64,000 bases of DNA from Burkholderiaceae bacterium. GTDB lineage: Bacteria; Pseudomonadota; Gammaproteobacteria; Burkholderiales; Burkholderiaceae_C. Both the position numbers and the translations under genes were made by a program. Positions within the stretch are counted from its first letter, which is position 1. Each line of letters begins with the position of its first letter. Of this stretch, positions 1-64,000 are shown piece after piece. Under the pieces are notes generated by a model that saw only the letters and a list, made by a program, of their open reading frames with translations, did no database searches and was not told the DNA's origin. The DNA lies in NCBI GenBank assembly GCA_919902775.1, contig CAKKRJ010000007.1:62001-126000 (forward strand), given 5' to 3'.

Positions 1-711
1 TCGCAACAGGCCATTCAGGCCCAGAATGGCGTTCATGGGCGTGCGCAACTCATGGCCCACCGCCGCCACAAATTCGTCCTTGTGGGTTTGCGCTTGCAAC
101 AAGCTGGTTTGGGTGTTCTCCAATTCTCGGTTGCGCAGGTCCAACTCCTGCAGCTGGGCCTTGTGCAGTCGGTCATACAGACTCAAGACCAGCACCAGAC
201 TGCCTGCCGCCAAGACGTGGTTGGACACCGCCCACAGCACCAACCACGCCCCGGGCGGGGGTTGCACCACGCTGCCATCGCGTAAATTGTTCAGCAGCAA
301 GGCCAAATTCATGCAAAAGATCACACCGATCCAAAGCAAAGAACCTTTTGGTCCCAAGAAAAACAAAGCGGGCACTGCCAGCAAGGTGCTCCACACCAAA
401 GTAGGCGACTGGATACCGCCTGTTTGCAAAGCGATCGTCACCAGCAAGGTGAGCACCACCAACAAGGCCCCATTGACCAAATACGGGTACAGGCGGCGGG
501 AAAAGGCCCAAGGCATCATGCACCACAACACAATGGCGGCCACCAGATTGGACCGCCGGTCGTACCCGGCGTAAGGCAAGAAATAAAAAACCAGCGCGTT
601 GGCCCCAACGATGAACATGCACACGGCCAGCAACTGGTGGCGACTGAAGATGACCGACCGACCCGTGCCCAACTCGGACTGCCACCAACGAAGCAAGGTC
701 TGGCGAATCAT
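1..711 (-). CDS. membrane-bound histidine kinase, 3' end cut by window edge
   Basis: A reading frame from ATG at 711 runs leftwards off the window with no stop, giving about 237 residues. The first two thirds hold roughly six hydrophobic stretches, so this is a membrane-embedded sensor part. A charged, Leu/Gln-rich coiled-coil linker follows (about residues 180-212), and then a clear HisKA phosphoacceptor box, VGHELRTPMNAILG, with the histidine near residue 220. The HATPase domain and any receiver domain must lie beyond the edge; the H-box style is common in hybrid kinases, but that cannot be seen here. It is read in the same direction as parB, starting 15 bases past the parB stop, so it is probably the last visible gene of the mnmG-parB operon. 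The signal sensed is unknown. Confidence 0.85.
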   Translation of the reverse strand, partial: MIRQTLLRWWQSELGTGRSVIFSRHQLLAVCMFIVGANALVFYFLPYAGYDRRSNLVAAIVLWCMMPWAFSRRLYPYLVNGALLVVLTLLVTIALQTGGIQSPTLVWSTLLAVPALFFLGPKGSLLWIGVIFCMNLALLLNNLRDGSVVQPPPGAWLVLWAVSNHVLAAGSLVLVLSLYDRLHKAQLQELDLRNRELENTQTSLLQAQTHKDEFVAAVGHELRTPMNAILGLNGLLR

Positions 712-726
712 GGCGCGTCCTGACGC

Positions 727-1644
727 TCAGCCACGCAGTTTTTCGATCAGGCCATTGAGTTCATCCAGCGAGCCGAACTGGATGCTCAACTCACCCTTCT
801 CTTCCAGTTTGCCCAAGCGCTTGACGCGCTTTTTGACGCGCACCTCGACCTGGGCCATCAGCAAGTCCGACAACTCCTCTTCGACACGGCGCACATCGCG
901 TGACTTTTCCTTTTTGGGCTGTTGCGTGACCAAATTGAACTCGGCCCCCAGCTTCTTGGCCAGGCTTTCGGCCTCGCGCACCGACAACTTTTTGGCCGTG
1001 ATCTGGTTGGCCGCCGTGATTTGGGCGGCCTTGTCGAGCGACAACAACGCGCGGGCGTGGCCCATGTCCAGGTCACCGGCCATCAGCATGCTCTGCACCG
1101 CTTCGGCCAAATTCAACAGGCGCAGCAAATTGCTGGCAGCGCTGCGCGAGCGGCCCACGGCTTGCGCAGCCGCTTCGTGGGTGAGCCCAAACTCTTTAAT
1201 CAGGCGTTGCAGCCCCTGAGCCTCTTCGAGCGGGTTCAGGTCTTCGCGCTGGATGTTCTCAATGAGCGCCATGGCGGCGGCGGCTTCGTTGGGCACATCG
1301 CGCACCAACACAGGAACCGAGTCCAGGCCAGCCAACTTGCTGGCCCGAAAACGGCGCTCGCCCGCGATGATTTCGTATTTGCCGGCGTTTTCGCCTTCGG
1401 TGAGCTGGCGCACCAAGATCGGCTGCATGATGCCCTGCGCCTTGATCGACTCGGCCAATTCGTACAAAGCGCCCTCGTCCATGCGGGTGCGCGGCTGGTA
1501 CATGCCCGCCACCATCTGGTCGAGTTTGAGCTGGCTGGGCAAGCCGCTTTCGGCAGTCGAGGCGATGTCTGGTGCCTCTTGGACTTTGGGGCCCAACAGG
1601 GCTTCGAGTCCGCGGCCCAGGCCTTTGGGTTTTTTGGTGACCAT
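727..1644 (-). CDS. parB: chromosome-partition protein ParB
   Basis: This 305-residue protein starts MVTKKPKGLGRGLEALLG, the standard ParB N-terminus that contacts ParA; I chose this ATG over an upstream in-frame extension that overlaps the hydrolase gene. The ParB/Noc CTP-binding domain is visible, with its GERRFRA box following an EIIAGERR stretch. A helix-turn-helix (LTHEAAAQAVGRSRSAASN) reads parS, and a charged C-terminal dimerisation segment ends the protein. ParB loads on parS, spreads as a CTP-dependent clamp and is moved by ParA to segregate the origin region. Four parS sites lie 2.8-4 kb away in the same cluster. The start is two bases after the stop of the hydrolase gene, so the two are translationally close. 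Confidence 0.97.
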   Translation of the reverse strand: MVTKKPKGLGRGLEALLGPKVQEAPDIASTAESGLPSQLKLDQMVAGMYQPRTRMDEGALYELAESIKAQGIMQPILVRQLTEGENAGKYEIIAGERRFRASKLAGLDSVPVLVRDVPNEAAAAMALIENIQREDLNPLEEAQGLQRLIKEFGLTHEAAAQAVGRSRSAASNLLRLLNLAEAVQSMLMAGDLDMGHARALLSLDKAAQITAANQITAKKLSVREAESLAKKLGAEFNLVTQQPKKEKSRDVRRVEEELSDLLMAQVEVRVKKRVKRLGKLEEKGELSIQFGSLDELNGLIEKLRG

Positions 1645-1646
1645 GG

Positions 1647-2237
1647 TCAATCCTTCAAAAGTGTTTGCAAAAGCGCCTGGCCTTCTGGCCAATCGCCCAG
1701 CGATGAATCGGCGTTGATGTGCCCGGCTGCGCCCAGGTCGACCCATTGGGCCCCCCAGTCATGGGCCAAGGCTTGGGCCCGCCCGGCCGTGCAATACGGG
1801 TCGTTTTGGCTGCCCACCAGCAGGCTGCGAAACGGCAGCGCTTGGCGAACAATGGGGGACCAGCCGGGCAAGCGGTCTTTCAGATCGGCGGCTTCGGTGT
1901 CCCCGGGCGCGACCAACAACGCGCCTTGCACGCGGGCGGTGTGCCGAGAAACGCTGGCCCACGCGGCCACCAAAATGCAGCCCAGACTGTGTGCGACGAA
2001 CAGAACCGGGCCTGGGGCGTCGATCACGGTTTCGTCCAGCCGGGCCAGCCAATCACCGCGCAGCGGGTGCAGCCAGTTGTCCTGCTCGACCACGGCATAG
2101 CCATGCAAGCGTGCCCAGTGCATTTGCCAATGGCCAGGGCCGCTGCCCTGCCAGCCGGGCAAGATCAACACCGTCGGCACAGGCTGTGCCGAGGCGCTTT
2201 CTGGGGTGGCGACAGGGGAATGGGGCAAAACCGTCAT
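1647..2237 (-). CDS. alpha/beta hydrolase, RBBP9/YdeN type, between parA and parB
   Basis: This 196-residue protein has the compact alpha/beta-hydrolase layout: an oxyanion strand (LILPGWQGSGPGHW), a nucleophile elbow VAHSLGC with the serine in the middle, an aspartate in GSQNDPYC and a histidine in AAGHIN. The WQGSGPGHWQ start and short length match the RBBP9/YdeN serine hydrolases rather than lipases. The substrate is unknown. It sits between parA and parB in the same direction with tiny gaps (21 bases after parA, 2 before parB), so it is co-transcribed with the partition genes; that alone does not show a partition role. The start is the ATG at 2237; an upstream in-frame TTG at 2255 is less likely. 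Confidence 0.85.
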   Translation of the reverse strand: MTVLPHSPVATPESASAQPVPTVLILPGWQGSGPGHWQMHWARLHGYAVVEQDNWLHPLRGDWLARLDETVIDAPGPVLFVAHSLGCILVAAWASVSRHTARVQGALLVAPGDTEAADLKDRLPGWSPIVRQALPFRSLLVGSQNDPYCTAGRAQALAHDWGAQWVDLGAAGHINADSSLGDWPEGQALLQTLLKD

Positions 2238-2258
2238 GGTGCGCAGCGCGGCCAATGC

Positions 2259-3029
2259 TCAGAGCGTCGGCGCACGTTGCACCAACTCGCGGGCAAACTC
2301 GACATAGGCTTGGCTGCCCTTGGCTGAAGGGTCAAACACCACACCAGGCAAACCGTAACTGGGCGCTTCGGCCAGGCGCACGTTGCGAGGAATCACGGTG
2401 TCAAACACCTTGTCGCCGAAATGCGCCTTGAGCTGGTCACTGACCTGCATCTGCAAAGTGATGCGCGGGTCGAACATGACGCGCAACAAGCCGATGATTT
2501 TCAGGTCTTTGTTGAGGTTGGCGTGCACCTGCTTGATGGTGTTGACCAGGTCGGTCAGGCCTTCGAGCGCAAAGTACTCGCACTGCATGGGCACGATCAC
2601 CCCGTGGGCCGAGCACAGGCCGTTGAGCGTGAGCATGGACAGCGAGGGCGGACAATCGATGAGCACAAAGTCGTAATCGGCATCGACCACGCGCAAGGCA
2701 TTTTTCAGGCGCTGGTCGCGGTGTTCCAGCTGCACCAGCTCCACCTCGGCACCGGCCAATTCGCGGTTGGCGCTCAGCACGTCGTAACCGCATTTTTCGG
2801 CCTTGACCACGGCCTCGGCAATTGAGGCCGACTCCAGCAACACGTCGTACACATTGAGCTCGACCGTGCGCTTGTCGATGCCCGAACCCATGGTGGCGTT
2901 GCCCTGCGGGTCCAGATCAACCAAGAGCACGCGTTGCCCGACTTTGGCCAGACCAGCGGCCAGGTTGACGGTGGTGGTGGTTTTGCCGACGCCACCCTTT
3001 TGGTTGGCAATGCAGAAAATGGTGGCCAT
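2259..3029 (-). CDS. parA: chromosome-partition ATPase ParA (Soj type)
   Basis: This 256-residue protein has the deviant Walker A motif KGGVGKTTTT near the N-terminus, Walker A' DLDPQGNAT and Walker B VLIDCPPSLS, all diagnostic for the ParA/MinD superfamily. With no N-terminal DNA-binding extension it is the short chromosomal (Soj) type. It binds the nucleoid as an ATP dimer and is released by ParB, which moves parS-bound origins. It lies in the mnmG-rsmG-parAB cluster usual for origin-proximal regions. The ATG start is supported by the immediate IANQKGG strand. The gap to the upstream lysE gene is 15 bases, consistent with one transcript. Confidence 0.97.
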   Translation of the reverse strand: MATIFCIANQKGGVGKTTTTVNLAAGLAKVGQRVLLVDLDPQGNATMGSGIDKRTVELNVYDVLLESASIAEAVVKAEKCGYDVLSANRELAGAEVELVQLEHRDQRLKNALRVVDADYDFVLIDCPPSLSMLTLNGLCSAHGVIVPMQCEYFALEGLTDLVNTIKQVHANLNKDLKIIGLLRVMFDPRITLQMQVSDQLKAHFGDKVFDTVIPRNVRLAEAPSYGLPGVVFDPSAKGSQAYVEFARELVQRAPTL

Positions 3030-3044
3030 GAAAGTCCGTCCCGG

Positions 3045-3662
3045 TTATTTGGAAATGGCCAGCTTGATGCCGAAACCCACAAGGAAAACACCCGCCAGCT
3101 TCTCCAGCACGCGCCCGATCACAGGGTTCGCACGCATGCGCGCGGCCAGGTGGTGGGTCAGCAAGGTCATGCCCACGCCATAGAGAAAGGTCAGTCCGGC
3201 AATGGTCGCGGCCATCACGCCGAAGCTGACCCAACCCAAGTGGGTTTGGGGGTCGACAAACAGCGGGAAGAACGCCATGTAAAAAACGATCGCCTTGGGG
3301 TTCAGCAGCGTGATGACCAGCGCTTGTTGCAGGTATTGACGAGGACGAATGTTCAGCACGGGCCTGTCACCCGGTTTGGCCGACAACATCTTCCAACCCA
3401 GCCACGCCAAGTAGACCGCGCCCAACCACTGGATGGCGGTAAAGGCGGTGGGGTAAGTGGCCAGCACCGCCGCCACACCGGCCACGGCCAGCCACATGAG
3501 CACCTGGTCACCCAGAATCACGCCCAAAGTGGCCATCAAGCCCCCGGCCAGACCGCCCTTGCTGGTGGAGGTGATCAGGGCCAGGTTGCCAGGGCCGGGA
3601 ATGGCCAGAAACAACACGATCGCCGCCACAAACGCGCCATAGTCAGAGATGCCAAAAAACAT
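3045..3662 (-). CDS. LysE/RhtB family amino-acid exporter (first copy)
   Basis: This 205-residue protein has about six hydrophobic segments and the LysE/RhtB signatures: an early LAIPGPGNLALITSTSKGG and a mid-protein LLNPKAIVFYMAFFP. Such proteins export amino acids or their analogues across the inner membrane; the substrate cannot be told from sequence. I start at the ATG at 3662 (MFFGISDYGAF) because the paralogue immediately upstream begins in the same way. The two copies are clearly a tandem duplication, sharing the N-terminus, the GDQVL..L.VAG segment and the NPKAI motif. It is transcribed with parA, 15 bases upstream of it. Confidence 0.9.
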   Translation of the reverse strand: MFFGISDYGAFVAAIVLFLAIPGPGNLALITSTSKGGLAGGLMATLGVILGDQVLMWLAVAGVAAVLATYPTAFTAIQWLGAVYLAWLGWKMLSAKPGDRPVLNIRPRQYLQQALVITLLNPKAIVFYMAFFPLFVDPQTHLGWVSFGVMAATIAGLTFLYGVGMTLLTHHLAARMRANPVIGRVLEKLAGVFLVGFGIKLAISK

Positions 3663-3705
3663 GTGAGGGACTTTCAGAAAAATGATGCCACAGCCTGGCC
3701 AAAGC

Positions 3706-4320
3706 TCATTTGGCCACAACCAGCTTGAGACCAAAACCGATCAGGCACAAACCCGCCAATTTTTGCAAAAAGCCCGTGGCACGGGGGCTGGCGCGCAGGC
3801 GTTCGGCCATGAAGTGGGTGATCAACACCACCCCAAAGCAATAAACAAAACCCAGCACCGCGATGGTCAACGCCATCGCCACAAAAGTGAGCCCGCCTTG
3901 GTGATGGACCGGGTCAATGAACTGCGGGAAAAAGGCCAGGTAAAACATGATCGCCTTGGGGTTGAGCAAGGTGATGAACAGGGTTTCACGAAAGTAGTGC
4001 CCGGGGCTGATTTGGATGCTGGGGCCTTCGCCGGCTTTGGCTGTGAGCATCTTGAAACCCAGCCACGCCAGGTAGGCCGCGCCCGCCCACTGCAAAGCCG
4101 AGAAGACGGGCGGATACGCCTGCAGCACCGCCGCCAAGCCGGCCACGGTCAGCCACAACAGAACCTGATCGCCCAAAAGCAAGCCCAGCACTGAGGCCAG
4201 ACCGCCGGACAAGCCGCCCTTGCTGGTCGAGCTGATCAAGGCCAAATTGCCAGGGCCCGGCAAAAACAACAACAGGACAAAGGCCGCCGTGAATGCGCCG
4301 TAATCCGAAATACCAAACAT
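3706..4320 (-). CDS. LysE/RhtB family amino-acid exporter (second, tandem copy)
   Basis: This 204-residue membrane protein starts MFGISDYGAFTAAF and carries LFLPGPGNLALISSTSKGG and LLNPKAIMFYLAFFP, the same family signatures as the neighbour downstream. The two are probable in-place duplicates that have diverged moderately. The ATG at 4320 is chosen because it matches the paralogue's start; the longer frame upstream would include parS-bearing intergenic DNA. It is the first gene after the parS-containing gap that follows rsmG. The family exports neutral or basic amino acids and homoserine lactones; the actual substrate is unknown. Confidence 0.9.
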   Translation of the reverse strand: MFGISDYGAFTAAFVLLLFLPGPGNLALISSTSKGGLSGGLASVLGLLLGDQVLLWLTVAGLAAVLQAYPPVFSALQWAGAAYLAWLGFKMLTAKAGEGPSIQISPGHYFRETLFITLLNPKAIMFYLAFFPQFIDPVHHQGGLTFVAMALTIAVLGFVYCFGVVLITHFMAERLRASPRATGFLQKLAGLCLIGFGLKLVVAK

Positions 4321-4419
4321 GCGTGAACTTTCAATGCAATGGGCGAGTGTAAGTGATGCACTGCCCCGCTCCGCGTTGGGCAACCCCTTGCACGCCCGCT
4401 TCAACACCTGGTCAAGGCG

Positions 4420-4435
4420 TGTTTCACGTGAAACA
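4420..4435. promoter_or_regulatory. parS site 1 (perfect)
   Basis: The 16-base palindrome TGTTTCACGTGAAACA is the exact ParB-binding consensus. It lies in the gap between lysE and the rsmG stop, so it is not constrained by coding. Confidence 0.95.
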
Positions 4436-4443
4436 CGTGCCGC

Positions 4444-5091
4444 TCAAGCAGGCTGGGGCTTCATCCAAACCATGCAGCGCTCGACATCCAGACCAGGAAC
4501 CGTCAACGGTTCCACGTGAAACACGTTCACATCTGCGGGCAAGGCGGCGATTTCATCTTGCGGGTGCTTGCCCTTCATGGCCATCCAAACCCCACCCTCT
4601 TTCAGCGCCGAGCGCGACCAAGTCACAAAGTCCGGCAGCGAAGCAAAAGCCCGCGAACAGATCACGTCATAAGGATCGGTCAAAGACTCCACCCGGGCAT
4701 GGATGCCGCGCAAGTTGGGCAGCTTCAGGCTCGCCGCCACTTGCTGCACAAACGCCGCTTTCTTGGCCACCGTGTCCACGCAGCGCACCTCCAGCTCGGG
4801 CATGCAAATGGCCAGCACCACACCAGGCAAACCGCCGCCCGAACCCACATCCAGCACCCGAGCGGCCTGGCCTTGGGCATGCCGAGTCAAGGGGGCCACC
4901 GCCGTCAGGCTGTCCAGCAGGTGGTGTGTCAACATGTCCGCCGGGTCGCGCAAGGCCGTGAGGTTGTACACCTTGTTCCATTTTTGAATGAGCGCCACGT
5001 AATCCAGCAAGCGCTGAATTTGTTCATCGGACAAGCCCAGCCCCAAGGTCTGCGCGCCCGCGCGCAAGCCGGCTTCCAGATTCACGCTCAT
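4444..5091 (-). CDS. rsmG: 16S rRNA (guanine-N7) methyltransferase RsmG
   Basis: This 215-residue protein methylates G527 of 16S rRNA at N7. The SAM-binding motif [16 protein letters not shown] is clear, preceded by the family's NKVYNLTA and HHLLDSL motifs and followed by [11 protein letters not shown]. The start overlaps the mnmG stop by four bases (ATGA), showing translational coupling. A degenerate parS (4508-4523) sits inside the 3' end of the coding sequence. The mnmG-rsmG-parA-parB neighbourhood is conserved in many bacteria. Confidence 0.97.
4508..4523. promoter_or_regulatory. parS-like site 2 (two mismatches)
   Basis: GGTTCCACGTGAAACA matches the 16-base parS consensus at 14 positions and keeps the central CACGTG. 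It lies inside the 3' part of rsmG, within 90 bases of the perfect site at 4420. Confidence 0.75.
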
Positions 5092-7070
5092 GCCTGCGTC
5101 CCCACACCAGCGCCCTCTTCGGCGGCGTGCATGAAACCCTTGAACCCGCCCTTCTTCAAGTGGATCAACAAAAGCGACACGCTGGCGGGCGTGATACCGG
5201 AAATGCGCGAAGCTTGGCCCAAGGTTTCGGGCCGGTGTTTGGCCAACTTTTGGCGGGCCTCAATCGACAAGGCCGACACCTGCATGTAATCCAGGCTTTC
5301 GGGCAGACGCAGGTGTTCATAGAATGCGGCCCGCTCCACCTCGCCTTTTTGGCGGTCGATGTAGCCGGAATACTTGGCTGCAATCTCCACCTGCTCAATC
5401 ACGGACGGGCTCAACTCGCCCAAGGTTTCACGTGAAACATCGGCACTGGCCATGCGGCCTTCGTCCAAAGACATCAGCGCCTGGTACGTCACATTGGGGC
5501 GGCGCAACAAGTCGAACAGGTTGTGCTCGTGTTCAATGGCTTTGCCCAACACCCGCTCAGACTCGGTGGCTGGCAAATTGCGCGGGTTCACCCAAGTGGA
5601 CTTCAGGCGCTCTGTTTCACGTGAAACAGCATCGCGTTTACGGCTGAAAGCATCCCAACGTGCATCGTCCACCAAGCCCATTTGCCGCCCCACTTCGGTC
5701 AAGCGGGCATCGGCGTTGTCTTCGCGCAGCTGCAAACGAAACTCGGCCCGGCTGGTGAACATGCGGTAGGGTTCGGTCACGCCCTGGGTCACCAAGTCGT
5801 CCACCAACACGCCCAGGTAAGCCTGATCGCGTGCAGGCGTCCAGGCGGCTTCGCCCCGGCATTGCAGCGCGGCGTTGAGGCCTGCAAACAAGCCCTGTGC
5901 CGCAGCCTCTTCGTAACCGGTGGTGCCGTTGATCTGCCCGGCAAAGAACAAGCCGTTGATCTGCCGAGTCTCAAAACTGTTCTTCAGCGCCCGGGGGTCA
6001 AAGTAGTCGTATTCGATGGCGTAGCCGGGCCGCAGGATATGACAGTTTTCCAGGCCCTTCATCGAGCGCACCAGGTCGTACTGGATGTCAAAGGGCAAGC
6101 TGGTCGAGATGCCGTTGGGGTAGACCTCGTGCGTGGTCAGGCCTTCGGGCTCCAGAAAAATCTGGTGGCTGTCCTTGTCAGCAAAGCGGTTGATCTTGTC
6201 TTCCACGCTCGGGCAGTAGCGCGGGCCCACGCCCTCGATCTTGCCGGTGAACATGGGGCTGCGGTCGAAGCCAGAGCGGATGATCTCGTGCGTGCGGGTG
6301 TTGGTGTGGGTGATCCAGCACGGCACCTGGCGCGGGTGCATGGCCGTGTTGCCCATGAAGCTGAACACCGGCACCGGCTGGTCGGCGTTCATGCCGCCGG
6401 GCACACCGTCGCCGGGTTGCTCGGTGCATTGGGAGAAGTCGATGGTGCGGCCATCCAGGCGCGGCGGCGTGCCGGTTTTCAGCCGGCCCTGCGGCAACTT
6501 CAACTCTTTCAGCCGCGCCGACAGACTCACAGCGGGGGGATCACCCGCCCTGCCCGCCGCATAGTTTTGCAGACCCACATGGATCTTGCCGTCCAGGAAG
6601 GTGCCTGCCGTCAACACCACCGTGCGGGAACGGAAGCGGATGCCCACTTGTGTGACGGCACCCACCACCCGGTCGCCTTCGACCATCAAATCATCGACGG
6701 CCTGCTGAAAGAGCCACAGATTGGGCTGGTTTTCCAACATGCGGCGGATGGCGGCTTTGTACAAAATCCGGTCGGCCTGGGCCCGCGTGGCGCGCACGGC
6801 CGGGCCTTTGGACGAGTTGAGAATGCGGAACTGGATGCCGCCTTCATCGGTGGCCAGCGCCATGGCCCCACCCAAAGCGTCCACCTCTTTGACCAGATGC
6901 CCTTTGCCGATGCCACCAATGCTGGGGTTGCAACTCATCTGGCCCAAGGTTTCGATGTTGTGCGACAGGAGCAAAGTTTTGCAGCCCATGCGCGCCGCAG
7001 CCAACGCCGCTTCTGTGCCGGCATGGCCGCCACCGACCACGATCACGTCAAATTCTTGAGGGTAAAGCAT
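5088..7070 (-). CDS. mnmG: tRNA uridine-5-carboxymethylaminomethyl modification enzyme MnmG (GidA)
   Basis: This 660-residue FAD protein forms, with MnmE, the complex that installs the cmnm5 group on the wobble uridine of several tRNAs. The Rossmann FAD motif [12 protein letters not shown] is at the N-terminus, and [18 protein letters not shown] follows as the family signature. [13 protein letters not shown] and the [21 protein letters not shown] block confirm the family. It is about 30 residues longer than the E. coli enzyme, mostly by insertions in the C-terminal half. It is the first gene of the leftward cluster. Two parS sites (5424-5439 and 5613-5628) are embedded in the region coding for its C-terminal third. 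Confidence 0.98.
5424..5439. promoter_or_regulatory. parS site 3 (one mismatch)
   Basis: GGTTTCACGTGAAACA matches the parS consensus at 15 of 16 positions, inside the mnmG coding sequence. Confidence 0.88.
5613..5628. promoter_or_regulatory. parS site 4 (perfect)
   Basis: A perfect 16-base parS palindrome, TGTTTCACGTGAAACA, inside mnmG. In the reading frame it codes for part of AVSRETERL; the site-3 copy codes a similar VSRETLG peptide, as expected when a 16-base motif is kept in coding DNA. Confidence 0.95.
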
Positions 7071-7309
7071 GAACAGGGGTCCGTCTGGGGGTGAGTCAAG
7101 TGCAGGGGGCTGGGCGCGAATGACAACCCTGCCATGGGTTGCGCTGAACCGCTGATTTTACAGTCCGGCCCTGCATGGCGCGTTCAGCAGCTTCCCGATC
7201 AACCACAGAAGGCAAGGCGTGGCGCGGCCCAAAGAGAGGTGAACGACTGCAACAATAATTGCAAACCTATATATACAATAAGCTGTCAACAACCAACGAA
7301 AGTGCCAAT

Positions 7310-7708
7310 ATGAAACTCAAAGCCATTTTTTCAACTGTTGCCATGGCAGGGATGCTTTTATTTTCAACCGCCTCCCAGGCAGCGCCCGCGCTGGACGACC
7401 CCAGCACCGTGCTCACGGTGATGCAGTTCACGCTCAAACCGGGCGCATCGCGCGAAGAATTGCTCAACCGCATGACGGCGATCCGTGATTACGGGCGCAA
7501 GCAACCGGGCATCATCGACAACGCCATCATGGAAAACCGGAACACCGCCAATTCCCCAACATTTGTGGGCGTGACGCGCTGGAAGAGTTTCAAGGCGTGG
7601 GAAGCCATGTGGACCAGCGACGAGTTCAAAAAATTGGTCGCACGCGTCACGGAAATTGGCGACATCAACCCCGGCACATTCGCCCCCGTCCCCGCGAAAA
7701 CCAAGTAA
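7310..7708 (+). CDS. small exported protein with an ABM-like (dimeric alpha-beta barrel) domain
   Basis: From the ATG at 7310 the 132-residue product begins with a signal peptide (MKLKAIFSTVAMAGMLLF followed by STASQA), so it is probably periplasmic; an upstream in-frame start at 7259 would spoil this signal. The mature part (LTVMQFTLKPGASREELLNRM, then NTANSPTFVGVTRWKSFKAWE) resembles the ABM / dimeric alpha-beta barrel fold used by small monooxygenases and stress-response barrel proteins. No catalytic residues can be named. An exported member is less common than cytoplasmic ones. The gene stands alone, with an AT-rich stretch (TATATATACAAT near 7268-7279) before it and a strong hairpin after it. 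Confidence 0.75.
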   Translation: MKLKAIFSTVAMAGMLLFSTASQAAPALDDPSTVLTVMQFTLKPGASREELLNRMTAIRDYGRKQPGIIDNAIMENRNTANSPTFVGVTRWKSFKAWEAMWTSDEFKKLVARVTEIGDINPGTFAPVPAKTK

Positions 7709-7735
7709 ACCTTCGCCGCCTGGTCTCGCTTTCAG

Positions 7736-7763
7736 CGCCCAATGCACCCAGCTGCATTGGGCG
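7736..7763 (+). terminator. intrinsic terminator-like hairpin
   Basis: An 11-base perfect stem (CGCCCAATGCA / TGCATTGGGCG) with a six-base loop lies 28 bases after the stop of the ABM-like gene and is followed by TTGCCACTTTT. The stem is strong but the T tract is interrupted. Confidence 0.7.
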
Positions 7764-7970
7764 TTGCCACTTTTGAGCCGCGGCACGAGGCCCGCCCAAC
7801 ACGGATCACGCCACTAAGGCAAAAGAGCCAGCAAGCAGCCCCCACCATGTACGAACACGTTATGCGTAAAACACATGACCTGACAGCCAAGCGGCCTTGG
7901 ACGCGGCCGCAGGCCCGCCCTAACATTTGCGGCACTGACAAATCGTCAGGTTCAAGAAAGGCGTCCGCAC

Positions 7971-9281
7971 ATGTCCCATTCACCCGCAGGCATTCCCGCC
8001 ACAAGCCCCCATGCCCTGCCCTCTTATTTGAACGCTGAACACCTCGGCCCCTGGGGCATCTACCTGCAGCAGGTGGACCGCGTCACGCCCTATCTGGGCA
8101 CTTTGTCGCGCTGGGTGGAGACCCTCAAGCGCCCTAAGCGTGCCCTGATCGTGGACGTGCCGATCGAGCTGGACAACGGCACCATGGCCCACTTTGAAGG
8201 CTACCGCGTGCAGCACAACACCAGCCGTGGCCCTGGCAAAGGCGGCGTGCGCTTTCACCAAGACGTGACTTTGTCCGAGGTCATGGCCCTGTCGGCCTGG
8301 ATGTCGGTGAAAAACGCCGCCGTGAACCTGCCGTTTGGTGGCGCCAAGGGCGGCATCCGGGTCGATCCCAAAACCTTGTCGCGCGGCGAGCTGGAGCGCC
8401 TGACGCGCCGCTACACCAGCGAGATCGGCATCATCATCGGCCCCACCAAGGACATCCCCGCCCCCGACGTGAACACCAACGAGCAAATCATGGCCTGGAT
8501 GATGGACACCTACTCCATGAACGAAGGCGCCACCGCCTCGGGCGTGGTCACGGGCAAACCGATTGCCTTGGGCGGCTCGCTGGGCCGGCGCGAAGCCACC
8601 GGGCGCGGCGTCTTCACCGTGGGCCAGGAAGCCGCACAACACATTGGTCTGGACATCGCAAAAGCCAAAATTGCGGTGCAAGGCTTTGGCAACGTGGGCG
8701 GCATTGCGGCCAAACTGTTTGCGCAGACCGGGGCCACCGTGGTCGCCGTGCAAGACCACGGCGGCACGGTCTACCAGGCGTCTGGCCTGGACGTGCCGGC
8801 CCTGCTGCAGCACGTCAACACGCATGGCAGCGTGAAAGGTTTTGCGCCAGCAGAAGTGCTGCCCGATGCGCAGTTCTGGAGCGTGGATTGCGACATCCTG
8901 ATCCCGGCAGCGCTGGAGCAGCAAATCACCGCGACCAATGCCCACCAGATCCAGGCCCGCATGGTGATTGAAGGGGCCAACGGACCGACCACGCCCGAGG
9001 CCGATGACATCCTGCACGAACGGGGCATTCTGGTCGTGCCCGACGTGATCGCCAACGCGGGCGGCGTCACCGTCAGTTACTTTGAATGGGTGCAGGATTT
9101 CTCCAGCTTCTTCTGGAGCGAAGACGACATCAACACCCGCCTGGTGCGCATCATGCGCGAAGCCTTTGCGGCCATCTGGCAAGTGGCTGACGAACACCAG
9201 GTGAGCCTGCGCACGGCCACCTTCATCGTGGCCTGTTCACGCATTTTGCAAGCGCGTGAATTGCGTGGGCTCTATCCCTGA
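7971..9281 (+). CDS. gdhA: Glu/Leu/Phe/Val dehydrogenase family, probable glutamate dehydrogenase
   Basis: This 436-residue protein (the usual length for hexameric GDHs of this type) reversibly converts glutamate to 2-oxoglutarate and ammonia. Visible motifs are the substrate-binding [12 protein letters not shown], the catalytic-lysine region [17 protein letters not shown], and the dinucleotide fold [18 protein letters not shown] and branched-chain or phenylalanine dehydrogenases share these motifs; glutamate is the best call given the length and the [19 protein letters not shown]-terminal block. NAD versus NADP use is not decided. The ATG start has a purine-rich AAGAAAGG about 10 bases upstream. 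It is followed by the repeat-rich gap and a convergent Lrp gene. Confidence 0.9.
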
Positions 9282-9340
9282 AAGCGTTTCCAGCGGGTTC
9301 AAAGCGGTCAACTGCAAAGCACTGAATAGGATGACGGGTT

Positions 9341-9418
9341 CTGAAGTTGAGGGCGCTGGCCGGGGCTCAGAGGCGCTTCGCTTTGCCACATCGCCCCAGC
9401 CAGCGCCCTCAGCTTCAG
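9341..9418. repeat. long hairpin 1 of a paired palindromic repeat
   Basis: A nearly perfect stem of about 25 base pairs (starting CTGAAGTTGAGGGCGCTGGC and closing with GCCAGCGCCCTCAGCTTCAG) encloses a loop of about 25 bases. The loop at 9367-9392 is the exact reverse complement of the segment at 9553-9578 in hairpin 2. There is no reading frame of interest. The gap 9282-9625 holds only this hairpin, a REP-like unit and hairpin 2. Confidence 0.85.
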
Positions 9419-9451
9419 GGTGGTGTCGCTTTTCTTCTGTAACCGGTTTTT

Positions 9452-9489
9452 TGTGGGAGGCCGCACCTGCGACCGAAGGCTGTTCTTTC
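9452..9489 (+). repeat. REP-like palindromic unit (copy A, single)
   Basis: This copy begins TGTGGGAGGCCGCACCTGCG and continues ACCGAAGGCTGTTCTTTC. It matches the right-hand arms of the elements at 24012-24050 and 25785-25819. Here it stands alone between the two long hairpins, without an inverted partner. Confidence 0.8.
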
Positions 9490-9527
9490 ACCGTCACGGC
9501 TGCCAGCATGACCGCCGCTCTCAGCAC

Positions 9528-9603
9528 AGAAGGGGTGGGCCTTGGCAGGGGTGATGTGGCAAAGCGAAGCGCCTCTGAACCTCTGTCAAGGCCCACCCCT
9601 TCT
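9528..9603. repeat. long hairpin 2 of a paired palindromic repeat
   Basis: A stem of about 21 base pairs (AGAAGGGGTGGGCCTTGGCA pairing with the CTGTCAAGGCCCACCCCTTC region, one G-T) encloses a loop containing GATGTGGCAAAGCGAAGC at 9553-9570. The stem sequence is unrelated to that of hairpin 1, while the loop core is the same sequence inverted. It ends 23 bases from the lrp stop, so it may also end transcription from both convergent genes. Confidence 0.85.
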
Positions 9604-9625
9604 GACCAACCTTCTAGGCTTAGGC

Positions 9626-10093
9626 TCAGGGCTTCAGGGGCAGCGCCCCTGCGGCCTTGACCTCGCCCAGCGAAAAGCTGGTGTGCAGGTCTTTCACGTT
9701 GGGCAAATTGATCAGCACATCGCGCGCAAACTGGCTGAAGGTATTGAGGTCTTTGCTGACCACCTGCAGCTCGAACGTGCCGGTGCCGCTGATGTAATGG
9801 CAAGAAATCACTTCCGGGATCTTGAGGATCTCTTCTTCTAGCTGGCGCGTCACATCGCCCCGGTTGCGCTCGGCATCCAGCCGCACAAAGGCCAGCACGT
9901 CCAGGCCCACTTTCTGGCGATCGATTTCGGCCCGGTAACCTTTGATGACACCCGACTCTTCCAAAGCCCGCACTCGCCGCCAGCAAGGCGCTGCCGACAA
10001 GCCCACACGCTGCGCCAATTCGGCGTTGGTCAAACGTCCGTCTTTCTGCAATTCATTCAATATTGCCCAGTCAAATTTATCAAACGTTTCCAA
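9626..10093 (-). CDS. Lrp/AsnC family transcriptional regulator
   Basis: This protein of about 155 residues has the N-terminal winged helix-turn-helix (LNELQKDGRLTNAELAQRVG then SAAPCWRRVRALEESGVIKG) and a C-terminal RAM ligand-binding domain with the VISCHYISGTGTFELQV region. I start at the TTG at 10093, which has AAAGGA six bases upstream and gives the standard FDKFDWAILNELQ N-terminus; a longer frame from a TTG at 10135 is possible. It is divergent from the indolepyruvate oxidoreductase gene, so it most likely regulates that gene from the shared 121-base spacer in response to an amino acid. No operator is identified. Confidence 0.92.
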   Translation of the reverse strand: METFDKFDWAILNELQKDGRLTNAELAQRVGLSAAPCWRRVRALEESGVIKGYRAEIDRQKVGLDVLAFVRLDAERNRGDVTRQLEEEILKIPEVISCHYISGTGTFELQVVSKDLNTFSQFARDVLINLPNVKDLHTSFSLGEVKAAGALPLKP

Positions 10094-10214
10094 AATCGTT
10101 CCTTTTAAGCAAGATTCTTTCAAATCATAGGGCAAATCCTGCTACAGAAAGAAAGCACCTGTCAGCCAGGCCGTCCTACACTGTGCTTCCAATTTCAGCC
10201 GCAGAGCACACACC

Positions 10215-13200
10215 ATGAACGCCCCCTTGCCCGAATCAATTCGCCAGGCTTTAGAGACGGTGACGCTGGATGACAAATACAGCCTCGACGTGGGTCGCGC
10301 CTTCATGAGCGGCGTGCAGGCCCTGGTGAAGCTGCCCATGCTGCAACGCCAGCGCGACGCCCTGCAAGGCAAAAACACGGCCGGCTTCATCAGCGGTTAC
10401 CGGGGCTCACCGCTGGGCAGTTACGACCAGTCGCTGTGGAAAGCCAAAGACCACCTGAAGGCGCAAAACATCGTCTTCCAGCCAGGCGTCAACGAAGAGT
10501 TGGCAGCCACGGCCCTGTGGGGCACCCAACAACTGGGCTTTGCGCCCCCAGGCTCCAACAAATTTGATGGCGTGTTCGGCATCTGGTACGGCAAAGGCCC
10601 CGGCGTGGACCGTTGCTCTGACGTGTTCAAGCACGCCAACATGGCAGGCACCACGCCCTGGGGCGGCGTGCTGGCCGTGGCGGGCGATGACCATGTGGCC
10701 AAAAGCTCCACCGCCGCGCATCAAAGCGACCACATCTTCAAGGCCTGTGGCCTGCCGGTGTTTTTCCCAACCAATGTGCAAGACATCCTTGACCTGGGCC
10801 TGCACGCGATTGCCATGAGCCGCTTTGCGGGCATCTGGTCGGGCATGAAGACAATCCAGGAAATCGTCGAATCCAGCAGCACCGCGCACATCGACCCCGA
10901 GCGCGTGCAGATCGTGCTGCCCGAATTCGCGATGCCCCCGGGCGGCTTGCACATCCGCTGGCCCGACACGGCACTGGAACAAGAAGCACGCTTATTCGAC
11001 TACAAGTGGTACGCCGCCCTGGCCTACATCCGCGCCAACCGGCTCAACCACAACGTCATTGAAGGAAAGAACGACCGCTTTGGCCTGATCGCCAGCGGCA
11101 AAGCCTACAACGACACCCGGCAAGCCTTGATCGATTTGGGTCTGGATGATGCGCGTTGCCAACAGTTGGGTATCCGTTTGCACAAAGTGGCGGTCGTTTG
11201 GCCACTCGAAGCGCAAGCCACCCGCGAATTTGCCACCGGCTTGCGCGAGATTCTGGTGGTCGAAGAAAAGCGCCAGGTCATTGAATACCAGCTCAAAGAA
11301 GAGTTGTACAACTGGCGTGACGATGTGCGCCCCAACGTTCTGGGCAAATTCGACGAAGCCGATGGCGATGTGTCAGGTGGTGAATGGTCCATTCCCAACC
11401 CGACGGAACGCACCTTGCTGCGCGCCAATGCCGACCTGACACCGGGCCTGATCGCCCGCGCCATCGCCAAACGCTTGAAAAAACTGGGTGTCGATGCCGA
11501 CACCGCTGCGCGCATCGATGCGCACCTGGCGGTGCTGGATGGCAAAGACCAGGCCATGCAAACCCTCACGCTGGGGGCCGCAGCCGAACGCCAGCCCTGG
11601 TTTTGCTCGGGCTGCCCGCACAACACGTCCACCAAAGTCCCGGAGGGCTCACGCGCCATGGCGGGCATTGGCTGCCATTTCATGAGCATCTGGATGGACC
11701 GCAGCACCGTGGGCTTTACCCAGATGGGTGGCGAAGGCGTGCCATGGACAGGACAACAAGCCTTCAGCAACGAGCAGCATGTTTTTGCCAACCTGGGTGA
11801 CGGCACCTACTTCCACAGCGGCATCCTGGCCATCCGCCAAAGCATTGCCGCAGGCGTCAACATCACCTACAAGATTCTGTACAACGACGCCGTCGCCATG
11901 ACCGGTGGCCAGCAAGTGGGCGAGCGCCCCGAAGGCCACAGCGTGGTGCAAATTGCGCAAAGCATGCGGGCCGAAGGGGCCCAACGCATCGACGTGGTGA
12001 CCGATGCACCCGAAAAGTACGAGGGCATCGCATTGGCCGAAGGCGTGCGCGTGTTCCACCGCGACGAACTCGACCGCATCCAGCGCGAAATGCGCAAGAT
12101 AAAAGGCACCACCGTCATCATTTACGACCAGACCTGTGCCACCGAAAAACGCCGCCGTCGCAAGCGCGGCACCCTGGTGGACCCGGCGGTGCGGGTGATG
12201 ATCAACGAAGAAGTCTGTGAGGGCTGTGGCGACTGCGGCGTGCAATCGAACTGCCTGTCGGTAGAGCCCCTGGAAACAGACTTGGGCCGCAAACGCACCA
12301 TCAACCAAAGCACCTGCAACAAGGACACCAGTTGCCTCAAGGGCTTTTGCCCCAGCTTTGTCACCGTCGAAGGCGGCACGTTCAAGAAAAAATCATCTGC
12401 GGCTGCCACCTCCCTGACCCCTGCCCAACTGGGCAGCTTGCCCGAACCTGAATTACCGGCCATCACGCAGCCCTGGGGCATGGTGGTGGCTGGCGTGGGT
12501 GGCACGGGTGTCATCACCATCGGCCAGTTGCTGGGCATGGCCGCACACATGGAAGGCAAGGGCATCGTCACGCAAGACTCGGCCGGTCTGGCGCAAAAGG
12601 GCGGTGCCACCTGGAGCCATGTCTTGGTGGCCAACACACAAGAGGACATCCGCACCACCCGCGTGAGCATGGCTGCGGCCGACCTCATCATCGGTTGCGA
12701 CCCCATCGTCAGCGCCTCCAAGGAAACCACCTTGCGCATGCGTGCAGGCCGCACGCATGTGGCTTTGAACAGCAACAGCACCCCCACCGCTGCATTTGTG
12801 AAAAACGGCAACTGGCAAAACCCGGCCGAGCAGTGTGTGGCCGAAATCACGGCGCAAGTGGGTGTGCAGGGTGTGAGCAGTTTTGACGCCGACACTTTGG
12901 CCAAACAGCTCATGGGCGACACGATTTATGTCAACCCAATGATCCTGGGTTACGCCTGGCAAAAGGGATGGGTGCCTTTGCGCCGCGAGTCCCTGGTGCG
13001 TGCCATCGAACTCAACGATGTGCAGGTCCAAAACAACCTGGCTGCATTTGAATGGGGCCGCCATGCCGCACACCAGCTGGACGCGCTGATGCAGAAAATC
13101 CAGCCAGTACAGGTGATCCAGTTCAAAAAACGCGAGACCCTGGACAGCCTGGTGGCCGACCGGATGACCCGTTTGACGCAATACCAAAATACCGCCTACG

Positions 13201-13751
13201 CCAAGCAGTACCAGTCATTCGTTGAGCGTGTCCGGTCTGCCGAAGCCCCCTTGGGCAAAACTGTTTTGGCCGAAACCGTGGCACGCCATTTGTACAAATT
13301 GATGGCCTACAAAGACGAGTACGAAGTGGCACGACTGCACACGCAAACCGGTTTTCTGGAGCGCATTGCGAACAGTTTTGAAGGCGACTTCAAGGTCCAT
13401 TACCACCTGGCCCCACCGCTCTTGGCCAAGCACAACAGCCGAGGTGAACTGGTCAAGCAAAAGTATGGTCCTGGCATGCTGACAAGCTTCAAGCTGCTGG
13501 CCCGACTCAAGGGCTTGCGTGGGACAGCCTGGGACATTTTTGGACGCTCACAAGAGCGTCAAACCGAACGCGCCCTGATCGGTGAATACATGCAGCACAT
13601 GGTGCAGGCCATTCAACACCTGAGCCAAGACAACCACGCCCATGCCTTGAACGTGGCCAAAGTCCCTGAAAACATCAAAGGTTTTGGCCATGTCAAAGAG
13701 CGCAACATCCTGGTCGCGCGTCGGCAATGGCAACAGCTGCAGACTGCATGA
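10215..13751 (+). CDS. indolepyruvate ferredoxin oxidoreductase, fused subunits
   Basis: At 1178 residues this is the single-chain form of IorAB, which oxidatively decarboxylates aryl-pyruvates (from aromatic amino acids) to acyl-CoA with thiamine pyrophosphate and iron-sulfur clusters. The N-terminal part holds the pyrimidine-binding domain (GFISGYRGSPLGSYDQ) and the middle the TPP domain (FCSGCPHNT, then NLGDGTYFHSG). A 4Fe-4S ferredoxin-like motif, CEGCGDCGVQSNC, sits near residue 660. The gamma-type domain (VVAGVGGTGVITIGQLLGMA) follows, and then a long C-terminal extension typical of proteobacterial versions. The ATG at 10215 has few competitors. The Lrp neighbour fits control by amino acids. 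Confidence 0.93.
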   Translation: MNAPLPESIRQALETVTLDDKYSLDVGRAFMSGVQALVKLPMLQRQRDALQGKNTAGFISGYRGSPLGSYDQSLWKAKDHLKAQNIVFQPGVNEELAATALWGTQQLGFAPPGSNKFDGVFGIWYGKGPGVDRCSDVFKHANMAGTTPWGGVLAVAGDDHVAKSSTAAHQSDHIFKACGLPVFFPTNVQDILDLGLHAIAMSRFAGIWSGMKTIQEIVESSSTAHIDPERVQIVLPEFAMPPGGLHIRWPDTALEQEARLFDYKWYAALAYIRANRLNHNVIEGKNDRFGLIASGKAYNDTRQALIDLGLDDARCQQLGIRLHKVAVVWPLEAQATREFATGLREILVVEEKRQVIEYQLKEELYNWRDDVRPNVLGKFDEADGDVSGGEWSIPNPTERTLLRANADLTPGLIARAIAKRLKKLGVDADTAARIDAHLAVLDGKDQAMQTLTLGAAAERQPWFCSGCPHNTSTKVPEGSRAMAGIGCHFMSIWMDRSTVGFTQMGGEGVPWTGQQAFSNEQHVFANLGDGTYFHSGILAIRQSIAAGVNITYKILYNDAVAMTGGQQVGERPEGHSVVQIAQSMRAEGAQRIDVVTDAPEKYEGIALAEGVRVFHRDELDRIQREMRKIKGTTVIIYDQTCATEKRRRRKRGTLVDPAVRVMINEEVCEGCGDCGVQSNCLSVEPLETDLGRKRTINQSTCNKDTSCLKGFCPSFVTVEGGTFKKKSSAAATSLTPAQLGSLPEPELPAITQPWGMVVAGVGGTGVITIGQLLGMAAHMEGKGIVTQDSAGLAQKGGATWSHVLVANTQEDIRTTRVSMAAADLIIGCDPIVSASKETTLRMRAGRTHVALNSNSTPTAAFVKNGNWQNPAEQCVAEITAQVGVQGVSSFDADTLAKQLMGDTIYVNPMILGYAWQKGWVPLRRESLVRAIELNDVQVQNNLAAFEWGRHAAHQLDALMQKIQPVQVIQFKKRETLDSLVADRMTRLTQYQNTAYAKQYQSFVERVRSAEAPLGKTVLAETVARHLYKLMAYKDEYEVARLHTQTGFLERIANSFEGDFKVHYHLAPPLLAKHNSRGELVKQKYGPGMLTSFKLLARLKGLRGTAWDIFGRSQERQTERALIGEYMQHMVQAIQHLSQDNHAHALNVAKVPENIKGFGHVKERNILVARRQWQQLQTA

Positions 13752-13808
13752 CACCCACCCCACCCTTCGATGAAATCAGGAGGTGGGGGAAGCATTCACC
13801 GCTTGGAT

Positions 13809-14069
13809 TCAGCGCGCGTCGGGCAACTCGATCTTGACTTCCAGCACTTCCAAGTTGTCTTGGCGTTCCAGATTGACCTTGATGTCCTCGGGATTGATCT
13901 TGATGTATTTGCTGATCACCGCCACCAACTCACGTTGCAAGTCTGGCAGGTAATCGGGTTCAGCGGCGTTGCGACCACTGCGTTCGTGGGCCAAGATGAT
14001 CTGCAAGCGTTCTTTGGCCACGCTGGCGGTTTTCTTCTTTTCGCCCAAGAGGAAGGAAAGAAACGACAT
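13809..14069 (-). CDS. minE: cell-division topological specificity factor MinE
   Basis: This 86-residue protein starts [20 protein letters not shown], the membrane-targeting and MinD-contacting N-terminus, followed by [13 protein letters not shown]. The C-terminal dimerisation domain ([18 protein letters not shown]) is intact. MinE triggers MinD ATP hydrolysis and drives pole-to-pole oscillation of MinCD. It starts three bases after minD, in the order minC-minD-minE. The convergent gap to the oxidoreductase (13752-13808) has a 7-base CCCCACC/GGTGGGG stem but no T tract. Confidence 0.97.
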
Positions 14070-14072
14070 GGC

Positions 14073-14888
14073 TCACTTGCCTCCAAACATGCGTTTGAAA
14101 AAACCGGGCTTGACCGCTTCGGTGAACCGCATGGGTTTGTCTTCCCCCAGGAAACGGTCAATCACATCCTTGTAAGCCTCCGACACATCGCTCTCGGCCA
14201 TGTGGATGGCCGGTGTGCCCTGGTTGGATGCCTGCAAGACGTTGTCGCTTTCAGGAATCACACCCAGCAACTTGATGCGCAAGATGTCCTGGATGTCCTG
14301 CAACGACAACATCTGACCGTCTTCCACCCGGTTGGGGTTGTAGCGTGTGATCAAGAGGTGCTCCTTGATCGGGTCCAGGCCTTCAATGGCCCGTTTGGTC
14401 TTGCTGCCCAACATGCCCAGAATGCGGTCTGAATCGCGCACAGAAGACACTTCGGGGTTGGTGACCACCAAAGCCTCGTCGGCAAAGTGCATGGCCATCA
14501 AGGCCCCTGTTTCGATGCCCGCTGGCGAATCGCAAACGATATACTCAAAACCCATGTCGTTCAGATCGTTGAGTACTTTTTCAACGCCCTCTTGCGACAA
14601 GGCATCCTTGTCGCGGGTTTGAGAAGCCGCCAACACAAACAGGTTCGAGCACTGCTTGTCCTTGATCAAAGCCTGGTTCAGGTTGGCCTCGCCCTGGATC
14701 ACATTGATCAGGTCATACACCACGCGGCGCTCACAGCCCATGATCAGGTCCAGATTGCGCAGGCCCACATCAAAGTCGATGACGGCCGTTTTGAAGCCTT
14801 TGAGTGCCAGACCCGTGGCAAAACTGGCGCTGGTCGTGGTTTTACCCACACCGCCTTTACCGGAAGTCACAACGACGATTTTTGCCAT
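14073..14888 (-). CDS. minD: septum-site determining ATPase MinD
   Basis: This 271-residue ParA-family ATPase has the deviant Walker A TSGKGGVGKTTTSA at its N-terminus, FDVGLRNLDLIMGC and YIVCDSPAGIETGA. A C-terminal amphipathic helix (FFKRMFGGK) binds the membrane. I start at the ATG at 14888 (MAKIVVVTSGKGG) rather than the upstream in-frame ATG at 14909, because the former matches MinD proteins. MinD recruits MinC to the membrane to block Z-rings away from midcell. It lies between minC and minE on one transcript. Confidence 0.97.
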   Translation of the reverse strand: MAKIVVVTSGKGGVGKTTTSASFATGLALKGFKTAVIDFDVGLRNLDLIMGCERRVVYDLINVIQGEANLNQALIKDKQCSNLFVLAASQTRDKDALSQEGVEKVLNDLNDMGFEYIVCDSPAGIETGALMAMHFADEALVVTNPEVSSVRDSDRILGMLGSKTKRAIEGLDPIKEHLLITRYNPNRVEDGQMLSLQDIQDILRIKLLGVIPESDNVLQASNQGTPAIHMAESDVSEAYKDVIDRFLGEDKPMRFTEAVKPGFFKRMFGGK

Positions 14889-14932
14889 GGGATTTTCTTT
14901 CTTTGACAAGAGATCAATACAAATTCAATTTT

Positions 14933-15697
14933 TCAGAGCTTGAGAGGCGACACCAGCAACTTGTCACCCTCAGGACCTGATTGCAAACAAACCTGGGCCG
15001 CTTGCCCCAACACGTCTTTGGGCAAGGCATTTTCACTGGTGCGGTAAATGCCGGCGATGGAAATCAGCTCTGGCTCCATGGCCTGCGCAAAGATGCGGGC
15101 TTGCGTATTACCACGCGCACCCGCGATGGCCTTACCACGCAGCGTGGCGTAAATGTGGATATTCCCATCGGCAATGACTTCAGCACCCGCGTTCACCATG
15201 GCCAACACAATCAGGTCACGGCCTTTGGCATACACCTGCTGACCTGAACGCAAGGGCTTGTCAACCACCATGGGCCCCAGTGCCACAGGGGGTGCCACCA
15301 CGGGTTCAGGTTGGGGTGGTGCCTGAACAGGCTCAGCCAGTGGCACAGAACGGCGAATGCGGGCGTCGCTGGCATCCACCAGCCCCAGACCCTTGGCTTG
15401 GGTCAAAAATGCGCCCTGGGCCCCTTTGATGGCCAAAGGCAACAAGCCTTGTTCACGCAAGAGAGGCAACAAGGCGGCCAGCTCGATCGGGGTGTCGTTT
15501 TCTTCAACATTGAGAAAACTGACATCAATGATCACCGGGTCCTGGTCAAAAAACCCTGGACTCTCTGCCAATTGTTGGACCAGCGCTTGCGAAATGGCTT
15601 GGATGTCGGTGGTTTTGAGCACCAAGGCCAACAAAGACAGATCAGCACTTTTGATGTCGTAACAGTGAGAAAGAGGGGCTTCTGAAACGATCGCCAT
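14933..15697 (-). CDS. minC: septum-site determining protein MinC
   Basis: This 254-residue protein has the N-terminal FtsZ-inhibiting domain, a Pro-rich linker (about residues 118-148: PVQAPPQPEPVVAPP) and the C-terminal beta-helix domain with RSGQQVYAKGRDLIV, AEVIADGNIHIYA and RGKAIAGARGN, which binds MinD. It is the first gene of minCDE. Its promoter should lie in the AT-rich gap with DnaA boxes at 15698-15984. Confidence 0.96.
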   Translation of the reverse strand: MAIVSEAPLSHCYDIKSADLSLLALVLKTTDIQAISQALVQQLAESPGFFDQDPVIIDVSFLNVEENDTPIELAALLPLLREQGLLPLAIKGAQGAFLTQAKGLGLVDASDARIRRSVPLAEPVQAPPQPEPVVAPPVALGPMVVDKPLRSGQQVYAKGRDLIVLAMVNAGAEVIADGNIHIYATLRGKAIAGARGNTQARIFAQAMEPELISIAGIYRTSENALPKDVLGQAAQVCLQSGPEGDKLLVSPLKL

Positions 15698-15720
15698 GGT
15701 GCCATCAGGGGGAGGAAAGG

Positions 15721-15977
15721 GCCAAATCTTAACAGTGCAGTTGTTCTTTGTTATCTGTCTATAGATTTATATCTTTAAATAGTGGTAGTAGATAAGGCCA
15801 GCGTGTTGGTGTGGACAAGCTGGTTTTTTTCAATCCCGACAAGGACTTGTGTCCTGTGTGAAGGTGTGTGCTGCTCTGGTTTTTTGGTGTTTCGCCAAAA
15901 TGAACAACTTTGGATCAAGACCTCAAGCTGTGGATAACCAGGGGTTTGTTCGTTTTTTATCCACAGGCTTATCCCGC
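15721..15977. other. AT-rich intergenic region with DnaA boxes (oriC-like or DnaA-regulated)
   Basis: The gap 15698-15984 has no gene. It contains two perfect DnaA boxes, TGTGGATAA at 15929-15937 and TTATCCACA at 15957-15965, facing each other across 19 bases. A near match (TGTGGACAA, 8 of 9) is at 15810-15818. An AT-rich stretch at about 15744-15782 (ATAGATTTATATCTTTAAAT) could unwind. These are the parts of a replication origin, but true origins usually have more boxes and lie by dnaA or rpmH, neither of which is visible. A DnaA-controlled minC promoter is the alternative. Confidence 0.5.
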
Positions 15978-15984
15978 ATGAAGA

Positions 15985-16197
15985 TCACGCGTCAATGACC
16001 CACTGAATGATCCCTTTGGCGACAAAACCCAGCATGCCAAACGCCAGCCCCAGAAAAATGACAAAGGTTCCAAATTTACCGGCTTTGGATTCCCAGGCCA
16101 GTTGGCCAATGATGAACAGCATGTAGAGCATGAAGGCGCTGACACCGACCGTGAGACCAAACCAGGCGAATTGTTCTTCGTTGAATCCGAACATCAC
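15985..16197 (-). CDS. small inner-membrane protein, DUF2788 type
   Basis: This 70-residue protein has two predicted membrane helices (WFGLTVGVSAFMLYMLFIIG and TFVIFLGLAFGMLGFVAKG) around a short polar loop (WESKAGKFG). It resembles the DUF2788 family of small proteobacterial membrane proteins, whose function is unknown. Its ATG overlaps the stop of the upstream DUF2189-like gene by four bases, so the two are translationally coupled. Confidence 0.8.
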   Translation of the reverse strand: MMFGFNEEQFAWFGLTVGVSAFMLYMLFIIGQLAWESKAGKFGTFVIFLGLAFGMLGFVAKGIIQWVIDA

Positions 16198-17048
16198 AGT
16201 TCACCTTGCCCTGAGATGCGTTCTTCGAGTTCGGACACATCGACCAGGTCCCGATAGGCGTGCCAGCTGCCATGGCCCAGCATGGGCACGATGAAAATCA
16301 GACCTAAAAACAAGGAAAAAATGCCCAGCAGACTGAAACCAATGATCAGAAAAGCCCATAAGGTCATCTGAAACGGGTGGGTCAATACGGCCTTCCAGCT
16401 GGTCAGCACCGCTTGCAGCACCGTGACGCGGCGGTCCAGCAGCAAGGGCATGGACACCACACTGGAGGCAAATACCGGCACCGCCATCATGCCGCCCAGG
16501 CCCACCCACAATTCAAACAAATGCCCTTCCTTGGCCAGCACCACATGGCGGATGAAATCGACAGGGGTGTGGATGGGCACAGGCGCCAGCAAGGTGATCA
16601 GGGCCGACGAGGTGAGCACCCAACCGGTTGCGGTCAGTCCCAGCAAGAGGCCAAAGCGGATCAGGCTCCAGTAACTGTCGGGTTGGTGGCGCAGGCGCAG
16701 TTGCCACTGTGTCCAGGTTTGAACCAGCAAATCAAAATCAACGTTTTCACCCCGTTCTATGGCGCGGCTCATGGCATACAAACTGGTGGCCAGCACGGGA
16801 GAAACTACCATGAAGCCTGACAAATACCCGACCAGCAACCAGAACTGGTCGTGGGCCAACAAAGCGATGAAACCACCCGTCAGCGCCAGAATGACACCGT
16901 GCATGATGCTGAGCACAGGGGCTCGGGCCATGTCTTTGAACCCCAGGGCCAACCAGTGCATGGGTTGGTCGGTCATCAGGGGCAAGATGGGTGGCAGATA
17001 AACGGCAGAACGTGTCTGACTGGCATCGGAGCGGGGTGTTTGGGGCAT
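16194..17048 (-). CDS. multi-pass membrane protein, DUF2189 family
   Basis: This 284-residue protein has about six hydrophobic segments and the DUF2189-type opening (ALGFKDMARAPVLSIMHGVI, then FWLLVGYLSGFMVVSPVLAT). The family is often next to cytochrome c oxidase genes in other bacteria, but no such genes are seen here and the function is unknown. The ATG at 17048 (MPQTPRSDA) is chosen over a TTG six bases upstream. It forms a two-gene unit with the DUF2788 protein. Confidence 0.82.
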   Translation of the reverse strand: MPQTPRSDASQTRSAVYLPPILPLMTDQPMHWLALGFKDMARAPVLSIMHGVILALTGGFIALLAHDQFWLLVGYLSGFMVVSPVLATSLYAMSRAIERGENVDFDLLVQTWTQWQLRLRHQPDSYWSLIRFGLLLGLTATGWVLTSSALITLLAPVPIHTPVDFIRHVVLAKEGHLFELWVGLGGMMAVPVFASSVVSMPLLLDRRVTVLQAVLTSWKAVLTHPFQMTLWAFLIIGFSLLGIFSLFLGLIFIVPMLGHGSWHAYRDLVDVSELEERISGQGEL

Positions 17049-17115
17049 GCGCAAAGCTTAACCATGTGCCACGGCGCTGTCCTTGATGTGTATCAAGTTG
17101 AAAAATGCAACAAAA

Positions 17116-17136
17116 AGGCCGCTCAGAGAGCGGCCT
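17116..17136 (-). terminator. rho-independent terminator of the Spy-like gene
   Basis: A perfect 9-base stem (AGGCCGCTC / GAGCGGCCT) with an AGA loop is followed, on the minus strand, by TTTTGTTGCATTTTTC. It lies 34 bases past the stop of the Spy-like gene. Confidence 0.9.
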
Positions 17137-17169
17137 GGTGGTCAATACAAGTGCAACTTGCCGGTGTCG

Positions 17170-17703
17170 TCAATGGTGCTGGTGTTGGCCTTCACCGTGG
17201 CGCATACCGCCGTGCATATCCCCACCCATGGCACCCATGCCACCCATCTTGCCCATACCGCTATGCATGGCCCGTGTGGTTTCGGCATCAAAGACTTTCT
17301 TTTGTGTCGCATTCAATGCGGCATAAAAGGTTTTGGTCGCGTCTGCGTGCTTTTGCATCTGGGCATCGCGCTCGGCTTTGTGGGCTTGCATTTGGTCGAT
17401 GCGTTCGGGGGTGGTCATTTTTTCCATGGCGGCCCGGTCAGGACGTGCCATGGGTTTGGCGGGCGGCTTCATGCTTTGTTCAAAAGCGGTCCAAGCCGAC
17501 TCTTGGCCCGCGTCGAGTTTCAGTTTGCCTTTGAGTTCGGTCAGGTGTTTGGCGCGGTGCTCGCCCATTTTGGCGAGCATTTTGTCCATGCGCTCAGCCC
17601 GTGGGCTGTTGCTTTTGGCCTCGGGCGCGGTCTGGGCCAAGGTGAGGCCGCTCAAGCCGGCCAGCAAGCTGGCGGCGATCAAGGTGGTGCGAATCGATTT
17701 CAT
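17170..17703 (-). CDS. Spy/CpxP-like periplasmic protein with Met/His-rich tail
   Basis: This protein of about 177 residues starts with a signal peptide (MKSIRTTLIAASLLAGLSG then LTLAQ). The mature helical part carries repeated LTELKGKLKLDAGQ- and LNATQKKVF-type segments, the LTxxQ-like pattern of Spy/CpxP periplasmic chaperones and metal-stress proteins. The last 30 residues are rich in Met, Gly and His (GKMGGMGAMGG, GMRHGEGQHQHH), suggesting copper or other soft-metal binding. The ATG at 17703 has AAAGG nine bases upstream; an ATG three codons earlier is too close to that site. The adjacent CopZ/CopA genes support a role in periplasmic copper stress (inference). Confidence 0.8.
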   Translation of the reverse strand: MKSIRTTLIAASLLAGLSGLTLAQTAPEAKSNSPRAERMDKMLAKMGEHRAKHLTELKGKLKLDAGQESAWTAFEQSMKPPAKPMARPDRAAMEKMTTPERIDQMQAHKAERDAQMQKHADATKTFYAALNATQKKVFDAETTRAMHSGMGKMGGMGAMGGDMHGGMRHGEGQHQHH

Positions 17704-17860
17704 GGAAAACATCCTTTCAGTGATGGGATGTCGTCAGTGTGATCTGTCCATGTGTCTGCGGCGTGGCCCGTGTGCAGCGATTTGTAAAGATGGATGAAGA
17801 CCTGGACACTGGGCGGATGCTTTTTAAAAAACAAACGCGGGCCGTGCCCAGGTGGGTCGA

Positions 17861-18055
17861 TCAAACTTTCGGAGTCTTGCAGGTGTTGATACCCAGCAGG
17901 CTGTAAGGGGGGCACCAGCCCATCAGGCCTGTGGCCAAGGGCACCAGGCCCAGCCAGCCCCACCAGCCAACGGTGCCCGTTGCGGCCAATGCGATCAGCA
18001 CAAGCCCTGCCACGATGCGGATGACGCGTTCGATGCTGCCAATGTTTTTGTTCAT
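17861..18055 (-). CDS. small DUF2892-type inner-membrane protein
   Basis: This 64-residue protein, from the ATG at 18055 (MNKNIGSIERVIRIVAGLVL), has two membrane helices and ends in WCPPYSLLGINTC, the signature of the DUF2892/YgaP membrane-domain family. The conserved Cys pair near the end is typical. The function is unknown; relatives often sit with sulfur or metal genes. It lies between the Spy-like protein and the copper chaperone in the same direction. Confidence 0.88.
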   Translation of the reverse strand: MNKNIGSIERVIRIVAGLVLIALAATGTVGWWGWLGLVPLATGLMGWCPPYSLLGINTCKTPKV

Positions 18056-18080
18056 GTGAATGCTCCCTTGGGTTAAAAAA

Positions 18081-18278
18081 TCAGTCCGCAACGCGGTAGC
18101 CTTCGCCGGCAATGGCTTGGGCCAGGGCTTCGCGGGGTTGCTCAGAATCGACCTGCACTTTGTTTTGTGTGCGGTCGATCATGATTTTGGCTTGTGCATC
18201 CAGGGCCAGCAAGGCCTTAGTAACCGCTTTTTCGCAGTGGCCGCATGTCATGCCTTCAACGTTGAAAATCTGGTTCAT
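18081..18278 (-). CDS. copZ: copper chaperone, CopZ-like HMA-domain protein
   Basis: This 65-residue single-domain protein has the metal-binding loop GMTCGHCEKAV at residues 8-18, the CxxC of the heavy-metal-associated fold, and the usual closing GEGYRVAD. It would carry Cu(I) in the cytoplasm and hand it to the ATPase encoded divergently. The ATG at 18278 is chosen; an upstream in-frame extension to 18350 would overlap copA. The 65-base spacer to copA (18279-18343) must hold both promoters; I could not identify a CueR-type operator there. Confidence 0.9.
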   Translation of the reverse strand: MNQIFNVEGMTCGHCEKAVTKALLALDAQAKIMIDRTQNKVQVDSEQPREALAQAIAGEGYRVAD

Positions 18279-18343
18279 GATGTCACCTATAAATAAACCT
18301 TCACGGATATATTCTAAGCATAGTCCAGCATGAAACAACCGAC

Positions 18344-20563
18344 ATGACACAGATCAATACCCATCTTCCCAGCAGTGATACCGAGATGGACATCGGCATT
18401 GGCGGCATGACCTGCGCTTCGTGTGTGGCGCGGGTAGAAAAAGCGCTCAACAAGGTGCCAGGCGTGGTCTCGGCCAGCGTGAATCTGGCCACCGAAACCG
18501 CCCGCATTCGCGTGGCATCTGCCGAAACCACCGATGCCCGTTTGCGCCGTGCCATCCGCGATGCTGGTTACGAGCCGCGTGCGCTGGAAGTGGCGGAGGC
18601 GGAGGCCAACAATGCCTCGCCTTGGGCCGGTTTTGCACCTGTGGGGTTCGGCTTGCTGTTGTCCATCCCGTTGGTGTTGCCCATGCTGGCCGATTTGTGG
18701 GGCCAACACTGGATGCTTCCTGCCTGGATGCAATTTGCGCTGGCCACCCCCGTGCAATTCATTTTGGGCGCGCGTTTTTACAAAGCCGGCTGGTATGCAC
18801 TCAAGGCGCTGACAGGCAACATGGATTTGCTGGTCGCTTTAGGCACCACGGCCGGCTGGTTGTTGTCGGTGTGGCTGTGGCTCACGGCGCACGAAGGCCA
18901 TGTTCCGCACCTGTACTTTGAAGGTTCGGCCGTGGTCATTACCTTGGTCATGCTTGGCAAATGGCTGGAGGCGCGTGCCAAACGCCAGACCACTGAAGCC
19001 ATCCGTGCCTTGCACGCCCTGCGGCCCGATAAAGCGCACTGGATCAGCGAGGAAGGCGAAGTCGATGTGCCGGTGGACGAAATCCTGACGGGGGACCTGA
19101 TCGTGGTGCGCCCGGGTGAGCGCATTCCACTGGACGGGGAATTGGTCGAAGGCCAGACCCAGGTCGATGAATCCATGCTGACCGGTGAGCCTCTGCCCGT
19201 GTCCAAAGCCGTGGGTGCGCAGCTCACGGGTGGTGCCATCAATGGCGATGGTCGCGTGCTGATGCGCGTGACTGCCGTGGGACACGAGACTGTGCTCTCG
19301 CGCATCATCCGGCTGGTGGAAGACGCGCAAGCCGCCAAGGCCCCCATTCAACGGATGGTGGACAAGGTGTCCGAGATTTTTGTCCCGGTGGTGCTGGTGG
19401 TGGCCATGGCCACGCTGGCCGCCTGGATGTTCACAGGCGCTGACTTTGAAAAGGCCCTCATCCACGCCGTGGCGGTGCTGGTGATCGCCTGTCCTTGCGC
19501 GCTGGGCCTGGCCACACCCGTGGCCATCATGGCGGGCACCGGGGTAGCGGCCAAATACGGCATCCTGATCAAAGACGCGCAAGCGCTGGAAATGGCACAC
19601 CGCGTGCAAACCGTGGCCTTTGACAAAACCGGCACCCTGACCGTGGGCCAGCCACGGCTGACCCAGCAGGTGGCGGCCCCTGCACAGGACCTGGACACCG
19701 TGCTGACCTGGGCCGCCTGTGTGCAAAGCGGCAGCGAACACCCGCTGGCCCGTGCGGTGGTGAGTGCGGCCAAAACGCAAGGCCTGAACCTGTCTGCTCC
19801 CACCGATCTGAGCGCGGTGCCGGGCCGTGGCGTGCAAGCCACGCTGGCAGGTCGTCAACTGCTGTTGGGCAGCCTGCGCTGGTTGCAGCAAGAAGGCCTT
19901 GACACCACCTTGTGGGCCGCCGAAGTGCCTGCCTTGCAAGCGCAAGGGGCGACCTTGTCGGCGCTGGCCGAACGCACCGCCACAGGCGTGCAAGGCCTGC
20001 TGCTCTTGGCCTTTGGCGACGAGCCCAAGGTGGGGGCTGCCGAAGCCCTTGTGGCTTTGCGCGCGCGCGGGCTGAAACTGGTGATGATTTCAGGCGACAA
20101 CCTGGCCGCGGCCGAGGCCATGGCGCGTCGCCTGGGTCTGCGTCCGGAAGAAGGTGAAGTGCGGGCCGATGTGCTGCCCGGTGACAAGGCTGCACAGGTG
20201 CTGCAATTGCGCGAAGGTGGGCGTATCGTGGCCATGGTGGGCGATGGCGTGAACGACGCCCCCGCACTGGCCGCCGCCGACGTGGGCCTGGCCATGGGCA
20301 ATGGCACCGATGTGGCCATGCACGCCGCAGGCATCACCCTCATGCGTGGCGACGTGGCGCTGGTGGGTGCGGCGCTCGACATTTCGGCGCGCACGGTGGC
20401 CAAGATTCGGCAAAACCTGTTTTGGGCTTTCGCGTACAACGTGGCGGGCATTCCGCTGGCGGCGTTGGGTTACCTGAACCCGGTGATCGCCGGGGCGGCC
20501 ATGGCGCTCAGTTCGGTCAGTGTGATGAGCAACGCCCTGTTGCTCAAGCGCTGGAAGCCTTGA
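18344..20563 (+). CDS. copA: P1B-type copper-exporting ATPase
   Basis: This 739-residue ATPase pumps Cu(I) out of the cytoplasm. One N-terminal HMA domain carries [15 protein letters not shown] (residues 21-35). About eight membrane helices follow, with the intramembranous metal motif [11 protein letters not shown], the phosphorylation site FDKTGTLT, a [10 protein letters not shown] nucleotide motif and [16 protein letters not shown]. The TGEPLP actuator loop is present. The CPC motif together with the CopZ neighbour supports copper over zinc or cadmium. It is divergent from copZ. Confidence 0.95.
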
Positions 20564-20588
20564 GGCGCGGCTGAAAAACCAGCCATCC

Positions 20589-20602
20589 TTGACATGCGTC
20601 AT
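20589..20602 (+). promoter_or_regulatory. FNR/DNR-like box upstream of the hemerythrin gene
   Basis: TTGACATGCGTCAT matches the Crp/Fnr-family pattern TTGAT-N4-GTCAA at eight of ten defined positions and has perfect TGAC/GTCA half-sites. Its centre is 63 bases before the ATG. A class II arrangement would put the start of transcription near 20637, after a weak CAGACT -10 element. Confidence 0.45.
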
Positions 20603-20658
20603 GGTGCGCTGGGTCACAAAACGGCAGACTGAAAACATCCATTCACCGGAGTTTTTCC

Positions 20659-21240
20659 ATGCCACGCCACAGTGCCCTTCAAATCATCCGCGACGAACAC
20701 GCCTCTTTGGCGGCCATGCTGCAGTCCATGCGCATGCTGGTCCAGCGCGGTCCAGCGGACGATCGACGCCAGTTCTTTGATGTGGTGCGCGCCATGCTGT
20801 TTTACATCGATGAATTCCCGGAGCGCCTGCACCACCCCAAGGAGTCGGACCTGTTGTTCCCCAAGGTCGTGAAGCTGGCGCCGAAAGTGATGGGCGCCAT
20901 TGACAGGCTGGAGCGCGACCACCAGGTTAGCGAAAAAGCCGCCCGCGACCTGCAACACCTGTTGCTGGCTTGGGAGCTGTTGGGCGAGGGGCGGCGTGTG
21001 GCGTTTGAAGAGGCGTTTGAGAAATACGTCAGCTTCTACCTGGAGCACATGGGGCTGGAAGAAAGCGCCATCCTGCCTGAAGCCGTGCGTTGTTTTTCGC
21101 CCGAGGACTGGCGTGAGCTGGACGAGGCGTTTGCGCAAAATGCCGACCCGCTCACAGGCCATTACCCGCCCACGCAAGAATTCGAAAAACTGTTCAGCCT
21201 GATCGTGACCCGCGCACCCTCACCCATTGGCTTGGGTTGA
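20659..21240 (+). CDS. hemerythrin HHE-domain protein
   Basis: This 193-residue helical protein has the cation-binding hemerythrin pattern: HASL near residue 14, ERLHHPKESDLLFP (residues 55-68), ERDHQVSE and YLEHMGLEESAILP. These His and Glu residues are placed to hold a di-iron centre. Relatives bind O2 or NO, or help repair iron-sulfur clusters under nitrosative stress. The ATG follows CACCGGAG at a good distance. Its position downstream of copA and a DNR-like box suggests control by oxygen or NO rather than by copper (inference). Confidence 0.88.
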   Translation: MPRHSALQIIRDEHASLAAMLQSMRMLVQRGPADDRRQFFDVVRAMLFYIDEFPERLHHPKESDLLFPKVVKLAPKVMGAIDRLERDHQVSEKAARDLQHLLLAWELLGEGRRVAFEEAFEKYVSFYLEHMGLEESAILPEAVRCFSPEDWRELDEAFAQNADPLTGHYPPTQEFEKLFSLIVTRAPSPIGLG

Positions 21241-21254
21241 GGGTCTCACGGTTT

Positions 21255-21899
21255 TCAGAACATCCATTTGGTCCCGAGGGTCACCAGGTTTTGACCGGCC
21301 TGGCGACCCACGCTGGCATCCAGTTGCAGCTTGGGCAGGATGTTGGTGCGCACGCCAACGGCCCAGGTGGGCTTGTCGTGCTCTTGTCCGTAAGTTTCCA
21401 CATGCGCGGTGATTTCACCGAATGTGCGTTCCCAAGCCAAGCCCCAGGTGCCGACGCGTTGACGGCTTGAAAAATCAAGCGCCCCCAGATTGGTGTGCAG
21501 GCTGCCCAATGTGGCGTGGTTGCAGGTGAACAAGGCATTCACGTAGCCCTTGGACGACTCGCCGCTGGTGCGGGCCGTGCCCAGAACCGCGCCCCAATTG
21601 CAGCCGTTGTCCTGTGCTTCGGTGAGGCGGAATTTGGCTTGAACATTCGTTGTTTCAAGCCCCGTTTTCTGCTCGCGTGCGATGCCCGCGCCCAGTTCCA
21701 GGTTCTTCATCGGCGCATAGGCGGGTGCCACGGTCCAGCTGCGTGAGCCGTCCGGGGCTCACGTCCACCAGCCCTCCACATGGCCTTCTCCCACCTCGTT
21801 GACATTGGCGTCGTCCACGGTCAAAGGGCGGCCGGCTTGAGCCTGGAAGGCGCACAACAGGCCCATCAAAAGGAAAACGGCTTTGTATTGGTTTGACAT
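21255..21899 (-). pseudogene. outer-membrane beta-barrel-like protein interrupted by an in-frame TGA
   Basis: A signal peptide frame starts at the ATG at 21899 (MSNQYKAVFLLMGLLCAFQA then QAGRPLTVDDANVNEVG) and reaches a TGA at 21759-21761, codon 47. The very same frame continues without break to 21255, with sensible protein (SRSWTVAPAYAPMKNLELGAG then beta-rich text to a terminal TKWMF). A C-terminal aromatic residue and alternating polar/hydrophobic strands fit an outer-membrane barrel of about 210 residues. The simplest reading is a CGA-to-TGA nonsense change or a base error. A GTG at 21731 could restart translation, but without a signal peptide. It starts just after the Old Yellow Enzyme stop. 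Confidence 0.8.
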
Positions 21900-21904
21900 G
21901 TGTC

Positions 21905-23038
21905 TCATAAAACAGTGCTTGTAGGAAGAAAAGGATAGTCGGTATAGCCCGTGTCATCGCCACCGTAAAAAGTCTTGCGATCAGGGGTGTTGAATGGGCC
22001 GCCTTGCCGCAAACGTGCAGCCAGATCGGGATTGGCGATGAAGGGGCGACCAAACGCCACCAGATCGGCGCCTTCTGCCAGCGCTTGCTGGGCCATGGGT
22101 AAATCGTAGCCGTTGTTCAGCATCCAGGCACCGTGCCCACCGGCGCTGCTGTAAGCCTGGCGCAGCGCCGCGTAATCAAAAGCCTGTGGGCCTTGTTGGT
22201 GGTCACGGGCTGCACCGGTCGAGCCCTCGATCACATGCACATACGCCAGCCCCATCGGGCCCAGCAAACGGGCCACGTGTTCAAACAAGGGCTGGGGCTG
22301 ATCATCGTGGGCATCGTTGGCCGGCGTCACGGGCGAGATGCGGATGCCGGTGCGATCACCGCCAATTTCGTCGACCACGGCGGCCATCACCTCGTGCAGG
22401 AAACGGGCACGGTTGTCGATGGCACCCCCATAAGCATCGCCGCGCTGGTTGCTGCCGCTGCGCAGGAACTGGTCGATCAGGTAGCCGTTGGCGGCGTGCA
22501 CCTCGACACCGTCAAAGCCGGCGGCGATGGCGTTGGCGGCCGCTGCGCGGTAGTCCTGCACGATGCCGGGCAACTCGTTGGCTTGGAGCGCGCGCGGGGC
22601 CGAGGTGTCCACGAACTGCGCTTTGCCGTCGATCAGCAGCACTGTCTTGGTCTTGGCGGTGAGGGCCGAGGGTGCCACCGGTGCGCCGCCGCCCGGTTGC
22701 AAACTGGTGTGCGACACCCGGCCCACATGCCACAGCTGCATCACGATTTGGCCGCCTTCGGCGTGCACCGCGTCGGTCACCTGCTTCCACGACGCGACTT
22801 GCGCCTGGCTCCAGATGCCCGGCACATCGGCATAGCCCTGGCCTTGGTGGCTGATGGCGGTGGCTTCGGTCACGATGAGTCCGGCCCCTGTGGCCGGGTT
22901 GGCGCGTTGCCGGTAATAAGCGGCCATGCGGGCATTGGCCAGCGCACCGGGCGCGCGGTTGCGGGTCAGTGGGGCCATCACGATGCGGCTGGCCAGATGC
23001 AGGCCACCGGCCTGGCAGGGATCAAACAAAGTGGTCAT
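21905..23038 (-). CDS. Old Yellow Enzyme family alkene/N-ethylmaleimide reductase
   Basis: This 377-residue FMN protein reduces activated C=C bonds and nitro compounds with NAD(P)H. The opening LFDPCQAGGLHLASRIVMAP and PLTRNRA are typical, as are QLWHVGRVSH, FDGVEVHAANGYLIDQFLR (active-site His-Ala-Ala-Asn) and the FMN-phosphate loop VAFGRPFIANPDL. The ATG at 23038 (MTTLFDP) is chosen over a longer frame overlapping the aldolase gene. It follows the aldolase-like gene by 35 bases in the same direction. The natural substrate is unknown. Confidence 0.93.
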   Translation of the reverse strand: MTTLFDPCQAGGLHLASRIVMAPLTRNRAPGALANARMAAYYRQRANPATGAGLIVTEATAISHQGQGYADVPGIWSQAQVASWKQVTDAVHAEGGQIVMQLWHVGRVSHTSLQPGGGAPVAPSALTAKTKTVLLIDGKAQFVDTSAPRALQANELPGIVQDYRAAAANAIAAGFDGVEVHAANGYLIDQFLRSGSNQRGDAYGGAIDNRARFLHEVMAAVVDEIGGDRTGIRISPVTPANDAHDDQPQPLFEHVARLLGPMGLAYVHVIEGSTGAARDHQQGPQAFDYAALRQAYSSAGGHGAWMLNNGYDLPMAQQALAEGADLVAFGRPFIANPDLAARLRQGGPFNTPDRKTFYGGDDTGYTDYPFLPTSTVL

Positions 23039-23073
23039 GGGGGTGTTCAAAAATGGACATTCAAAAGCGTGGA

Positions 23074-23859
23074 TCAAAGGGCGTAATCAGGACTTTCGCG
23101 CTGCAATTTTCGCAGCAAGGACGGCCACACAAAGGCCCCGCCCAGGCCCCCGGTTTGTACGCGTGAGGCATGAGCCACACCGTCCAGGATGCGCGGGTCC
23201 ACGGCGGTCAGGCCCTCTGCGCCCGCTTGCCCGGCCAAGGCATCGACCTGGATGCGGCAGGTGTTTTCGAACGTGTACATCGACAGGAAGGCATCGGCCA
23301 CCGTTTGGCCCACCGTGAGCAGGCCATGGTTGCGCAGCATCAGGAAATTGGCGTGGCCCAGATCGGTCTGGAGGCGGGCTTTCTCGTCGTCGCGGATCGC
23401 CACACCTTCGTAGCCGTGGTAGGCCAGTGACGCCAGCACAAACATGCTTTGCTGGCTGATGGGCAGCACGCCCTGTTTTTGCGCGCTCACCGCCACGCCA
23501 GCGCGCGTGTGGGTGTGCAGCACACACCCGGCATCAGGCCGCACTTCGTGCACCGCACTGTGAATCACAAAGCCCGCTGGGTTGACCGGAAAAGGGCTGT
23601 CGTGCAGTTTGTTGCACTGCATGTCCACCTTGATCAGGCTGGACGCGGTGATCTCGTCAAACATCAGGCCATAGGGGTTGATGAGGAACTGGTGTGCATC
23701 ACCCGCCACCGAGTGCGGCAGCTTGGCACTGATGTGGGTGAAGACCAGATCACTCCAGCCATACAGCGCCACCAGGCGGTAGCAAGCGGCCAGGTCCAGG
23801 CGCAACTGCCATTCGTCGGGGTGAACGCTGTCTTTCAAGCCAGGAATTTCAAACGTCAT
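23074..23859 (-). CDS. class II aldolase/adducin domain protein
   Basis: This 261-residue protein starts MTFEIPGLKDSVHPDEWQLR. It carries the class II aldolase metal site (CVLHTHTRAGVAVSAQ) and LMLRNHGLLTVG with a third histidine; FTHISAKLP forms the early strand. Relatives include fuculose-phosphate aldolase and decarboxylases, but many, like this one, lack a defined reaction and are called class II aldolase/adducin family proteins. The ATG at 23859 is preferred to the upstream ATG at 23952, which lies beside the REP repeats. It is probably co-transcribed with the Old Yellow Enzyme gene. Confidence 0.87.
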   Translation of the reverse strand: MTFEIPGLKDSVHPDEWQLRLDLAACYRLVALYGWSDLVFTHISAKLPHSVAGDAHQFLINPYGLMFDEITASSLIKVDMQCNKLHDSPFPVNPAGFVIHSAVHEVRPDAGCVLHTHTRAGVAVSAQKQGVLPISQQSMFVLASLAYHGYEGVAIRDDEKARLQTDLGHANFLMLRNHGLLTVGQTVADAFLSMYTFENTCRIQVDALAGQAGAEGLTAVDPRILDGVAHASRVQTGGLGGAFVWPSLLRKLQRESPDYAL

Positions 23860-23951
23860 GACAGGCTCCGGGGCAAAAAATTGGAGGCACCAGCTTAACC
23901 ATTGGCGGGGCAAAGAATTGACCTGTTGGAGACTGGGTTCGGCATGTCGCA

Positions 23952-24050
23952 TGCATTCGCGCGCGGGGGCGCGCTGCCACAGCGCTTCGGGGGGCAGGGT
24001 TCAGGGATTTTTGTGGGAGGCCGCCCCTGCGGCCGAAGCTTGTTCTTTCA
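23952..24050. repeat. REPIN-like element (copy B): two inverted REP units
   Basis: The left unit (23952-23981) begins TGCATTCGCGCGCGGGGGCG and ends CCACA. The right unit (24012-24050) begins TGTGGGAGGCCGCCCCTGCG and continues GCCGAAGC. The left unit's reverse complement follows the right unit's consensus (TGTGG.AG..CGCCCC.GCG..CGAA.GC), so the two are head to head across about 30 bases. This occupies most of the 210-base gap between argP and the aldolase gene. Confidence 0.85.
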
Positions 24051-24070
24051 AGGACAAGGCAGGGGTGCCG

Positions 24071-24967
24071 TCACAGGGCTTGCAATTGCGCCTGGGCCGC
24101 TTGCTGCACCACGCGGCTCAGGCCGTCCAGCAGCGCGGACGCCACCCGTGTTTCCTGCCAGTACAGGGGCACGTCCAGCGGGGTGTCCGGCACCAGCGCG
24201 ATCAGTGTGCCGTCGGCCAGCAGCGGCGCGATCAGGTCTTGCGGATGCAAGCCCCAGCCCATGCCCGCCAGGGCAGCGGTGACAAAGGCCTGGGACGATG
24301 GCAGGGTGTGCTGCGGCAGGTCCACATGCCGATGGCACAGGCGCCGCACCCAGCGGGCCTGCAACGCGTCCTTGTTGTTGAACACCAGGCTGGGCGCCAA
24401 GGCCAGGCTGCCGGGCGTCACGCCCCCTTGAAAGTGGCGCGCCCAAAACGCCGGACTGGCCGCCGCGATGTAGCGCATGGCGCCCAGTGCCCGGCTGTTG
24501 CAGCCGGTGGCCGGGCGGGCGGTGGCCGTGACGGCGGCCAGCACCGTGCCACGGCGCAGCCATTCGGTGGTGTGGTCTTCGTTGTCCACCGACACGTCCA
24601 TTAAGACCGGGGCCTGGGCGGCAAAGGCCGACAGGGCGGGGGCAAACCAGGTGGCCAGACTGTCGGCGTTCACCGCAATCGGCAAGTGCACCCGGGCGGG
24701 CCCTTCAGGGGCCAGTGCGGGCAGTGCGCCCTGCAATTCCTGCTCTAACAACTGCACCCGGTCCACGTGCTGGCACAGGCGCCGCCCCATGTCGGTGGCC
24801 AGGCAAGGCTGGCCGCGCACCACCAGCGCACACCCCACGCGCTCTTCGAGCAGCCGGACGCGTTGAGAGATCGCCGATGGCGTGACATGCAGTGCGCGCG
24901 CCGCGCGTTCAAAACTGCCCTCGCGAACAACAGCACAAAGCGCAGACAGCGCAGCGTAATCGAGCAT
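24071..24967 (-). CDS. argP: LysR-type regulator ArgP (IciA)
   Basis: This 298-residue regulator has the LysR winged helix at its N-terminus (DYAALSALCAVVREGSFERA then LHVTPSAISQRVRLLEE) and a two-lobed effector-binding domain. ArgP proteins sense lysine and arginine and activate the exporter argO. The assignment rests on the start MLDYAALSALCAVV, typical for ArgP, and on the divergent LysE/ArgO gene 75 bases away. The ATG at 24967 is the start; the longer upstream frame runs through argO on the other strand and is spurious. Confidence 0.92.
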   Translation of the reverse strand: MLDYAALSALCAVVREGSFERAARALHVTPSAISQRVRLLEERVGCALVVRGQPCLATDMGRRLCQHVDRVQLLEQELQGALPALAPEGPARVHLPIAVNADSLATWFAPALSAFAAQAPVLMDVSVDNEDHTTEWLRRGTVLAAVTATARPATGCNSRALGAMRYIAAASPAFWARHFQGGVTPGSLALAPSLVFNNKDALQARWVRRLCHRHVDLPQHTLPSSQAFVTAALAGMGWGLHPQDLIAPLLADGTLIALVPDTPLDVPLYWQETRVASALLDGLSRVVQQAAQAQLQAL

Positions 24968-25042
24968 GAAGTTAATTTTACTAATGTGAATGAAGTAAAG
25001 ACAGTTTGCCTTCATGTGCTCGGGCTGGCAAGCTCCCGTCCC

Positions 25043-25690
25043 ATGAACTTCTTTGACACACTTTCTCCCGCCTGGCCTGTGTTTGCCCAGGGCTTGGCCC
25101 TGAGTCTGGGCCTGATCGTCGCCATTGGCGCACAAAACGCCTTCGTGCTGCGCCAAGGCCTGCGCCGGGAACATGTGGTGGCGGTGGTGGCGTTCTGTGC
25201 GCTGGCCGATGCCTTGCTGATCGCGGCGGGGGTGTTGGGCATGGCACAGGCCTTGGGCGAGCGCCCCGGACTGGCCCGCGCGTTGGCGTTGGCCGGTGCG
25301 GTCTTTTTGGCGGTGTATGGCTGGCAGGCCTTGCGTCGGGCCCGGCATGCACACCAGCTGACCGCCTCCGAGGGCACGCCGGGCCTGAGCTTGCGTGCTG
25401 CTGTGCTGCAGGCGGCGGCGTTCACCTTGCTCAATCCGCATGTTTATCTGGACACGGTGTTGCTGGTGGGCAGCATCGGTGCGCAGCAGCCGCCGGCTTT
25501 GCAAGGCGCGTTTGTGGCGGGGGCCAGTGTGGCCAGTTTGATGTGGTTCAGCGCACTGGGCTTGGGTGCCCGCTGGCTGGCCCCGCTGTTTGCCCGGCCC
25601 CGGGCGTGGCAGGTGTTGGATGCGCTGATCGGGGCGACGATGTGGCTGTTGTCCGGCCTGTTGGTGCGCCACGTCTTGGCGGGTCTGTAA
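25043..25690 (+). CDS. argO: LysE/ArgO family arginine/lysine exporter
   Basis: This 215-residue membrane protein starts MNFFDTLSPAWPVFAQGLAL and has the family motif GLIVAIGAQNAFVLRQGLRRE and, mid-protein, AAAFTLLNPHVYLDTVLLVG. The GAQNAFVLRQ signature separates LysE/ArgO from the RhtB type seen twice near parA. It exports basic amino acids, under control of the divergent argP. The true start is the ATG at 25043; the upstream extension reads through the intergenic region and argP. Confidence 0.93.
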   Translation: MNFFDTLSPAWPVFAQGLALSLGLIVAIGAQNAFVLRQGLRREHVVAVVAFCALADALLIAAGVLGMAQALGERPGLARALALAGAVFLAVYGWQALRRARHAHQLTASEGTPGLSLRAAVLQAAAFTLLNPHVYLDTVLLVGSIGAQQPPALQGAFVAGASVASLMWFSALGLGARWLAPLFARPRAWQVLDALIGATMWLLSGLLVRHVLAGL

Positions 25691-25739
25691 CTGTATTCAT
25701 GTGGCTGGGCGAGGCCCCGGAGCATGAAAAACTGCAGGG

Positions 25740-25819
25740 TGCATTCGCGCGCAGGGGCGCGCTCCCACAAGGCGCCCGGTTTTGGTGAGAGGCCGCCCCT
25801 GCGGCCGAATGCTGTTCGG
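25740..25819. repeat. REPIN-like element (copy C): two inverted REP units
   Basis: The left unit (25740-25769) begins TGCATTCGCGCGCAGGGGCG and ends CTCCCACAA. The right unit (about 25785-25819) reads GGTGAGAGGCCGCCCCTGCG then GCCGAATGCTGTTC. Structure and consensus are the same as copy B 1.8 kb away, with a shorter spacer. It lies just after the argO stop, between convergent genes. Confidence 0.85.
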
Positions 25820-25825
25820 GGCCCG

Positions 25826-26245
25826 TCAGACCCTGCTCAGACTGCCCAGAATCGCCAGCAGTTGGGTGGTGTTGATCAGAATGGCCGACTGGTGGATTTT
25901 GCGGAAGGCCGGAATGGCCGCGACTTCATTGGCCAGGATCTGGGGGGCGAGTTGCTCCATCTTGGGGATGAATTGGTTGCGCAGCAGCAGGGTCAGGGCG
26001 GCGATGGCGCACGCGCCAATGGCCAAGGCGGGGCGCCCTGCCAGTGCGTAGCTGATGGTCGTGCCCACCGCGGTGGTGAGCGCGATTTTGTAATAGGTGA
26101 GGTAGAACGACCGGATGAACCGCGCATCCACGGGGTTGTCGTGCTTGAGGGTGAGCAGCGGGATCGATCCGAGTAAAAAATAAGCGGTGACCGCCAGCAA
26201 GGCGACGGTGAAAAACAGCGCGATATTCTGAGGTTGGAGCAGCAT
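25826..26245 (-). CDS. small multi-pass membrane protein of unknown function
   Basis: This 139-residue protein starts MLLQPQNIALFFTVALLAVT and has about three hydrophobic helices (to about residue 85), followed by a more polar C-terminal part (NQFIPKMEQLAPQI, then RKIHQSAILINTTQLL) that ends in another apolar segment. I do not recognise the family. A frame of this length with its own ATG, and normal composition, supports a real gene. It is read in the same direction as the YkgJ-type gene, 36 bases downstream of it. Confidence 0.7.
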   Translation of the reverse strand: MLLQPQNIALFFTVALLAVTAYFLLGSIPLLTLKHDNPVDARFIRSFYLTYYKIALTTAVGTTISYALAGRPALAIGACAIAALTLLLRNQFIPKMEQLAPQILANEVAAIPAFRKIHQSAILINTTQLLAILGSLSRV

Positions 26246-26281
26246 GGTTTGGTACGGGGATGAGGTGCGTATGTTCGGACA

Positions 26282-26572
26282 TCAGTCCGGCCGAGTCAAC
26301 GCCTCCAGTCGCATCAGATAAGCGTGGGCAAACAGCCCGCCGTCGTCGTGCGGGCCGCACATGTCCCATGCGGCTTGCAGTTGCCCGCACACCGCCGGGC
26401 GGTCGGCTTGGCCAAAGATTTTGCAACGCCGTTGCGCATCCAGCTGCACGCAAGGCACGCCCGCAGGTTTGCCGTCAGGCATGCCTGGGATGGGCGAGGA
26501 GATGGACGGGGCAATGCAGCACGCGGCGCAGCCCGCACGACAAGCCAGCACGAGCGGCGGGCGCAAATTCAT
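26282..26572 (-). CDS. YkgJ-type cysteine-cluster protein (possible zinc/iron binder)
   Basis: This 96-residue protein starts [20 protein letters not shown] and carries [22 protein letters not shown], and further Cys in RPAVCGQLQ and WDMCGP. Such spaced cysteines define the YkgJ family, thought to bind a metal cluster; no reaction is known. The ATG overlaps the MltA stop (ATGA), so its translation is coupled to mltA. Upstream frame extensions run inside mltA and are rejected. Confidence 0.87.
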
Positions 26573-27738
26573 CGGGGCCACAGCGCCCACAACTGCAAGG
26601 GTTGTTTCATGCGTCCGGCCATTTCCCCGGCCGCAGGGCCCGAGCCGGCGTAATAGTCGGCCCGTACCGCGCCCACGATGGCGGAGCCGGTGTCCTGGGC
26701 CAGCACCAGGCGGTCCAGTGTGGTTTGCGGTCCGGCCGACTTCAGCCAAACCGGGGTGCCATAGGGAATGCTGCCGCGGTCCACCGCGATGGACCGCTCG
26801 GCCGTCAAGGGCACGCCTTGCGCACCTTTGGGGCCCGGCGGCACCCCACCCACAGGCAAGGGCTCTTCCTTGAAGAACACCACACGCGGGTTTTGCCACA
26901 GCAATTCGTTGAGCCGTGTCGGGTTGCGCTCGATCCAGGCTTTGATGCCTGGCCAGGACGCGTCACGAACCAGGTTTTGATCGAGCAGCCAGCGGCCAAT
27001 GCTTTTGTAGGGCTGGTCGTTGGTGCCGGCAAACGCCAGCCGCACCAGGCGTTGTTGGCCCTGGGGTTCGCGCACATTCACCAGGCCCGAGCCTTGAATG
27101 TGCAGCACCATGGCCTCTACCGGGTCGGCCAGATACACCAGCTCTTTGCCCCGCAAGGCGGCGCGGGCCTGGGGTTGGGTGTCCATTTCCTGCCGGGTGT
27201 ACCAGGGCTTGCGCTGGGCCAGGCTGGCTGGGGGGGCGTAAAGCGGCACCTGGAAGCCGGGGCGCGCCTGGCGCTCGGCGTTCAGCACGGGTTCGTAATA
27301 GGCGGTCAGCAAACCCTCGCTGGGCTGGCTGAGCGATTCCACCCGGTAGGCTTGCAGGTTTTGGCGCATCCATTGGCGTTGTTCGGGTGCCGAGGCGTTG
27401 GCCAGTTGCCGCACTTGCGGACACAGGGCGGCCCAGGTTTTGTTTGGGCGTGTGCAGCTTTGCAGCCAGGCGGGCCAGGCTTCGTGCAGCGCGTCGGTGT
27501 CCAGTCCGGGCAGATCGGACCAATGCACCGGGACCCAGCGGCTTTTGGCCTGCAGAATCACGGGAGGCAGGGACGCTGGCTCGGCCCTTTGTGCCGAGGT
27601 CGATGGGCTGGGTGAGGCGGCTGGCCTGGGGTCATGGCGCACCGGGGCGACCGAGCAGCCGATCAGGCTGCCTACAATCGCGGCCAACATCCCACCGGAA
27701 CACCTCCGGCCAACAGAAAGAAACGGAACTTTGCGCAT
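26569..27738 (-). CDS. mltA: membrane-bound lytic murein transglycosylase A (MltA), lipoprotein
   Basis: From the ATG at 27738 ([12 protein letters not shown]) the 389-residue product has a lipoprotein signal ending LIGC. The mature protein has the MltA core: [16 protein letters not shown], the [14 protein letters not shown] segment, and the 3D domain near the C-terminus ([15 protein letters not shown], then [22 protein letters not shown] with its catalytic-type Asp residues). It cleaves peptidoglycan glycan strands at the outer membrane. The longer upstream frame overlaps the divergent small ORF and is not used. The ATG shares bases with the start of that ORF. Confidence 0.93.
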
Positions 27739-27874
27739 GGCCCTTATTTTGCTGGAAGCTTTGCTGGCCCTGGTGCTCTTCGTGGCGATCGTGTGGTGGA
27801 CCATGTTTGCAGGTCGATCCAAAGGGGAACTGCCGCCGGTGGACTCCCCAAACGAGGATGACAAAACCCCCTGA
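27737..27874 (+). CDS. 45-residue membrane microprotein, divergent from mltA
   Basis: The frame [20 protein letters not shown] continues WTMFAGRSKGELPPVDSPNEDDKTP: one N-terminal membrane helix and a short acidic tail. Its ATG (27737-27739) and the mltA ATG (27736-27738 on the other strand) share the same CATG. It may be translated from a leader inside the mltA side, or it may be a chance frame. The clean single-helix layout and its place between two cell-wall genes make it plausible. The function is unknown. Confidence 0.5.
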   Translation: MALILLEALLALVLFVAIVWWTMFAGRSKGELPPVDSPNEDDKTP

Positions 27875-27895
27875 CCGGGGCGGCGCGGACCGGCT

Positions 27896-28465
27896 TCAGT
27901 CGAGCAGGGTCCCCGCGCCTTCAAAGCGTTGCGCGTAGTAGCGGTTGCTCAGCTGGTCCACGCGCACGCCGGTGCGGGGGTTGCTGGCATGCACAAAACG
28001 GCCATCGCCGACATAAATGCCCACATGCGAATGGCGCGCCCCCAGGGTGTTGAAGAACACCAGGTCGCCGGGTTGCAGGCGTGCGCGGTCAATGGGCCGC
28101 GACTTTTGTCCCAGCTCGGCCGAGGAGCCTTTGACCGGCAAGCCCGCAGCTTCCCGGTAAACATGCGAGACCAAGCCCGAGCAGTCGAACCCGGTGGCGG
28201 GGCCTCTGCCGCCCCAGGCATAACGGGTGTCCAGCAAAGACAGGGCAAACACGGCCAGGTCGTTGCGCTTGGGGTCGTAGGCGGTGTTGTTGGGTGCGGG
28301 TGTGTGCGCGGCACCGGCGCTGGGCGGCGATCCGGGCACTGGCCCTGGCCTTGGCCCGGCACAGCCGGCCAGCAGGATGGCCAGTCCCATGACCCACCCG
28401 AGCCAGATGGGGTGCGGGTGTGGGTTGGCGTTGAGGCCGGCCGCTGTTCCCGGGGTCTGGCTCAT
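27896..28465 (-). CDS. NlpC/P60 peptidoglycan endopeptidase, lipoprotein
   Basis: This 189-residue protein has a hydrophobic N-terminal stretch ending in a lipobox (GLAILLAGC), a Pro/Gly/Ala-rich linker and an NlpC/P60 domain. The catalytic Cys is in GFDCSGLVSHVY, the His in RHSHVGIYVGDG and the third residue in RFVHASNP. It would cut gamma-D-Glu to diamino-acid stem-peptide bonds in peptidoglycan. Its ATG overlaps the stop of the response-regulator gene by four bases, which couples it to the two-component system; this pairing is odd and may only reflect compact gene packing. Confidence 0.9.
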   Translation of the reverse strand: MSQTPGTAAGLNANPHPHPIWLGWVMGLAILLAGCAGPRPGPVPGSPPSAGAAHTPAPNNTAYDPKRNDLAVFALSLLDTRYAWGGRGPATGFDCSGLVSHVYREAAGLPVKGSSAELGQKSRPIDRARLQPGDLVFFNTLGARHSHVGIYVGDGRFVHASNPRTGVRVDQLSNRYYAQRFEGAGTLLD

Positions 28466-29112
28466 GTCAAAGTCCGCAACAGGTTGGCCAGCTCCACGGC
28501 CGATTTGACTTCCATCTTGTCGAAGACGCGTGAACGGTGGACCTCGACGGTGCGCACGCTGATGTCCAGTTGGTCGGCAATCAGTTTGTTGGGCAAGCCT
28601 TCGACCACCAGGCGCATCACGTCGCGTTCACGCTCGGTCAACTCGCCCAGGCGGGATTGCAAAAAGTCTTGTTGGGTGCGAGCCATCAGGCGCTCTTGCG
28701 ACAACAGCAAGGCTTGCTCCACGCGGTCCACCAGGGCGTTGTCGGAAAACGGCTTTTCGCAAAAATCAAAGGCCCCGCGCTTGACGCTGTCCACGGCGGT
28801 GGGCACATCGGCGTGCCCGGTCAGGAAAATCACGGGCCAGGCCTGCGCCATGCCACTGGCCTGCAGCTGCTCAAACAAGGCCAGCCCGCTCATGCCCGGC
28901 ATGCGCACATCGAGCAAAATGCAGCCCGCTTGCTGCGGCAAAGGGGTGGCATGGGCTTCTTGTGCGGCACTGTGCAGCATCGCCAGAAAGGCTTCGGCGC
29001 TGTCATACGAGGTGCTCAGCAAGCGCCGCGTGCGCAGCAACCAGGCCATGCCTTCACGCACGCCAATGTCGTCGTCAACGATGTAGACCATGCTGTCAAA
29101 AGGGGGGTGCAT
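28462..29112 (-). CDS. FixJ/DctR-like response regulator
   Basis: This 216-residue protein has an N-terminal receiver domain (VYIVDDDIGVREGMAWLLRT, phosphorylation Asp in CILLDVRMPGMSG, FLTGHADV, then FCEKPF) and a C-terminal LuxR-type helix-turn-helix (LTERERDVMRLVVEGLPNKL, then SVRTVEVHRSRVF). That combination is the FixJ/TodT/DctR class. It starts 9 bases downstream of the histidine-kinase stop, so the two form a pair. By resemblance it may control C4-dicarboxylate uptake genes, but no such transporter is in the window. Confidence 0.9.
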   Translation of the reverse strand: MHPPFDSMVYIVDDDIGVREGMAWLLRTRRLLSTSYDSAEAFLAMLHSAAQEAHATPLPQQAGCILLDVRMPGMSGLALFEQLQASGMAQAWPVIFLTGHADVPTAVDSVKRGAFDFCEKPFSDNALVDRVEQALLLSQERLMARTQQDFLQSRLGELTERERDVMRLVVEGLPNKLIADQLDISVRTVEVHRSRVFDKMEVKSAVELANLLRTLT

Positions 29113-29121
29113 GGGGCGATT

Positions 29122-31206
29122 TTAGGCCGTGTCTGCTGTGGCGTTGTGGCCGGCGGCGGGCAGCGTGAAACGGAACACGGTGCCTTTGGGGGCGTGGGCC
29201 TCGAAGCCCAGCTGACCGCCGTGTTGCTCCACCACGGTGCGGCACAGGCTCAGGCCCAGGCCCATGCCTTCGGCCTTGGTGGTGAAGAAGGGGTTGAACA
29301 GTTGCGCCGCGACTTCGGGCACGATGCCCGCGCCCAGATCGGTGACTGTGAATTCGATGCCCGCCGGGTCTTGCGGTGAGGTGGAGCGCAAGACCCGCAA
29401 GACCAGCACCCGGTCCCGGCAGGACGGCGTGTCCATGGCCTGCATGCCGTTGCGCGCCAGATTGAGCAACACTTGCTCCACCATCGTGCGGTCGCACCAC
29501 ACCAGGGGCAGGCGCGCATCCACCCGGATGACCACCCGCACCTGCAGCTTGCGTGCCTGCAGGTTCACCAGCGGCGTGATGGCGTCCAGCAGCGCTTGCG
29601 GGTGCACCGCCTCACGGGCCTGGTCGCGCCGGCGCACAAAGTCATGCACGCTGTTGATGACGCGCCCTGCCCGTTCGGCCTGCTCGGCAATGCGGCGCAG
29701 CGCCATGTGCACATCGTCCAGGGTTTGAGGCACGGCTTGTGGGTCTTGCAGCAGGTTGAGCGAGCCGTTGGCGTAACTGGCGATGGCGGCCAATGGCTGG
29801 TTCAGTTCGTGGCTGAGCAAGGACGCCATCTCGCCGACGGTGGCCAGGCGTGCGGTGGCCTGCAGGCGTTCCTGGCTGGCGCGTGACAGTTCTTCGATGC
29901 GGCGCTGCTCACTGATGTCGATCACCGCGCCCATCCAGCCGGTCTGTTCACCCCGCACACTGATCAGTGGCGCCTCGATGATCAGCACCGGAAACCGCGT
30001 GCCGTCTTGCCGCATGAAGACCGATTCAAAACCTTCCCGTGGCGGTGCATTGCCGGCCATGCGGATGGCCTGTCGCTGTTGGTATTCGTCCACCATCTCA
30101 GGTGGCCAATACGGCATGGGGGCGTTCTGGCCCATCAGGGCGTCGGCTTCCCACCCGACCATCTGGCAAAACGCCGGGTTCACATACGTGATGCGTCCTT
30201 GCAGGTCGCGGGCCCGCAAGCCGGTGACCAGCGAGTCTTCCATGGCTTTGCGAAAAGCCAGGGCATCGGCCAGATCGTGTTCGGCCTTGAGGCGGCGTCG
30301 GGCATCCTTGGCCAGCAACACCATCACCGTGATCAGCGCAATCGACATGCCCGTGACCAGGGCCGTGAGCACGTTGGGGAACAAGTCGGGCTCACCGCGC
30401 CGCCCGTCCATGCGCAACAGCAAGGTGTTGCCCGGCAAGTCCACCAGCTGCTGCGTGGTGAAGACGCGCCGTTCGCGGCGCTGGGCGCCGGCAATGGCCA
30501 GCCGTGTCCCGTCGGGCTCGATGAAAGACAACTCGTTTCGGCGTCCGAAGGTGCTGCCCAGTCGTTCGGTCAGCAGCTCTTGCAAGCTGTAAGTCACGAC
30601 CATGTAACCCGCCAGCTCTCCGGCCTGTGTCACGGGCATGCACAGCTCCATCACCTCCACGCCCAGACCGTCGTTTTGCGGCAAGAAATAGGTGCTCGAA
30701 TAAGCCGGGCCATTGAAGCGCTTGGCCCGCTGGCAGGCCTGGTTGGCTTCGTTCAAGGTCTCGGCGCGGGCGATGCGTTCAAAGGCGGATGCACGCAGCG
30801 GCGAGTCGGCAAACGACAGCAAGTGCCATTCCTTGTCGCGCCATTCCAGGCGCAACCAATCCCGGTTGCCGCGCAGCAGACCCAGGGCTTCGGGTTGCCA
30901 TGTCTGCGGGGTGAAGTGGCCCGATTGCAGGGCCTGCAAAGCCTGGACCTGGCGTGACAGGCTGCTGCGCAAGTCATTCACCGCGTCGGCGGTGTCGCGT
31001 TCCAGTTCGGCTTGCACCTGGCTGGCTTCGTAGCGTCCGGCCAGCCAGACCAGGGTGACCAGAACCGCCAGCACCAGGGCGATCAGGGCCGTCCACAACG
31101 ACCGCCGCCCCGCACCCCAGGGCAACTTGTCGACCTGTCTGGCCAGGGCCCGGCGCAGGCGCTCTGGCCATGTGGCCGTCAGGCGGGGGTCACCAAGGGT
31201 TTTCAT
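29122..31206 (-). CDS. PAS-domain sensor histidine kinase, DctS-like
   Basis: This 694-residue membrane kinase has a first helix at about residues 38-58, a periplasmic sensing region (cleaner between about 60 and 300), a second helix (LTALVTGMSIALITVMVLLA) and a PAS domain (RITYVNPAFCQMVGWEADAL). The HisKA box is SHELNQPLAAIASYANG, and the ATPase domain shows NLARNGMQAM, DLGAGI and GMGLGLSLC. The SHELNQPLAAI form is typical of DctS/FixL-type kinases. It is upstream of and close to its partner regulator. The ligand is unknown; C4-dicarboxylates are the family's usual signal. Confidence 0.9.
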   Translation of the reverse strand: MKTLGDPRLTATWPERLRRALARQVDKLPWGAGRRSLWTALIALVLAVLVTLVWLAGRYEASQVQAELERDTADAVNDLRSSLSRQVQALQALQSGHFTPQTWQPEALGLLRGNRDWLRLEWRDKEWHLLSFADSPLRASAFERIARAETLNEANQACQRAKRFNGPAYSSTYFLPQNDGLGVEVMELCMPVTQAGELAGYMVVTYSLQELLTERLGSTFGRRNELSFIEPDGTRLAIAGAQRRERRVFTTQQLVDLPGNTLLLRMDGRRGEPDLFPNVLTALVTGMSIALITVMVLLAKDARRRLKAEHDLADALAFRKAMEDSLVTGLRARDLQGRITYVNPAFCQMVGWEADALMGQNAPMPYWPPEMVDEYQQRQAIRMAGNAPPREGFESVFMRQDGTRFPVLIIEAPLISVRGEQTGWMGAVIDISEQRRIEELSRASQERLQATARLATVGEMASLLSHELNQPLAAIASYANGSLNLLQDPQAVPQTLDDVHMALRRIAEQAERAGRVINSVHDFVRRRDQAREAVHPQALLDAITPLVNLQARKLQVRVVIRVDARLPLVWCDRTMVEQVLLNLARNGMQAMDTPSCRDRVLVLRVLRSTSPQDPAGIEFTVTDLGAGIVPEVAAQLFNPFFTTKAEGMGLGLSLCRTVVEQHGGQLGFEAHAPKGTVFRFTLPAAGHNATADTA

Positions 31207-31212
31207 GCGGGG

Positions 31213-34200
31213 TCAGGGCGGGGTGTTGCCCGCAGGCGCCACTTTGTCATCGTGGTTGATTTTGGTGACCCTGGGGGCGGTCCAGCTGCCATCGATCAGG
31301 AACTCCTGGGTGGAGGCTTTGGCCAAGGGGTTTTGCAAAAAGAGTTGGGCCAAAAATGCCGTCAGGCCCACCACCGGGTTGACGGCGATGCCGGCCAGCA
31401 AGGAGGTCGTGCTGGCATCCAGGGCGGGCAAGATCAGCACGCGCAGTTTTTGTGTTTCCTGGGCGATGTCGGCCGAACCATCGAGTTGCACCTGGGCATT
31501 GACGCCCTTGATTTGCAGGTTGCGTGTGTGGGCAATGCCTTGTGCGATGGCGACATCGCCGTACACCGAGTCAAAGGCAAAGCCCTCGTAAAACACGTCG
31601 CGGAAGTCCAGCAACAAGCGCCGTGGCAAGGCCTGCAGGCTCAACACCCCCAGCAACTTGGCGGCGCCCGCATCGGCTTTGAGGAATTGGCCGCGGCCCA
31701 TCTTCACCGTGAACTGCCCCGACATGCTGGGGTAGTGCAAAGCCAGGGGCGAGCCCTGCCAGCTCACCGCCCCTTCGAGTTGCCCTGTGCCGTCCCGCAA
31801 GGCATCGGGTGTGCCCAGCCGCGTCAGCAAGGCCCCGGCATCGTGGACATCGAGTTTGAACGTCATCTCGGTTTTGCGTTGCTGGCCACCCTCGGTGGCG
31901 GTCAGCCAGCGACCGGTGCTGCGCAAGCTGGCCTCGGGCAAGGTGATGTTGAACTTGTTCAACTGCCACTCGGGGGCGGTTTTCAGCCGTGTTTTTTGTT
32001 GTTCGGTGTTGAGGGCTTCGATCTCGATGCGGCCGAGCTTTTTGCCCCGCAGCTCCAGCTGGTCCACCACGATGTCCAGGGACGGCAAATTGGCCGGCGG
32101 GGCTTCGAGCAGACCTTCCACCTCGGCGACGCTGGAAGGCGGCAGGTTCAGCCGCGACAGGCGCGCGTACAGGTGACCCAGCTGCTCGCCGACGGGCTGG
32201 CGATAGACCACATGCCCATTGAGCTCACGGGCATCGACGTTGACGCGCCAGGTCGCGCCTTCGCGAACGCCACCGGCCACCACCTGGTGCAAGGTGCGGT
32301 CATCGGCGGTGAGGGTGTTGGCTTTGAGGCCAAAGCGTGTCGGCAGGTAGCCAGACCAGGCCGGCTGCACCCCACCGGGTGGCTTGGCTGTTGCCGGGCT
32401 GGAGGGCAGCAGGCTTTGCCACTCGTCCAGCGAAAAACGGTCCAGCACCACCGAGGCCGACACCCCTGTGGCGGGCAGGGCGGGCGCCTGCGTGCTGGGC
32501 AGCCCCAGGGTGAGGCTGCCGCGCAACACCACGGGCTCTGGGCCCGACAGATCGCGCACATACTGGGCCGAGGCGATGCTGCCCCAGTCCAACAGCCACT
32601 GGTCACGCAACACGCCGCCCGAAGACTGCGTCAACGTGCGCAGGGACACCGGGGCGCTGGTGGCCGCGGGTTTGCCCAGCGGGGCGGGTAATTTCAGCGC
32701 CAGGCCTTCCAGCGTGCTTTGGACGCTGAACTCGGGCTGACCTTGCGGCCAGCTCAGCTGCGCGGTATAGGTGGTGGCGCCGCTGGCGTGTTGCGCCCAG
32801 GCATTCAGGGGCGCGAGCTCGCTGGCCAGGCGAAGCCCTTCGGCGGTGATCTGACCTTGCGCACGCAATTGCACGGGGGATGGCACACCGGTTTCGGCCG
32901 GGGCGGCGCCGGGGATGGACCGCATGCCCCCTTCGATGCGCACCGGCCCGCCCAGCAAATGCGCCTGGGTGCCGTTCAAGCTGAAACCGGTCTCGGTGAA
33001 TTGCACGCTGCCCTGCACTTTTTCCAGCAACGGTGCCGCGTCCATCATGCGCACATCGTTGCCTGCCAACACCACCGACCCTTGCACCTTGGTGTTGTGC
33101 GCGGCCAGCAGAGGAATCGCCAAACTGAAGCGGGTTTGCACGTTGCCCGTGGCCTGGGTTTGGCGCAGTGTGCCCGACAGCAGGGCGTCCAGTGGGGACT
33201 GCTGCACCAGCGTCAGCACCTGCGCGGCCGGCCCCTTGTTTTCAGCACTGACCTGGAGGATGGGGTTGTTCACCATGTCCGCGATCTCTGCCTGGCCCGC
33301 CGTCAGGCTCAGGCCGGTGCGTGCATCCGTCGCCCGTGCGGAGGCCTCGCTCAGTTTCATGCCCAGGCGGTCAAAGACCAGCACACCGGTCAACTTGTGC
33401 AGACGCGGCCAGGGCAGGCTTTTGGCGGGCAACAAGGGGGCGGGCATGTAGTCCAGCTCCACATCCTGAACGCGCCCGGCAAAGCGGAATTCGCCATCCT
33501 TGGGATTGGCAAAGGGCAATTTGTCCAGATCGCCCTTGATCTTGACTTGCACATGCGCATAAGTGCCTTTGAGCACAGCCGCACGCACATACTGGCGCAC
33601 CTCGGCGGGCAGCACCGTGGGCAGGTAGCGGTAGGCCCGAGAAGCATCGGCGCGCTTGATCTGGCCTTGCAGGTCCAGCGCACCCAGCCCCGTGCCGTTG
33701 GGCGAGGCACGCCACTGTCCGTGCCACTCGCCTTGCAGGTCGGCATTGGCCAACTGGAGCTTCCATTCGGGGACGTGCCACTGTTGGTCGTCGCGTTTGA
33801 AAACCGCTTGCGCATGCAAGGCCTGCACAGGCACTTCGGGATTTTCCAGAATACCGGGCAAAAACACGGCCCCGTCTGCGCCCATGTCCAGCTCAATTCG
33901 GCCGCCGTCCTGGTTCAGGGTCAGCCGGGTTTGCGCGCCACGCACGCCGGGCCAGAGGGGCGCGTTGTCGGCTGCACGCCCTGTGGGCGGTGGCAGCGTC
34001 AGTTTGTGCACACGCAATTGCGCGTCGTAGCTGACAGGCGCGCGCCAGTCGCCTTGCCAGCGCCACTGCAACGTCTCGACTTGCCCGCTGACCGCTTGCT
34101 GCTGAAGGCGTTCACGCCAGGCCTCGGGCAGGGGCATGCGCAGCGCCATTTCACGCAGCGCCACCAGGTCCAGATGGTCGGCCTGCAGGTGGCCGCGTGC

Positions 34201-35331
34201 CGCATTTTTGCCTTGCGGGTGGGTGTAGCTCAGCGCGACGTTGCCCCCAGGCCAGGCCAGGCCTTGCGCGCTGACGAACGCCAGCTGTTGGGTCGAGACC
34301 TCAAAACCCAGTGGGCTGACCTTGGCACCCCAACGGCCCGACAAACGCGCAAAGGCCAAGGGCGGTGTGTCGGCGGTCCATGCCGTTTGCAGTTCGGTCA
34401 GGTCCACGTCCGCGACGCCCCCGGCCCACTGCCCGTTGTGCACATCGCTCCACATGCGCAGGCGACCTTGCCCTTTGGCCAAGCTCACGCCCAAGGGCAC
34501 ATGCGTGCTGAGCTGCGCCACATCGACATGCGGGAAGTAGGCATACACCTGGCCCGTCCAGTCGGCCCATGTCCCAGGGTGCAGCGACAACAAGCCGCGC
34601 TTGAACCGCCCCATGGTGACAAAGCGCTGGCCCCAGGCATCGGGCGGGGTGGCGTCCAGCCGGACATCGTGGTGCCTGGCCGAATTGCGCAGCACCAAGT
34701 CCACATCGCGCAAGGACACCGTGCGCGGGTCTTGGGGGGCTGCGGCGGGGGTGGGGGCCAGCAGGCCTTGCAGGTGCGCCTGCGCAGGGCGTTCGTGCGT
34801 CCAGTGCAGCGTGCCGCCCCGTACGATGACTTCGCGCTGGCCAAACAACCAATCGGCGGCGGCGTTGTTGTGGTCACGGCTGTTTTGCGCCCAGGCAAAT
34901 CCGGCCACGCGCCAGGTGCCATCGGCGCTCAGGCGGACGTCGAGTTCGGGCGCGTCCAGCACCAGTTGTTCCAGTTTCAGGCCCAGCACCGAACGCACGC
35001 TGATGGCGATCCGCACTTTGGGCAGGCGCAAGGCCGTGCGGCCTTGTGGGTCGAGCAATTCAATCTCGCGCAGCTCAAACGAGGGCGCCCAGCCGGTGGA
35101 TTCGGCCGAGATCTGGCCGATCCGCACCGGTACCCCAAGGGTTTGCCGGGCCAAGCGTTCCAGGGCGGGGCGGTGGTCACCGATTCGCGGCACAATCCAA
35201 AAATGCAAGGCGCCCCAGGCCATCCCCAGCAAAACGCCCAGCAACAGCAAGCACCAGGCCCCGAACCGCAGCAAACGGGACAGCCAAAGGGTCAAGCGGC
35301 GGGGAAAAGTGGGCAAGGACTGCACAAACAT
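31213..35331 (-). CDS. yhdP: YhdP family AsmA-like protein, lipid transport at the envelope
   Basis: This 1372-residue protein, from the ATG at 35331 (MFVQSLPTFPRRL), has one N-terminal membrane helix (CLLLLGVLLGMAWGALHFWI) and then a very long beta-rich region of the AsmA/YhdP type with no enzyme motif. Near the C-terminus, GRGQFLKADAGAAKLLGVLS and the YGDVAIAQGIAHTRNLQIKG segment match the YhdP end. YhdP proteins bridge the periplasm and help move phospholipids to the outer membrane. It is divergent from glnE with only 25 bases between the two ATG codons. The upstream extension to 35376 would overlap glnE and is not used. Confidence 0.9.
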   Translation of the reverse strand: MFVQSLPTFPRRLTLWLSRLLRFGAWCLLLLGVLLGMAWGALHFWIVPRIGDHRPALERLARQTLGVPVRIGQISAESTGWAPSFELREIELLDPQGRTALRLPKVRIAISVRSVLGLKLEQLVLDAPELDVRLSADGTWRVAGFAWAQNSRDHNNAAADWLFGQREVIVRGGTLHWTHERPAQAHLQGLLAPTPAAAPQDPRTVSLRDVDLVLRNSARHHDVRLDATPPDAWGQRFVTMGRFKRGLLSLHPGTWADWTGQVYAYFPHVDVAQLSTHVPLGVSLAKGQGRLRMWSDVHNGQWAGGVADVDLTELQTAWTADTPPLAFARLSGRWGAKVSPLGFEVSTQQLAFVSAQGLAWPGGNVALSYTHPQGKNAARGHLQADHLDLVALREMALRMPLPEAWRERLQQQAVSGQVETLQWRWQGDWRAPVSYDAQLRVHKLTLPPPTGRAADNAPLWPGVRGAQTRLTLNQDGGRIELDMGADGAVFLPGILENPEVPVQALHAQAVFKRDDQQWHVPEWKLQLANADLQGEWHGQWRASPNGTGLGALDLQGQIKRADASRAYRYLPTVLPAEVRQYVRAAVLKGTYAHVQVKIKGDLDKLPFANPKDGEFRFAGRVQDVELDYMPAPLLPAKSLPWPRLHKLTGVLVFDRLGMKLSEASARATDARTGLSLTAGQAEIADMVNNPILQVSAENKGPAAQVLTLVQQSPLDALLSGTLRQTQATGNVQTRFSLAIPLLAAHNTKVQGSVVLAGNDVRMMDAAPLLEKVQGSVQFTETGFSLNGTQAHLLGGPVRIEGGMRSIPGAAPAETGVPSPVQLRAQGQITAEGLRLASELAPLNAWAQHASGATTYTAQLSWPQGQPEFSVQSTLEGLALKLPAPLGKPAATSAPVSLRTLTQSSGGVLRDQWLLDWGSIASAQYVRDLSGPEPVVLRGSLTLGLPSTQAPALPATGVSASVVLDRFSLDEWQSLLPSSPATAKPPGGVQPAWSGYLPTRFGLKANTLTADDRTLHQVVAGGVREGATWRVNVDARELNGHVVYRQPVGEQLGHLYARLSRLNLPPSSVAEVEGLLEAPPANLPSLDIVVDQLELRGKKLGRIEIEALNTEQQKTRLKTAPEWQLNKFNITLPEASLRSTGRWLTATEGGQQRKTEMTFKLDVHDAGALLTRLGTPDALRDGTGQLEGAVSWQGSPLALHYPSMSGQFTVKMGRGQFLKADAGAAKLLGVLSLQALPRRLLLDFRDVFYEGFAFDSVYGDVAIAQGIAHTRNLQIKGVNAQVQLDGSADIAQETQKLRVLILPALDASTTSLLAGIAVNPVVGLTAFLAQLFLQNPLAKASTQEFLIDGSWTAPRVTKINHDDKVAPAGNTPP

Positions 35332-35356
35332 TTGAATCAGAAAGTCAGCAGGAATT

Positions 35357-38095
35357 ATGACCCGCAGCCAGCCCACGGACGAGGCACCCGCCGCAAATCC
35401 TCCTCACCCCGCCGATTTGCCTTTGTATTCCCGTTTCCTGCAGCGCCTGCACCGCCGTTACGCCGATGTGCTGCCCCTGTTGCCGCCCGGCGCACCCACC
35501 CGTGACAGCCTGAGCGCCGCCTTCGCGGCGCTGCAGGCCACGGGCCTGGACACCAGCGCCGCCTTGCGCGTGTTGCGCCAGCTCACCCTGGAGCGCCTGG
35601 CCCAGCTCGACTGCCGCGGGCAAGCGCCGCTGGAGGGGGTCACCCATGGCATGACCTGGCTGGCCGAAGTCACGCTCGACATCGCCTGGCAGCAGGTCAT
35701 GGCCGATCTGGATGCGCTGCATGGTGTGCCCACCAAGGCCAGCGGCCAGCGTGCCGAGATGTGGGTCATCGGCATGGGCAAGCTCGGGGCCCGCGAGTTG
35801 AATGTGTCCAGCGACATCGACCTGATTTATGTCTACGACGAAGACGGACAAACGCTGGGCAACAGCGAGGGCCGAAACAAGGTCTCGTGCCAAGAGTATT
35901 TCAGCCGCGCCGTCAAACGCATGTACGCCCTGATCGGCGACACCACCGAGCACGGCTTTGTGTTCCGGGTCGATCTGGCCCTGCGCCCGAACGGCAATTC
36001 GGGCCCCAGCGTGGTGTCGCTGGACGCACTGGAAGAGTATTTGCTGGTGCAAGGCCGCGAGTGGGAGCGGTTTGCCTGGATGAAAAGCCGCGTGGTCGCG
36101 CCCCGCAGTGCGGTGGCCAATGGTTCGGCCCAGGCCTTGCGCGCGGTGGTGTTGCCTTTTGTGTTTCGCCGCTACCTTGACTACAACGTGTTCGAGTCGC
36201 TGCGCACGCTGCACCAGCAAATTCGGGACCACGCGTCCAAGCGCAGCGCAGGCCACCCGGAACGCGCGAACGATGTGAAGCTGTCGCGCGGCGGCATCCG
36301 CGAGATCGAATTCACGGTGCAGCTTTTGCAGGTGGTGCGCGGCGGGCAGTTCCCCGAACTGCGCACCCGCCCCACGCTGGACGCGCTGCAGCGCGTGGCC
36401 AAAGCCGGGCTGATGCCGCAGGCCACGGCCGACGCCTTGAGCGCGGCGTATGTGTTTTTGCGTCAGGTGGAGCACCGCATCCAGTACCTGGACGACCAGC
36501 AAACCCATGTGTTGCCCACCCGCGACGACGATTTGGACTGGATGGCGCAGACCTTGGGTTATGCCACGGCGTGCGCCTTTTTGACCGAGCTGGACGCGCA
36601 CCGCGAAGTGGTCGCGCAAGAGTTCGACACCTTGCTGGGCGGCGACCGTGGCTGCAAAACCTGCAACGGCAAAGGCGGCCAGCGTGACACCACGGAACTG
36701 GATGGCATCGCCGCCGTTTTTCAGGGCCGCATTGGGGAACGCCTGGCCGAATGGCCCGCGAACCCGCGCGTGCAGGCCTTGCGCGACGATGCCCGTGGCC
36801 GCCTGATGCGGTTGTTGCAACGCACGGCGCAGTGGCTGGAAGCTGGCCGCATCAGCGAAGAAGCGGTGTTGCGCATGGTCGACTGGATCGAGCCGCTGCT
36901 GCGCCGCGAAAGCTATTTGGCGCTGATGCTGGAACGCCCTGCGGTGCACGAACGCCTGCTGCGCCTGCTGGGCGCGGCCAGATGGCCTGCCCGTTATTTG
37001 CTGCAACACCCCGGTGTCATCGACGAGTTGGCGGGCGGCAACCTGTTTCAAAGCCGCTTTGACGCCCCCGAGTTCGAGGCCGAGTTGCAAGCGCGCCTGG
37101 TCGCCCTCCAGCGCACCGGCGAAGACGACGAGGAAAGCCTGCTCAACTTGCTGCGCCGCGCCCACCACGCCGAACAGTTCCGCACCTTGGCGCGGGATGT
37201 GGAAGGTGTGCTCACCGTGGAGCAAGTGGCCGACGACCTGAGCGCCCTGGCCGATGCGGTGCTGCGCGTCACGGCCCGTTGGTGCTGGGACCGGCTCAAA
37301 ACCCGCCACCGCGAAACGCCCGCCATTGCCATCATTGGCTACGGCAAATTGGGCGGCAAAGAGCTGGGCTACGGCAGCGACCTGGACATCGTGTTCGTGT
37401 ACGACGACGAGGACGAACGCGCCCAGGAAATCTATGCCAGTTACGTGCGCAAGATGATCAATTGGATGACGCTGAAAACCGCCGACGGCGACCTGTATGA
37501 AATCGACACCGCACTGCGGCCCAATGGCAACTCCGGCTTGCTGGTGACCCGGTTTGAGGCCTACGCCGACTACCAGCAGCAACGCGGCAGCAACACCGCC
37601 TGGACCTGGGAACACCAGGCCATGACCCGCGCCCGTTTCGTCATAGGCATGCCCAGTTTGGCGCCGCGTTTTGACGCGGTGCGCCACGCCGTCATCAGCG
37701 CCCCGCGTGACGCCGCGAGCCTGAAGGCCGAAATCGTGGCCATGCGGGAACGGGTGCGCCAAGGCCATCCGGTCAAAGCCGACCGTTTTGATGTGAAGCA
37801 CAGCGCCGGGGGCATGGTGGATGTGGAGTTTGTGGTGCAGTACCTGGTGCTCACCCACACCGCCGCGCACCCGAGCCTGGCCGACAACGTGGGCAACATC
37901 GCCCTGCTGCAGCGTGCCGAGGACGCCGGTCTGCTGCCCCAAGGCATGGGCCGTGCGGCGGCCGACGCCTACCGTGAAATGCGCCGCCTGCAGCACCGCC
38001 TGCGTCTGGACGAACAAACCACCCAGCTGCCCATCGACCAGCTGCACGGTGCGCAGCAGGCGGTGTTGGCTTTGTGGCAGTGCGTGATGGGCTGA
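35357..38095 (+). CDS. glnE: glutamine synthetase adenylyltransferase/deadenylylase
   Basis: This 912-residue bifunctional enzyme modifies and demodifies glutamine synthetase under control of PII. Two nucleotidyltransferase domains are seen: the N-terminal deadenylylase (GMGKLGARELNVSSDIDLIY) and the C-terminal adenylyltransferase (GYGKLGGKELGYGSDLDIVF). Each has the two acidic residues (D-x-D) needed for metal, and each is followed by a helical GlnE-type C-lobe (RGGIREIEF, then AGGMVDVEFVVQYL). The length is near the family's 900-950. The ATG at 35357 overlaps no coding sequence if yhdP starts at 35331. Confidence 0.97.
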   Translation: MTRSQPTDEAPAANPPHPADLPLYSRFLQRLHRRYADVLPLLPPGAPTRDSLSAAFAALQATGLDTSAALRVLRQLTLERLAQLDCRGQAPLEGVTHGMTWLAEVTLDIAWQQVMADLDALHGVPTKASGQRAEMWVIGMGKLGARELNVSSDIDLIYVYDEDGQTLGNSEGRNKVSCQEYFSRAVKRMYALIGDTTEHGFVFRVDLALRPNGNSGPSVVSLDALEEYLLVQGREWERFAWMKSRVVAPRSAVANGSAQALRAVVLPFVFRRYLDYNVFESLRTLHQQIRDHASKRSAGHPERANDVKLSRGGIREIEFTVQLLQVVRGGQFPELRTRPTLDALQRVAKAGLMPQATADALSAAYVFLRQVEHRIQYLDDQQTHVLPTRDDDLDWMAQTLGYATACAFLTELDAHREVVAQEFDTLLGGDRGCKTCNGKGGQRDTTELDGIAAVFQGRIGERLAEWPANPRVQALRDDARGRLMRLLQRTAQWLEAGRISEEAVLRMVDWIEPLLRRESYLALMLERPAVHERLLRLLGAARWPARYLLQHPGVIDELAGGNLFQSRFDAPEFEAELQARLVALQRTGEDDEESLLNLLRRAHHAEQFRTLARDVEGVLTVEQVADDLSALADAVLRVTARWCWDRLKTRHRETPAIAIIGYGKLGGKELGYGSDLDIVFVYDDEDERAQEIYASYVRKMINWMTLKTADGDLYEIDTALRPNGNSGLLVTRFEAYADYQQQRGSNTAWTWEHQAMTRARFVIGMPSLAPRFDAVRHAVISAPRDAASLKAEIVAMRERVRQGHPVKADRFDVKHSAGGMVDVEFVVQYLVLTHTAAHPSLADNVGNIALLQRAEDAGLLPQGMGRAAADAYREMRRLQHRLRLDEQTTQLPIDQLHGAQQAVLALWQCVMG

Positions 38096-38104
38096 TGCCC
38101 GCAC

Positions 38105-40888
38105 TCAAAAACGGGCCGTCAGGCCCAGCTCGATGACGCGGCCCCAGGCGTTGCTGTAGATCGGGTTGATGCTGTCGAACTGGTGGGCCAAGTTGACGAA
38201 CGACAACGGTGCTTCGCGGTTGAACACGTTGCGCACATTCAGCCGCACATCCAGGTCACTGCGCACGGTGCTTTGGAGCACCAGGTCCCAGGTGGTGAAG
38301 GCAGACACCTGCCGCTGTACGGTTTCGAGCTGGCCCGAGGCCAGCGCGATCGCCTGGATGGGAACGTCTCGGTAACTGCCGGTGTGGTTCATCACGGCAT
38401 TCAGACTCCAGCCCGCCCGCGTCAGTCCACCGATGATGCGCCCGCGCCAGCGGGGCGAAACCGTTCCGATGTTGTCGTTGTACTGTCCCAGGTCTGACCA
38501 GGGGGTGCCGCCAACGGAGGTTTGCAAGCGTGAGCGCAGCAGGTAGGTCACTTGTGCCTGCAGGTGCCACATGCCCCAGTCGGAGGGCTGACGCCATTGG
38601 CTTTCGAGGTCCAGTCCTGCTTTGTCCTGGGTGCCCATGTTCTGCATGGTCATCAGCAAGCCGACGCTGCGAGGGTCCGCGCCATAGGCCTGGGCAAAAG
38701 CGGGAGGCAGCAGGGTGTAGTGCGCTGCGTACTGCGCGGGCGATGACACGATGGAGCCTCCCGAGAGGGTCTGCATCATGTTGTCGATTCGCACGGCCCA
38801 CACATCGGCGGCCAGACGCAGGTTGCGATGGGGCACAAAGGTCAAGCCCCAATTGAGCTGGGTGGACTTTTCCGGTTTGAGGTCCGGGTTGCCATTGCCC
38901 AGCGCGTACAGGGTGGCTGTCGGGTCGCACACACCGTTGTTACCGGTGGCGGTTTTGAGGGATCGGATGATGGCTTGCTCTTCAGCGTTGCATGTGAGGA
39001 TGGGGTTGATCGTGCCCCACACGAAAGGGGCGTCGGCTTTGTGGGTCTGTGCCACTGAGGGGGCCCGAAAACCGGTGCCAATGGCGCCACGCATGCTCCA
39101 CTGGGCATTGATGGCCCAACGTGTGGCCAGTTTGGCATTGGTGGTGACGCCCAAGTCCTGGTAGTGGTCGGTGCGCAAGCCCAACAAGGCTTCCCAGCTG
39201 GGCGTGATGGGCAGCTGCAGCTCGGCAAAGCCCGCGAGCACTTGCCGACGCGCGAAGAAGCTGGGCGGACCCACCAGCGCCAGCGTGCGCTGGTTGCGGT
39301 AGTCGGTCTGTTCCTCGCGCCAATCGAGGCCCAGGCCCAGCAAGATGTCTTGGCCTTCTCGCTCTGCCAAGGGACGCGAGCCGCGCACTTGCAGGCCATA
39401 CAGGGTGTTGGTGCCCGCGCTTTCGGGCGACAGTTTGCGCAGCGCGGCGGCTTGCGTGGTCAGGGGGGTGTTGCCGTCCAGTGGGCTGAGCACCAGCGCA
39501 TTCGTCCAGACGGCGTTGCTGCTCAAGCCCAAGGAGCCGTAGTCGATGCTGGAGAAGTTCATGGATTGGCGCGCCTGGCTTTGCGCCACGTACAGTTGGC
39601 TGCTGTGCTCCCAACCCAGGCTTTGACCTTTAAGACCTACGCTCAGACGGCCATTGGTCTGCTCGCTGACCAGGCGCAAGCCTGGTAAGTTGGGTTGCCA
39701 AACCAAACGGGTGTTGCTGGGGTCCAGGCCCGCTTGCAGGGCCTGGGTGTAGGCGGCAGACCCCGGTGTCAGGCCATAGGCGCTGGCGACGCTGGGCCAA
39801 GCGCTGTCGCCCAGGCTGCTCACGCTGCGGCTCAGCAGCAGCTCGTTGAACAGCGTTAAATCGTTGTCGATGAGGCGTTCGCCACGGGCATGCAAGCGCA
39901 GGTTGTCTTCGTCGGGATAAAGGCCCAGGTTGCGATTGGGGTTGCTTAGGCAGGCGTTTTGCTGGGCCATGGGCACGCCGCCTGGGCACTGGCCATTGAG
40001 ATAGGCGCTGTTGAACCAGCGCACGGCCTCCCCTGTCGCATTGCGCTGCTCGAATGTGGCGGGGCTGCCGTTCAGCGACAGCCAGGGCACATCGTAGAGG
40101 TAGGCCCGTCCTTGGTGCGTGAAGGTGTAGCGCCCCTGGTTGACTGCGGGGCGGTCCGTGCCCAGCAGCTCCTGGCGTCTGGAGGCTTCCAGCGTCATCA
40201 AGAAGCTGTGCCCATCGCGTTGCAACTGGCCTTGGCCCCAACTCAGGCTGCTGGACCAGCCCATGCCTTTGCCGCCATCAGGGTGAGTGCGCTCGGCGTG
40301 GATTTCCACGCCTTTGCGCTCGGTGCGCAAGATGATGTTGACCACCCCCGCGATGGCGTCAGTGCCGTAGAGGGAGGAGGCGCCATCGGTCAGGACCTCG
40401 ATGCGCTCGACATCGGCCAGGGGCAGGGTTTGCAGGTCCACGCTGGAGCGCTCTGGACCGACCATGGTCGGTCGACCGAACGTGGCCATGCGCAGGCCGT
40501 TGACCAGCACCAGGGTGCCGGTGGGCAAGCCATGGATGGCGGTGTTGGTGTAGCCCCCCGCGATCATGCTGATCTGGCTTGGTTCCACGAAGTTGCCCAT
40601 GCTAGGCAGAGCTTGCAGCACCTCGGTCATGGAGGCGAGCCCTGTGCGGCGGATGTCCTCGTGTGTGAACACCATCACCGGCAAGGCCAGGGTTTGTTCC
40701 TTGCGGACGATGCTGGATCCGGTGATTTCGACTTTGTCAAACTGGCGGTAAGGCTGCACCGGGGCGGTCACCTCGATGGCGGTTTCGGTCAAGGCGGGGG
40801 CCTGCGCCCAGGCCCCGGTGGACAGGCTCCCGGTGAGCGACCAGCTGGCCAAGCAAAATATCCAACGGGTCTGACCAAGCAAGGGCAT
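38105..40888 (-). CDS. TonB-dependent outer-membrane receptor (first of two paralogues)
   Basis: This 927-residue protein has an N-terminal signal (CLASWSLTGSLSTGAWAQA), a plug domain (VEITGSSIVRKEQTLALPVM, SMTEVLQALPSM, LVNGLRMATFG, RIEVLTDGASSLYGTDAIAG) and a 22-strand-type barrel ending EVIELGLTARF-like at VIELGLTARF. These receptors import large ligands with energy from TonB-ExbBD. The plug style resembles receptors for unknown organic ligands rather than known siderophores. It shares a plug and domain layout with the divergent gene at 41077. Convergent glnE ends 9 bases away. No ligand-processing gene adjoins it. Confidence 0.9.
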   Translation of the reverse strand: MPLLGQTRWIFCLASWSLTGSLSTGAWAQAPALTETAIEVTAPVQPYRQFDKVEITGSSIVRKEQTLALPVMVFTHEDIRRTGLASMTEVLQALPSMGNFVEPSQISMIAGGYTNTAIHGLPTGTLVLVNGLRMATFGRPTMVGPERSSVDLQTLPLADVERIEVLTDGASSLYGTDAIAGVVNIILRTERKGVEIHAERTHPDGGKGMGWSSSLSWGQGQLQRDGHSFLMTLEASRRQELLGTDRPAVNQGRYTFTHQGRAYLYDVPWLSLNGSPATFEQRNATGEAVRWFNSAYLNGQCPGGVPMAQQNACLSNPNRNLGLYPDEDNLRLHARGERLIDNDLTLFNELLLSRSVSSLGDSAWPSVASAYGLTPGSAAYTQALQAGLDPSNTRLVWQPNLPGLRLVSEQTNGRLSVGLKGQSLGWEHSSQLYVAQSQARQSMNFSSIDYGSLGLSSNAVWTNALVLSPLDGNTPLTTQAAALRKLSPESAGTNTLYGLQVRGSRPLAEREGQDILLGLGLDWREEQTDYRNQRTLALVGPPSFFARRQVLAGFAELQLPITPSWEALLGLRTDHYQDLGVTTNAKLATRWAINAQWSMRGAIGTGFRAPSVAQTHKADAPFVWGTINPILTCNAEEQAIIRSLKTATGNNGVCDPTATLYALGNGNPDLKPEKSTQLNWGLTFVPHRNLRLAADVWAVRIDNMMQTLSGGSIVSSPAQYAAHYTLLPPAFAQAYGADPRSVGLLMTMQNMGTQDKAGLDLESQWRQPSDWGMWHLQAQVTYLLRSRLQTSVGGTPWSDLGQYNDNIGTVSPRWRGRIIGGLTRAGWSLNAVMNHTGSYRDVPIQAIALASGQLETVQRQVSAFTTWDLVLQSTVRSDLDVRLNVRNVFNREAPLSFVNLAHQFDSINPIYSNAWGRVIELGLTARF

Positions 40889-40917
40889 GTGGATATAGAG
40901 AAAATAATTCAGAGGAT

Positions 40918-40931
40918 TTGATTTATATCAT
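40918..40931 (-). promoter_or_regulatory. FNR-like palindrome, left side of the TonB receptor spacer
   Basis: TTGATTTATATCAT matches the FNR consensus TTGAT-N4-ATCAA at nine of ten positions; extended, it is TTTGAT-N7-ATCAAA. It lies about 30 bases upstream of the minus-strand receptor start. Confidence 0.5.
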
Positions 40932-41017
40932 CAAAAAGTATTGTTTTTTCAAGAAAAGCACCGTCAAGCCCCAGGAGCGGCGTGTGGGCAACATGGGCAT
41001 TGAATGAAAACTAAAGT

Positions 41018-41031
41018 TTGATTTATGTCAA
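41018..41031 (+). promoter_or_regulatory. FNR/DNR-like palindrome, right side of the TonB receptor spacer
   Basis: TTGATTTATGTCAA matches TTGAT-N4-GTCAA (the DNR form) at all ten defined positions. It shares TTTGATTTAT(A/G)TCA with the copy 100 bases away. It is 46 bases before the plus-strand receptor ATG. Confidence 0.6.
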
Positions 41032-41076
41032 AATTCGACCTGTTTGAGTCACGCGCAGACGCACCAGGAAAAGGGC

Positions 41077-43842
41077 ATGCATACACCGCCGTCATCGCCA
41101 CGTTGGCCACAGATCGCCGCTCTGTTGGGGTGTCTGCAGCCTGTGTCGGGTGCCTGGGCACAACACAGTGACCCCGCCACCACGGTGTACCCCGGGGTGC
41201 AGATTCTGGAGATGGCGCAGGACGATCGGCAATTTGACAAGACAGAGGTCACGGGATCGTCCATCCTTCGCAAAGAGCAGACGACGGCTTTGCCGGTTCA
41301 GGTGATCACCCGCGATGACATTCGCCGCGCGGGCTCGAACAGCATGGCCGAGGTGCTGCAAAACCTGCCCATCATGTCGATGGTGGTCACCAGTGCCGCC
41401 ATGAGCGCCACCATTGGGGGCTACAGCACCGCATCCCTGCGCAGTTTGCCTGCGGGCACGTTGCTGCTGCTGAACGGCAAACGCTTGGCTGCTTATGGCC
41501 GCCAAAGCGTTGCGGGGGCGGACCGGCCCAGTGTGGACATCAACACCGTGCCCCTGTCTGCGGTGGACAGAATTGAAGTCTTGTCTGACGGTGCTTCTTC
41601 GCTGTATGGCTCCGATGCGATCGCCGGGGTGATCAACATCATCACGCGCACCCAACAAAAAGGTGTCGAGATCATGGTGGAAAAGGTGGCCACGTCGCAA
41701 GGCGGGGGCGCGGGCCAGCAAGTCACGCTGAACGCTGGTGTGGGGCAATTGAAAAATGAAGGTTACAGCCTGCGCTTGACGTTGGAGGCGGCCCAGCGGG
41801 ATGCCTTGCAAGCGCAAGACCGTCCGCAATACGCCCAAGGCCGTTACCAGGTGGCGCGTGATGGGCAAAACTACGCCATTGACGGTTCAAAACTGACCTT
41901 GTATGCCACGCCGGGGGTGTTTTACATCCCCGCAGCCTCAGGGCAAGCCAGCCAAGCCTACAGTGTGCTTTACCAAAACGGACAATGTCCCAGCACCCAT
42001 GTGCCCCAGATTGGGCGGCCCTCGTGTCAGTACAACGGATACGCCGACATGACCATTTACCCCCGGCAAGACAGCCAAAAGCTGCTGCTGGCGGGTGAAA
42101 AGTTTTTGGGCCGCGGTGCGACGGGCTATCTGGAGTTTTTGTACACCACGCTCCAAGACAGTGATTTTTCTGCGAACGCGTGGCCGCAACTGAGTTTCAA
42201 GTTGGGCACAACGCCCACATCTGTGGGTGTTCAAGAGGCGGTGAGCGCGGGGCTTGACCCCCGCAAAGTCCAATTTTTGTGGGCGCCCAGTGGCCTGCCG
42301 AATTTGAGCCGCACATATCAGCAGCGCAATGCCCGCTTGGCCATGGGCCTCAAAGGGGAATGGGGCGCGTGGGACTACCATGCCGCCCTTTACCAAGCGC
42401 AGGCCCGGGTCCAACGCCGTTTGGAGGTGGCGGATTTTGCGAGCGTCGGGTGGGTGAGTGGCGCAACGCTGATCGATCCCAACATGCTCAGGCCCTTGAC
42501 GGCGGACAACCCGTTGACGTCCCAGATCAACGCGTTGCGCCAGGTCTACAAAGATTGGGACGAGGGGAGCACCCAAACCACATCGGCCAATTGGAGGGCA
42601 TCGCGGCCCCTCATGGAAATCGAAGGCCACGATGTCATGTTGGGTGCGGGGCTGGAATGGCGCCGTGAGTCCACCGACTACCGGATCTTTTCCTTTACGG
42701 CATCTCAGCCGAATTTTCGGGCGGATCGGGATGTTCAGGCCGCCTCTTTGGAACTGCTTGCGCCCCTGGCCCCGCAATGGGATGTGACGCTGTCGACCCG
42801 AGCCGACCGGTACAGTGACTTCGGGGGCACCCACAACAACAAGTTGTCGTCCCGTTTTGACTTTCAAAATGGCTGGTCTGCGCGAACCTCCTGGGGGACC
42901 GGTTTTCGGGCGCCCGCCTTGGCGCAAATGCAAGAGCTTGATCAGCTGTATCTCATTGGTCAGACCACATACCTCGCGACGTGCACAGCGGACATGTTGG
43001 CTGCGGCAGCACGGTTGACTCAGTCCACCCAACGGGCGACACGGTGCGTCAGCAATACAGCGATTGGCCTGTATGGCAATGGCAACCCCGATCTGAAACC
43101 CGAGTTGTCGACACAGAAGTCCATCGGCTTGGCGTTCCGGCCTGACCGCAATGCGTCGATCACGGTCGATTGGTGGTCGATTCAAATGCGCGATGTGATC
43201 GCGACCTTTCCCGATGCTTGGGTGGTTGCCGACCCCTTGCGGTACCCGCAATATTGGGTGCGGCAAGGCAATGGGGTGATGGGGATGAAATTGCCCAACT
43301 TCAACATCGGCCGCCGCCAGAAATCCGGCATCGATTTCGATGTCCGTTGGCGGGCCCCCACCGACATGGGGCAATGGAACCTGTCGGTTCAAGGCACCTA
43401 CAACCTCAAGTCCGAAGACCAGACCGATCCGAGTCAACCCGCCGTGTCGGATCTGGCCCGCTACAGCAGCCTGACGGACAGCATCACCCCGCGCCTTCGC
43501 ATGCGTTGGATGGCGGGCCTGACCACACCGGGCTGGAGCCTGCACGGTGTGTTGAACCACACATCGGCTTATGCCGATCAGGACTCCATTGGCGTGAATG
43601 TGGCCACGGGCCAAAGTGTCCAACTCACCGGCTTCAAGGTGCCGGCCTTTACCACCTTGGATGTCAATGCGTCGGTCCAGCTGCACCCTGCACTGAGCTT
43701 GCGCGCCAGCATCGGCAACATCCTGAACCAACAGGCGCCGCAGTCTTTCGCCGCGACCGCCATTCAAGTGTTTGGCTTCAACACGCGGGACCACAACTTG
43801 TGGGGCAGAACCCTCCGTGTGGCCCTGGAGGGCAAGTTCTGA
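41077..43842 (+). CDS. TonB-dependent outer-membrane receptor (second paralogue)
   Basis: From the ATG at 41077 (MHTPPSSPRWPQIAALLGCL), preceded by AGGAAAAGGG, this 921-residue protein has a signal sequence, a plug (KTEVTGSSILRKEQTTALPV, SMAEVLQNLPIM, LLNGKRLAAYG, RIEVLSDGASSLYGSDAIAG) and a beta barrel ending in LRVALEGKF. A TTG 33 bases upstream is in frame but less likely. The gene is clearly homologous to the receptor on the other side of the 188-base spacer, from an inverted duplication. The ligand is unknown. Confidence 0.9.
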   Translation: MHTPPSSPRWPQIAALLGCLQPVSGAWAQHSDPATTVYPGVQILEMAQDDRQFDKTEVTGSSILRKEQTTALPVQVITRDDIRRAGSNSMAEVLQNLPIMSMVVTSAAMSATIGGYSTASLRSLPAGTLLLLNGKRLAAYGRQSVAGADRPSVDINTVPLSAVDRIEVLSDGASSLYGSDAIAGVINIITRTQQKGVEIMVEKVATSQGGGAGQQVTLNAGVGQLKNEGYSLRLTLEAAQRDALQAQDRPQYAQGRYQVARDGQNYAIDGSKLTLYATPGVFYIPAASGQASQAYSVLYQNGQCPSTHVPQIGRPSCQYNGYADMTIYPRQDSQKLLLAGEKFLGRGATGYLEFLYTTLQDSDFSANAWPQLSFKLGTTPTSVGVQEAVSAGLDPRKVQFLWAPSGLPNLSRTYQQRNARLAMGLKGEWGAWDYHAALYQAQARVQRRLEVADFASVGWVSGATLIDPNMLRPLTADNPLTSQINALRQVYKDWDEGSTQTTSANWRASRPLMEIEGHDVMLGAGLEWRRESTDYRIFSFTASQPNFRADRDVQAASLELLAPLAPQWDVTLSTRADRYSDFGGTHNNKLSSRFDFQNGWSARTSWGTGFRAPALAQMQELDQLYLIGQTTYLATCTADMLAAAARLTQSTQRATRCVSNTAIGLYGNGNPDLKPELSTQKSIGLAFRPDRNASITVDWWSIQMRDVIATFPDAWVVADPLRYPQYWVRQGNGVMGMKLPNFNIGRRQKSGIDFDVRWRAPTDMGQWNLSVQGTYNLKSEDQTDPSQPAVSDLARYSSLTDSITPRLRMRWMAGLTTPGWSLHGVLNHTSAYADQDSIGVNVATGQSVQLTGFKVPAFTTLDVNASVQLHPALSLRASIGNILNQQAPQSFAATAIQVFGFNTRDHNLWGRTLRVALEGKF

Positions 43843-43848
43843 CAGCGT

Positions 43849-43886
43849 TAGGGGCGGGTGGTGCAAGGGAGCCATGGGCCCCTAAA
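43849..43886 (+). terminator. stem-loop after the second TonB receptor
   Basis: An 8-base stem (TTAGGGGC / GCCCCTAA) with a 22-base loop directly follows the receptor stop. There is no T tract, so its role as a terminator is only suggested. Confidence 0.4.
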
Positions 43887-43963
43887 AGGACATCTGTCGG
43901 CTGCCGCCGCGCACGTTGAAGGCTCACCGTAAACTCCCCCCAATATTTTTCTGAGCGAACGCC

Positions 43964-45067
43964 ATGAACAAGCCATTTCGAATTTTGGGTCTGCTGTGTG
44001 GGCTGGCCTTGGCCGCGAACACCCCAGCGCAAGACAAACCGCCAGCCACCGCTGCCCCCAAGCCAGCTTTGACCGTGACGGTGGTGTCGCCGCAAACCGG
44101 CAACATGGGCCAAAAGATCAGCGCCAACGGCAACCTGGCCGCCTGGCAGGAAGCCATCGTCGGGGCCGAGGCCCAGGGCCTGAAGATCACCGAAGTGCGC
44201 GTGAACGTGGGCGACCGCGTGCAGCGCGGCGATGTGCTGGCTACTTTGCAGGCCGACACTTTGCGGGCGGAACTGGCGCAGGCGGAAGCCGCGCTGGCCG
44301 AAGCCACCGCCAGCGCACAAGAAGCCAAGGCCCAGGCCGAGCGCGCGCGCAGCCTGCAACAGCAAGGCTTTTTCAGCAATGCGCAACTGAGCCAGGCGCT
44401 CGCCGCCGAGGCGGCGTCTGTGGCGCGCGTGCAGTCGGCCCGCGCCCTGGTGCAGCTGCAAGGGGTGCGCCTGTCGCAAACTCAGGTGCGTGCGCCCGAT
44501 GCGGGCATCGTCGCGGCGCGTCAGGCCACGCTGGGCAGCGTGGTGGGCGCGGGCACCGAGTTGTTTCGCCTCATCCGGCAAGGCCGCATCGAGTGGCGTG
44601 CCGAAGTGACCGCGGCCGAGATGGGCCGAATTCAGGTGGGTGCGCCGGCGCACATCAAAGCCGCCAGCGGTCAGGTGTTGCAAGGCAAGGTGCGCATGGT
44701 CGCGCCTGCGGTGGATGCGCAAACCCGCAACGCACTGGTTTATGTGGACTTGCCCGCACACATCGGCAGTGCCCGCGCAGGCATGTACGCCCAGGGCGAC
44801 ATCAGTTTGGGCCAAAGCCAGGCCCTCACCGTGCCGCAAACGGCGGTGGTGGTGCGCGACGGTTTCAGCTATGTGTACACCGTGGGGGTGGGCCAAAAAG
44901 TCAGCCAGCTCAAGGTGCAAACCGGCCGCCAAAGCGCAGGCCGTGTGGAGGTGCTGGGCGGCCTGAAGGCCGACGCCCAGGTGGTGGCCAGTGGCGGTGC
45001 CTTTTTGAACCAGGGCGACACCGTGCGCGTGGTGGACGCGGCCGTGTCCGCAGCGGCCAGCAAATAA
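43964..45067 (+). CDS. RND efflux periplasmic adaptor (membrane fusion protein)
   Basis: This 367-residue protein has a signal (LCGLALAANTPAQ), a lipoyl/barrel-sandwich domain (ITEVRVNVGDRVQRGDVLAT), a coiled-coil hairpin rich in Ala/Glu/Gln (about residues 95-155) and a C-terminal barrel with PQTAVVVRDGFSYVY. It links an RND pump to an outer-membrane channel. The next gene, 9 bases downstream, is the pump. No TolC-type channel gene is present here, so a shared channel elsewhere is assumed. The substrate is not evident. Confidence 0.92.
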   Translation: MNKPFRILGLLCGLALAANTPAQDKPPATAAPKPALTVTVVSPQTGNMGQKISANGNLAAWQEAIVGAEAQGLKITEVRVNVGDRVQRGDVLATLQADTLRAELAQAEAALAEATASAQEAKAQAERARSLQQQGFFSNAQLSQALAAEAASVARVQSARALVQLQGVRLSQTQVRAPDAGIVAARQATLGSVVGAGTELFRLIRQGRIEWRAEVTAAEMGRIQVGAPAHIKAASGQVLQGKVRMVAPAVDAQTRNALVYVDLPAHIGSARAGMYAQGDISLGQSQALTVPQTAVVVRDGFSYVYTVGVGQKVSQLKVQTGRQSAGRVEVLGGLKADAQVVASGGAFLNQGDTVRVVDAAVSAAASK

Positions 45068-45076
45068 AGGGACGCC

Positions 45077-48000
45077 ATGCTCAACGTCTCTTCTTGGTCG
45101 ATCCGCAACCCGATCCCGGCGGTCATGCTGTTTGTGCTGCTGACGGTGGCGGGCCTGATCGCGTTTGGTTCCATGAAAGTGCAAAACTTTCCGGACCTGG
45201 ACGTGCCCACCATCACCGTCACGGCCAGCCTGCCGGGCGCTGCGCCCTCGCAGCTGGAAACCGATGTGGCCCGTAAACTGGAAAACGCGCTGGCCCCGCT
45301 GCAAGGCCTGAAACACATCACCACCAAAGTGCAAGACGGCGCGGTCTCGATCACCGCCGAGTTCCGCATGGAAAAGCCCACGCAAGAGGCCGTGGACGAT
45401 GTGCGTTCGGCCATTCAGGGCGTGCGCGCAGACCTGCCGGGCGACCTGCGTGACCCGGTGGTGCAAAAGCTCAACCTGGCGGGCACGCCGGTGCTGGCTT
45501 ACACCGTGCGTTCTGCGCGCATGGACGACGAAGCCCTGTCCTGGCGGGTGGACAACGACATCACCCGCAAGCTCTTGTCGCTGCGCGGGGTGGGCGCGGT
45601 CAACCGCGTGGGCGGTGTGATGCGCGAGGTGCGTGTGGCGCTCGACGTGAACCGCCTGCAGTCGTTGGGCATCACGGCGGCCGAGGTGTCGCGCCAGCTC
45701 AAGCAGGTGCAGCAAGAAGGTTCGGGTGGCCGCATGGACCTGGGTTCGGGCGAACAACCCGTGCGCACTTTGGCGACCGTGAAAACGGCGCAAGAGATTG
45801 GCCAGATCGAGTTGGCCACCGCACGGGGCGTCAGCGTGCGGCTGGACCAGGTGGCCACGGTGAGCGACACGCTGGCCGATGCCCGGTCGGCCGCCAGCCT
45901 GAACGGCACGCCCGTGGTCGGCTTTGAGGTGGTGCGCAGCAAAGGCGAGAGCGAAGTGGCCGTGGGCCGCTTGGTGCGTCAGGCGCTGGCCGACTACCGG
46001 CTGCAAAACCCCGACTTGGAGATCACCGAAGCCTTTGACTTTGTGACCCCGGTGGAAGAGGAATACAACGGCTCCTTGGTGCTGTTGTACGAGGGCGCGA
46101 TTTTGGCGGTGCTGGTGGTGTGGCTGTTCTTGCGCGACTGGCGCGCCACGTTCGTGTCGGCGGTGGCGTTGCCGCTGTCGGTCATCCCGGCGTTCATCGG
46201 CATGGCCTATCTGGGCTTTTCCATCAACGTGGTGACCTTGCTGGCGCTGTCTTTGGTGATTGGCGTGCTGGTGGACGACGCGATTGTGGAGGTAGAAAAC
46301 ATCGTGCGCCATTTGCGCATGGGCAAGTCGCCTTACCAGGCCGCCATGGAGGCGGCCGACGAGATCGGCCTGGCCGTGATTGCCACCACGTTCACGCTGA
46401 TCGCGGTGTTTTTGCCCACGGCCTTCATGAGCGGCATTCCCGGCAAGTTCTTCAAGCAGTTTGGCTGGACGGCGTCGCTGGCGGTGTTCGCCTCGCTGGT
46501 GGTGGCGCGGGTGCTCACGCCCATGATGGCCGCTTACATTCTGAAGCCCATCGTCACGGCCGCGCACGAGCCCGGCTGGCTCAAGCGCTACATGGTCTGG
46601 GCCAACTGGTGCATGAAGCACCGCCTGGCCACCATGGTGTTGGCCACGTTGTTTTTCATCGGCTCCATCTTGCTGGTGCCGCTGCTGCCCAAGGGCTTCA
46701 TTCCGCCGGATGACAACTCGCAAACCCAGGTCTATGTGGAGTTGCCCCCCGGCTCCACCTTGGCGCAGACCCAGGCCAGCGCCGAACATGCCCGCACGCT
46801 CTTGATGACGGTGAACGATGTGAAAAGCGTCTACACCACCATCGGCGGCGGCAGCGCAGGCAGTGACCCGTTTGCCGGTGGCGGCGCGGCCGAGGTGCGC
46901 AAGGCCACGCTGACCATCCAGCTGACCGAGCGCGGCACGCGCCCGCGCAAGCAAGCAATCGAAAACGACATCCGTGCAGTCCTACAGCAACTGCCCGGTG
47001 TGCGCACCAAGGTGGGCCTGGGCGGTTCGGGTGAGAAATACATCCTGGTGCTCACGGGCGAAGACCCGCAGGCCTTGCAAAGCACCGCCATGGCTGTGGA
47101 GAAAGACCTGCGCACCATCCAGGGCCTGGGCTCGATCGCCTCCACCGCCAGCCTGGTGCGCCCCGAGATCGCGGTGCGCCCCGACTTTGCCAAAGCCGCT
47201 GACCTGGGCGTGACCAGCGCGGCCATCAGCGACACCCTGCGCGTGGCCACACTGGGCGACTACGACGCGGCCCTGCCCAAGCTCAACCTGTCTGAGCGGC
47301 AAGTGCCCATCGTCGTCAAGTTGGGCGATGACGCACGGCAAGACCTGGCCACGCTGGAGCGCCTGCTGGTGCCCGGCAGCCGTGGCCCCGTCATGCTGGG
47401 CCAGGTGGCCCGCATCGAGGTGGCGGGCGGCCCGGCCGTGATCGACCGCTACGACCGCCAGCGCAACGTCAACTTCGAGATCGAGTTGTCGGGCATGCCG
47501 CTGGGCGATGTGACGCAAGCGGTGCAACAACTGCCCGCCCTGCAAAGCCTGCCGCCGGGCGTGAAGATCGTGGAGGTGGGCGACGCCGAAGTCATGGGCG
47601 AACTCTTCGCCAGCTTTGGCCTGGCCATGATGATTGGCGTGCTGTGCATCTACATCGTGCTGGTGCTGCTGTTCAAGGGCTTCTTGCACCCCGTCACGAT
47701 TTTGGCGGCGCTGCCGCTGTCGCTGGGCGGCGCGTTCGTGGGCTTGCTGATCGCGCAAAAAAGCTTCTCGATGCCCTCGCTGATCGGCCTGATCATGCTC
47801 ATGGGCATCGCCACCAAGAACTCGATCTTGCTGGTGGAATACGCCATCGAAGCGCGGCGCGGACACCCCGCCACCGACGGCCACCCTGCCGTGCCCGGCA
47901 TGAGCCGCTGGGATGCCCTGCTGGACGCCTGCCACAAACGGGCCCGACCGATTGTGATGACCACCATCGCCATGGGCGCGGGCATGCTGCCCATCGCCGT

Positions 48001-48181
48001 GGGTTGGGGTGCGGCCGACGCCAGCTTCCGCTCGCCCATGGCGATTGCGGTGATTGGGGGCTTGCTCACCAGCACCGTGCTGAGTTTGCTGGTGGTGCCG
48101 GTGGTGTTCACTTACCTGGATGACCTGGGGCAGTGGACAAAGCGCATGGCCACACGTGTGACGGGACGGGGCGCCAGCTGA
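45077..48181 (+). CDS. RND family multidrug/solute efflux transporter
   Basis: This 1034-residue pump has the RND plan: an N-terminal helix (IPAVMLFVLLTVAGLIAFGS), then PDLDVPTITVTASLPGAAPS and a large periplasmic loop, and six helices including a segment with VLVDDAIVEVENIVRHLRMG, the relay motif. The second half repeats this with MLMGIATKNSILLVEYAIEA. The NFPDLDVPTITV start fits the hydrophobe/amphiphile efflux (HAE) group of MexF/AcrB relatives. It is translated from an operon with the adaptor. The substrates are unknown. Confidence 0.93.
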   Translation: MLNVSSWSIRNPIPAVMLFVLLTVAGLIAFGSMKVQNFPDLDVPTITVTASLPGAAPSQLETDVARKLENALAPLQGLKHITTKVQDGAVSITAEFRMEKPTQEAVDDVRSAIQGVRADLPGDLRDPVVQKLNLAGTPVLAYTVRSARMDDEALSWRVDNDITRKLLSLRGVGAVNRVGGVMREVRVALDVNRLQSLGITAAEVSRQLKQVQQEGSGGRMDLGSGEQPVRTLATVKTAQEIGQIELATARGVSVRLDQVATVSDTLADARSAASLNGTPVVGFEVVRSKGESEVAVGRLVRQALADYRLQNPDLEITEAFDFVTPVEEEYNGSLVLLYEGAILAVLVVWLFLRDWRATFVSAVALPLSVIPAFIGMAYLGFSINVVTLLALSLVIGVLVDDAIVEVENIVRHLRMGKSPYQAAMEAADEIGLAVIATTFTLIAVFLPTAFMSGIPGKFFKQFGWTASLAVFASLVVARVLTPMMAAYILKPIVTAAHEPGWLKRYMVWANWCMKHRLATMVLATLFFIGSILLVPLLPKGFIPPDDNSQTQVYVELPPGSTLAQTQASAEHARTLLMTVNDVKSVYTTIGGGSAGSDPFAGGGAAEVRKATLTIQLTERGTRPRKQAIENDIRAVLQQLPGVRTKVGLGGSGEKYILVLTGEDPQALQSTAMAVEKDLRTIQGLGSIASTASLVRPEIAVRPDFAKAADLGVTSAAISDTLRVATLGDYDAALPKLNLSERQVPIVVKLGDDARQDLATLERLLVPGSRGPVMLGQVARIEVAGGPAVIDRYDRQRNVNFEIELSGMPLGDVTQAVQQLPALQSLPPGVKIVEVGDAEVMGELFASFGLAMMIGVLCIYIVLVLLFKGFLHPVTILAALPLSLGGAFVGLLIAQKSFSMPSLIGLIMLMGIATKNSILLVEYAIEARRGHPATDGHPAVPGMSRWDALLDACHKRARPIVMTTIAMGAGMLPIAVGWGAADASFRSPMAIAVIGGLLTSTVLSLLVVPVVFTYLDDLGQWTKRMATRVTGRGAS

Positions 48182-48266
48182 TTCGCTCCTCATCGAGGCC
48201 TTTGCGGCCTTTGCACCCTTTGTGCGTGGCATCCGCTGGCTGCTGAATCTGCCCTGACCCGCGTGG

Positions 48267-48443
48267 TCATGGGGCAGGCCGCAGGGCGCTCAATTTGTTG
48301 GCCCGGCAGCGGTCGCTGCAATACAAAACGCTTTCCCAGTTTTTGGCCCAGCTTTTGCGCCACGCCATGGCACGTCCACACACAGCGCAGGGTTTTTGCG
48401 GCAAGTCTCGTTTGTTCCCTTTGAAAGCCGAGGGGTTGGGCAT
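48267..48443 (-). CDS. DUF2256-type small zinc-ribbon-like protein
   Basis: This 58-residue protein starts MPNPSAFKGNKRDLPQKPCA and carries CAVCGRAMAWRKSWAKNW and VLYCSDRCRANK, the two Cys pairs (C-x2-C and C-x3-C) of the DUF2256 family. It probably binds zinc. DUF2256 genes are known to sit beside cryptochrome/photolyase and related light-response genes in many bacteria, which fits the gene cluster starting divergently 82 bases away. The function is unknown. The longer frame in another phase over this region is not coding. Confidence 0.9.
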   Translation of the reverse strand: MPNPSAFKGNKRDLPQKPCAVCGRAMAWRKSWAKNWESVLYCSDRCRANKLSALRPAP

Positions 48444-48470
48444 GGTTTTCTCCTGTGAAAAGGGACGACC

Positions 48471-48519
48471 GAGACAAGCGCGGTAAAGACGACTATACTA
48501 ACCAGTCACAAAACAGGTT
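48471..48519 (+). promoter_or_regulatory. sigma-70-like promoter with an overlapping palindromic operator
   Basis: GAGACA (48471-48476), a 17-base spacer and TATACT (48494-48499) form a plausible promoter for the nine-gene cluster. An imperfect inverted repeat, AACCAGT-N6-ACAGGTT (48500-48519, six of seven paired), covers the expected start of transcription near 48506, as a repressor site would. No regulator gene lies beside it. Confidence 0.55.
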
Positions 48520-48524
48520 TTAAA

Positions 48525-49154
48525 GTGCAAATGAAAAACTCATGGGTAAGTCAGTGGCTTGGTCGTCTGGCGCTGGTCTTGTTGGCGGCCGGTTGGGGCT
48601 TGATCATCCCGCTGGTGCAGGCCGGCCCCGCTGTGGGTTTGTTGGCCGCTGCATCCGCCAGTCCGGCCCACTGCCCGGTCCTTTTGAACCACACGTTCGA
48701 GCGACTGCAAGATGAAAAACCGCAGTCGCTGTGCCAGTACGCAGGCAAGGTGGTGCTGGTGGTCAACACCGCCAGCTTTTGCGGCTTCACCGGGCAATAC
48801 AAAGGCCTGGAAGCGCTGAACACCCGCTACAAAGACCAGGGTCTGGTGGTGTTGGGTTTCCCGTCGAACGACTTTTCTCAAGAAAGTGGCAGCAACCAGC
48901 AGATCGCCGATTTTTGTGAAAGCACCTTTGGTGTGCAGTTTCCGATGTTCACCAAAACCCAGGTCACGGGCGAGAACGCCTCAGCCCTGTTCAAACAGCT
49001 GACCGCGCAAACCGGCCAAAAGCCACGCTGGAACTTTCACAAATACCTGATCGGTCGCGACGGCAAAGTCATTGACCAGTACAGCAGCCTGACCGGGCCG
49101 GACAGCAAAACCCTGCTGTCTGCCATCGAAAAAGCACTGAAAGCCAAACCATGA
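48525..49154 (+). CDS. exported glutathione peroxidase family protein
   Basis: This 209-residue protein reduces hydroperoxides. The peroxidatic Cys is in NTASFCGFTGQYKGLE, and WNFHKYLIGRDG supplies the Trp-Asn pair. The usual catalytic Gln of FPCNQFG is replaced by Asp in GFPSNDFSQESG, as in a known proteobacterial subgroup. An N-terminal hydrophobic stretch (LALVLLAAGWGLIIPLVQA) suggests export, so it acts in the periplasm or on membrane lipids. I start at the GTG at 48525, with CAGG seven bases upstream; the ATG at 48531 is an alternative. It is the first gene of the cluster and its stop overlaps the next ATG. Confidence 0.88.
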   Translation: MQMKNSWVSQWLGRLALVLLAAGWGLIIPLVQAGPAVGLLAAASASPAHCPVLLNHTFERLQDEKPQSLCQYAGKVVLVVNTASFCGFTGQYKGLEALNTRYKDQGLVVLGFPSNDFSQESGSNQQIADFCESTFGVQFPMFTKTQVTGENASALFKQLTAQTGQKPRWNFHKYLIGRDGKVIDQYSSLTGPDSKTLLSAIEKALKAKP

Positions 49155-50482
49155 GCCGCCGCATGAAACTGGCCATCGTGGGTTCGGGCATTTCAGGCCT
49201 GGCCGTGGCCCATACCTTGAAGGACCACGCCGACATCACCGTGTTCGAAGCGGGCGATTACTTTGGCGGCCATACCCACACGGTCGACATCACCCTGCCC
49301 ATACCGCAGGGCCCGGTCACGCACGGCGTGGACACGGGTTTTCTGGTCTTCAACGAGCGCACGTATCCGAACCTGATCAACCTGTTTGCGGAATTGGGTG
49401 TGGAGACCGCGCCGTCCGACATGTCGTTCTCGGTCAAGGTGCCGGGGGCGCTGAATGGCAAAACCCTCGAGTGGAGCGGCACCGACCTGAACAGCGTGTT
49501 CGCCCAGCGCGGCAACCTCGTGAACCCGCGCTTTTGGCGCATGCTGGCCGATGTGCTGCGCTTCAATGCGCTGTGCACCCGCATCGCACAAACGCAGCGT
49601 GAACAAGACCTGCAGCAGCCGCTCGCCACCTTTTTGCGCACGCACAAATTCAGCGACGCCTTTCGCGATTGGTATTTCCTGCCCATGCTGGGCTGCATCT
49701 GGAGTTGCCCGACCGACCAGATGCTGCAATTTCCGGTGGCCACCATGATCCGCTTTTGCCACAACCACGGCTTGATCCAAGTGACCCAACGGCCGCAGTG
49801 GTTCAGCGTGGTGGGCGGTGCCCGAACTTACGTCGAGAAAATCCTGGCCGGTGTGCACGACAAACGTTTGAACACGCCTGTGCGTTTGATCGAGCGCGAC
49901 GAACAAGGCGTGCGCATCGTCACCGATGGCCATGCCGAACGCTTTGACCAGGTGGTGATGGCCACCCACACCGACCAGGCGCTGGACTTGTTGCGCGCGC
50001 CCAGCACAACCGAACGCACCCTGCTGGGGGCCATTCGCTACCAGGACAACCGCGCCGTGCTGCACACCGACGCCCGCGTGCTGCCCGCCAACCCCAAGAC
50101 CTGGGCCGCGTGGAACTACGAACGCGCCAGCAGCAGCGTGCGCGAGTCTTCGCGCGTGTGCCTGCACTACCTGCTGAACCGCTTGCAACGCATCCCGTTT
50201 CAGCAACCGGTGGTGGTGTCGCTGAACCCATTGCAAGACATCGATCCGGCCACCATCGTGGGCACCTACGACTATGCGCACCCGGTGTTTGACCTGGCCG
50301 CCATCGCAGCCCAAAAGCGCCTGCCTTTGCTGCAAGGCCAGCAGCACACCTGGTACGCCGGAGCCTGGACGGGTTATGGCTTTCACGAAGACGGGCTCAA
50401 GTCCGGCTTGCAAGTGGGCCGCGCCTTGCTCAAGCAAATTCACGAGCAGGGCAGCGTTGCCCCAGGCCAGCAGGCGGCATGA
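49151..50482 (+). CDS. FAD-dependent amine-oxidase-like protein of the lipid-modification cluster
   Basis: This 443-residue flavoprotein has the dinucleotide motif VGSGISGLAVAHTLKDHAD at its N-terminus, then FEAGDYFGGHTHT, and a C-terminal WYAGAWTGYGFHEDGLKSGL. That C-terminal block is characteristic of the NAD/FAD-binding proteins found next to DUF1365 and CFA-type genes. Its reaction is not firmly known; in Rhodobacter sphaeroides a relative belongs to the sigma-E/ChrR singlet-oxygen regulon (recalled from literature). The ATG overlaps the peroxidase stop and the stop overlaps the DUF1365 start, both by four bases. Confidence 0.88.
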   Translation: MSRRMKLAIVGSGISGLAVAHTLKDHADITVFEAGDYFGGHTHTVDITLPIPQGPVTHGVDTGFLVFNERTYPNLINLFAELGVETAPSDMSFSVKVPGALNGKTLEWSGTDLNSVFAQRGNLVNPRFWRMLADVLRFNALCTRIAQTQREQDLQQPLATFLRTHKFSDAFRDWYFLPMLGCIWSCPTDQMLQFPVATMIRFCHNHGLIQVTQRPQWFSVVGGARTYVEKILAGVHDKRLNTPVRLIERDEQGVRIVTDGHAERFDQVVMATHTDQALDLLRAPSTTERTLLGAIRYQDNRAVLHTDARVLPANPKTWAAWNYERASSSVRESSRVCLHYLLNRLQRIPFQQPVVVSLNPLQDIDPATIVGTYDYAHPVFDLAAIAAQKRLPLLQGQQHTWYAGAWTGYGFHEDGLKSGLQVGRALLKQIHEQGSVAPGQQAA

Positions 50483-51255
50483 GCGCCGCGACCGCGCTCA
50501 TGGGTTGGGGCCAGGTGCGGCACACGCGCCACCGCCCGGTACGCCATGCGTTTGTTTACCCCACGGCGTTTTTGTTGTTGCCCATGCGCCAGGTGCAAGC
50601 GGGTCGCTGCGTCACAGACCTGGCCATCAACCGCCGCGCCTGGTTCGCCTTTCATGATGCCGACCACGGCGATGGCCGCCCCCCTGCACAGGGCGGTGCG
50701 CTGGCCTGGCTGGATGAACTGTTGACCCAGGAAGGCATCCACGATGCGTGTGGTGAAGTCTGGCTGCAGGCCTTTCCCCGGGTGTTGGGCCATGCCTTCA
50801 AACCGGTGAGTTTTTGGTACGCGCACCGAACCGATGGCAGCTTGGCCGCCATCGTGGCCGAAGTGAACAACACCTTTGGCGAGCGCCATGGCTATTTGCT
50901 GCCCGCGCCGCAATACGGCCGCACCCTGCTGGCCCAAAAGGTGTTTCATGTCTCGCCTTTTTGCGCCGTGCAGGGCGTGTACCGTTTTCGCTTCATGCGT
51001 GTGGCACATGACGGCACGGAACGCATTGTGGCGCGTGTGGACCATGCCGACGAGGACGGCCCCCTGATCGATACCAGCTGGAGCGGCGTGCTGGAGCCTG
51101 CGACAGCCGCTGCTTTGCGCCGCGTGACGTGGCGCTTTCCCCTGTTGACCTTGGGCGTGGTGGCACGCATCCACTGGCACGCACTTCGGCTGTGGCTGAA
51201 AAAAGTGCCGTTCTGGCGCAAGCCCGAACCCCCGCGCGAATTTTTGACCCGATGA
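50479..51255 (+). CDS. DUF1365 family protein
   Basis: This 258-residue protein belongs to DUF1365: the opening GWGQVRHTRHRPVRHAFVYP, the middle GHAFKPVSFWYAHRTDGSLA and VAEVNNTFGERHGYLL, and KVFHVSPFCAVQGVYRF are the family blocks. No catalytic residue is established. Genes of this family travel with the flavoprotein upstream and with a CFA-type methyltransferase, so it probably acts on membrane fatty acids (inference). It overlaps the upstream gene by four bases and precedes the methyltransferase by 16. Confidence 0.9.
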   Translation: MSAATALMGWGQVRHTRHRPVRHAFVYPTAFLLLPMRQVQAGRCVTDLAINRRAWFAFHDADHGDGRPPAQGGALAWLDELLTQEGIHDACGEVWLQAFPRVLGHAFKPVSFWYAHRTDGSLAAIVAEVNNTFGERHGYLLPAPQYGRTLLAQKVFHVSPFCAVQGVYRFRFMRVAHDGTERIVARVDHADEDGPLIDTSWSGVLEPATAAALRRVTWRFPLLTLGVVARIHWHALRLWLKKVPFWRKPEPPREFLTR

Positions 51256-51271
51256 ACACTGGAGCCCCCGC

Positions 51272-52531
51272 ATGGCCTGCACGATGAAAACCCTGGGCAC
51301 CGCCGCTGTTGCGGCGGCGTTGACCACCGCAACGAAGATCCCGCATGCCCGTTTGCCCCCGGCGGCCACACGCTTGCTGGGCCTGCTGACGCGTTTGAAG
51401 ATCGGCACGCTCACCCTGCACGCGCCGGACGGCAACCACCAGGTGTTTGGCACACACGAAGCGCCCTTTGCGGCCTTGCACATCCACCACTGGGCGGTGT
51501 GTGCCGAGGTGCTCAAGTCGGGCGACATCGGCTTTGCCGAAGGCTACATGTCGGAAGACTGGACCACGCCCGACCTGACCGCCCTGCTGCGCCTGTTGAT
51601 TGCCAACCGCAAGCACATCGAAGGGGCGATTTACGGGCACTGGCTGGGACGCCTGGCTTACCGCGTCAAGCACCTGCTCAACCGCAACAACCGCAGCAAC
51701 AGCCGCAAGAACATCCACGCGCATTACGACCTGGGCAACGCGTTTTACGCGCTGTGGCTGGACCCGACGATGAACTATTCATCGGCCTGGTTTGACGGCG
51801 ACCCGACCCAGCCCATGGCCGATGCGCAACAAGCCAAGGTGCGTCGCGCCCTGCGCATGGTGGACGCGCAACCGGGTGACCGCGTGCTGGAGATCGGTTG
51901 CGGCTGGGGTGCGTTGGCCGAAGCGGCCACCACCGAGCGTGGCGCCCACATCACGGGTGTGACCTTGTCCACCGAACAATGGGCCTTTGCCAACGCCCGC
52001 ATGCAGGCGCTCGGTGTGCAAGCGCAGGCCGACTTGCGCTTGCAGGACTACCGCGACATTGCCGATGCACCGTTTGACGCGATCTGCTCGATCGAGATGG
52101 TCGAGGCGGTGGGGCAGGCGTACTGGCCCACGTACTTCCAGACCATCAGCCGCTTGCTCAAACCCGGTGGCCGCGCCTGTGTGCAGAGCATCACCATCGA
52201 CGACAGCCTGTTCGAGCGCTATGTGCACTCGACCGACTTCATCCAGCAGTACATTTTTCCGGGCGGTTGTTTGCCCAGTCCCAGCGCGTTCCGCAAGCAG
52301 GCGCAGGCGGCAGGTTTGCAGGTGGTGGATGAACTGCACTTTGGCCCCGATTACGCCGAAACCCTGCGCCGCTGGCGTGCGCAGTTCATGGCGCAACTGG
52401 ACGCGGTGCGCGCGCTCGACTTCGACGACCGTTTCATTCGCCTGTGGGCGTTTTATCTGACGTATTGCGAAGCCGCGTTCGATGAGGCCAGCATCGACGT
52501 GGTCCAGTTCACCCTGGTCAAACCAGCCTGA
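51272..52531 (+). CDS. cyclopropane-fatty-acid-synthase family SAM-dependent methyltransferase
   Basis: This 419-residue protein has the CFA-synthase layout: an N-terminal lipid-facing domain, NIHAHYDLGNAFYALWLDPT, YSSAWF, the SAM motif VLEIGCGWGALAEAA, ICSIEMVEAVGQAYWPTYFQ and a C-terminal FIRLWAFYLTYCEAAF. It transfers a methyl group from SAM to the double bond of phospholipid acyl chains. In this gene setting, relatives may make methylated or furan-type fatty acids rather than plain cyclopropane ones. The ATG at 51272 has GGAGCCCCC upstream; an internal ATG at codon 5 is possible. Confidence 0.92.
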   Translation: MACTMKTLGTAAVAAALTTATKIPHARLPPAATRLLGLLTRLKIGTLTLHAPDGNHQVFGTHEAPFAALHIHHWAVCAEVLKSGDIGFAEGYMSEDWTTPDLTALLRLLIANRKHIEGAIYGHWLGRLAYRVKHLLNRNNRSNSRKNIHAHYDLGNAFYALWLDPTMNYSSAWFDGDPTQPMADAQQAKVRRALRMVDAQPGDRVLEIGCGWGALAEAATTERGAHITGVTLSTEQWAFANARMQALGVQAQADLRLQDYRDIADAPFDAICSIEMVEAVGQAYWPTYFQTISRLLKPGGRACVQSITIDDSLFERYVHSTDFIQQYIFPGGCLPSPSAFRKQAQAAGLQVVDELHFGPDYAETLRRWRAQFMAQLDAVRALDFDDRFIRLWAFYLTYCEAAFDEASIDVVQFTLVKPA

Positions 52532-52536
52532 ACCGC

Positions 52537-53145
52537 ATGCACGCGCACTTCAACACGACCTGGGCCGGGCTGGTTCGCGCCCATCGGGCGAGATGCTGGC
52601 TGCGCGCGGCCTTGCTGGGCGCGGTGCTGGGCAACAGTTGGGTGCAGGCCCATGCGCGGCCCGATGCCGAGCGCAACCACCCTGAAGTTGCGGCCCTGAA
52701 AGGTGCTGTGCCGACCGCGCCTGTGCGCTTGCGCGTGTGGGGGTTTGAGGTGTACGACGCCCGGTTGTGGCGGTCTGCGGGGTTTCGGTATGGCCAATAT
52801 GCGCAGCACCCTTTTACATTGGAGCTGCAATACTTGCGCCGCCTGGAAGGTGCCGCCATCGCCAGTCGCTCGATCGACGAGATGCGCCGCGTGGGCCGTT
52901 TCACCGAAGTCCAGGCCCAAAGTTGGCAGGCGGCCCTGCGGGCGCTGGTGCCGGATGTGGGGCCGGGCGACCGCATCAGCGGGGTCAACCTGCCCGGTGT
53001 GGGTGCCGAGTTCTGGGTCAATGGCCAGCGCGTGGGTGCGGTCCATGACAGCGTGTTTGCGCGCCTGTTTTTTGGCATCTGGCTGGACGAGCGCAGCTCC
53101 GAGCCCAAGATGCGCAGCCAGTTGTTGCAAGGTCTGACGCCATGA
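52537..53145 (+). CDS. exported chalcone-isomerase-like domain protein
   Basis: This 202-residue protein has a signal-like segment (CWLRAALLGAVLGNSWVQA then HA) and a chalcone-isomerase-like body (VRLRVWGFEVYDARLWRSAG, then FTLELQYLRRLEGAAIASRS, and DSVFARLFFGIWLDERSSEP). Bacterial members of this fold (CHI-like, CHASE-adjacent names vary) have no proven isomerase activity, and some bind fatty acids, which suits a lipid-modification gene set. It starts five bases after the methyltransferase and overlaps the MFS gene by four bases. Confidence 0.85.
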   Translation: MHAHFNTTWAGLVRAHRARCWLRAALLGAVLGNSWVQAHARPDAERNHPEVAALKGAVPTAPVRLRVWGFEVYDARLWRSAGFRYGQYAQHPFTLELQYLRRLEGAAIASRSIDEMRRVGRFTEVQAQSWQAALRALVPDVGPGDRISGVNLPGVGAEFWVNGQRVGAVHDSVFARLFFGIWLDERSSEPKMRSQLLQGLTP

Positions 53146-54515
53146 ACGACGGACCTGCACCGCTGACCCGGTTGCACACCCCGGGCACGGCCCTGGTGGC
53201 GACCTCGGTGCAAGCGACGCTGCCCGCATCCACCGTCGCGGCGTATGGCTTGCTGGGTTTGCCTTTGGCTTTTGTGGCGTTGCCGGTGTACGTGCATTTG
53301 CCCCACCTGTATGCCCAGCAATACGGCGTGCCGCTGGCGGCGCTGGGTGGCGTGTTGCTGCTCAGCCGCAGCATCGATGCGGTGGTGGACCCGTGGCTGG
53401 GGCGCTGGGGTGACCGGTTGTACCGCCACGCTGGGTCAGCGGTGTGGCAGGCGGCGGTGCTGTTGGCGCTGGCGGTGGCGCTGGGTTTTGCGGCCTTGTT
53501 TTTCCCACCTGCGAGCCAGCTGTCACCCGTGGGTTTTCTGGTCTGGGTGGGCGGCGCCCTCACCCTCAGCCACCTGGCTTACAGCGGGCTGGGCATCTTG
53601 CACCAGGCCTGGGCCGCCCGGCAAGGCGGCGGCGCTCTGGCGCAAAGCCGCTGGGTGGCGTGGCGTGAAGGCTTTGCCCTGGTGGGCGTGTTGCTGGCCT
53701 CGACCTTGCCCGCCCTGTGGGGTTGGGGCATGACCACGGCGTTGCTGGTGCTTTTGCTGGGCTCGGGTTTGTTCAGCTGGCGGCACACCGCTGCGCGGGT
53801 GACGGCCCTGCCTGTTGCACGACAAGGCGCAAGTCAAGCTGCAGCGCAGGGCGCTGTCAGCCTGTGGCAACCCTGGAAGCATGCGGGCTTTCGCCGCTTG
53901 TTGATGGTGTTCATGCTCAACGGTCTGGCCAGTGCTGTGCCCGCCACGCTGGTGCTGTTTTTTGTGCAAGACCGCTTGCAAGCGCCCCAGGCAATGGCGT
54001 CCTTGTTTTTGGCTTTGTACTTTGCCGCCGGGGCGTTGTCGTTTCCGCTGTGGCTCAAGGTGATCGACCGCATTGGCCTGCTGCGGACCTGGGCGCTGGG
54101 CATGGGCTTGTCGGTTCTGGCCTTTGGCAGCGTGATCGGGTTGGGCGCAGGCGACAGCGCCGGCTTTTGGGTGGTGTGCGCGCTGTCGGGCATGGCGCTG
54201 GGGGCCGACCTGACGGTGCCCGGGGCGCTGCTCAACCAGTTGATTGACAGCTGCGGCGAGCGAGGCCGGTCAGACGGCGCGTTCATGGGCTGGTGGAATT
54301 TGGCGACCAAACTGAATCTGGCCTTGGCCGCAGGTTTGTCGTTGCCGCTTTTGGGGCTGTGGGGCTATGTCCCGGGGCGGCAAGACGCCGATGCCCTGCT
54401 GGCGCTGGGCTTGGCTTATGGCTTGCTGCCTTGCGTGCTCAAACTGTTGGCCGGACTGGCTTTGTACTGGGATTTGGTGCGTGCGCCAGCGCCGTCAGTT
54501 GCGGCGCAGGCCTGA
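53142..54515 (+). CDS. MFS transporter of the GPH/sugar-cation symporter type
   Basis: This 457-residue membrane protein has about twelve hydrophobic segments and the start of a GPH-like transporter (AAYGLLGLPLAFVALPVYVH, then LYAQQYGVPLAALGGVLLLS and RSIDAVVDPWLGRWGDRLY). The second half shows DRLQAPQAMASLF and GADLTVPGALLNQLIDSCGE. Its relative in Rhodobacter lies in the same kind of cluster. The substrate is unknown; sugar transport is not implied by the neighbours. It overlaps the CHI-like gene by four bases and is followed by the DUF3833 lipoprotein. Confidence 0.88.
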   Translation: MNDGPAPLTRLHTPGTALVATSVQATLPASTVAAYGLLGLPLAFVALPVYVHLPHLYAQQYGVPLAALGGVLLLSRSIDAVVDPWLGRWGDRLYRHAGSAVWQAAVLLALAVALGFAALFFPPASQLSPVGFLVWVGGALTLSHLAYSGLGILHQAWAARQGGGALAQSRWVAWREGFALVGVLLASTLPALWGWGMTTALLVLLLGSGLFSWRHTAARVTALPVARQGASQAAAQGAVSLWQPWKHAGFRRLLMVFMLNGLASAVPATLVLFFVQDRLQAPQAMASLFLALYFAAGALSFPLWLKVIDRIGLLRTWALGMGLSVLAFGSVIGLGAGDSAGFWVVCALSGMALGADLTVPGALLNQLIDSCGERGRSDGAFMGWWNLATKLNLALAAGLSLPLLGLWGYVPGRQDADALLALGLAYGLLPCVLKLLAGLALYWDLVRAPAPSVAAQA

Positions 54516-54551
54516 CCTTTTTTGACCTTGTTGAGACCACCGGAAACGTCC

Positions 54552-55142
54552 ATGAACCCCATCCATCGCCGCACTGCCCTGACCCGTTTGGCTGCCCTGC
54601 CCGTTTTGCCTGTGGTGGCGGCAACGCCCTTTCTGGCGGGCTGCGCCGGGCCGCAGGTGCAAAACTACGCGCAGGAAAAACCGCAACTTGACCTGCGCAG
54701 CTACTTCAACGGCACCCTCGATGCCTGGGGTGTTTTCACCGACCGCAGTGGCCAGGTTGTCAAGCGGTTCAGCGTGGTGATGGACTGCCGCTGGCAGGGC
54801 AACGAAGGCGTGCTGGACGAAGCCTTTGTGTACTCGGACGGCACCACGCAGCGCCGCATCTGGCGGCTCCAGGCCGGGGCCAACGGCGCCTACACCGGGC
54901 GCGCAGACGATGTGGTGGGTGAGGCCTCCGGCCAGGTCAGCGGCAACGCGTTTCGCTGGGGCTACACGCTGGCGCTGCCGGTCGATGGCCGTGTCTGGCA
55001 GGTGGACTTCGACGACTGGATGTACCTGATGGACGACCGGGTGATGCTCAACAAGGCCACCATGCGCAAGTGGGGTGTGCGCTTGGGTGAAGTCACCTTG
55101 TCGTTCACGCGCCGCACGCCGCTTGCGGCCCAGCCGGCTTGA
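54552..55142 (+). CDS. DUF3833 lipoprotein
   Basis: This 196-residue protein, from the ATG at 54552 (MNPIHRRTALTRLAALPVLP), has a lipoprotein signal ending FLAGCAGPQVQ. The mature part matches DUF3833: LDLRSYFNGTLDAWGVFTDR, VVKRFSVVMDCRWQGNEGVL, YTGRADDVVGEASGQVSGNA and LDDWMYLMDD-like FDDWMYLMDDRVMLNKATM. The family resembles a lipocalin-type barrel and has no proven function, but it recurs in this light-stress or lipid gene set. It lies 36 bases after the MFS gene. Confidence 0.9.
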   Translation: MNPIHRRTALTRLAALPVLPVVAATPFLAGCAGPQVQNYAQEKPQLDLRSYFNGTLDAWGVFTDRSGQVVKRFSVVMDCRWQGNEGVLDEAFVYSDGTTQRRIWRLQAGANGAYTGRADDVVGEASGQVSGNAFRWGYTLALPVDGRVWQVDFDDWMYLMDDRVMLNKATMRKWGVRLGEVTLSFTRRTPLAAQPA

Positions 55143-55147
55143 GCCCC

Positions 55148-55966
55148 ATGCGCGCAACCCCTGGCACTTCGGCCCGCCTTGCGCCACGCCGCTGGCGGCA
55201 ACTGAACACCCCCATCACCGATTGGTCCGGTCGCCGGGTCTGGTTGGTGGGGGCATCGACGGGCATTGGCCTGGCCTGCGCACAGGCCTTGCGTGCCGCC
55301 GGTGCGCAGGTGGTGTTGTCGGCCCGCCATCCGCAAGGCGTGTCAGACTGGGCCGCGCAAGATGCGGGGGTGCAGTGGCGTGCGCTCGATGTGTTGGACC
55401 CGGCGCAAGTGTTGGCCACGGCCCACGCCATTGAGGCCGAAGGCCCGCTTGACTTGGTGGTGTATGCCGCCGGTTACTACCGCGCGCAACGCGCCACCGC
55501 CGTTGACCTGGAAGACTTGTTGCAGCACGACAAAGTCAATTACCAGGGGGCGTTGCAGGTGATCAACGCGGTGCTGCCGGGCATGCTGGCGCGCCAAAGC
55601 GGGCACATCAGCCTGCTCAGCAGCGTGGCGGGCTGGCGTGGTCTGCCCAACGGGCTGGCCTATGGTCCGACCAAGGCGGCCCTGACGCACCTGGCCGAAA
55701 CGCTGTACATGGATTTGCAGGACCAGGACATCGGCGTGAGCGTGGTCAACCCCGGCTTTGTGGCGACCCCGCTCACGGCGCAAAACCCGTTCACCATGCC
55801 CGCGTTGATCAGCCCTGAACAGGCCGCGCGGGAAATGCTCAAAGGCTGGGCCCAAGGCCAGTTCGATATCCATTTCCCCAAGCGCTTCACCTTGTGGCTG
55901 AAATTTTTACGCCTGCTACCCTACCGCCTTTACTTTCCGCTGGTGCGGCAGTTCACCGGTTTGTGA
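55148..55966 (+). CDS. short-chain dehydrogenase/reductase
   Basis: This 272-residue SDR has the NAD(P) motif GASTGIGLACAQALRAAGAQ, LVVYAAGYYR, a catalytic Ser in ISLLSSVAGWRGLPNGLAYG with the YxxxK next (AYGPTKAAL), and VSVVNPGFVATPLT. The C-terminal HFPKRFTLWLKFLRLLPYRL is basic and apolar and may bind the membrane. The reaction is unknown; a hydroxy- or keto-lipid step is a reasonable guess. The ATG at 55148 is used; an in-frame TTG at 55139 overlaps the upstream stop. Confidence 0.9.
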   Translation: MRATPGTSARLAPRRWRQLNTPITDWSGRRVWLVGASTGIGLACAQALRAAGAQVVLSARHPQGVSDWAAQDAGVQWRALDVLDPAQVLATAHAIEAEGPLDLVVYAAGYYRAQRATAVDLEDLLQHDKVNYQGALQVINAVLPGMLARQSGHISLLSSVAGWRGLPNGLAYGPTKAALTHLAETLYMDLQDQDIGVSVVNPGFVATPLTAQNPFTMPALISPEQAAREMLKGWAQGQFDIHFPKRFTLWLKFLRLLPYRLYFPLVRQFTGL

Positions 55967-55985
55967 GCGTGCATTGAAAGCCCCC

Positions 55986-56420
55986 ATGGACACACGAAAA
56001 GCCACGCAAAATTTGGCCACGTTTTTTGAAACCTTGACACCGCAAAGCGTGGCGCAGTTGCACACGATTTACGACGCGCAAGCCACGTTCAAAGACCCGT
56101 TCAATGAGGTGCAGGGCCTGGCCGAGATCGAGCGCATTTTCCGCCACATGTACGTGGCGCTGGACCAACCGCACTTCGTCATCACCGGCCAACTGGTTGA
56201 CGGGGCGCAGGCTTTTTTGACGTGGGAATTCCGTTTTCGCTTCAAGCGTTTTGACACCCGCACCGTGCAGACCGTGCGGGGCGCCAGCCATGTGGTGTTC
56301 AACGAACAAGGCCTGGTGACGCTGCACCGCGATTACTGGGACGCGGCCGAAGAGGTGTATGAAAAATTACCGGTGCTGGGCAGCGTGATGCGTTGGCTCA
56401 AACAACGCGCCAACAGCTGA
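55986..56420 (+). CDS. NTF2-like (SnoaL-type) small protein
   Basis: This 144-residue protein has the NTF2/SnoaL cone fold: TLTPQSVAQLHTIYDAQATF then KDPFNEVQGLAEIERIFRHM, FVITGQLVDGAQAFLTWEF and GASHVVFNEQGLVTLHRDYW. Members bind small hydrophobic ligands or act as isomerases, with no certain role here. It ends the nine-gene cluster. The ATG at 55986 is used; a TTG four codons upstream is in frame. An AT-rich gap of 186 bases follows. Confidence 0.87.
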   Translation: MDTRKATQNLATFFETLTPQSVAQLHTIYDAQATFKDPFNEVQGLAEIERIFRHMYVALDQPHFVITGQLVDGAQAFLTWEFRFRFKRFDTRTVQTVRGASHVVFNEQGLVTLHRDYWDAAEEVYEKLPVLGSVMRWLKQRANS

Positions 56421-56606
56421 TCTGCCCAACACACGTGGCCGTCAAATTGGGCACGTCTTTGACGACGATCGGCAATGGTTGCAAGACACCCTCACGCCGG
56501 AACCTCAGCCTTGGATTCAAGTGCTTGCGGCAGTGGTAAATCTTGTTGTATAGTGAAATCGCGACAAAAATCAAAATTAAACACCGTTTGAGCGACAAAT
56601 TACCCC

Positions 56607-58124
56607 GTGACTGGCCCACTGAATCTCAAAAACGCGACAACGGATACAACTTTGATTTTGTATGCGGAGATCAGTCCTGCTCAAAAGCGCGCTGTTCAGC
56701 GAGAGATTCAAGCCGGGAACTTGACGCGAATCGCCACGGGTATTGTCAGCAGCTTGCCTGCATCCGACTGGCCTCAGGTGATCGCACGCGAGCGCTTGCG
56801 CGTGCTGGCTGCCATGTTTCCAGGTGCTGTGCTCAGTCACCGCACGGCGTTCAGCGGTGGGCAGCCCGAAGACGGCATGGTGCACTTAACGCACAGCTTC
56901 AAACGTACCGTCCAGCTGCCGGGATTAAGCGTCATGCTTTGGAAAGGGCCACCTGTAGCTCCCGGTGATGCACCCATGTTGGGGCGTGATCTCTACTTCC
57001 CATCCTTGCCTCGCTTGTTGCTCGAAAACTTGCAGCCCAGTCGTGCGCCTCATCGTCGCTCAGTCGGGCGCGAGGCGGTTGAAAAACGGCTCCTCGAAAC
57101 CTGTGATGCCCGCGGCGAAGAGGCCCTTTCGCAACTGCGCGAACAAGCACGCAGCTTGGCTCCTGTTTTGGAGCTAGAGGCCGAGTTCAGAGTGCTTGAT
57201 GATTTGGTTGGCAGCATCTTGGGTACCCGCGCTTCGCAGCTCACCACCCCACAGGGCATCGCACGCACCGCGCACATGCCCTACGACCCTGAGCGTTTGG
57301 CGCTCTTTGAACAGCTCGCGGCTCAGCTGCGGTCTACCCCTTTGGCGCAGCCCCCTGCCGTGGTTCAAACCGAAACAGCCCGAGCCAACTTTGCCTTTCT
57401 TGAGTCGTATTTCAGCAACTTCATCGAGGGCACCGAGTTCGATGTGCAGCATGCACGTGCCTTTGTGCTGCAAGGCCAGCCCATCGCTGAGCGTCCCAAA
57501 GATTCGCATGACATTCTGGGTGTGTTTCAACAGGCGCTGCAGCCTGGCTGGGCATTGCAAACACTGGCCAGTGGCGAACCTGTTTTGAACCAATTACGCG
57601 CTCGCCATGCAGATCAAATGCAAGAGCGCCCAGAGGTTGGCCCGGGTGAATTCAAGGTCTTGGCCAATCGCGCAGGCAATACCGAGTTTGTTGCCCCTCA
57701 GTTGGTGCGTGGCACCTTGGTTCAAGGCACGCAACTGCTGCCCAGCGTTCCTGCAGGCACGGCCAGGGCATTGCTGGCCATGTTCATCGTTTCAGAAGTG
57801 CACCCCTTTACCGACGGCAACGGGCGACTGGCTCGCTTGGTGATGAACGCTGAACTCTCTGCTGTAGGCAGCTGCCGCATCATCGTGCCAACACTTTTTC
57901 GCGAAGAGTACTTGGACAGTCTGCGTGCGCTCAGCCGTCAAGGCGATGCGGCACCTTTCATGGCTGCGATGCAAAAAATTCACCGCTGGACCGCGGCATT
58001 TCGCTATCAGGATTTGGACGACACCATTGCCCAAATGGCGCAATGCCATGCGTTTGAACGCTCTCCCATCCAGTTCAAGCTACTCACGCCATCTGCCAAC
58101 AGCCCCACAGCGGCTGGATCTTAA
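56607..58124 (+). CDS. AbiEi-like winged-helix/Fic fusion protein
   Basis: This 505-residue protein has two parts. Residues about 1-150 look like an AbiEi antitoxin-type winged helix domain (REIQAGNLTRIATGIVSS, then FPGAVLSHRTAFSGG and LYFPSLPRLLLENLQPSR). Residues about 230-480 are a Fic AMP-transferase with the full catalytic motif HPFTDGNGRLAR (399-410) and an upstream inhibitory helix SNFIEG (270-275) whose Glu would block activity, the class II self-inhibited layout. The start is a GTG at 56607 with no strong ribosome site; the true start may be elsewhere. It stands alone, with no antitoxin gene. A target-modifying stress or defence role is inferred. Confidence 0.8.
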   Translation: MTGPLNLKNATTDTTLILYAEISPAQKRAVQREIQAGNLTRIATGIVSSLPASDWPQVIARERLRVLAAMFPGAVLSHRTAFSGGQPEDGMVHLTHSFKRTVQLPGLSVMLWKGPPVAPGDAPMLGRDLYFPSLPRLLLENLQPSRAPHRRSVGREAVEKRLLETCDARGEEALSQLREQARSLAPVLELEAEFRVLDDLVGSILGTRASQLTTPQGIARTAHMPYDPERLALFEQLAAQLRSTPLAQPPAVVQTETARANFAFLESYFSNFIEGTEFDVQHARAFVLQGQPIAERPKDSHDILGVFQQALQPGWALQTLASGEPVLNQLRARHADQMQERPEVGPGEFKVLANRAGNTEFVAPQLVRGTLVQGTQLLPSVPAGTARALLAMFIVSEVHPFTDGNGRLARLVMNAELSAVGSCRIIVPTLFREEYLDSLRALSRQGDAAPFMAAMQKIHRWTAAFRYQDLDDTIAQMAQCHAFERSPIQFKLLTPSANSPTAAGS

Positions 58125-58178
58125 ACAGGCTTGTGCTTGACGCTGTCCAAACTTTCGCTGGCATGGCGACTGGCCGCA

Positions 58179-58793
58179 TCAGGCGGGCAAACTGTCGATG
58201 AAGCTTTGCCGCTGCGCCAGTTTGTCGTACAGCTTGTGCAGGTTCGGATAAGGCGTGCGCCAGTCGATGTGCGGGAAACGGAAATCCAGATACCCGACGG
58301 CACAGCCCACGGCGATGTCGGACAGACTCAGGTGGATCCCGGAGCAAAACGGCTTGTCGCCCAGGCCGTGGCTCATGGCGGCCAAAGCGTGCTGGATTTT
58401 GTTCAGTTGGCGATCGATCCAGGCTTGGCAGCGTTCGCTGTCCGCGCGTTCGGTCCACACCGCTTCCATGCGCGCCAGCAACGCGGCGTCCAGCAGGCCG
58501 TCGGCCAGGGCTTCCCAGGTTTTGACTTCGGCACGTTCACGCCCGCCAGAGGGGATCAGCTTGCCCACCGGCGACAAGGTGTCCAGGTATTCCACGATGA
58601 CCCGGGAGTCAAACACGGCCTCATGGCCTTCCATGATCAGGCAAGGCACTTTGCCCAAGGGGTTGGCGGTGTGGATGCTGGTGTGTGCGGACCACACGTC
58701 TTCGGTGGCGAATTGGTAGTCGAGCTTCTTCTCGGCCATGACGATGCGCACCTTGCGGACATAAGGACTGGTGACGGAGCCGATGAGTTTCAT
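58179..58793 (-). CDS. glutathione S-transferase family protein
   Basis: This 204-residue protein has the GST N-terminal thioredoxin-like domain (LIGSVTSPYVRKVRIVMAEK with the active-site Ser/Tyr region, NPLGKVPCLIMEGHEAVFDS with the cis-Pro and glutathione-contact residues) and an all-helical C-terminal domain. It resembles the YibF-like GSTs of proteobacteria. The substrate is unknown. It is convergent with the Fic gene, 54 bases apart, and divergent from purB. Confidence 0.9.
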   Translation of the reverse strand: MKLIGSVTSPYVRKVRIVMAEKKLDYQFATEDVWSAHTSIHTANPLGKVPCLIMEGHEAVFDSRVIVEYLDTLSPVGKLIPSGGRERAEVKTWEALADGLLDAALLARMEAVWTERADSERCQAWIDRQLNKIQHALAAMSHGLGDKPFCSGIHLSLSDIAVGCAVGYLDFRFPHIDWRTPYPNLHKLYDKLAQRQSFIDSLPA

Positions 58794-58923
58794 GGTGGAA
58801 GTGGTCTGAGCAGAATGGTTTCGATTCTAGGGGGTCCGCCGGTGCTGGCCCTGACGGGGGGCGTTGATCTGCGGGCGCATCTGCGGGCCTGGGCGTTGGG
58901 GTCGTGGGAATTACAATCGACGG

Positions 58924-60324
58924 ATGAATTTCACCCCCATTTCCGCCCTGTCGCCGCTGGATGGCCGTTACGCCAGCAAACTCAACGCCTTGCGACCGCT
59001 CATGAGCGAGCAAGGTTATATGCACCGCCGCGTGCAGGTCGAAATCGCTTGGTTCATCGCTTTGTCGGATGCGGGCTTTGACGAATTCAAGCCCTTGACA
59101 CCCGGCGCGCGCAGTTACCTGACGGCGCTGGTGAAGCATTTCTCCGAGGCCGACGCCGTCGCCATCAAGGAGTTTGAAAAGGTCACCAACCACGATGTCA
59201 AAGCCGTCGAGTACTGGATCAAGTCCAAATTCAAGGACCGCCCCGAGCTGGAAAAAGCCGCTGAATTCGTGCACTTTGCCTGCACCAGCGAAGACATCAA
59301 CAACACCAGCCATGCCTTGCAAATCAAGGGCGCGCGCGCCCATGTGATCTTGCCCGGGCTGGATGGCCTGATTGCTAAGCTGCGCGAGATGGCCCATGCG
59401 TTTGCCGAAGTGCCCATGCTCAGCCGCACCCACGGCCAGACCGCCAGCCCCACCACCGTGGGCAAGGAAATGGCCAACGTGGTGATGCGCCTGAACGGCT
59501 GCCGCGAGAAAATCGCGGCGGTCAAGCTCATGGCCAAGATGAACGGCGCGGTGGGCAACTACAACGCCCACCTGTCGGCCTGGCCCGACTTTGACTGGGA
59601 AGCCTTTGCCAAGAAAGTGGTTGAAACCCCTGAACTGGGTGAAGGCCAGAGCGCGGAGTGGGGCCTGGGCCTCACCTTCCAGCCCTACAGCATCCAGATC
59701 GAGTCGCACGACTACATGGCCGAGTTGTTCGACGCCGTGGCCCGCACCAACACCATCCTGATTGACCTGTCGCGTGACATCTGGGGTTATGTGAGCCTGG
59801 GGTATTTCAAGCAGCGTCTGAAAGCCGGCGAGATCGGTTCGTCCACCATGCCGCACAAGGTCAACCCGATTGACTTTGAAAACGCCGAAGGCAACCTGGG
59901 TCTGGCCAACGCCGTGCTCAAGCACCTGAGTGAGAAGCTGCCGATCAGCCGCTGGCAGCGCGACCTGACCGACTCCACCGTGCTGCGCAACATGGGCGTG
60001 GGCCTGGGTTATACCGCGCTGGCCTATGCCTCCTTGATGACCGGTCTGAACAAGCTGGAACTCAATGAAGAAGCCCTGGCGGCCGACCTGGACGCTGCAT
60101 GGGAAGTGCTGGCCGAGCCGATCCAGACCGTGATGCGCCGCTATGGCGTGCAAGGTGCCTACGAAAAGCTCAAGGAAGTCACACGCGGCAAGACTGTTTC
60201 TGCGGCCGACCTGCACGGTTTGATTCAGGCCCTCGAGATTCCGCAAGCCGACAAGGACCGTCTGCTGGCCATGACGCCGGGCAGCTACGTCGGCAAGGCC
60301 GCCGAGCTGGCGCGTCGCGTTTGA
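58924..60324 (+). CDS. purB: adenylosuccinate lyase
   Basis: This 466-residue enzyme (E. coli about 456) converts adenylosuccinate to AMP and SAICAR to AICAR in purine synthesis. It has ISALSPLDGRYASKLNALRP at the start, the conserved TSEDINNTSHALQIK, SRTHGQTASPTTVGKEM and the signature GSSTMPHKVNPIDFENAEGN. The ATG at 58924 is used; an upstream in-frame extension to 58864 would remove this natural N-terminus. It begins 131 bases from the divergent GST start and is followed by yaeQ 9 bases downstream. Confidence 0.97.
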   Translation: MNFTPISALSPLDGRYASKLNALRPLMSEQGYMHRRVQVEIAWFIALSDAGFDEFKPLTPGARSYLTALVKHFSEADAVAIKEFEKVTNHDVKAVEYWIKSKFKDRPELEKAAEFVHFACTSEDINNTSHALQIKGARAHVILPGLDGLIAKLREMAHAFAEVPMLSRTHGQTASPTTVGKEMANVVMRLNGCREKIAAVKLMAKMNGAVGNYNAHLSAWPDFDWEAFAKKVVETPELGEGQSAEWGLGLTFQPYSIQIESHDYMAELFDAVARTNTILIDLSRDIWGYVSLGYFKQRLKAGEIGSSTMPHKVNPIDFENAEGNLGLANAVLKHLSEKLPISRWQRDLTDSTVLRNMGVGLGYTALAYASLMTGLNKLELNEEALAADLDAAWEVLAEPIQTVMRRYGVQGAYEKLKEVTRGKTVSAADLHGLIQALEIPQADKDRLLAMTPGSYVGKAAELARRV

Positions 60325-60333
60325 TCGGTTCAC

Positions 60334-60894
60334 ATGGCCCTCAAATCCACCATCTACAAAGCCAACTTGTCGATCGCTGACATCGATCACAGCTGTTACG
60401 AAGACCACCAGCTCACACTGGCGCGCCACCCTAGCGAGACCGACGAGCGCATGATGATCCGCCTGCTGGCGCTGGCCATCAACGCGTACAAACTGCAGGC
60501 CGTGTGCCATGGCGATGGCAAGCTGGCCTTTGGTGCGGGCCTGTCCGATCCGGACGATCCGGACGTCAGCTTGCGTGACTTCACGGGCCGCACCCGCCTG
60601 TGGATCGAAGTGGGCCAGCCCGAAGACAAACCCATCATGAAAGCCTGTCAAAAGGCCGATGAGGTGTTGTTGTACTGCTTCAACCATGCGGCCGAAGTCT
60701 GGTGGAAAGGCATCGAAACCAAGCTCACCCGACTGGACAAGCTGCAGGTCTGGCGTGTGCCCACCGAACGTTCACAAGAGTTGGCCAAGCTGGCTGAACG
60801 CAGCATGCAGCTGCAAGCCACCGTGCAAGAAGGTTCCGTCACCTTCAGCAGCGACAAAGGCAGCGTGCACATCGAGTTGATCCGCTGGAAGTGA
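60334..60894 (+). CDS. yaeQ: YaeQ family protein
   Basis: This 186-residue protein starts MALKSTIYKANLSIADIDHS and has HPSETDERMMIRLLALAINA and LWIEVGQPEDKPIMKACQKA, the YaeQ family blocks. The fold is like PD-(D/E)xK nucleases, but nuclease activity is not established for the family. It lies 9 bases after purB, so it is likely co-transcribed. Confidence 0.93.
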   Translation: MALKSTIYKANLSIADIDHSCYEDHQLTLARHPSETDERMMIRLLALAINAYKLQAVCHGDGKLAFGAGLSDPDDPDVSLRDFTGRTRLWIEVGQPEDKPIMKACQKADEVLLYCFNHAAEVWWKGIETKLTRLDKLQVWRVPTERSQELAKLAERSMQLQATVQEGSVTFSSDKGSVHIELIRWK

Positions 60895-60915
60895 CCCGCT
60901 GAACGGGCTGGCCTG

Positions 60916-60992
60916 GTAGGTCGGTGGCTTCAGCCCCGACGTTTTTCAGTCACTTCGCGAAAGGTTGGATGTCGGAGCTGAAGCTGACCTAC
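60916..60992. repeat. inverted pair of GTAGGTC-type palindromic repeats
   Basis: GTAGGTCGGTGGCTTCAGCC (60916-60935, ending CCGAC) and, 30 bases later, GTCGGAGCTGAAGCTGACCT with AC (60971-60992) are inverted relatives: the second's reverse complement is GTAGGTCAGCTTCAGCTCCG plus AC. The layout is REPIN-like but the sequence family differs from the REP units at 9.4, 24 and 25.8 kb. The right arm overlaps the stop of the DUF1289 gene. Confidence 0.75.
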
Positions 60993-61444
60993 AAATCCAG
61001 CTTGGCCTGGGCCAGCGCCGCCGCTTTCGCCCATTGGCGGTCTTCGGCCGCACGTTCGGCGTATTTGTTGAACCGCCACGATGTGCCGTCCACCGTGATA
61101 CGCTGCCACACGGCGCGTTTTTCGCCGGGGGTCATCTCGGTCCACAACTGCACTTCTTCAAAACTGCGGCCACAGCCTTTGCAGGTGTCATCGCCCTGGC
61201 TGGTCGAACAAATCGCAATGCAGGGGGTGTCTGGTGTGGTGGCATACCAGTCCTGCCAGGCTTGCGCAGCGGCCACAGGCAAGGTGAATTCGTCGGCCAG
61301 ATCGTGCTGGTAGTAAACCATCAGCGCATACACCTCGGCCAAGGCGCGCAACTCGCGCGGCAACGCCACCCCGTCGGGTGAGGGGTTCTTGTCGCGCCAG
61401 TGGTTGATGGCGGCTTCGATGTCGGTGATGTGGATTCCGGCCAT
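60989..61444 (-). CDS. DUF3717/DUF1289 two-domain protein
   Basis: This 151-residue protein joins an N-terminal part of DUF3717 type (ITDIEAAINHWRDKNPSPDG, then LAEVYALMVYYQHDL) to a DUF1289 segment with the four spaced cysteines of PCIAICSTSQGDDTCKGCGR, followed by EMTPGEKRAVWQRI. The Cys set suggests metal binding. The function is unknown. The last codons lie in the palindromic repeat 60916-60992. It is convergent with yaeQ. Confidence 0.87.
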   Translation of the reverse strand: MAGIHITDIEAAINHWRDKNPSPDGVALPRELRALAEVYALMVYYQHDLADEFTLPVAAAQAWQDWYATTPDTPCIAICSTSQGDDTCKGCGRSFEEVQLWTEMTPGEKRAVWQRITVDGTSWRFNKYAERAAEDRQWAKAAALAQAKLDL

Positions 61445-61559
61445 GGTGTGTGAGGAACAGGACGGCGATCATAGCGCCTGCATCCTGCCCGACAGGGCGT
61501 GGGGCGAACATTCAATGTCCCCAAAATTTCCAAGGGTAAGCCAAAACAAGGTTTAATCA

Positions 61560-61735
61560 CCCCCTGAAGGGGAGTAGCTCCCTGTCGCCGTGGCCTGCCA
61601 AGCGCCCCGGTTTTGATGAGCCGTCAATACGTAGCGAAAGCTTCCGGTTCATCAGGCACAAGCCCCGCTTGTTGCTGAGCAAGACCTTCGATCCAAGCCT
61701 GTCCGGGTGGGTCGAACTTGCTGCAAGCCATGCCC
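61560..61735 (+). ncRNA. yybP-ykoY type (manganese-sensing) riboswitch before the TerC gene
   Basis: The 240-base leader begins with the hallmark AAGGGGAGTAGC (61568 onwards). A helix GATGAGCCG / CGGTTCATC (61615-61653) encloses TCAATACG, as in this class, and TGAGCAAGACC near 61676 closes the core. Members bind Mn(II) and switch on membrane proteins such as TerC/Alx and MntP. The downstream gene is a TerC family protein, which supports the call. Exact limits and the switching stems are not resolved. Confidence 0.75.
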
Positions 61736-61796
61736 ATGGCCCACGCATTCTTTTGCCCATCTCCGCCAGGTTCAACACATTGAACCGGAGTCTTCT

Positions 61797-62480
61797 ATGG
61801 AATTTTTATCGGCACCCTGGTGGTCTGCATTGTTGGCCATCATCTTGATTGACCTTGTGCTGGCGGGTGACAACGCCATCGTGATCGCCCTCGCGGCACG
61901 CAGCCTGCCCCCTGATTTGCAAAAGAAAGCCATTTTCTGGGGCACGGTCGGGGCCATCGTTGTGCGGGGCCTCATGACCATTGGCGTGGTCTGGCTCTTG
62001 CAAATTCCGGGTCTCATGCTGGCCGGTGGTTTGGGTCTGCTTTGGGTGGCCTACAAACTGTTGGCCGATGCCGGCCATGAAGATGACCACGGCCCCATGG
62101 CCAGCACCTTCTGGGGCGCCATGAAAACCATTGTGGTGGCCGATGCGCTGATGGGCGTGGACAACGTCCTGGGCGTGGCCGGTGCCGCGCACGGGGCCTG
62201 GGATCTGGTGATCCTCGGTTTGTTGATCAGCGTGCCGATCGTGGTGTTTGGCAGCTCGGTGGTGCTCAAAATGGTGGAACGCTTCCCGGTCATCATCCAA
62301 TTGGGTGCGGCGGTGCTGGCTTTCACAGCGGCCAAGATGGTGGTGGGCGAGCCTTTGCTGGACGGCCTGTTTGATGCACCATCGCAGGCTGTTTGGCGTT
62401 GGGCCACCTACCTTGTGGCCATCGTGGTGGTCTTGGGCACGGGCTGGTGGCGTACCCGGAAGTCGCCAACGGTCGCCTGA
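61797..62480 (+). CDS. TerC family membrane protein (YjbE type), probable metal exporter
   Basis: This 227-residue membrane protein starts MEFLSAPWWSALLAIILIDL and has the TerC motif LAGDNAIVIALAARSLP followed by seven or so helices. The acidic VDNVLGVAGAAHGA is a second metal site. Family members export manganese or calcium and protect newly made exported metalloproteins. The ATG at 61797 has CCGGAG upstream. The longer frame from 61707 lies in the riboswitch leader. Control by manganese is inferred from the leader. Confidence 0.9.
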   Translation: MEFLSAPWWSALLAIILIDLVLAGDNAIVIALAARSLPPDLQKKAIFWGTVGAIVVRGLMTIGVVWLLQIPGLMLAGGLGLLWVAYKLLADAGHEDDHGPMASTFWGAMKTIVVADALMGVDNVLGVAGAAHGAWDLVILGLLISVPIVVFGSSVVLKMVERFPVIIQLGAAVLAFTAAKMVVGEPLLDGLFDAPSQAVWRWATYLVAIVVVLGTGWWRTRKSPTVA

Positions 62481-62487
62481 TCCAGGC

Positions 62488-64000
62488 TCAGCGCTCGGCC
62501 TGCATCTCCCGCACCAGGGTCTGGGCCTGTCGCAGCCGGGTGTCCACTATCGAGGCCTCGATGTGGTCACCGGCTTGCAGGCGGTTGTTTTTGGCCCAGT
62601 CCTGCGCTGCGCGAAAGCGGTCCACGGCACCGCTCCAGTCCATACGGGCCATCTGGGCTTCACCTTCGGCGCGCAGCGATGGCAACGTCTGGCTTTGCAA
62701 GGCCAGCATGCGGGACAAGGTGTTCCAGGCTTGCGCATCGTGCGGTGCTTGCGTGACCAGTTCGCGCAGTTGTCGCGTGATGGCGGCACTGGCCGGGTGG
62801 GGCGGCAAGCGCAGCAAAGCCTCTGCCGTGGCCATCAACTCCGGGCGTTGCAGCGCTTTGCCGGGCGGGGTTTCCAGCAGCTGCAAGGCCAGACCAAAGC
62901 GTTCTTGCTTGGCGGCCACTTCGGCTTGCAGCAAGCTCGTCAGGCGCTTGGCCTGTGGTGACTGCGCCGTCAAACCCGACAGGGCTTGCCAGCTGCGCTC
63001 GGCAGCGGCCGCGTCCTTCAGTTGCAGGTGGGCCAAGGTGGCTGCGTACAACGCGCCCGCTTTTTGTGCCGGCGTGGCCTGCGCTGAGGTGGCTTTGCTG
63101 TCCTGTGTCCAGGCTTTCAATGCCTCCAGGCTGTTTTGAGACAGGACCCGGGCCCGCGCGGACAACATGGCTTGTGCCATGTCGGAGGGGGCACGCGGGT
63201 TGACGCTGTTCAGTTGCAAGCGCGCTTGCATGTCGGCGATGCGCTCGGTGGTCAATGGGTGGCTGCGCAGGTAGGGGTAAGCGCCGTTGTCGTTCACGCC
63301 AGCGGCTTGCTGCAGTTTGGCGAACATGCCGACAAAACCCTGCGGGTCATAACCCGCGTCGGTCAGCACCCCATAGCCCACCCGGTCGGCTTCGCGCTCC
63401 ATGTCGCGTGAATAACTCAGCTGTGACTGGATGGCGGCAGCCTGCCCGCCGACGATCAGACCTTGTGCCGCTTGCGGATTTTTGCTGATCGCGATGGCCC
63501 CCAAAATCATGGAGCCAATCACCCATGGGGTCATTTTGGATTGCTCGTCCATGGACCGTGCGATGTGGCGTTGCGTGACATGGCTCAGCTCATGCGCCAG
63601 CACCGACGCAAGTTCGTCGCTGGAACTGACCACCGCGATCAGGCCCAAATGCACACCCAGATAGCCCCCTGGCAGCGCAAACGCATTCACGGACCGGTCA
63701 CGGCCCAGCAAGATGCGCCAGGCAAAACGCGCTTGCAATTCTGGCGACAGTTCACCGCGCGCAGCGGCCGCTTTCACCAGCGGTGCCCACAGGCGCTGGA
63801 TGTATTCGTCCAGCACAGGGTCTTCTAGATAATCCGGGTCGCGGTACAACTCACGCGCAATGCGGTCGCCCAATCTGCGCTCTGCACCGAGTGAGATGCC
63901 CTCGCCGTTGCCCAAAGAAGGCAAGGCGTTGGACTGGGTCCAGCCCGGCTGCAAGCCCAGCGTTCCCAGCAGCAAAAGGCACAGCAGTTTGGAAGGACGG
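62488..64000 (-). CDS. BepA/YfgC-like periplasmic M48 metalloprotease with TPR tail, 5' end outside window
   Basis: The frame has no start inside the window: upstream of a TTG at 63975 it continues through RPSKLLCL to the edge, and LLCLLLLGTLGLQPGWTQS is a signal peptide. The M48 part holds RILLGRDRSVNAFALPGGYL, the zinc motif LAHELSHVTQRH, and READRVGYGVLTDAGYDPQG with the third ligand Glu. The C-terminal half is helical and TPR-like. BepA proteases act on outer-membrane protein assembly and LptD. About 504 residues are visible. It ends seven bases from the convergent TerC gene. Confidence 0.92.
   Translation of the reverse strand, partial: RPSKLLCLLLLGTLGLQPGWTQSNALPSLGNGEGISLGAERRLGDRIARELYRDPDYLEDPVLDEYIQRLWAPLVKAAAARGELSPELQARFAWRILLGRDRSVNAFALPGGYLGVHLGLIAVVSSSDELASVLAHELSHVTQRHIARSMDEQSKMTPWVIGSMILGAIAISKNPQAAQGLIVGGQAAAIQSQLSYSRDMEREADRVGYGVLTDAGYDPQGFVGMFAKLQQAAGVNDNGAYPYLRSHPLTTERIADMQARLQLNSVNPRAPSDMAQAMLSARARVLSQNSLEALKAWTQDSKATSAQATPAQKAGALYAATLAHLQLKDAAAAERSWQALSGLTAQSPQAKRLTSLLQAEVAAKQERFGLALQLLETPPGKALQRPELMATAEALLRLPPHPASAAITRQLRELVTQAPHDAQAWNTLSRMLALQSQTLPSLRAEGEAQMARMDWSGAVDRFRAAQDWAKNNRLQAGDHIEASIVDTRLRQAQTLVREMQAER

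Follow-up and report, generated by a model that had tools for sequence, protein, structure and literature searches.

In Rhodobacter sphaeroides, the furan fatty acid genes ufaM, ufaD and ufaO are RSP2144, RSP1091 and RSP1090, respectively, and their counterparts in Rhodopseudomonas palustris are RPA2569-2571 (Lemke et al. 2020, PMC7380195). By the account given in that report, UfaO is required to form the furan from the methyl-diene and suffices for this step, and single deletions of RSP1087-1089, three downstream genes that match the operon analyzed here, left the fatty-acid profile unchanged. Genes for the FAD protein, the DUF1365 protein and the CMAS protein are grouped in R. palustris (RPA2571-2569) and likewise in Halomonas, as they are in the present operon. 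In the description of the Shewanella oneidensis RpoE2-ChrR regulon (PMC4336711), the periplasmic glutathione peroxidase PgpD, cfa and photolyase genes belong to one oxidative-stress regulon, in separate operons under TGATC-N-CGTA-type promoters, while light-induced clusters of Pseudomonas are described with LitR/PplR (PMC9758184). Such regulons have already been described in print as including genes for an exported peroxidase, an SDR, a transporter and a CFA enzyme.

The window, i.e., the whole 64,000-nucleotide stretch of Burkholderiaceae DNA analyzed, contains a run of nine ORFs on the plus strand, and beside it a divergent 58-aa DUF2256 ORF (48267-48443, minus strand; PF10013, 71 bits). The first gene encodes an exported glutathione peroxidase (48525..49154; GSHPx, 108 bits; listed with a GTG start, an ATG at 48531 being an alternative) with a hydrophobic N-terminal export signal recognized by eye, and it is followed by genes for a UfaD-like FAD desaturase (49151..50482; Pfam Amino_oxidase/NAD_binding_8, PF01593/PF13450), a UfaO-like DUF1365 protein (50479..51255; PF07103, 251 bits, cutoff 25) predicted to form a beta barrel with C-terminal helices (AlphaFold2, pLDDT 94.6), and a UfaM-like SAM methyltransferase (51272..52531; Pfam CMAS). 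Downstream lie genes for a chalcone isomerase-like (CHI-like) protein (52537..53145; Chalcone_3, PF16036, 38 bits; N-terminal export signal by eye), a GPH/MFS_2 transporter (53142..54515; MFS_2, 120 bits), a DUF3833 protein (54522..55142) with a predicted lipocalin/FABP-type barrel behind a lipobox-like signal, FLAGC (by eye), an SDR oxidoreductase (55139..55966; adh_short, 119 bits) and an NTF2/SnoaL-like protein (55974..56420; SnoaL_2, 55 bits). The transporter and the SDR are the likely counterparts of RSP_1089 and RSP_1087, going by the entries for these genes in PMC7074977. If the starts given by the ORF tool are taken, neighboring genes overlap by 4 bases at four of the eight junctions and are separated by 16, 5, 6 and 7 bases at the other four. 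TTG is the listed start of the DUF3833, SDR and SnoaL genes, which makes the overlap of DUF3833 with SDR, and the gaps next to these three genes, less certain. The preliminary description took the nine packed genes for one operon, and this reading was borne out by same-genus loci, 20 of the 21 fetched having all nine genes in the same order (the exception, L115, has no MFS match) and 21/21 having the peroxidase gene.

The arrangement extends beyond the genus. For this operon type, 28 loci were fetched, L036 and 27 from the family's other genera; among them, the order from ufaD to ntf2 was kept in 24, the CHI-like gene was present in 27, and a peroxidase gene lay within 1.4 kb upstream of ufaD in 15. 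Thus, the exported peroxidase and the CHI-like gene, which had been regarded as additions in this DNA, are not peculiar to this genome. Eight genes in the same order, from ufaD to ntf2, also occur on plasmid NC_020548 of Azoarcus sp. KH32C, where a divergently oriented MerR regulator gene precedes them. A UfaD-like gene accompanied DUF1365 in 77 of 80 named loci, a set in which R. sphaeroides and R. palustris are not represented, and in 38/38 family loci, the latter being chosen by eye from the best-scoring DUF1365 matches, mostly on long contigs, and covering 38 of the 238 genomes in which DUF1365 was matched.

Genes 2-4 of the operon match the UfaD-UfaO-UfaM furan fatty acid pathway as set out in PMC7380195: the third gene encodes a DUF1365 protein, the second a phytoene-desaturase-like NAD/FAD oxidoreductase beside it, and the fourth a methyltransferase of the CFA family that differs from true cyclopropane synthases. 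Orthology to the R. sphaeroides and R. palustris Ufa proteins is proposed from domains, gene order and the UfaM signature. Downstream, the R. sphaeroides GPH transporter (RSP1089) and SDR (RSP1087) genes have likely counterparts in the present operon. In contrast to the R. sphaeroides and R. palustris loci, the present one is a single nine-gene unit that adds peroxidase, CHI-like and NTF2 genes, and an ECF sigma/ChrR pair was not found beside the operon, either at this locus or in the other loci of the genus.

To characterize the UfaM signature, 125 sequences were compared, partial matches being excluded. In an alignment with the PDB structure, the bicarbonate-ligand His266 of Cfa is replaced by Gln305 in the UfaM-like protein, whereas the Glu and Tyr ligands are retained. 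Gln occupies the His266-equivalent position in 120/120 matches with at least 40% identity, and His is kept in 4 of 5 weaker matches. The His-to-Gln signature provides a simple sequence test separating UfaM from cyclopropane synthases, and the substitution may be the cause of the difference in product. A methyl-branched or cyclopropane lipid as the product is very unlikely: the methyltransferase does score to cyclopropane synthase models, but it stays under the cutoff of each cyclopropane or mycolic-acid synthase model matched (NCBIfam Cfa models), it has Gln for the ligand His, and its neighbors are UfaD- and UfaO-type genes. The lipid modification and the kinship with sigma-E/ChrR and light-induced clusters noted earlier were upheld, as was the idea that furan fatty acids are likely to be made; in all probability, the conserved operon supplies the membrane with a furan fatty acid that is protective. 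Since genes 2-4 match UfaD-UfaO-UfaM, the chemistry of DUF1365, formerly listed as unknown, already has a proposal in PMC7380195, namely furan formation. DUF3833 and the SDR, formerly listed as pathway steps, are probably not such steps, and neither is the MFS transporter, because the RSP1087-1089 deletions described there left the fatty-acid profile unaltered.

We then compared the regulators of related loci. Among the 80 named loci, ECF sigma/ChrR occurred in 36, LitR in 17, and both together in none; chrR-ecf was divergent before ufaD in 25 of the 80, often with mfs, duf3833 and sdr downstream. LitR was divergent upstream of ufaO in 71 of the 79 family genomes having both among the matches listed (about 150 per search; LitR matches of at least 200 bits; two fragments in G247 counted as one). 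LitR and DUF2256 were both among the matches listed in 78 genomes, as counted on the full list. A LitR ortholog was not found in the present assembly, which is 84% complete: its best match had an E value of 3e-5, compared with 4e-59 or lower for 127 listed orthologs, and together with three genus members of 100% completeness it showed only weak matches (E 3e-5 to 1e-7). The LitR box in the form found in LitR-bearing relatives, TTGTCN3GACAA, was absent from the window. A ChrR with an anti-sigma domain was not found in the assembly either, its sole Cupin_7 protein having no zf-HC2 match; an alphaproteobacterial ChrR query gave no match in 7 of 10 genus genomes, including this one, and weak matches to the cupin part in the other three.

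These data bear on whether the locus is an ordinary LitR- or sigma-E-type light or singlet-oxygen operon whose regulator is merely absent from an incomplete assembly. The incompleteness, the LitR or ECF/ChrR of the relatives, and the induction of known regulons of this type by light or oxidant all speak for it, but the three complete genus genomes also have no LitR ortholog, seven of the ten genus genomes tested gave no ChrR match, TTGTCN3GACA occurred in 0 of 22 genus promoters, and the sigma-E-type promoter TGATC-N16-19-CGTA, the type described for S. oneidensis, occurs nowhere in the window. We consider this explanation highly improbable.

Upstream of the peroxidase gene, a consensus scan placed a sigma-70-like promoter, GAGACA-17-TATACT (48471..48499, plus strand), at a position conserved in the genus; the scan of 48100-56700 found one such promoter against a shuffle mean of 0.9 and by itself is no evidence. 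Overlapping the -10 is a conserved palindrome, TACT-AACC-AGTCA (48496..48508, plus strand), a candidate TetR operator, and in genus loci the conserved stretch reaches past the -10 to AGTCACAAAA. The stretch predicted to be covered by TetR is TACTAACCAGTCA, within window positions 48461-48540. The corresponding TetR-family gene (PF00440, TetR_N, 56 bits) lies outside the window, 75 kb from the operon and unlinked to it (G000:C7:35219-35842, minus strand). It has orthologs in 54 of 60 genus genomes and, in other genera, stands divergent beside ufaD (L065, L069, L176-L181 and L266, genomes picked out by eye).

The same palindromic candidate operator was found at tetR and at the operon. The box ACYN4RGT was present in 26 of 29 genus tetR promoters (2 of 31 upstream stretches were left out as too short; shuffle mean 2.3, max 7) and in 9/9 ufa promoters beside tetR (mean 0.85, max 5), compared with 3/16 ufa promoters beside LitR (mean 1.8, max 6) and 0/10 promoters of the other operon type (mean 0.8, max 5). 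An earlier count for genus ufa promoters, 21/22, took a long stretch for some loci. In a stricter test, the canonical box was present in 21/21 genus loci from tetR-bearing genomes versus 0/3 from tetR-less ones, a contrast whose significance, like that of the shuffles, is overstated, as the motif was written after viewing the promoters, including the ones of the three genomes that lack tetR, and because the sequences are related. The three may share one loss, and in one of them (G302, 92% complete) a looser box lies at a displaced position. Of ten genomes scanned for the candidate operator motif, nine contained a single match each, every one upstream of ufaO.

Constitutive expression from a plain sigma-70 promoter, with the palindrome as a promoter part and TetR controlling something else, could also be considered. 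Promoter constraint could preserve the part of the box that overlaps the -10, and some genomes with a TetR ortholog have no box at their ufa promoter. Yet the conservation goes beyond the -10, this symmetric box is shared by tetR itself and the ufa promoters adjacent to tetR, and the three genus members that lack tetR also lack the canonical box, so that we regard this as unlikely. The TetR may have another main job, because its orthologs also occur in genomes where LitR adjoins the ufa promoter; boxes were present in 4 of 6 such tetR promoters read. Among ten loci from other genera that have neither LitR nor an adjacent TetR, six have no box, and two of the remaining four have it far from the gene. 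The ufa-adjacent TetRs sit in two places of the tree.

The best explanation, which we consider probable, is a furan fatty acid operon under a TetR-family repressor in place of LitR or sigma-E/ChrR. The regulators reported missing are indeed absent nearby, but the promoter evidence points less to an absence of control than to the repressor encoded 75 kb away. Gene order, the UfaM signature, operator conservation and tetR/box co-occurrence were observed by computation; for the chemistry, repressor binding and signal we infer the following. The substrate would be an 18:1 chain bound in a phospholipid, at whose double bond UfaM would add a methyl group; UfaD would desaturate the methylated chain to a conjugated methyl-diene, and UfaO would close the furan ring using O2. 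The furan chain would scavenge oxidants in the membrane and the exported peroxidase would clear peroxides outside the inner membrane; DUF3833 and the CHI-like protein probably carry lipids, and accessory roles are presumed for the MFS, SDR and NTF2 genes. LitR, the light-sensing regulator, was apparently lost in this genus; the TetR-family repressor would occupy ACT-N4-RGTCA across the -10 and be released on binding a signal, perhaps an oxidized or unusual lipid.

The biosynthetic genes are already known, and the new part is the regulation. In this genus the usual light-sensing switch seems to be replaced by a different kind of repressor; relative to the Pseudomonas clusters of PMC9758184, where LitR is present, a LitR ortholog and LitR box were not found and a TetR box stands instead. 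We slightly favor the view that the furan pathway across Proteobacteria is under three exchangeable regulators: sigma-E/ChrR (singlet oxygen), LitR (light/B12) and a third, undescribed TetR-family repressor answering a chemical signal, perhaps the lipid itself. If true, the swap in this genus would have uncoupled furan-lipid synthesis from light sensing. Being genus-wide, it offers a natural experiment that could tell light defense from a wider lipid-oxidation response as the purpose of the pathway; the interest lies in what furan fatty acids do for bacteria that are not phototrophic. Because one clear operator marks the operon, the proposed repressor would be a direct route to the inducing signal.

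The divergent DUF2256 gene is a remnant of a DUF2256/photolyase-related pair. In 11 of the 21 same-genus loci fetched (L104-L114), the DUF2256 gene is followed by a same-strand DPRP photolyase-related gene, and the other ten loci have neither. The preliminary description had called the photolyase missing, which is true of the neighborhood, and the DPRP gene (PF04244) was not found in the 84%-complete assembly either; a DNA_photolyase-domain gene, however, is located on another contig of this assembly.

The preliminary description had placed nine ORFs and a divergent DUF2256 ORF here, and these positions agreed with our ORF list, the nine being on the plus strand. In its genome the window spans 62001-126000 of contig C7 (G000:C7). 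Pfam assigned the nine, in operon order, to glutathione peroxidase (gpx), FAD amine-oxidase-like (ufaD), DUF1365 (ufaO), CMAS (ufaM), Chalcone_3 (CHI-like), MFS_2 (mfs), DUF3833, short-chain dehydrogenase (sdr) and SnoaL_2 (ntf2), and the divergent ORF to DUF2256. Successive junctions measured −4, −4, 16, 5, −4, 6, −4 and 7 bases, with unsure TTG starts for the DUF3833, SDR and SnoaL genes. Scanning 48100-56700 reported a sole sigma-70-like promoter, GAGACA-17-TATACT at 48471-48499, 5′ of the first gene; since chance alone would give about one match in this stretch, it is conservation and not the scan that argues for this promoter. On alignment, the gpx product reads GFPSNDF (48850-48880) versus GFPCNQF in yeast HYR1, placing Asp at the position of the usual catalytic Gln.

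As a biosynthetic pathway the operon is ordinary and already known. As described by Lemke et al. (2020, PMC7380195), UfaM methylates a vaccenyl chain, the NAD/FAD-binding, phytoene-desaturase-like UfaD yields the methyl-diene, and the DUF1365 protein UfaO is both required and sufficient for making the furan in an O2-dependent step; the ufaM, ufaD and ufaO genes of Rhodopseudomonas palustris are RPA2569-2571, and fatty acids stayed the same after single deletion of RSP1087, 1088 or 1089. The latter are the SDR, hypothetical and GPH symporter genes of Rhodobacter sphaeroides according to PMC7074977. In named Rhodobacterales, mfs-duf3833-sdr can occupy the RSP1087-1089 place with a divergent ecf-chrR pair ahead (e.g., Rhodovulum L222 and L225, Roseovarius L210 and L211), and gene content at this place varies in the remaining loci; because of this shared place, the DUF3833 gene is likely the RSP1088 counterpart. 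A periplasmic glutathione peroxidase in a like regulon of Shewanella (PMC4336711) and light-induced ufaM clusters in Pseudomonas (PMC9758184) have likewise been reported.

DUF1365 was present in 238 of 299 same-family genomes. From these genomes 38 loci were fetched, of which 10 were of another type (ufaD-ufaO-ufaM, ~45% identity), 8 of them with a ChrR-like gene, while the remaining 28 carried all eight genes from ufaD to ntf2 in order in 24 cases and lacked one or more in 4. All nine genes were found in 20/21 fetched loci of the genus. By tblastn, the eight ordered genes were held by 12 of 80 loci of named relatives, and the Azoarcus sp. KH32C plasmid NC_020548 has them in the same order with a MerR gene ahead.

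Those 80 loci contained ECF sigma plus ChrR in 36 cases, LitR in 17, and LitR together with ECF in none. Within the family, a LitR-type MerR protein with B12-binding domains lay divergent and upstream of ufaO in 71 of the 79 genomes with both listed, among the matches listed (151 had ufaO listed). LitR-adjacent promoters of the family loci L036-L073 carried the palindrome TTGTCN3GACA in 9/16 cases (shuffle mean, 0.01), which differs from the Pseudomonas class II LitR site given in PMC9758184, TGTACA-N12-TGTACA. LitR searches of the window's own genome (84% complete, 25 contigs) and of G087, G189 and G264 (each 100% complete) yielded nothing comparable (best E, 3e-5 to 1e-7); a ChrR search of the former found none, and the 64-kb window held neither a LitR box nor a sigma-E consensus. 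The usual switches, LitR and sigma-E/ChrR, appear to be gone.

A TetR-family gene adjoins ufaD in nine family genomes (positions matched by eye) and in Undibacterium squillarum (L266), and it was divergent from ufaD in all eight of the nine that were fetched (L065, L069, L176-L181). An ortholog occurred in 54/60 genus genomes (33/36 of good quality); that of the window's genome maps to C7:35219-35842, with 74.7 kb between it and the operon downstream. In the genus a palindrome covers the −10 element, TACTAACCAGTCA at 48496-48508 in the window and AACTGATCAGTCA or close variants in relatives. The motif ACYN4RGT was present in 26/29 genus tetR promoters (shuffle mean 2.3, maximum 7), in 10/14 of other genera (L182-L195; 1.2, 5) and in 9/9 ufa promoters adjoining tetR (0.85, 5), and it was found in 3/16 ufa promoters adjoining LitR (1.8, 6), in 4/10 adjoining neither (1.2, 5; far upstream in two of these) and in 0/10 of the other operon type (0.8, 5). 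In 8 of the 14 tetR promoters of other genera the motif is repeated two to four times at a spacing of ~19-22 bases, which suggests that tetR itself is repressed cooperatively.

The canonical box, by a rule set down after all 24 promoters had been seen, occurred in 21/21 genus loci of TetR-bearing genomes versus 0/3 of TetR-less ones (G302, G314 and G344, which may be one clade). Genome scans with WACTRAYCAGTCACAAA at one mismatch gave a single match in each of nine of ten genomes, in every case 1.4 to 2 kb 5′ of ufaO (here C7:110496, window 48496), and none in G189; the reversed control matched nowhere in the ten. In a tree of 40 TetRs, ufa-adjacent members occupied two positions (2 changes against a shuffled mean of 7.5), the genus group lying near one of them with modest support. 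Comparative sequence supports a proposed regulator swap from the usual switches to TetR, and the novelty of the operon would lie in its control rather than its pathway.

In 11/21 genus loci (L104-L114) DUF2256 precedes a DPRP photolyase-related gene (PF04244), and both are divergent from gpx; the other 10 had neither. Genes in G189 (L114) run RND pump, DPRP, DUF2256, gpx, the pump being 95% identical to that of the window, where 85 bases separate the end of the RND gene (48181) from DUF2256. PF04244 had no match in the window's 84% complete assembly, and the DPRP gene seems lost at this locus. Among other family genomes, 14 of the 78 with both genes listed have DUF2256 ≤3 kb downstream of LitR and in the same orientation. 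Because of this apparent loss and this adjacency, the divergent DUF2256 gene is best interpreted as a remnant from the cluster's light-repair half.

The catalytic bicarbonate of Escherichia coli Cfa is held by Glu239, His266 and Tyr317, as given in PMC11387697; the equivalents in the window's UfaM, from a PDB alignment, are Glu278, Gln305 and Tyr361. By tblastn over L036-L073, L104-L123 and L197-L278 (partial matches excluded; loci picked mostly for their UfaO gene), the His266 position was Gln, and the residue next after the Glu was Ala, in 120/120 matches at ≥40% identity; 4/5 matches at <40% retained His at both positions. By these residues UfaM differs from an ordinary cyclopropane synthase, and the His-to-Gln change would tip it toward a methyl-alkene over ring closure.

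A second small cluster of the same genome (L034 7072-10405; contig C2, ~87-90 kb) holds TetR, SDR, FAD amine-oxidase-like and Cupin_7 genes, its Cupin_7 (ChrR-cupin) protein being without the anti-sigma domain. Directly upstream of DUF2256 and the operon lie an HlyD-type adaptor and the RND pump (43964-48181, + strand); the same pump also precedes gpx at the genus loci L114 and L123 and, in other genera, at L061, L063 and L071. Directly 3′ of the operon, a Fic/DOC-family protein of 505 aa (56607-58124, + strand) has its Pfam match confined to residues 328-416, and its N-terminal part resembles, by eye, an AbiEi-type domain.
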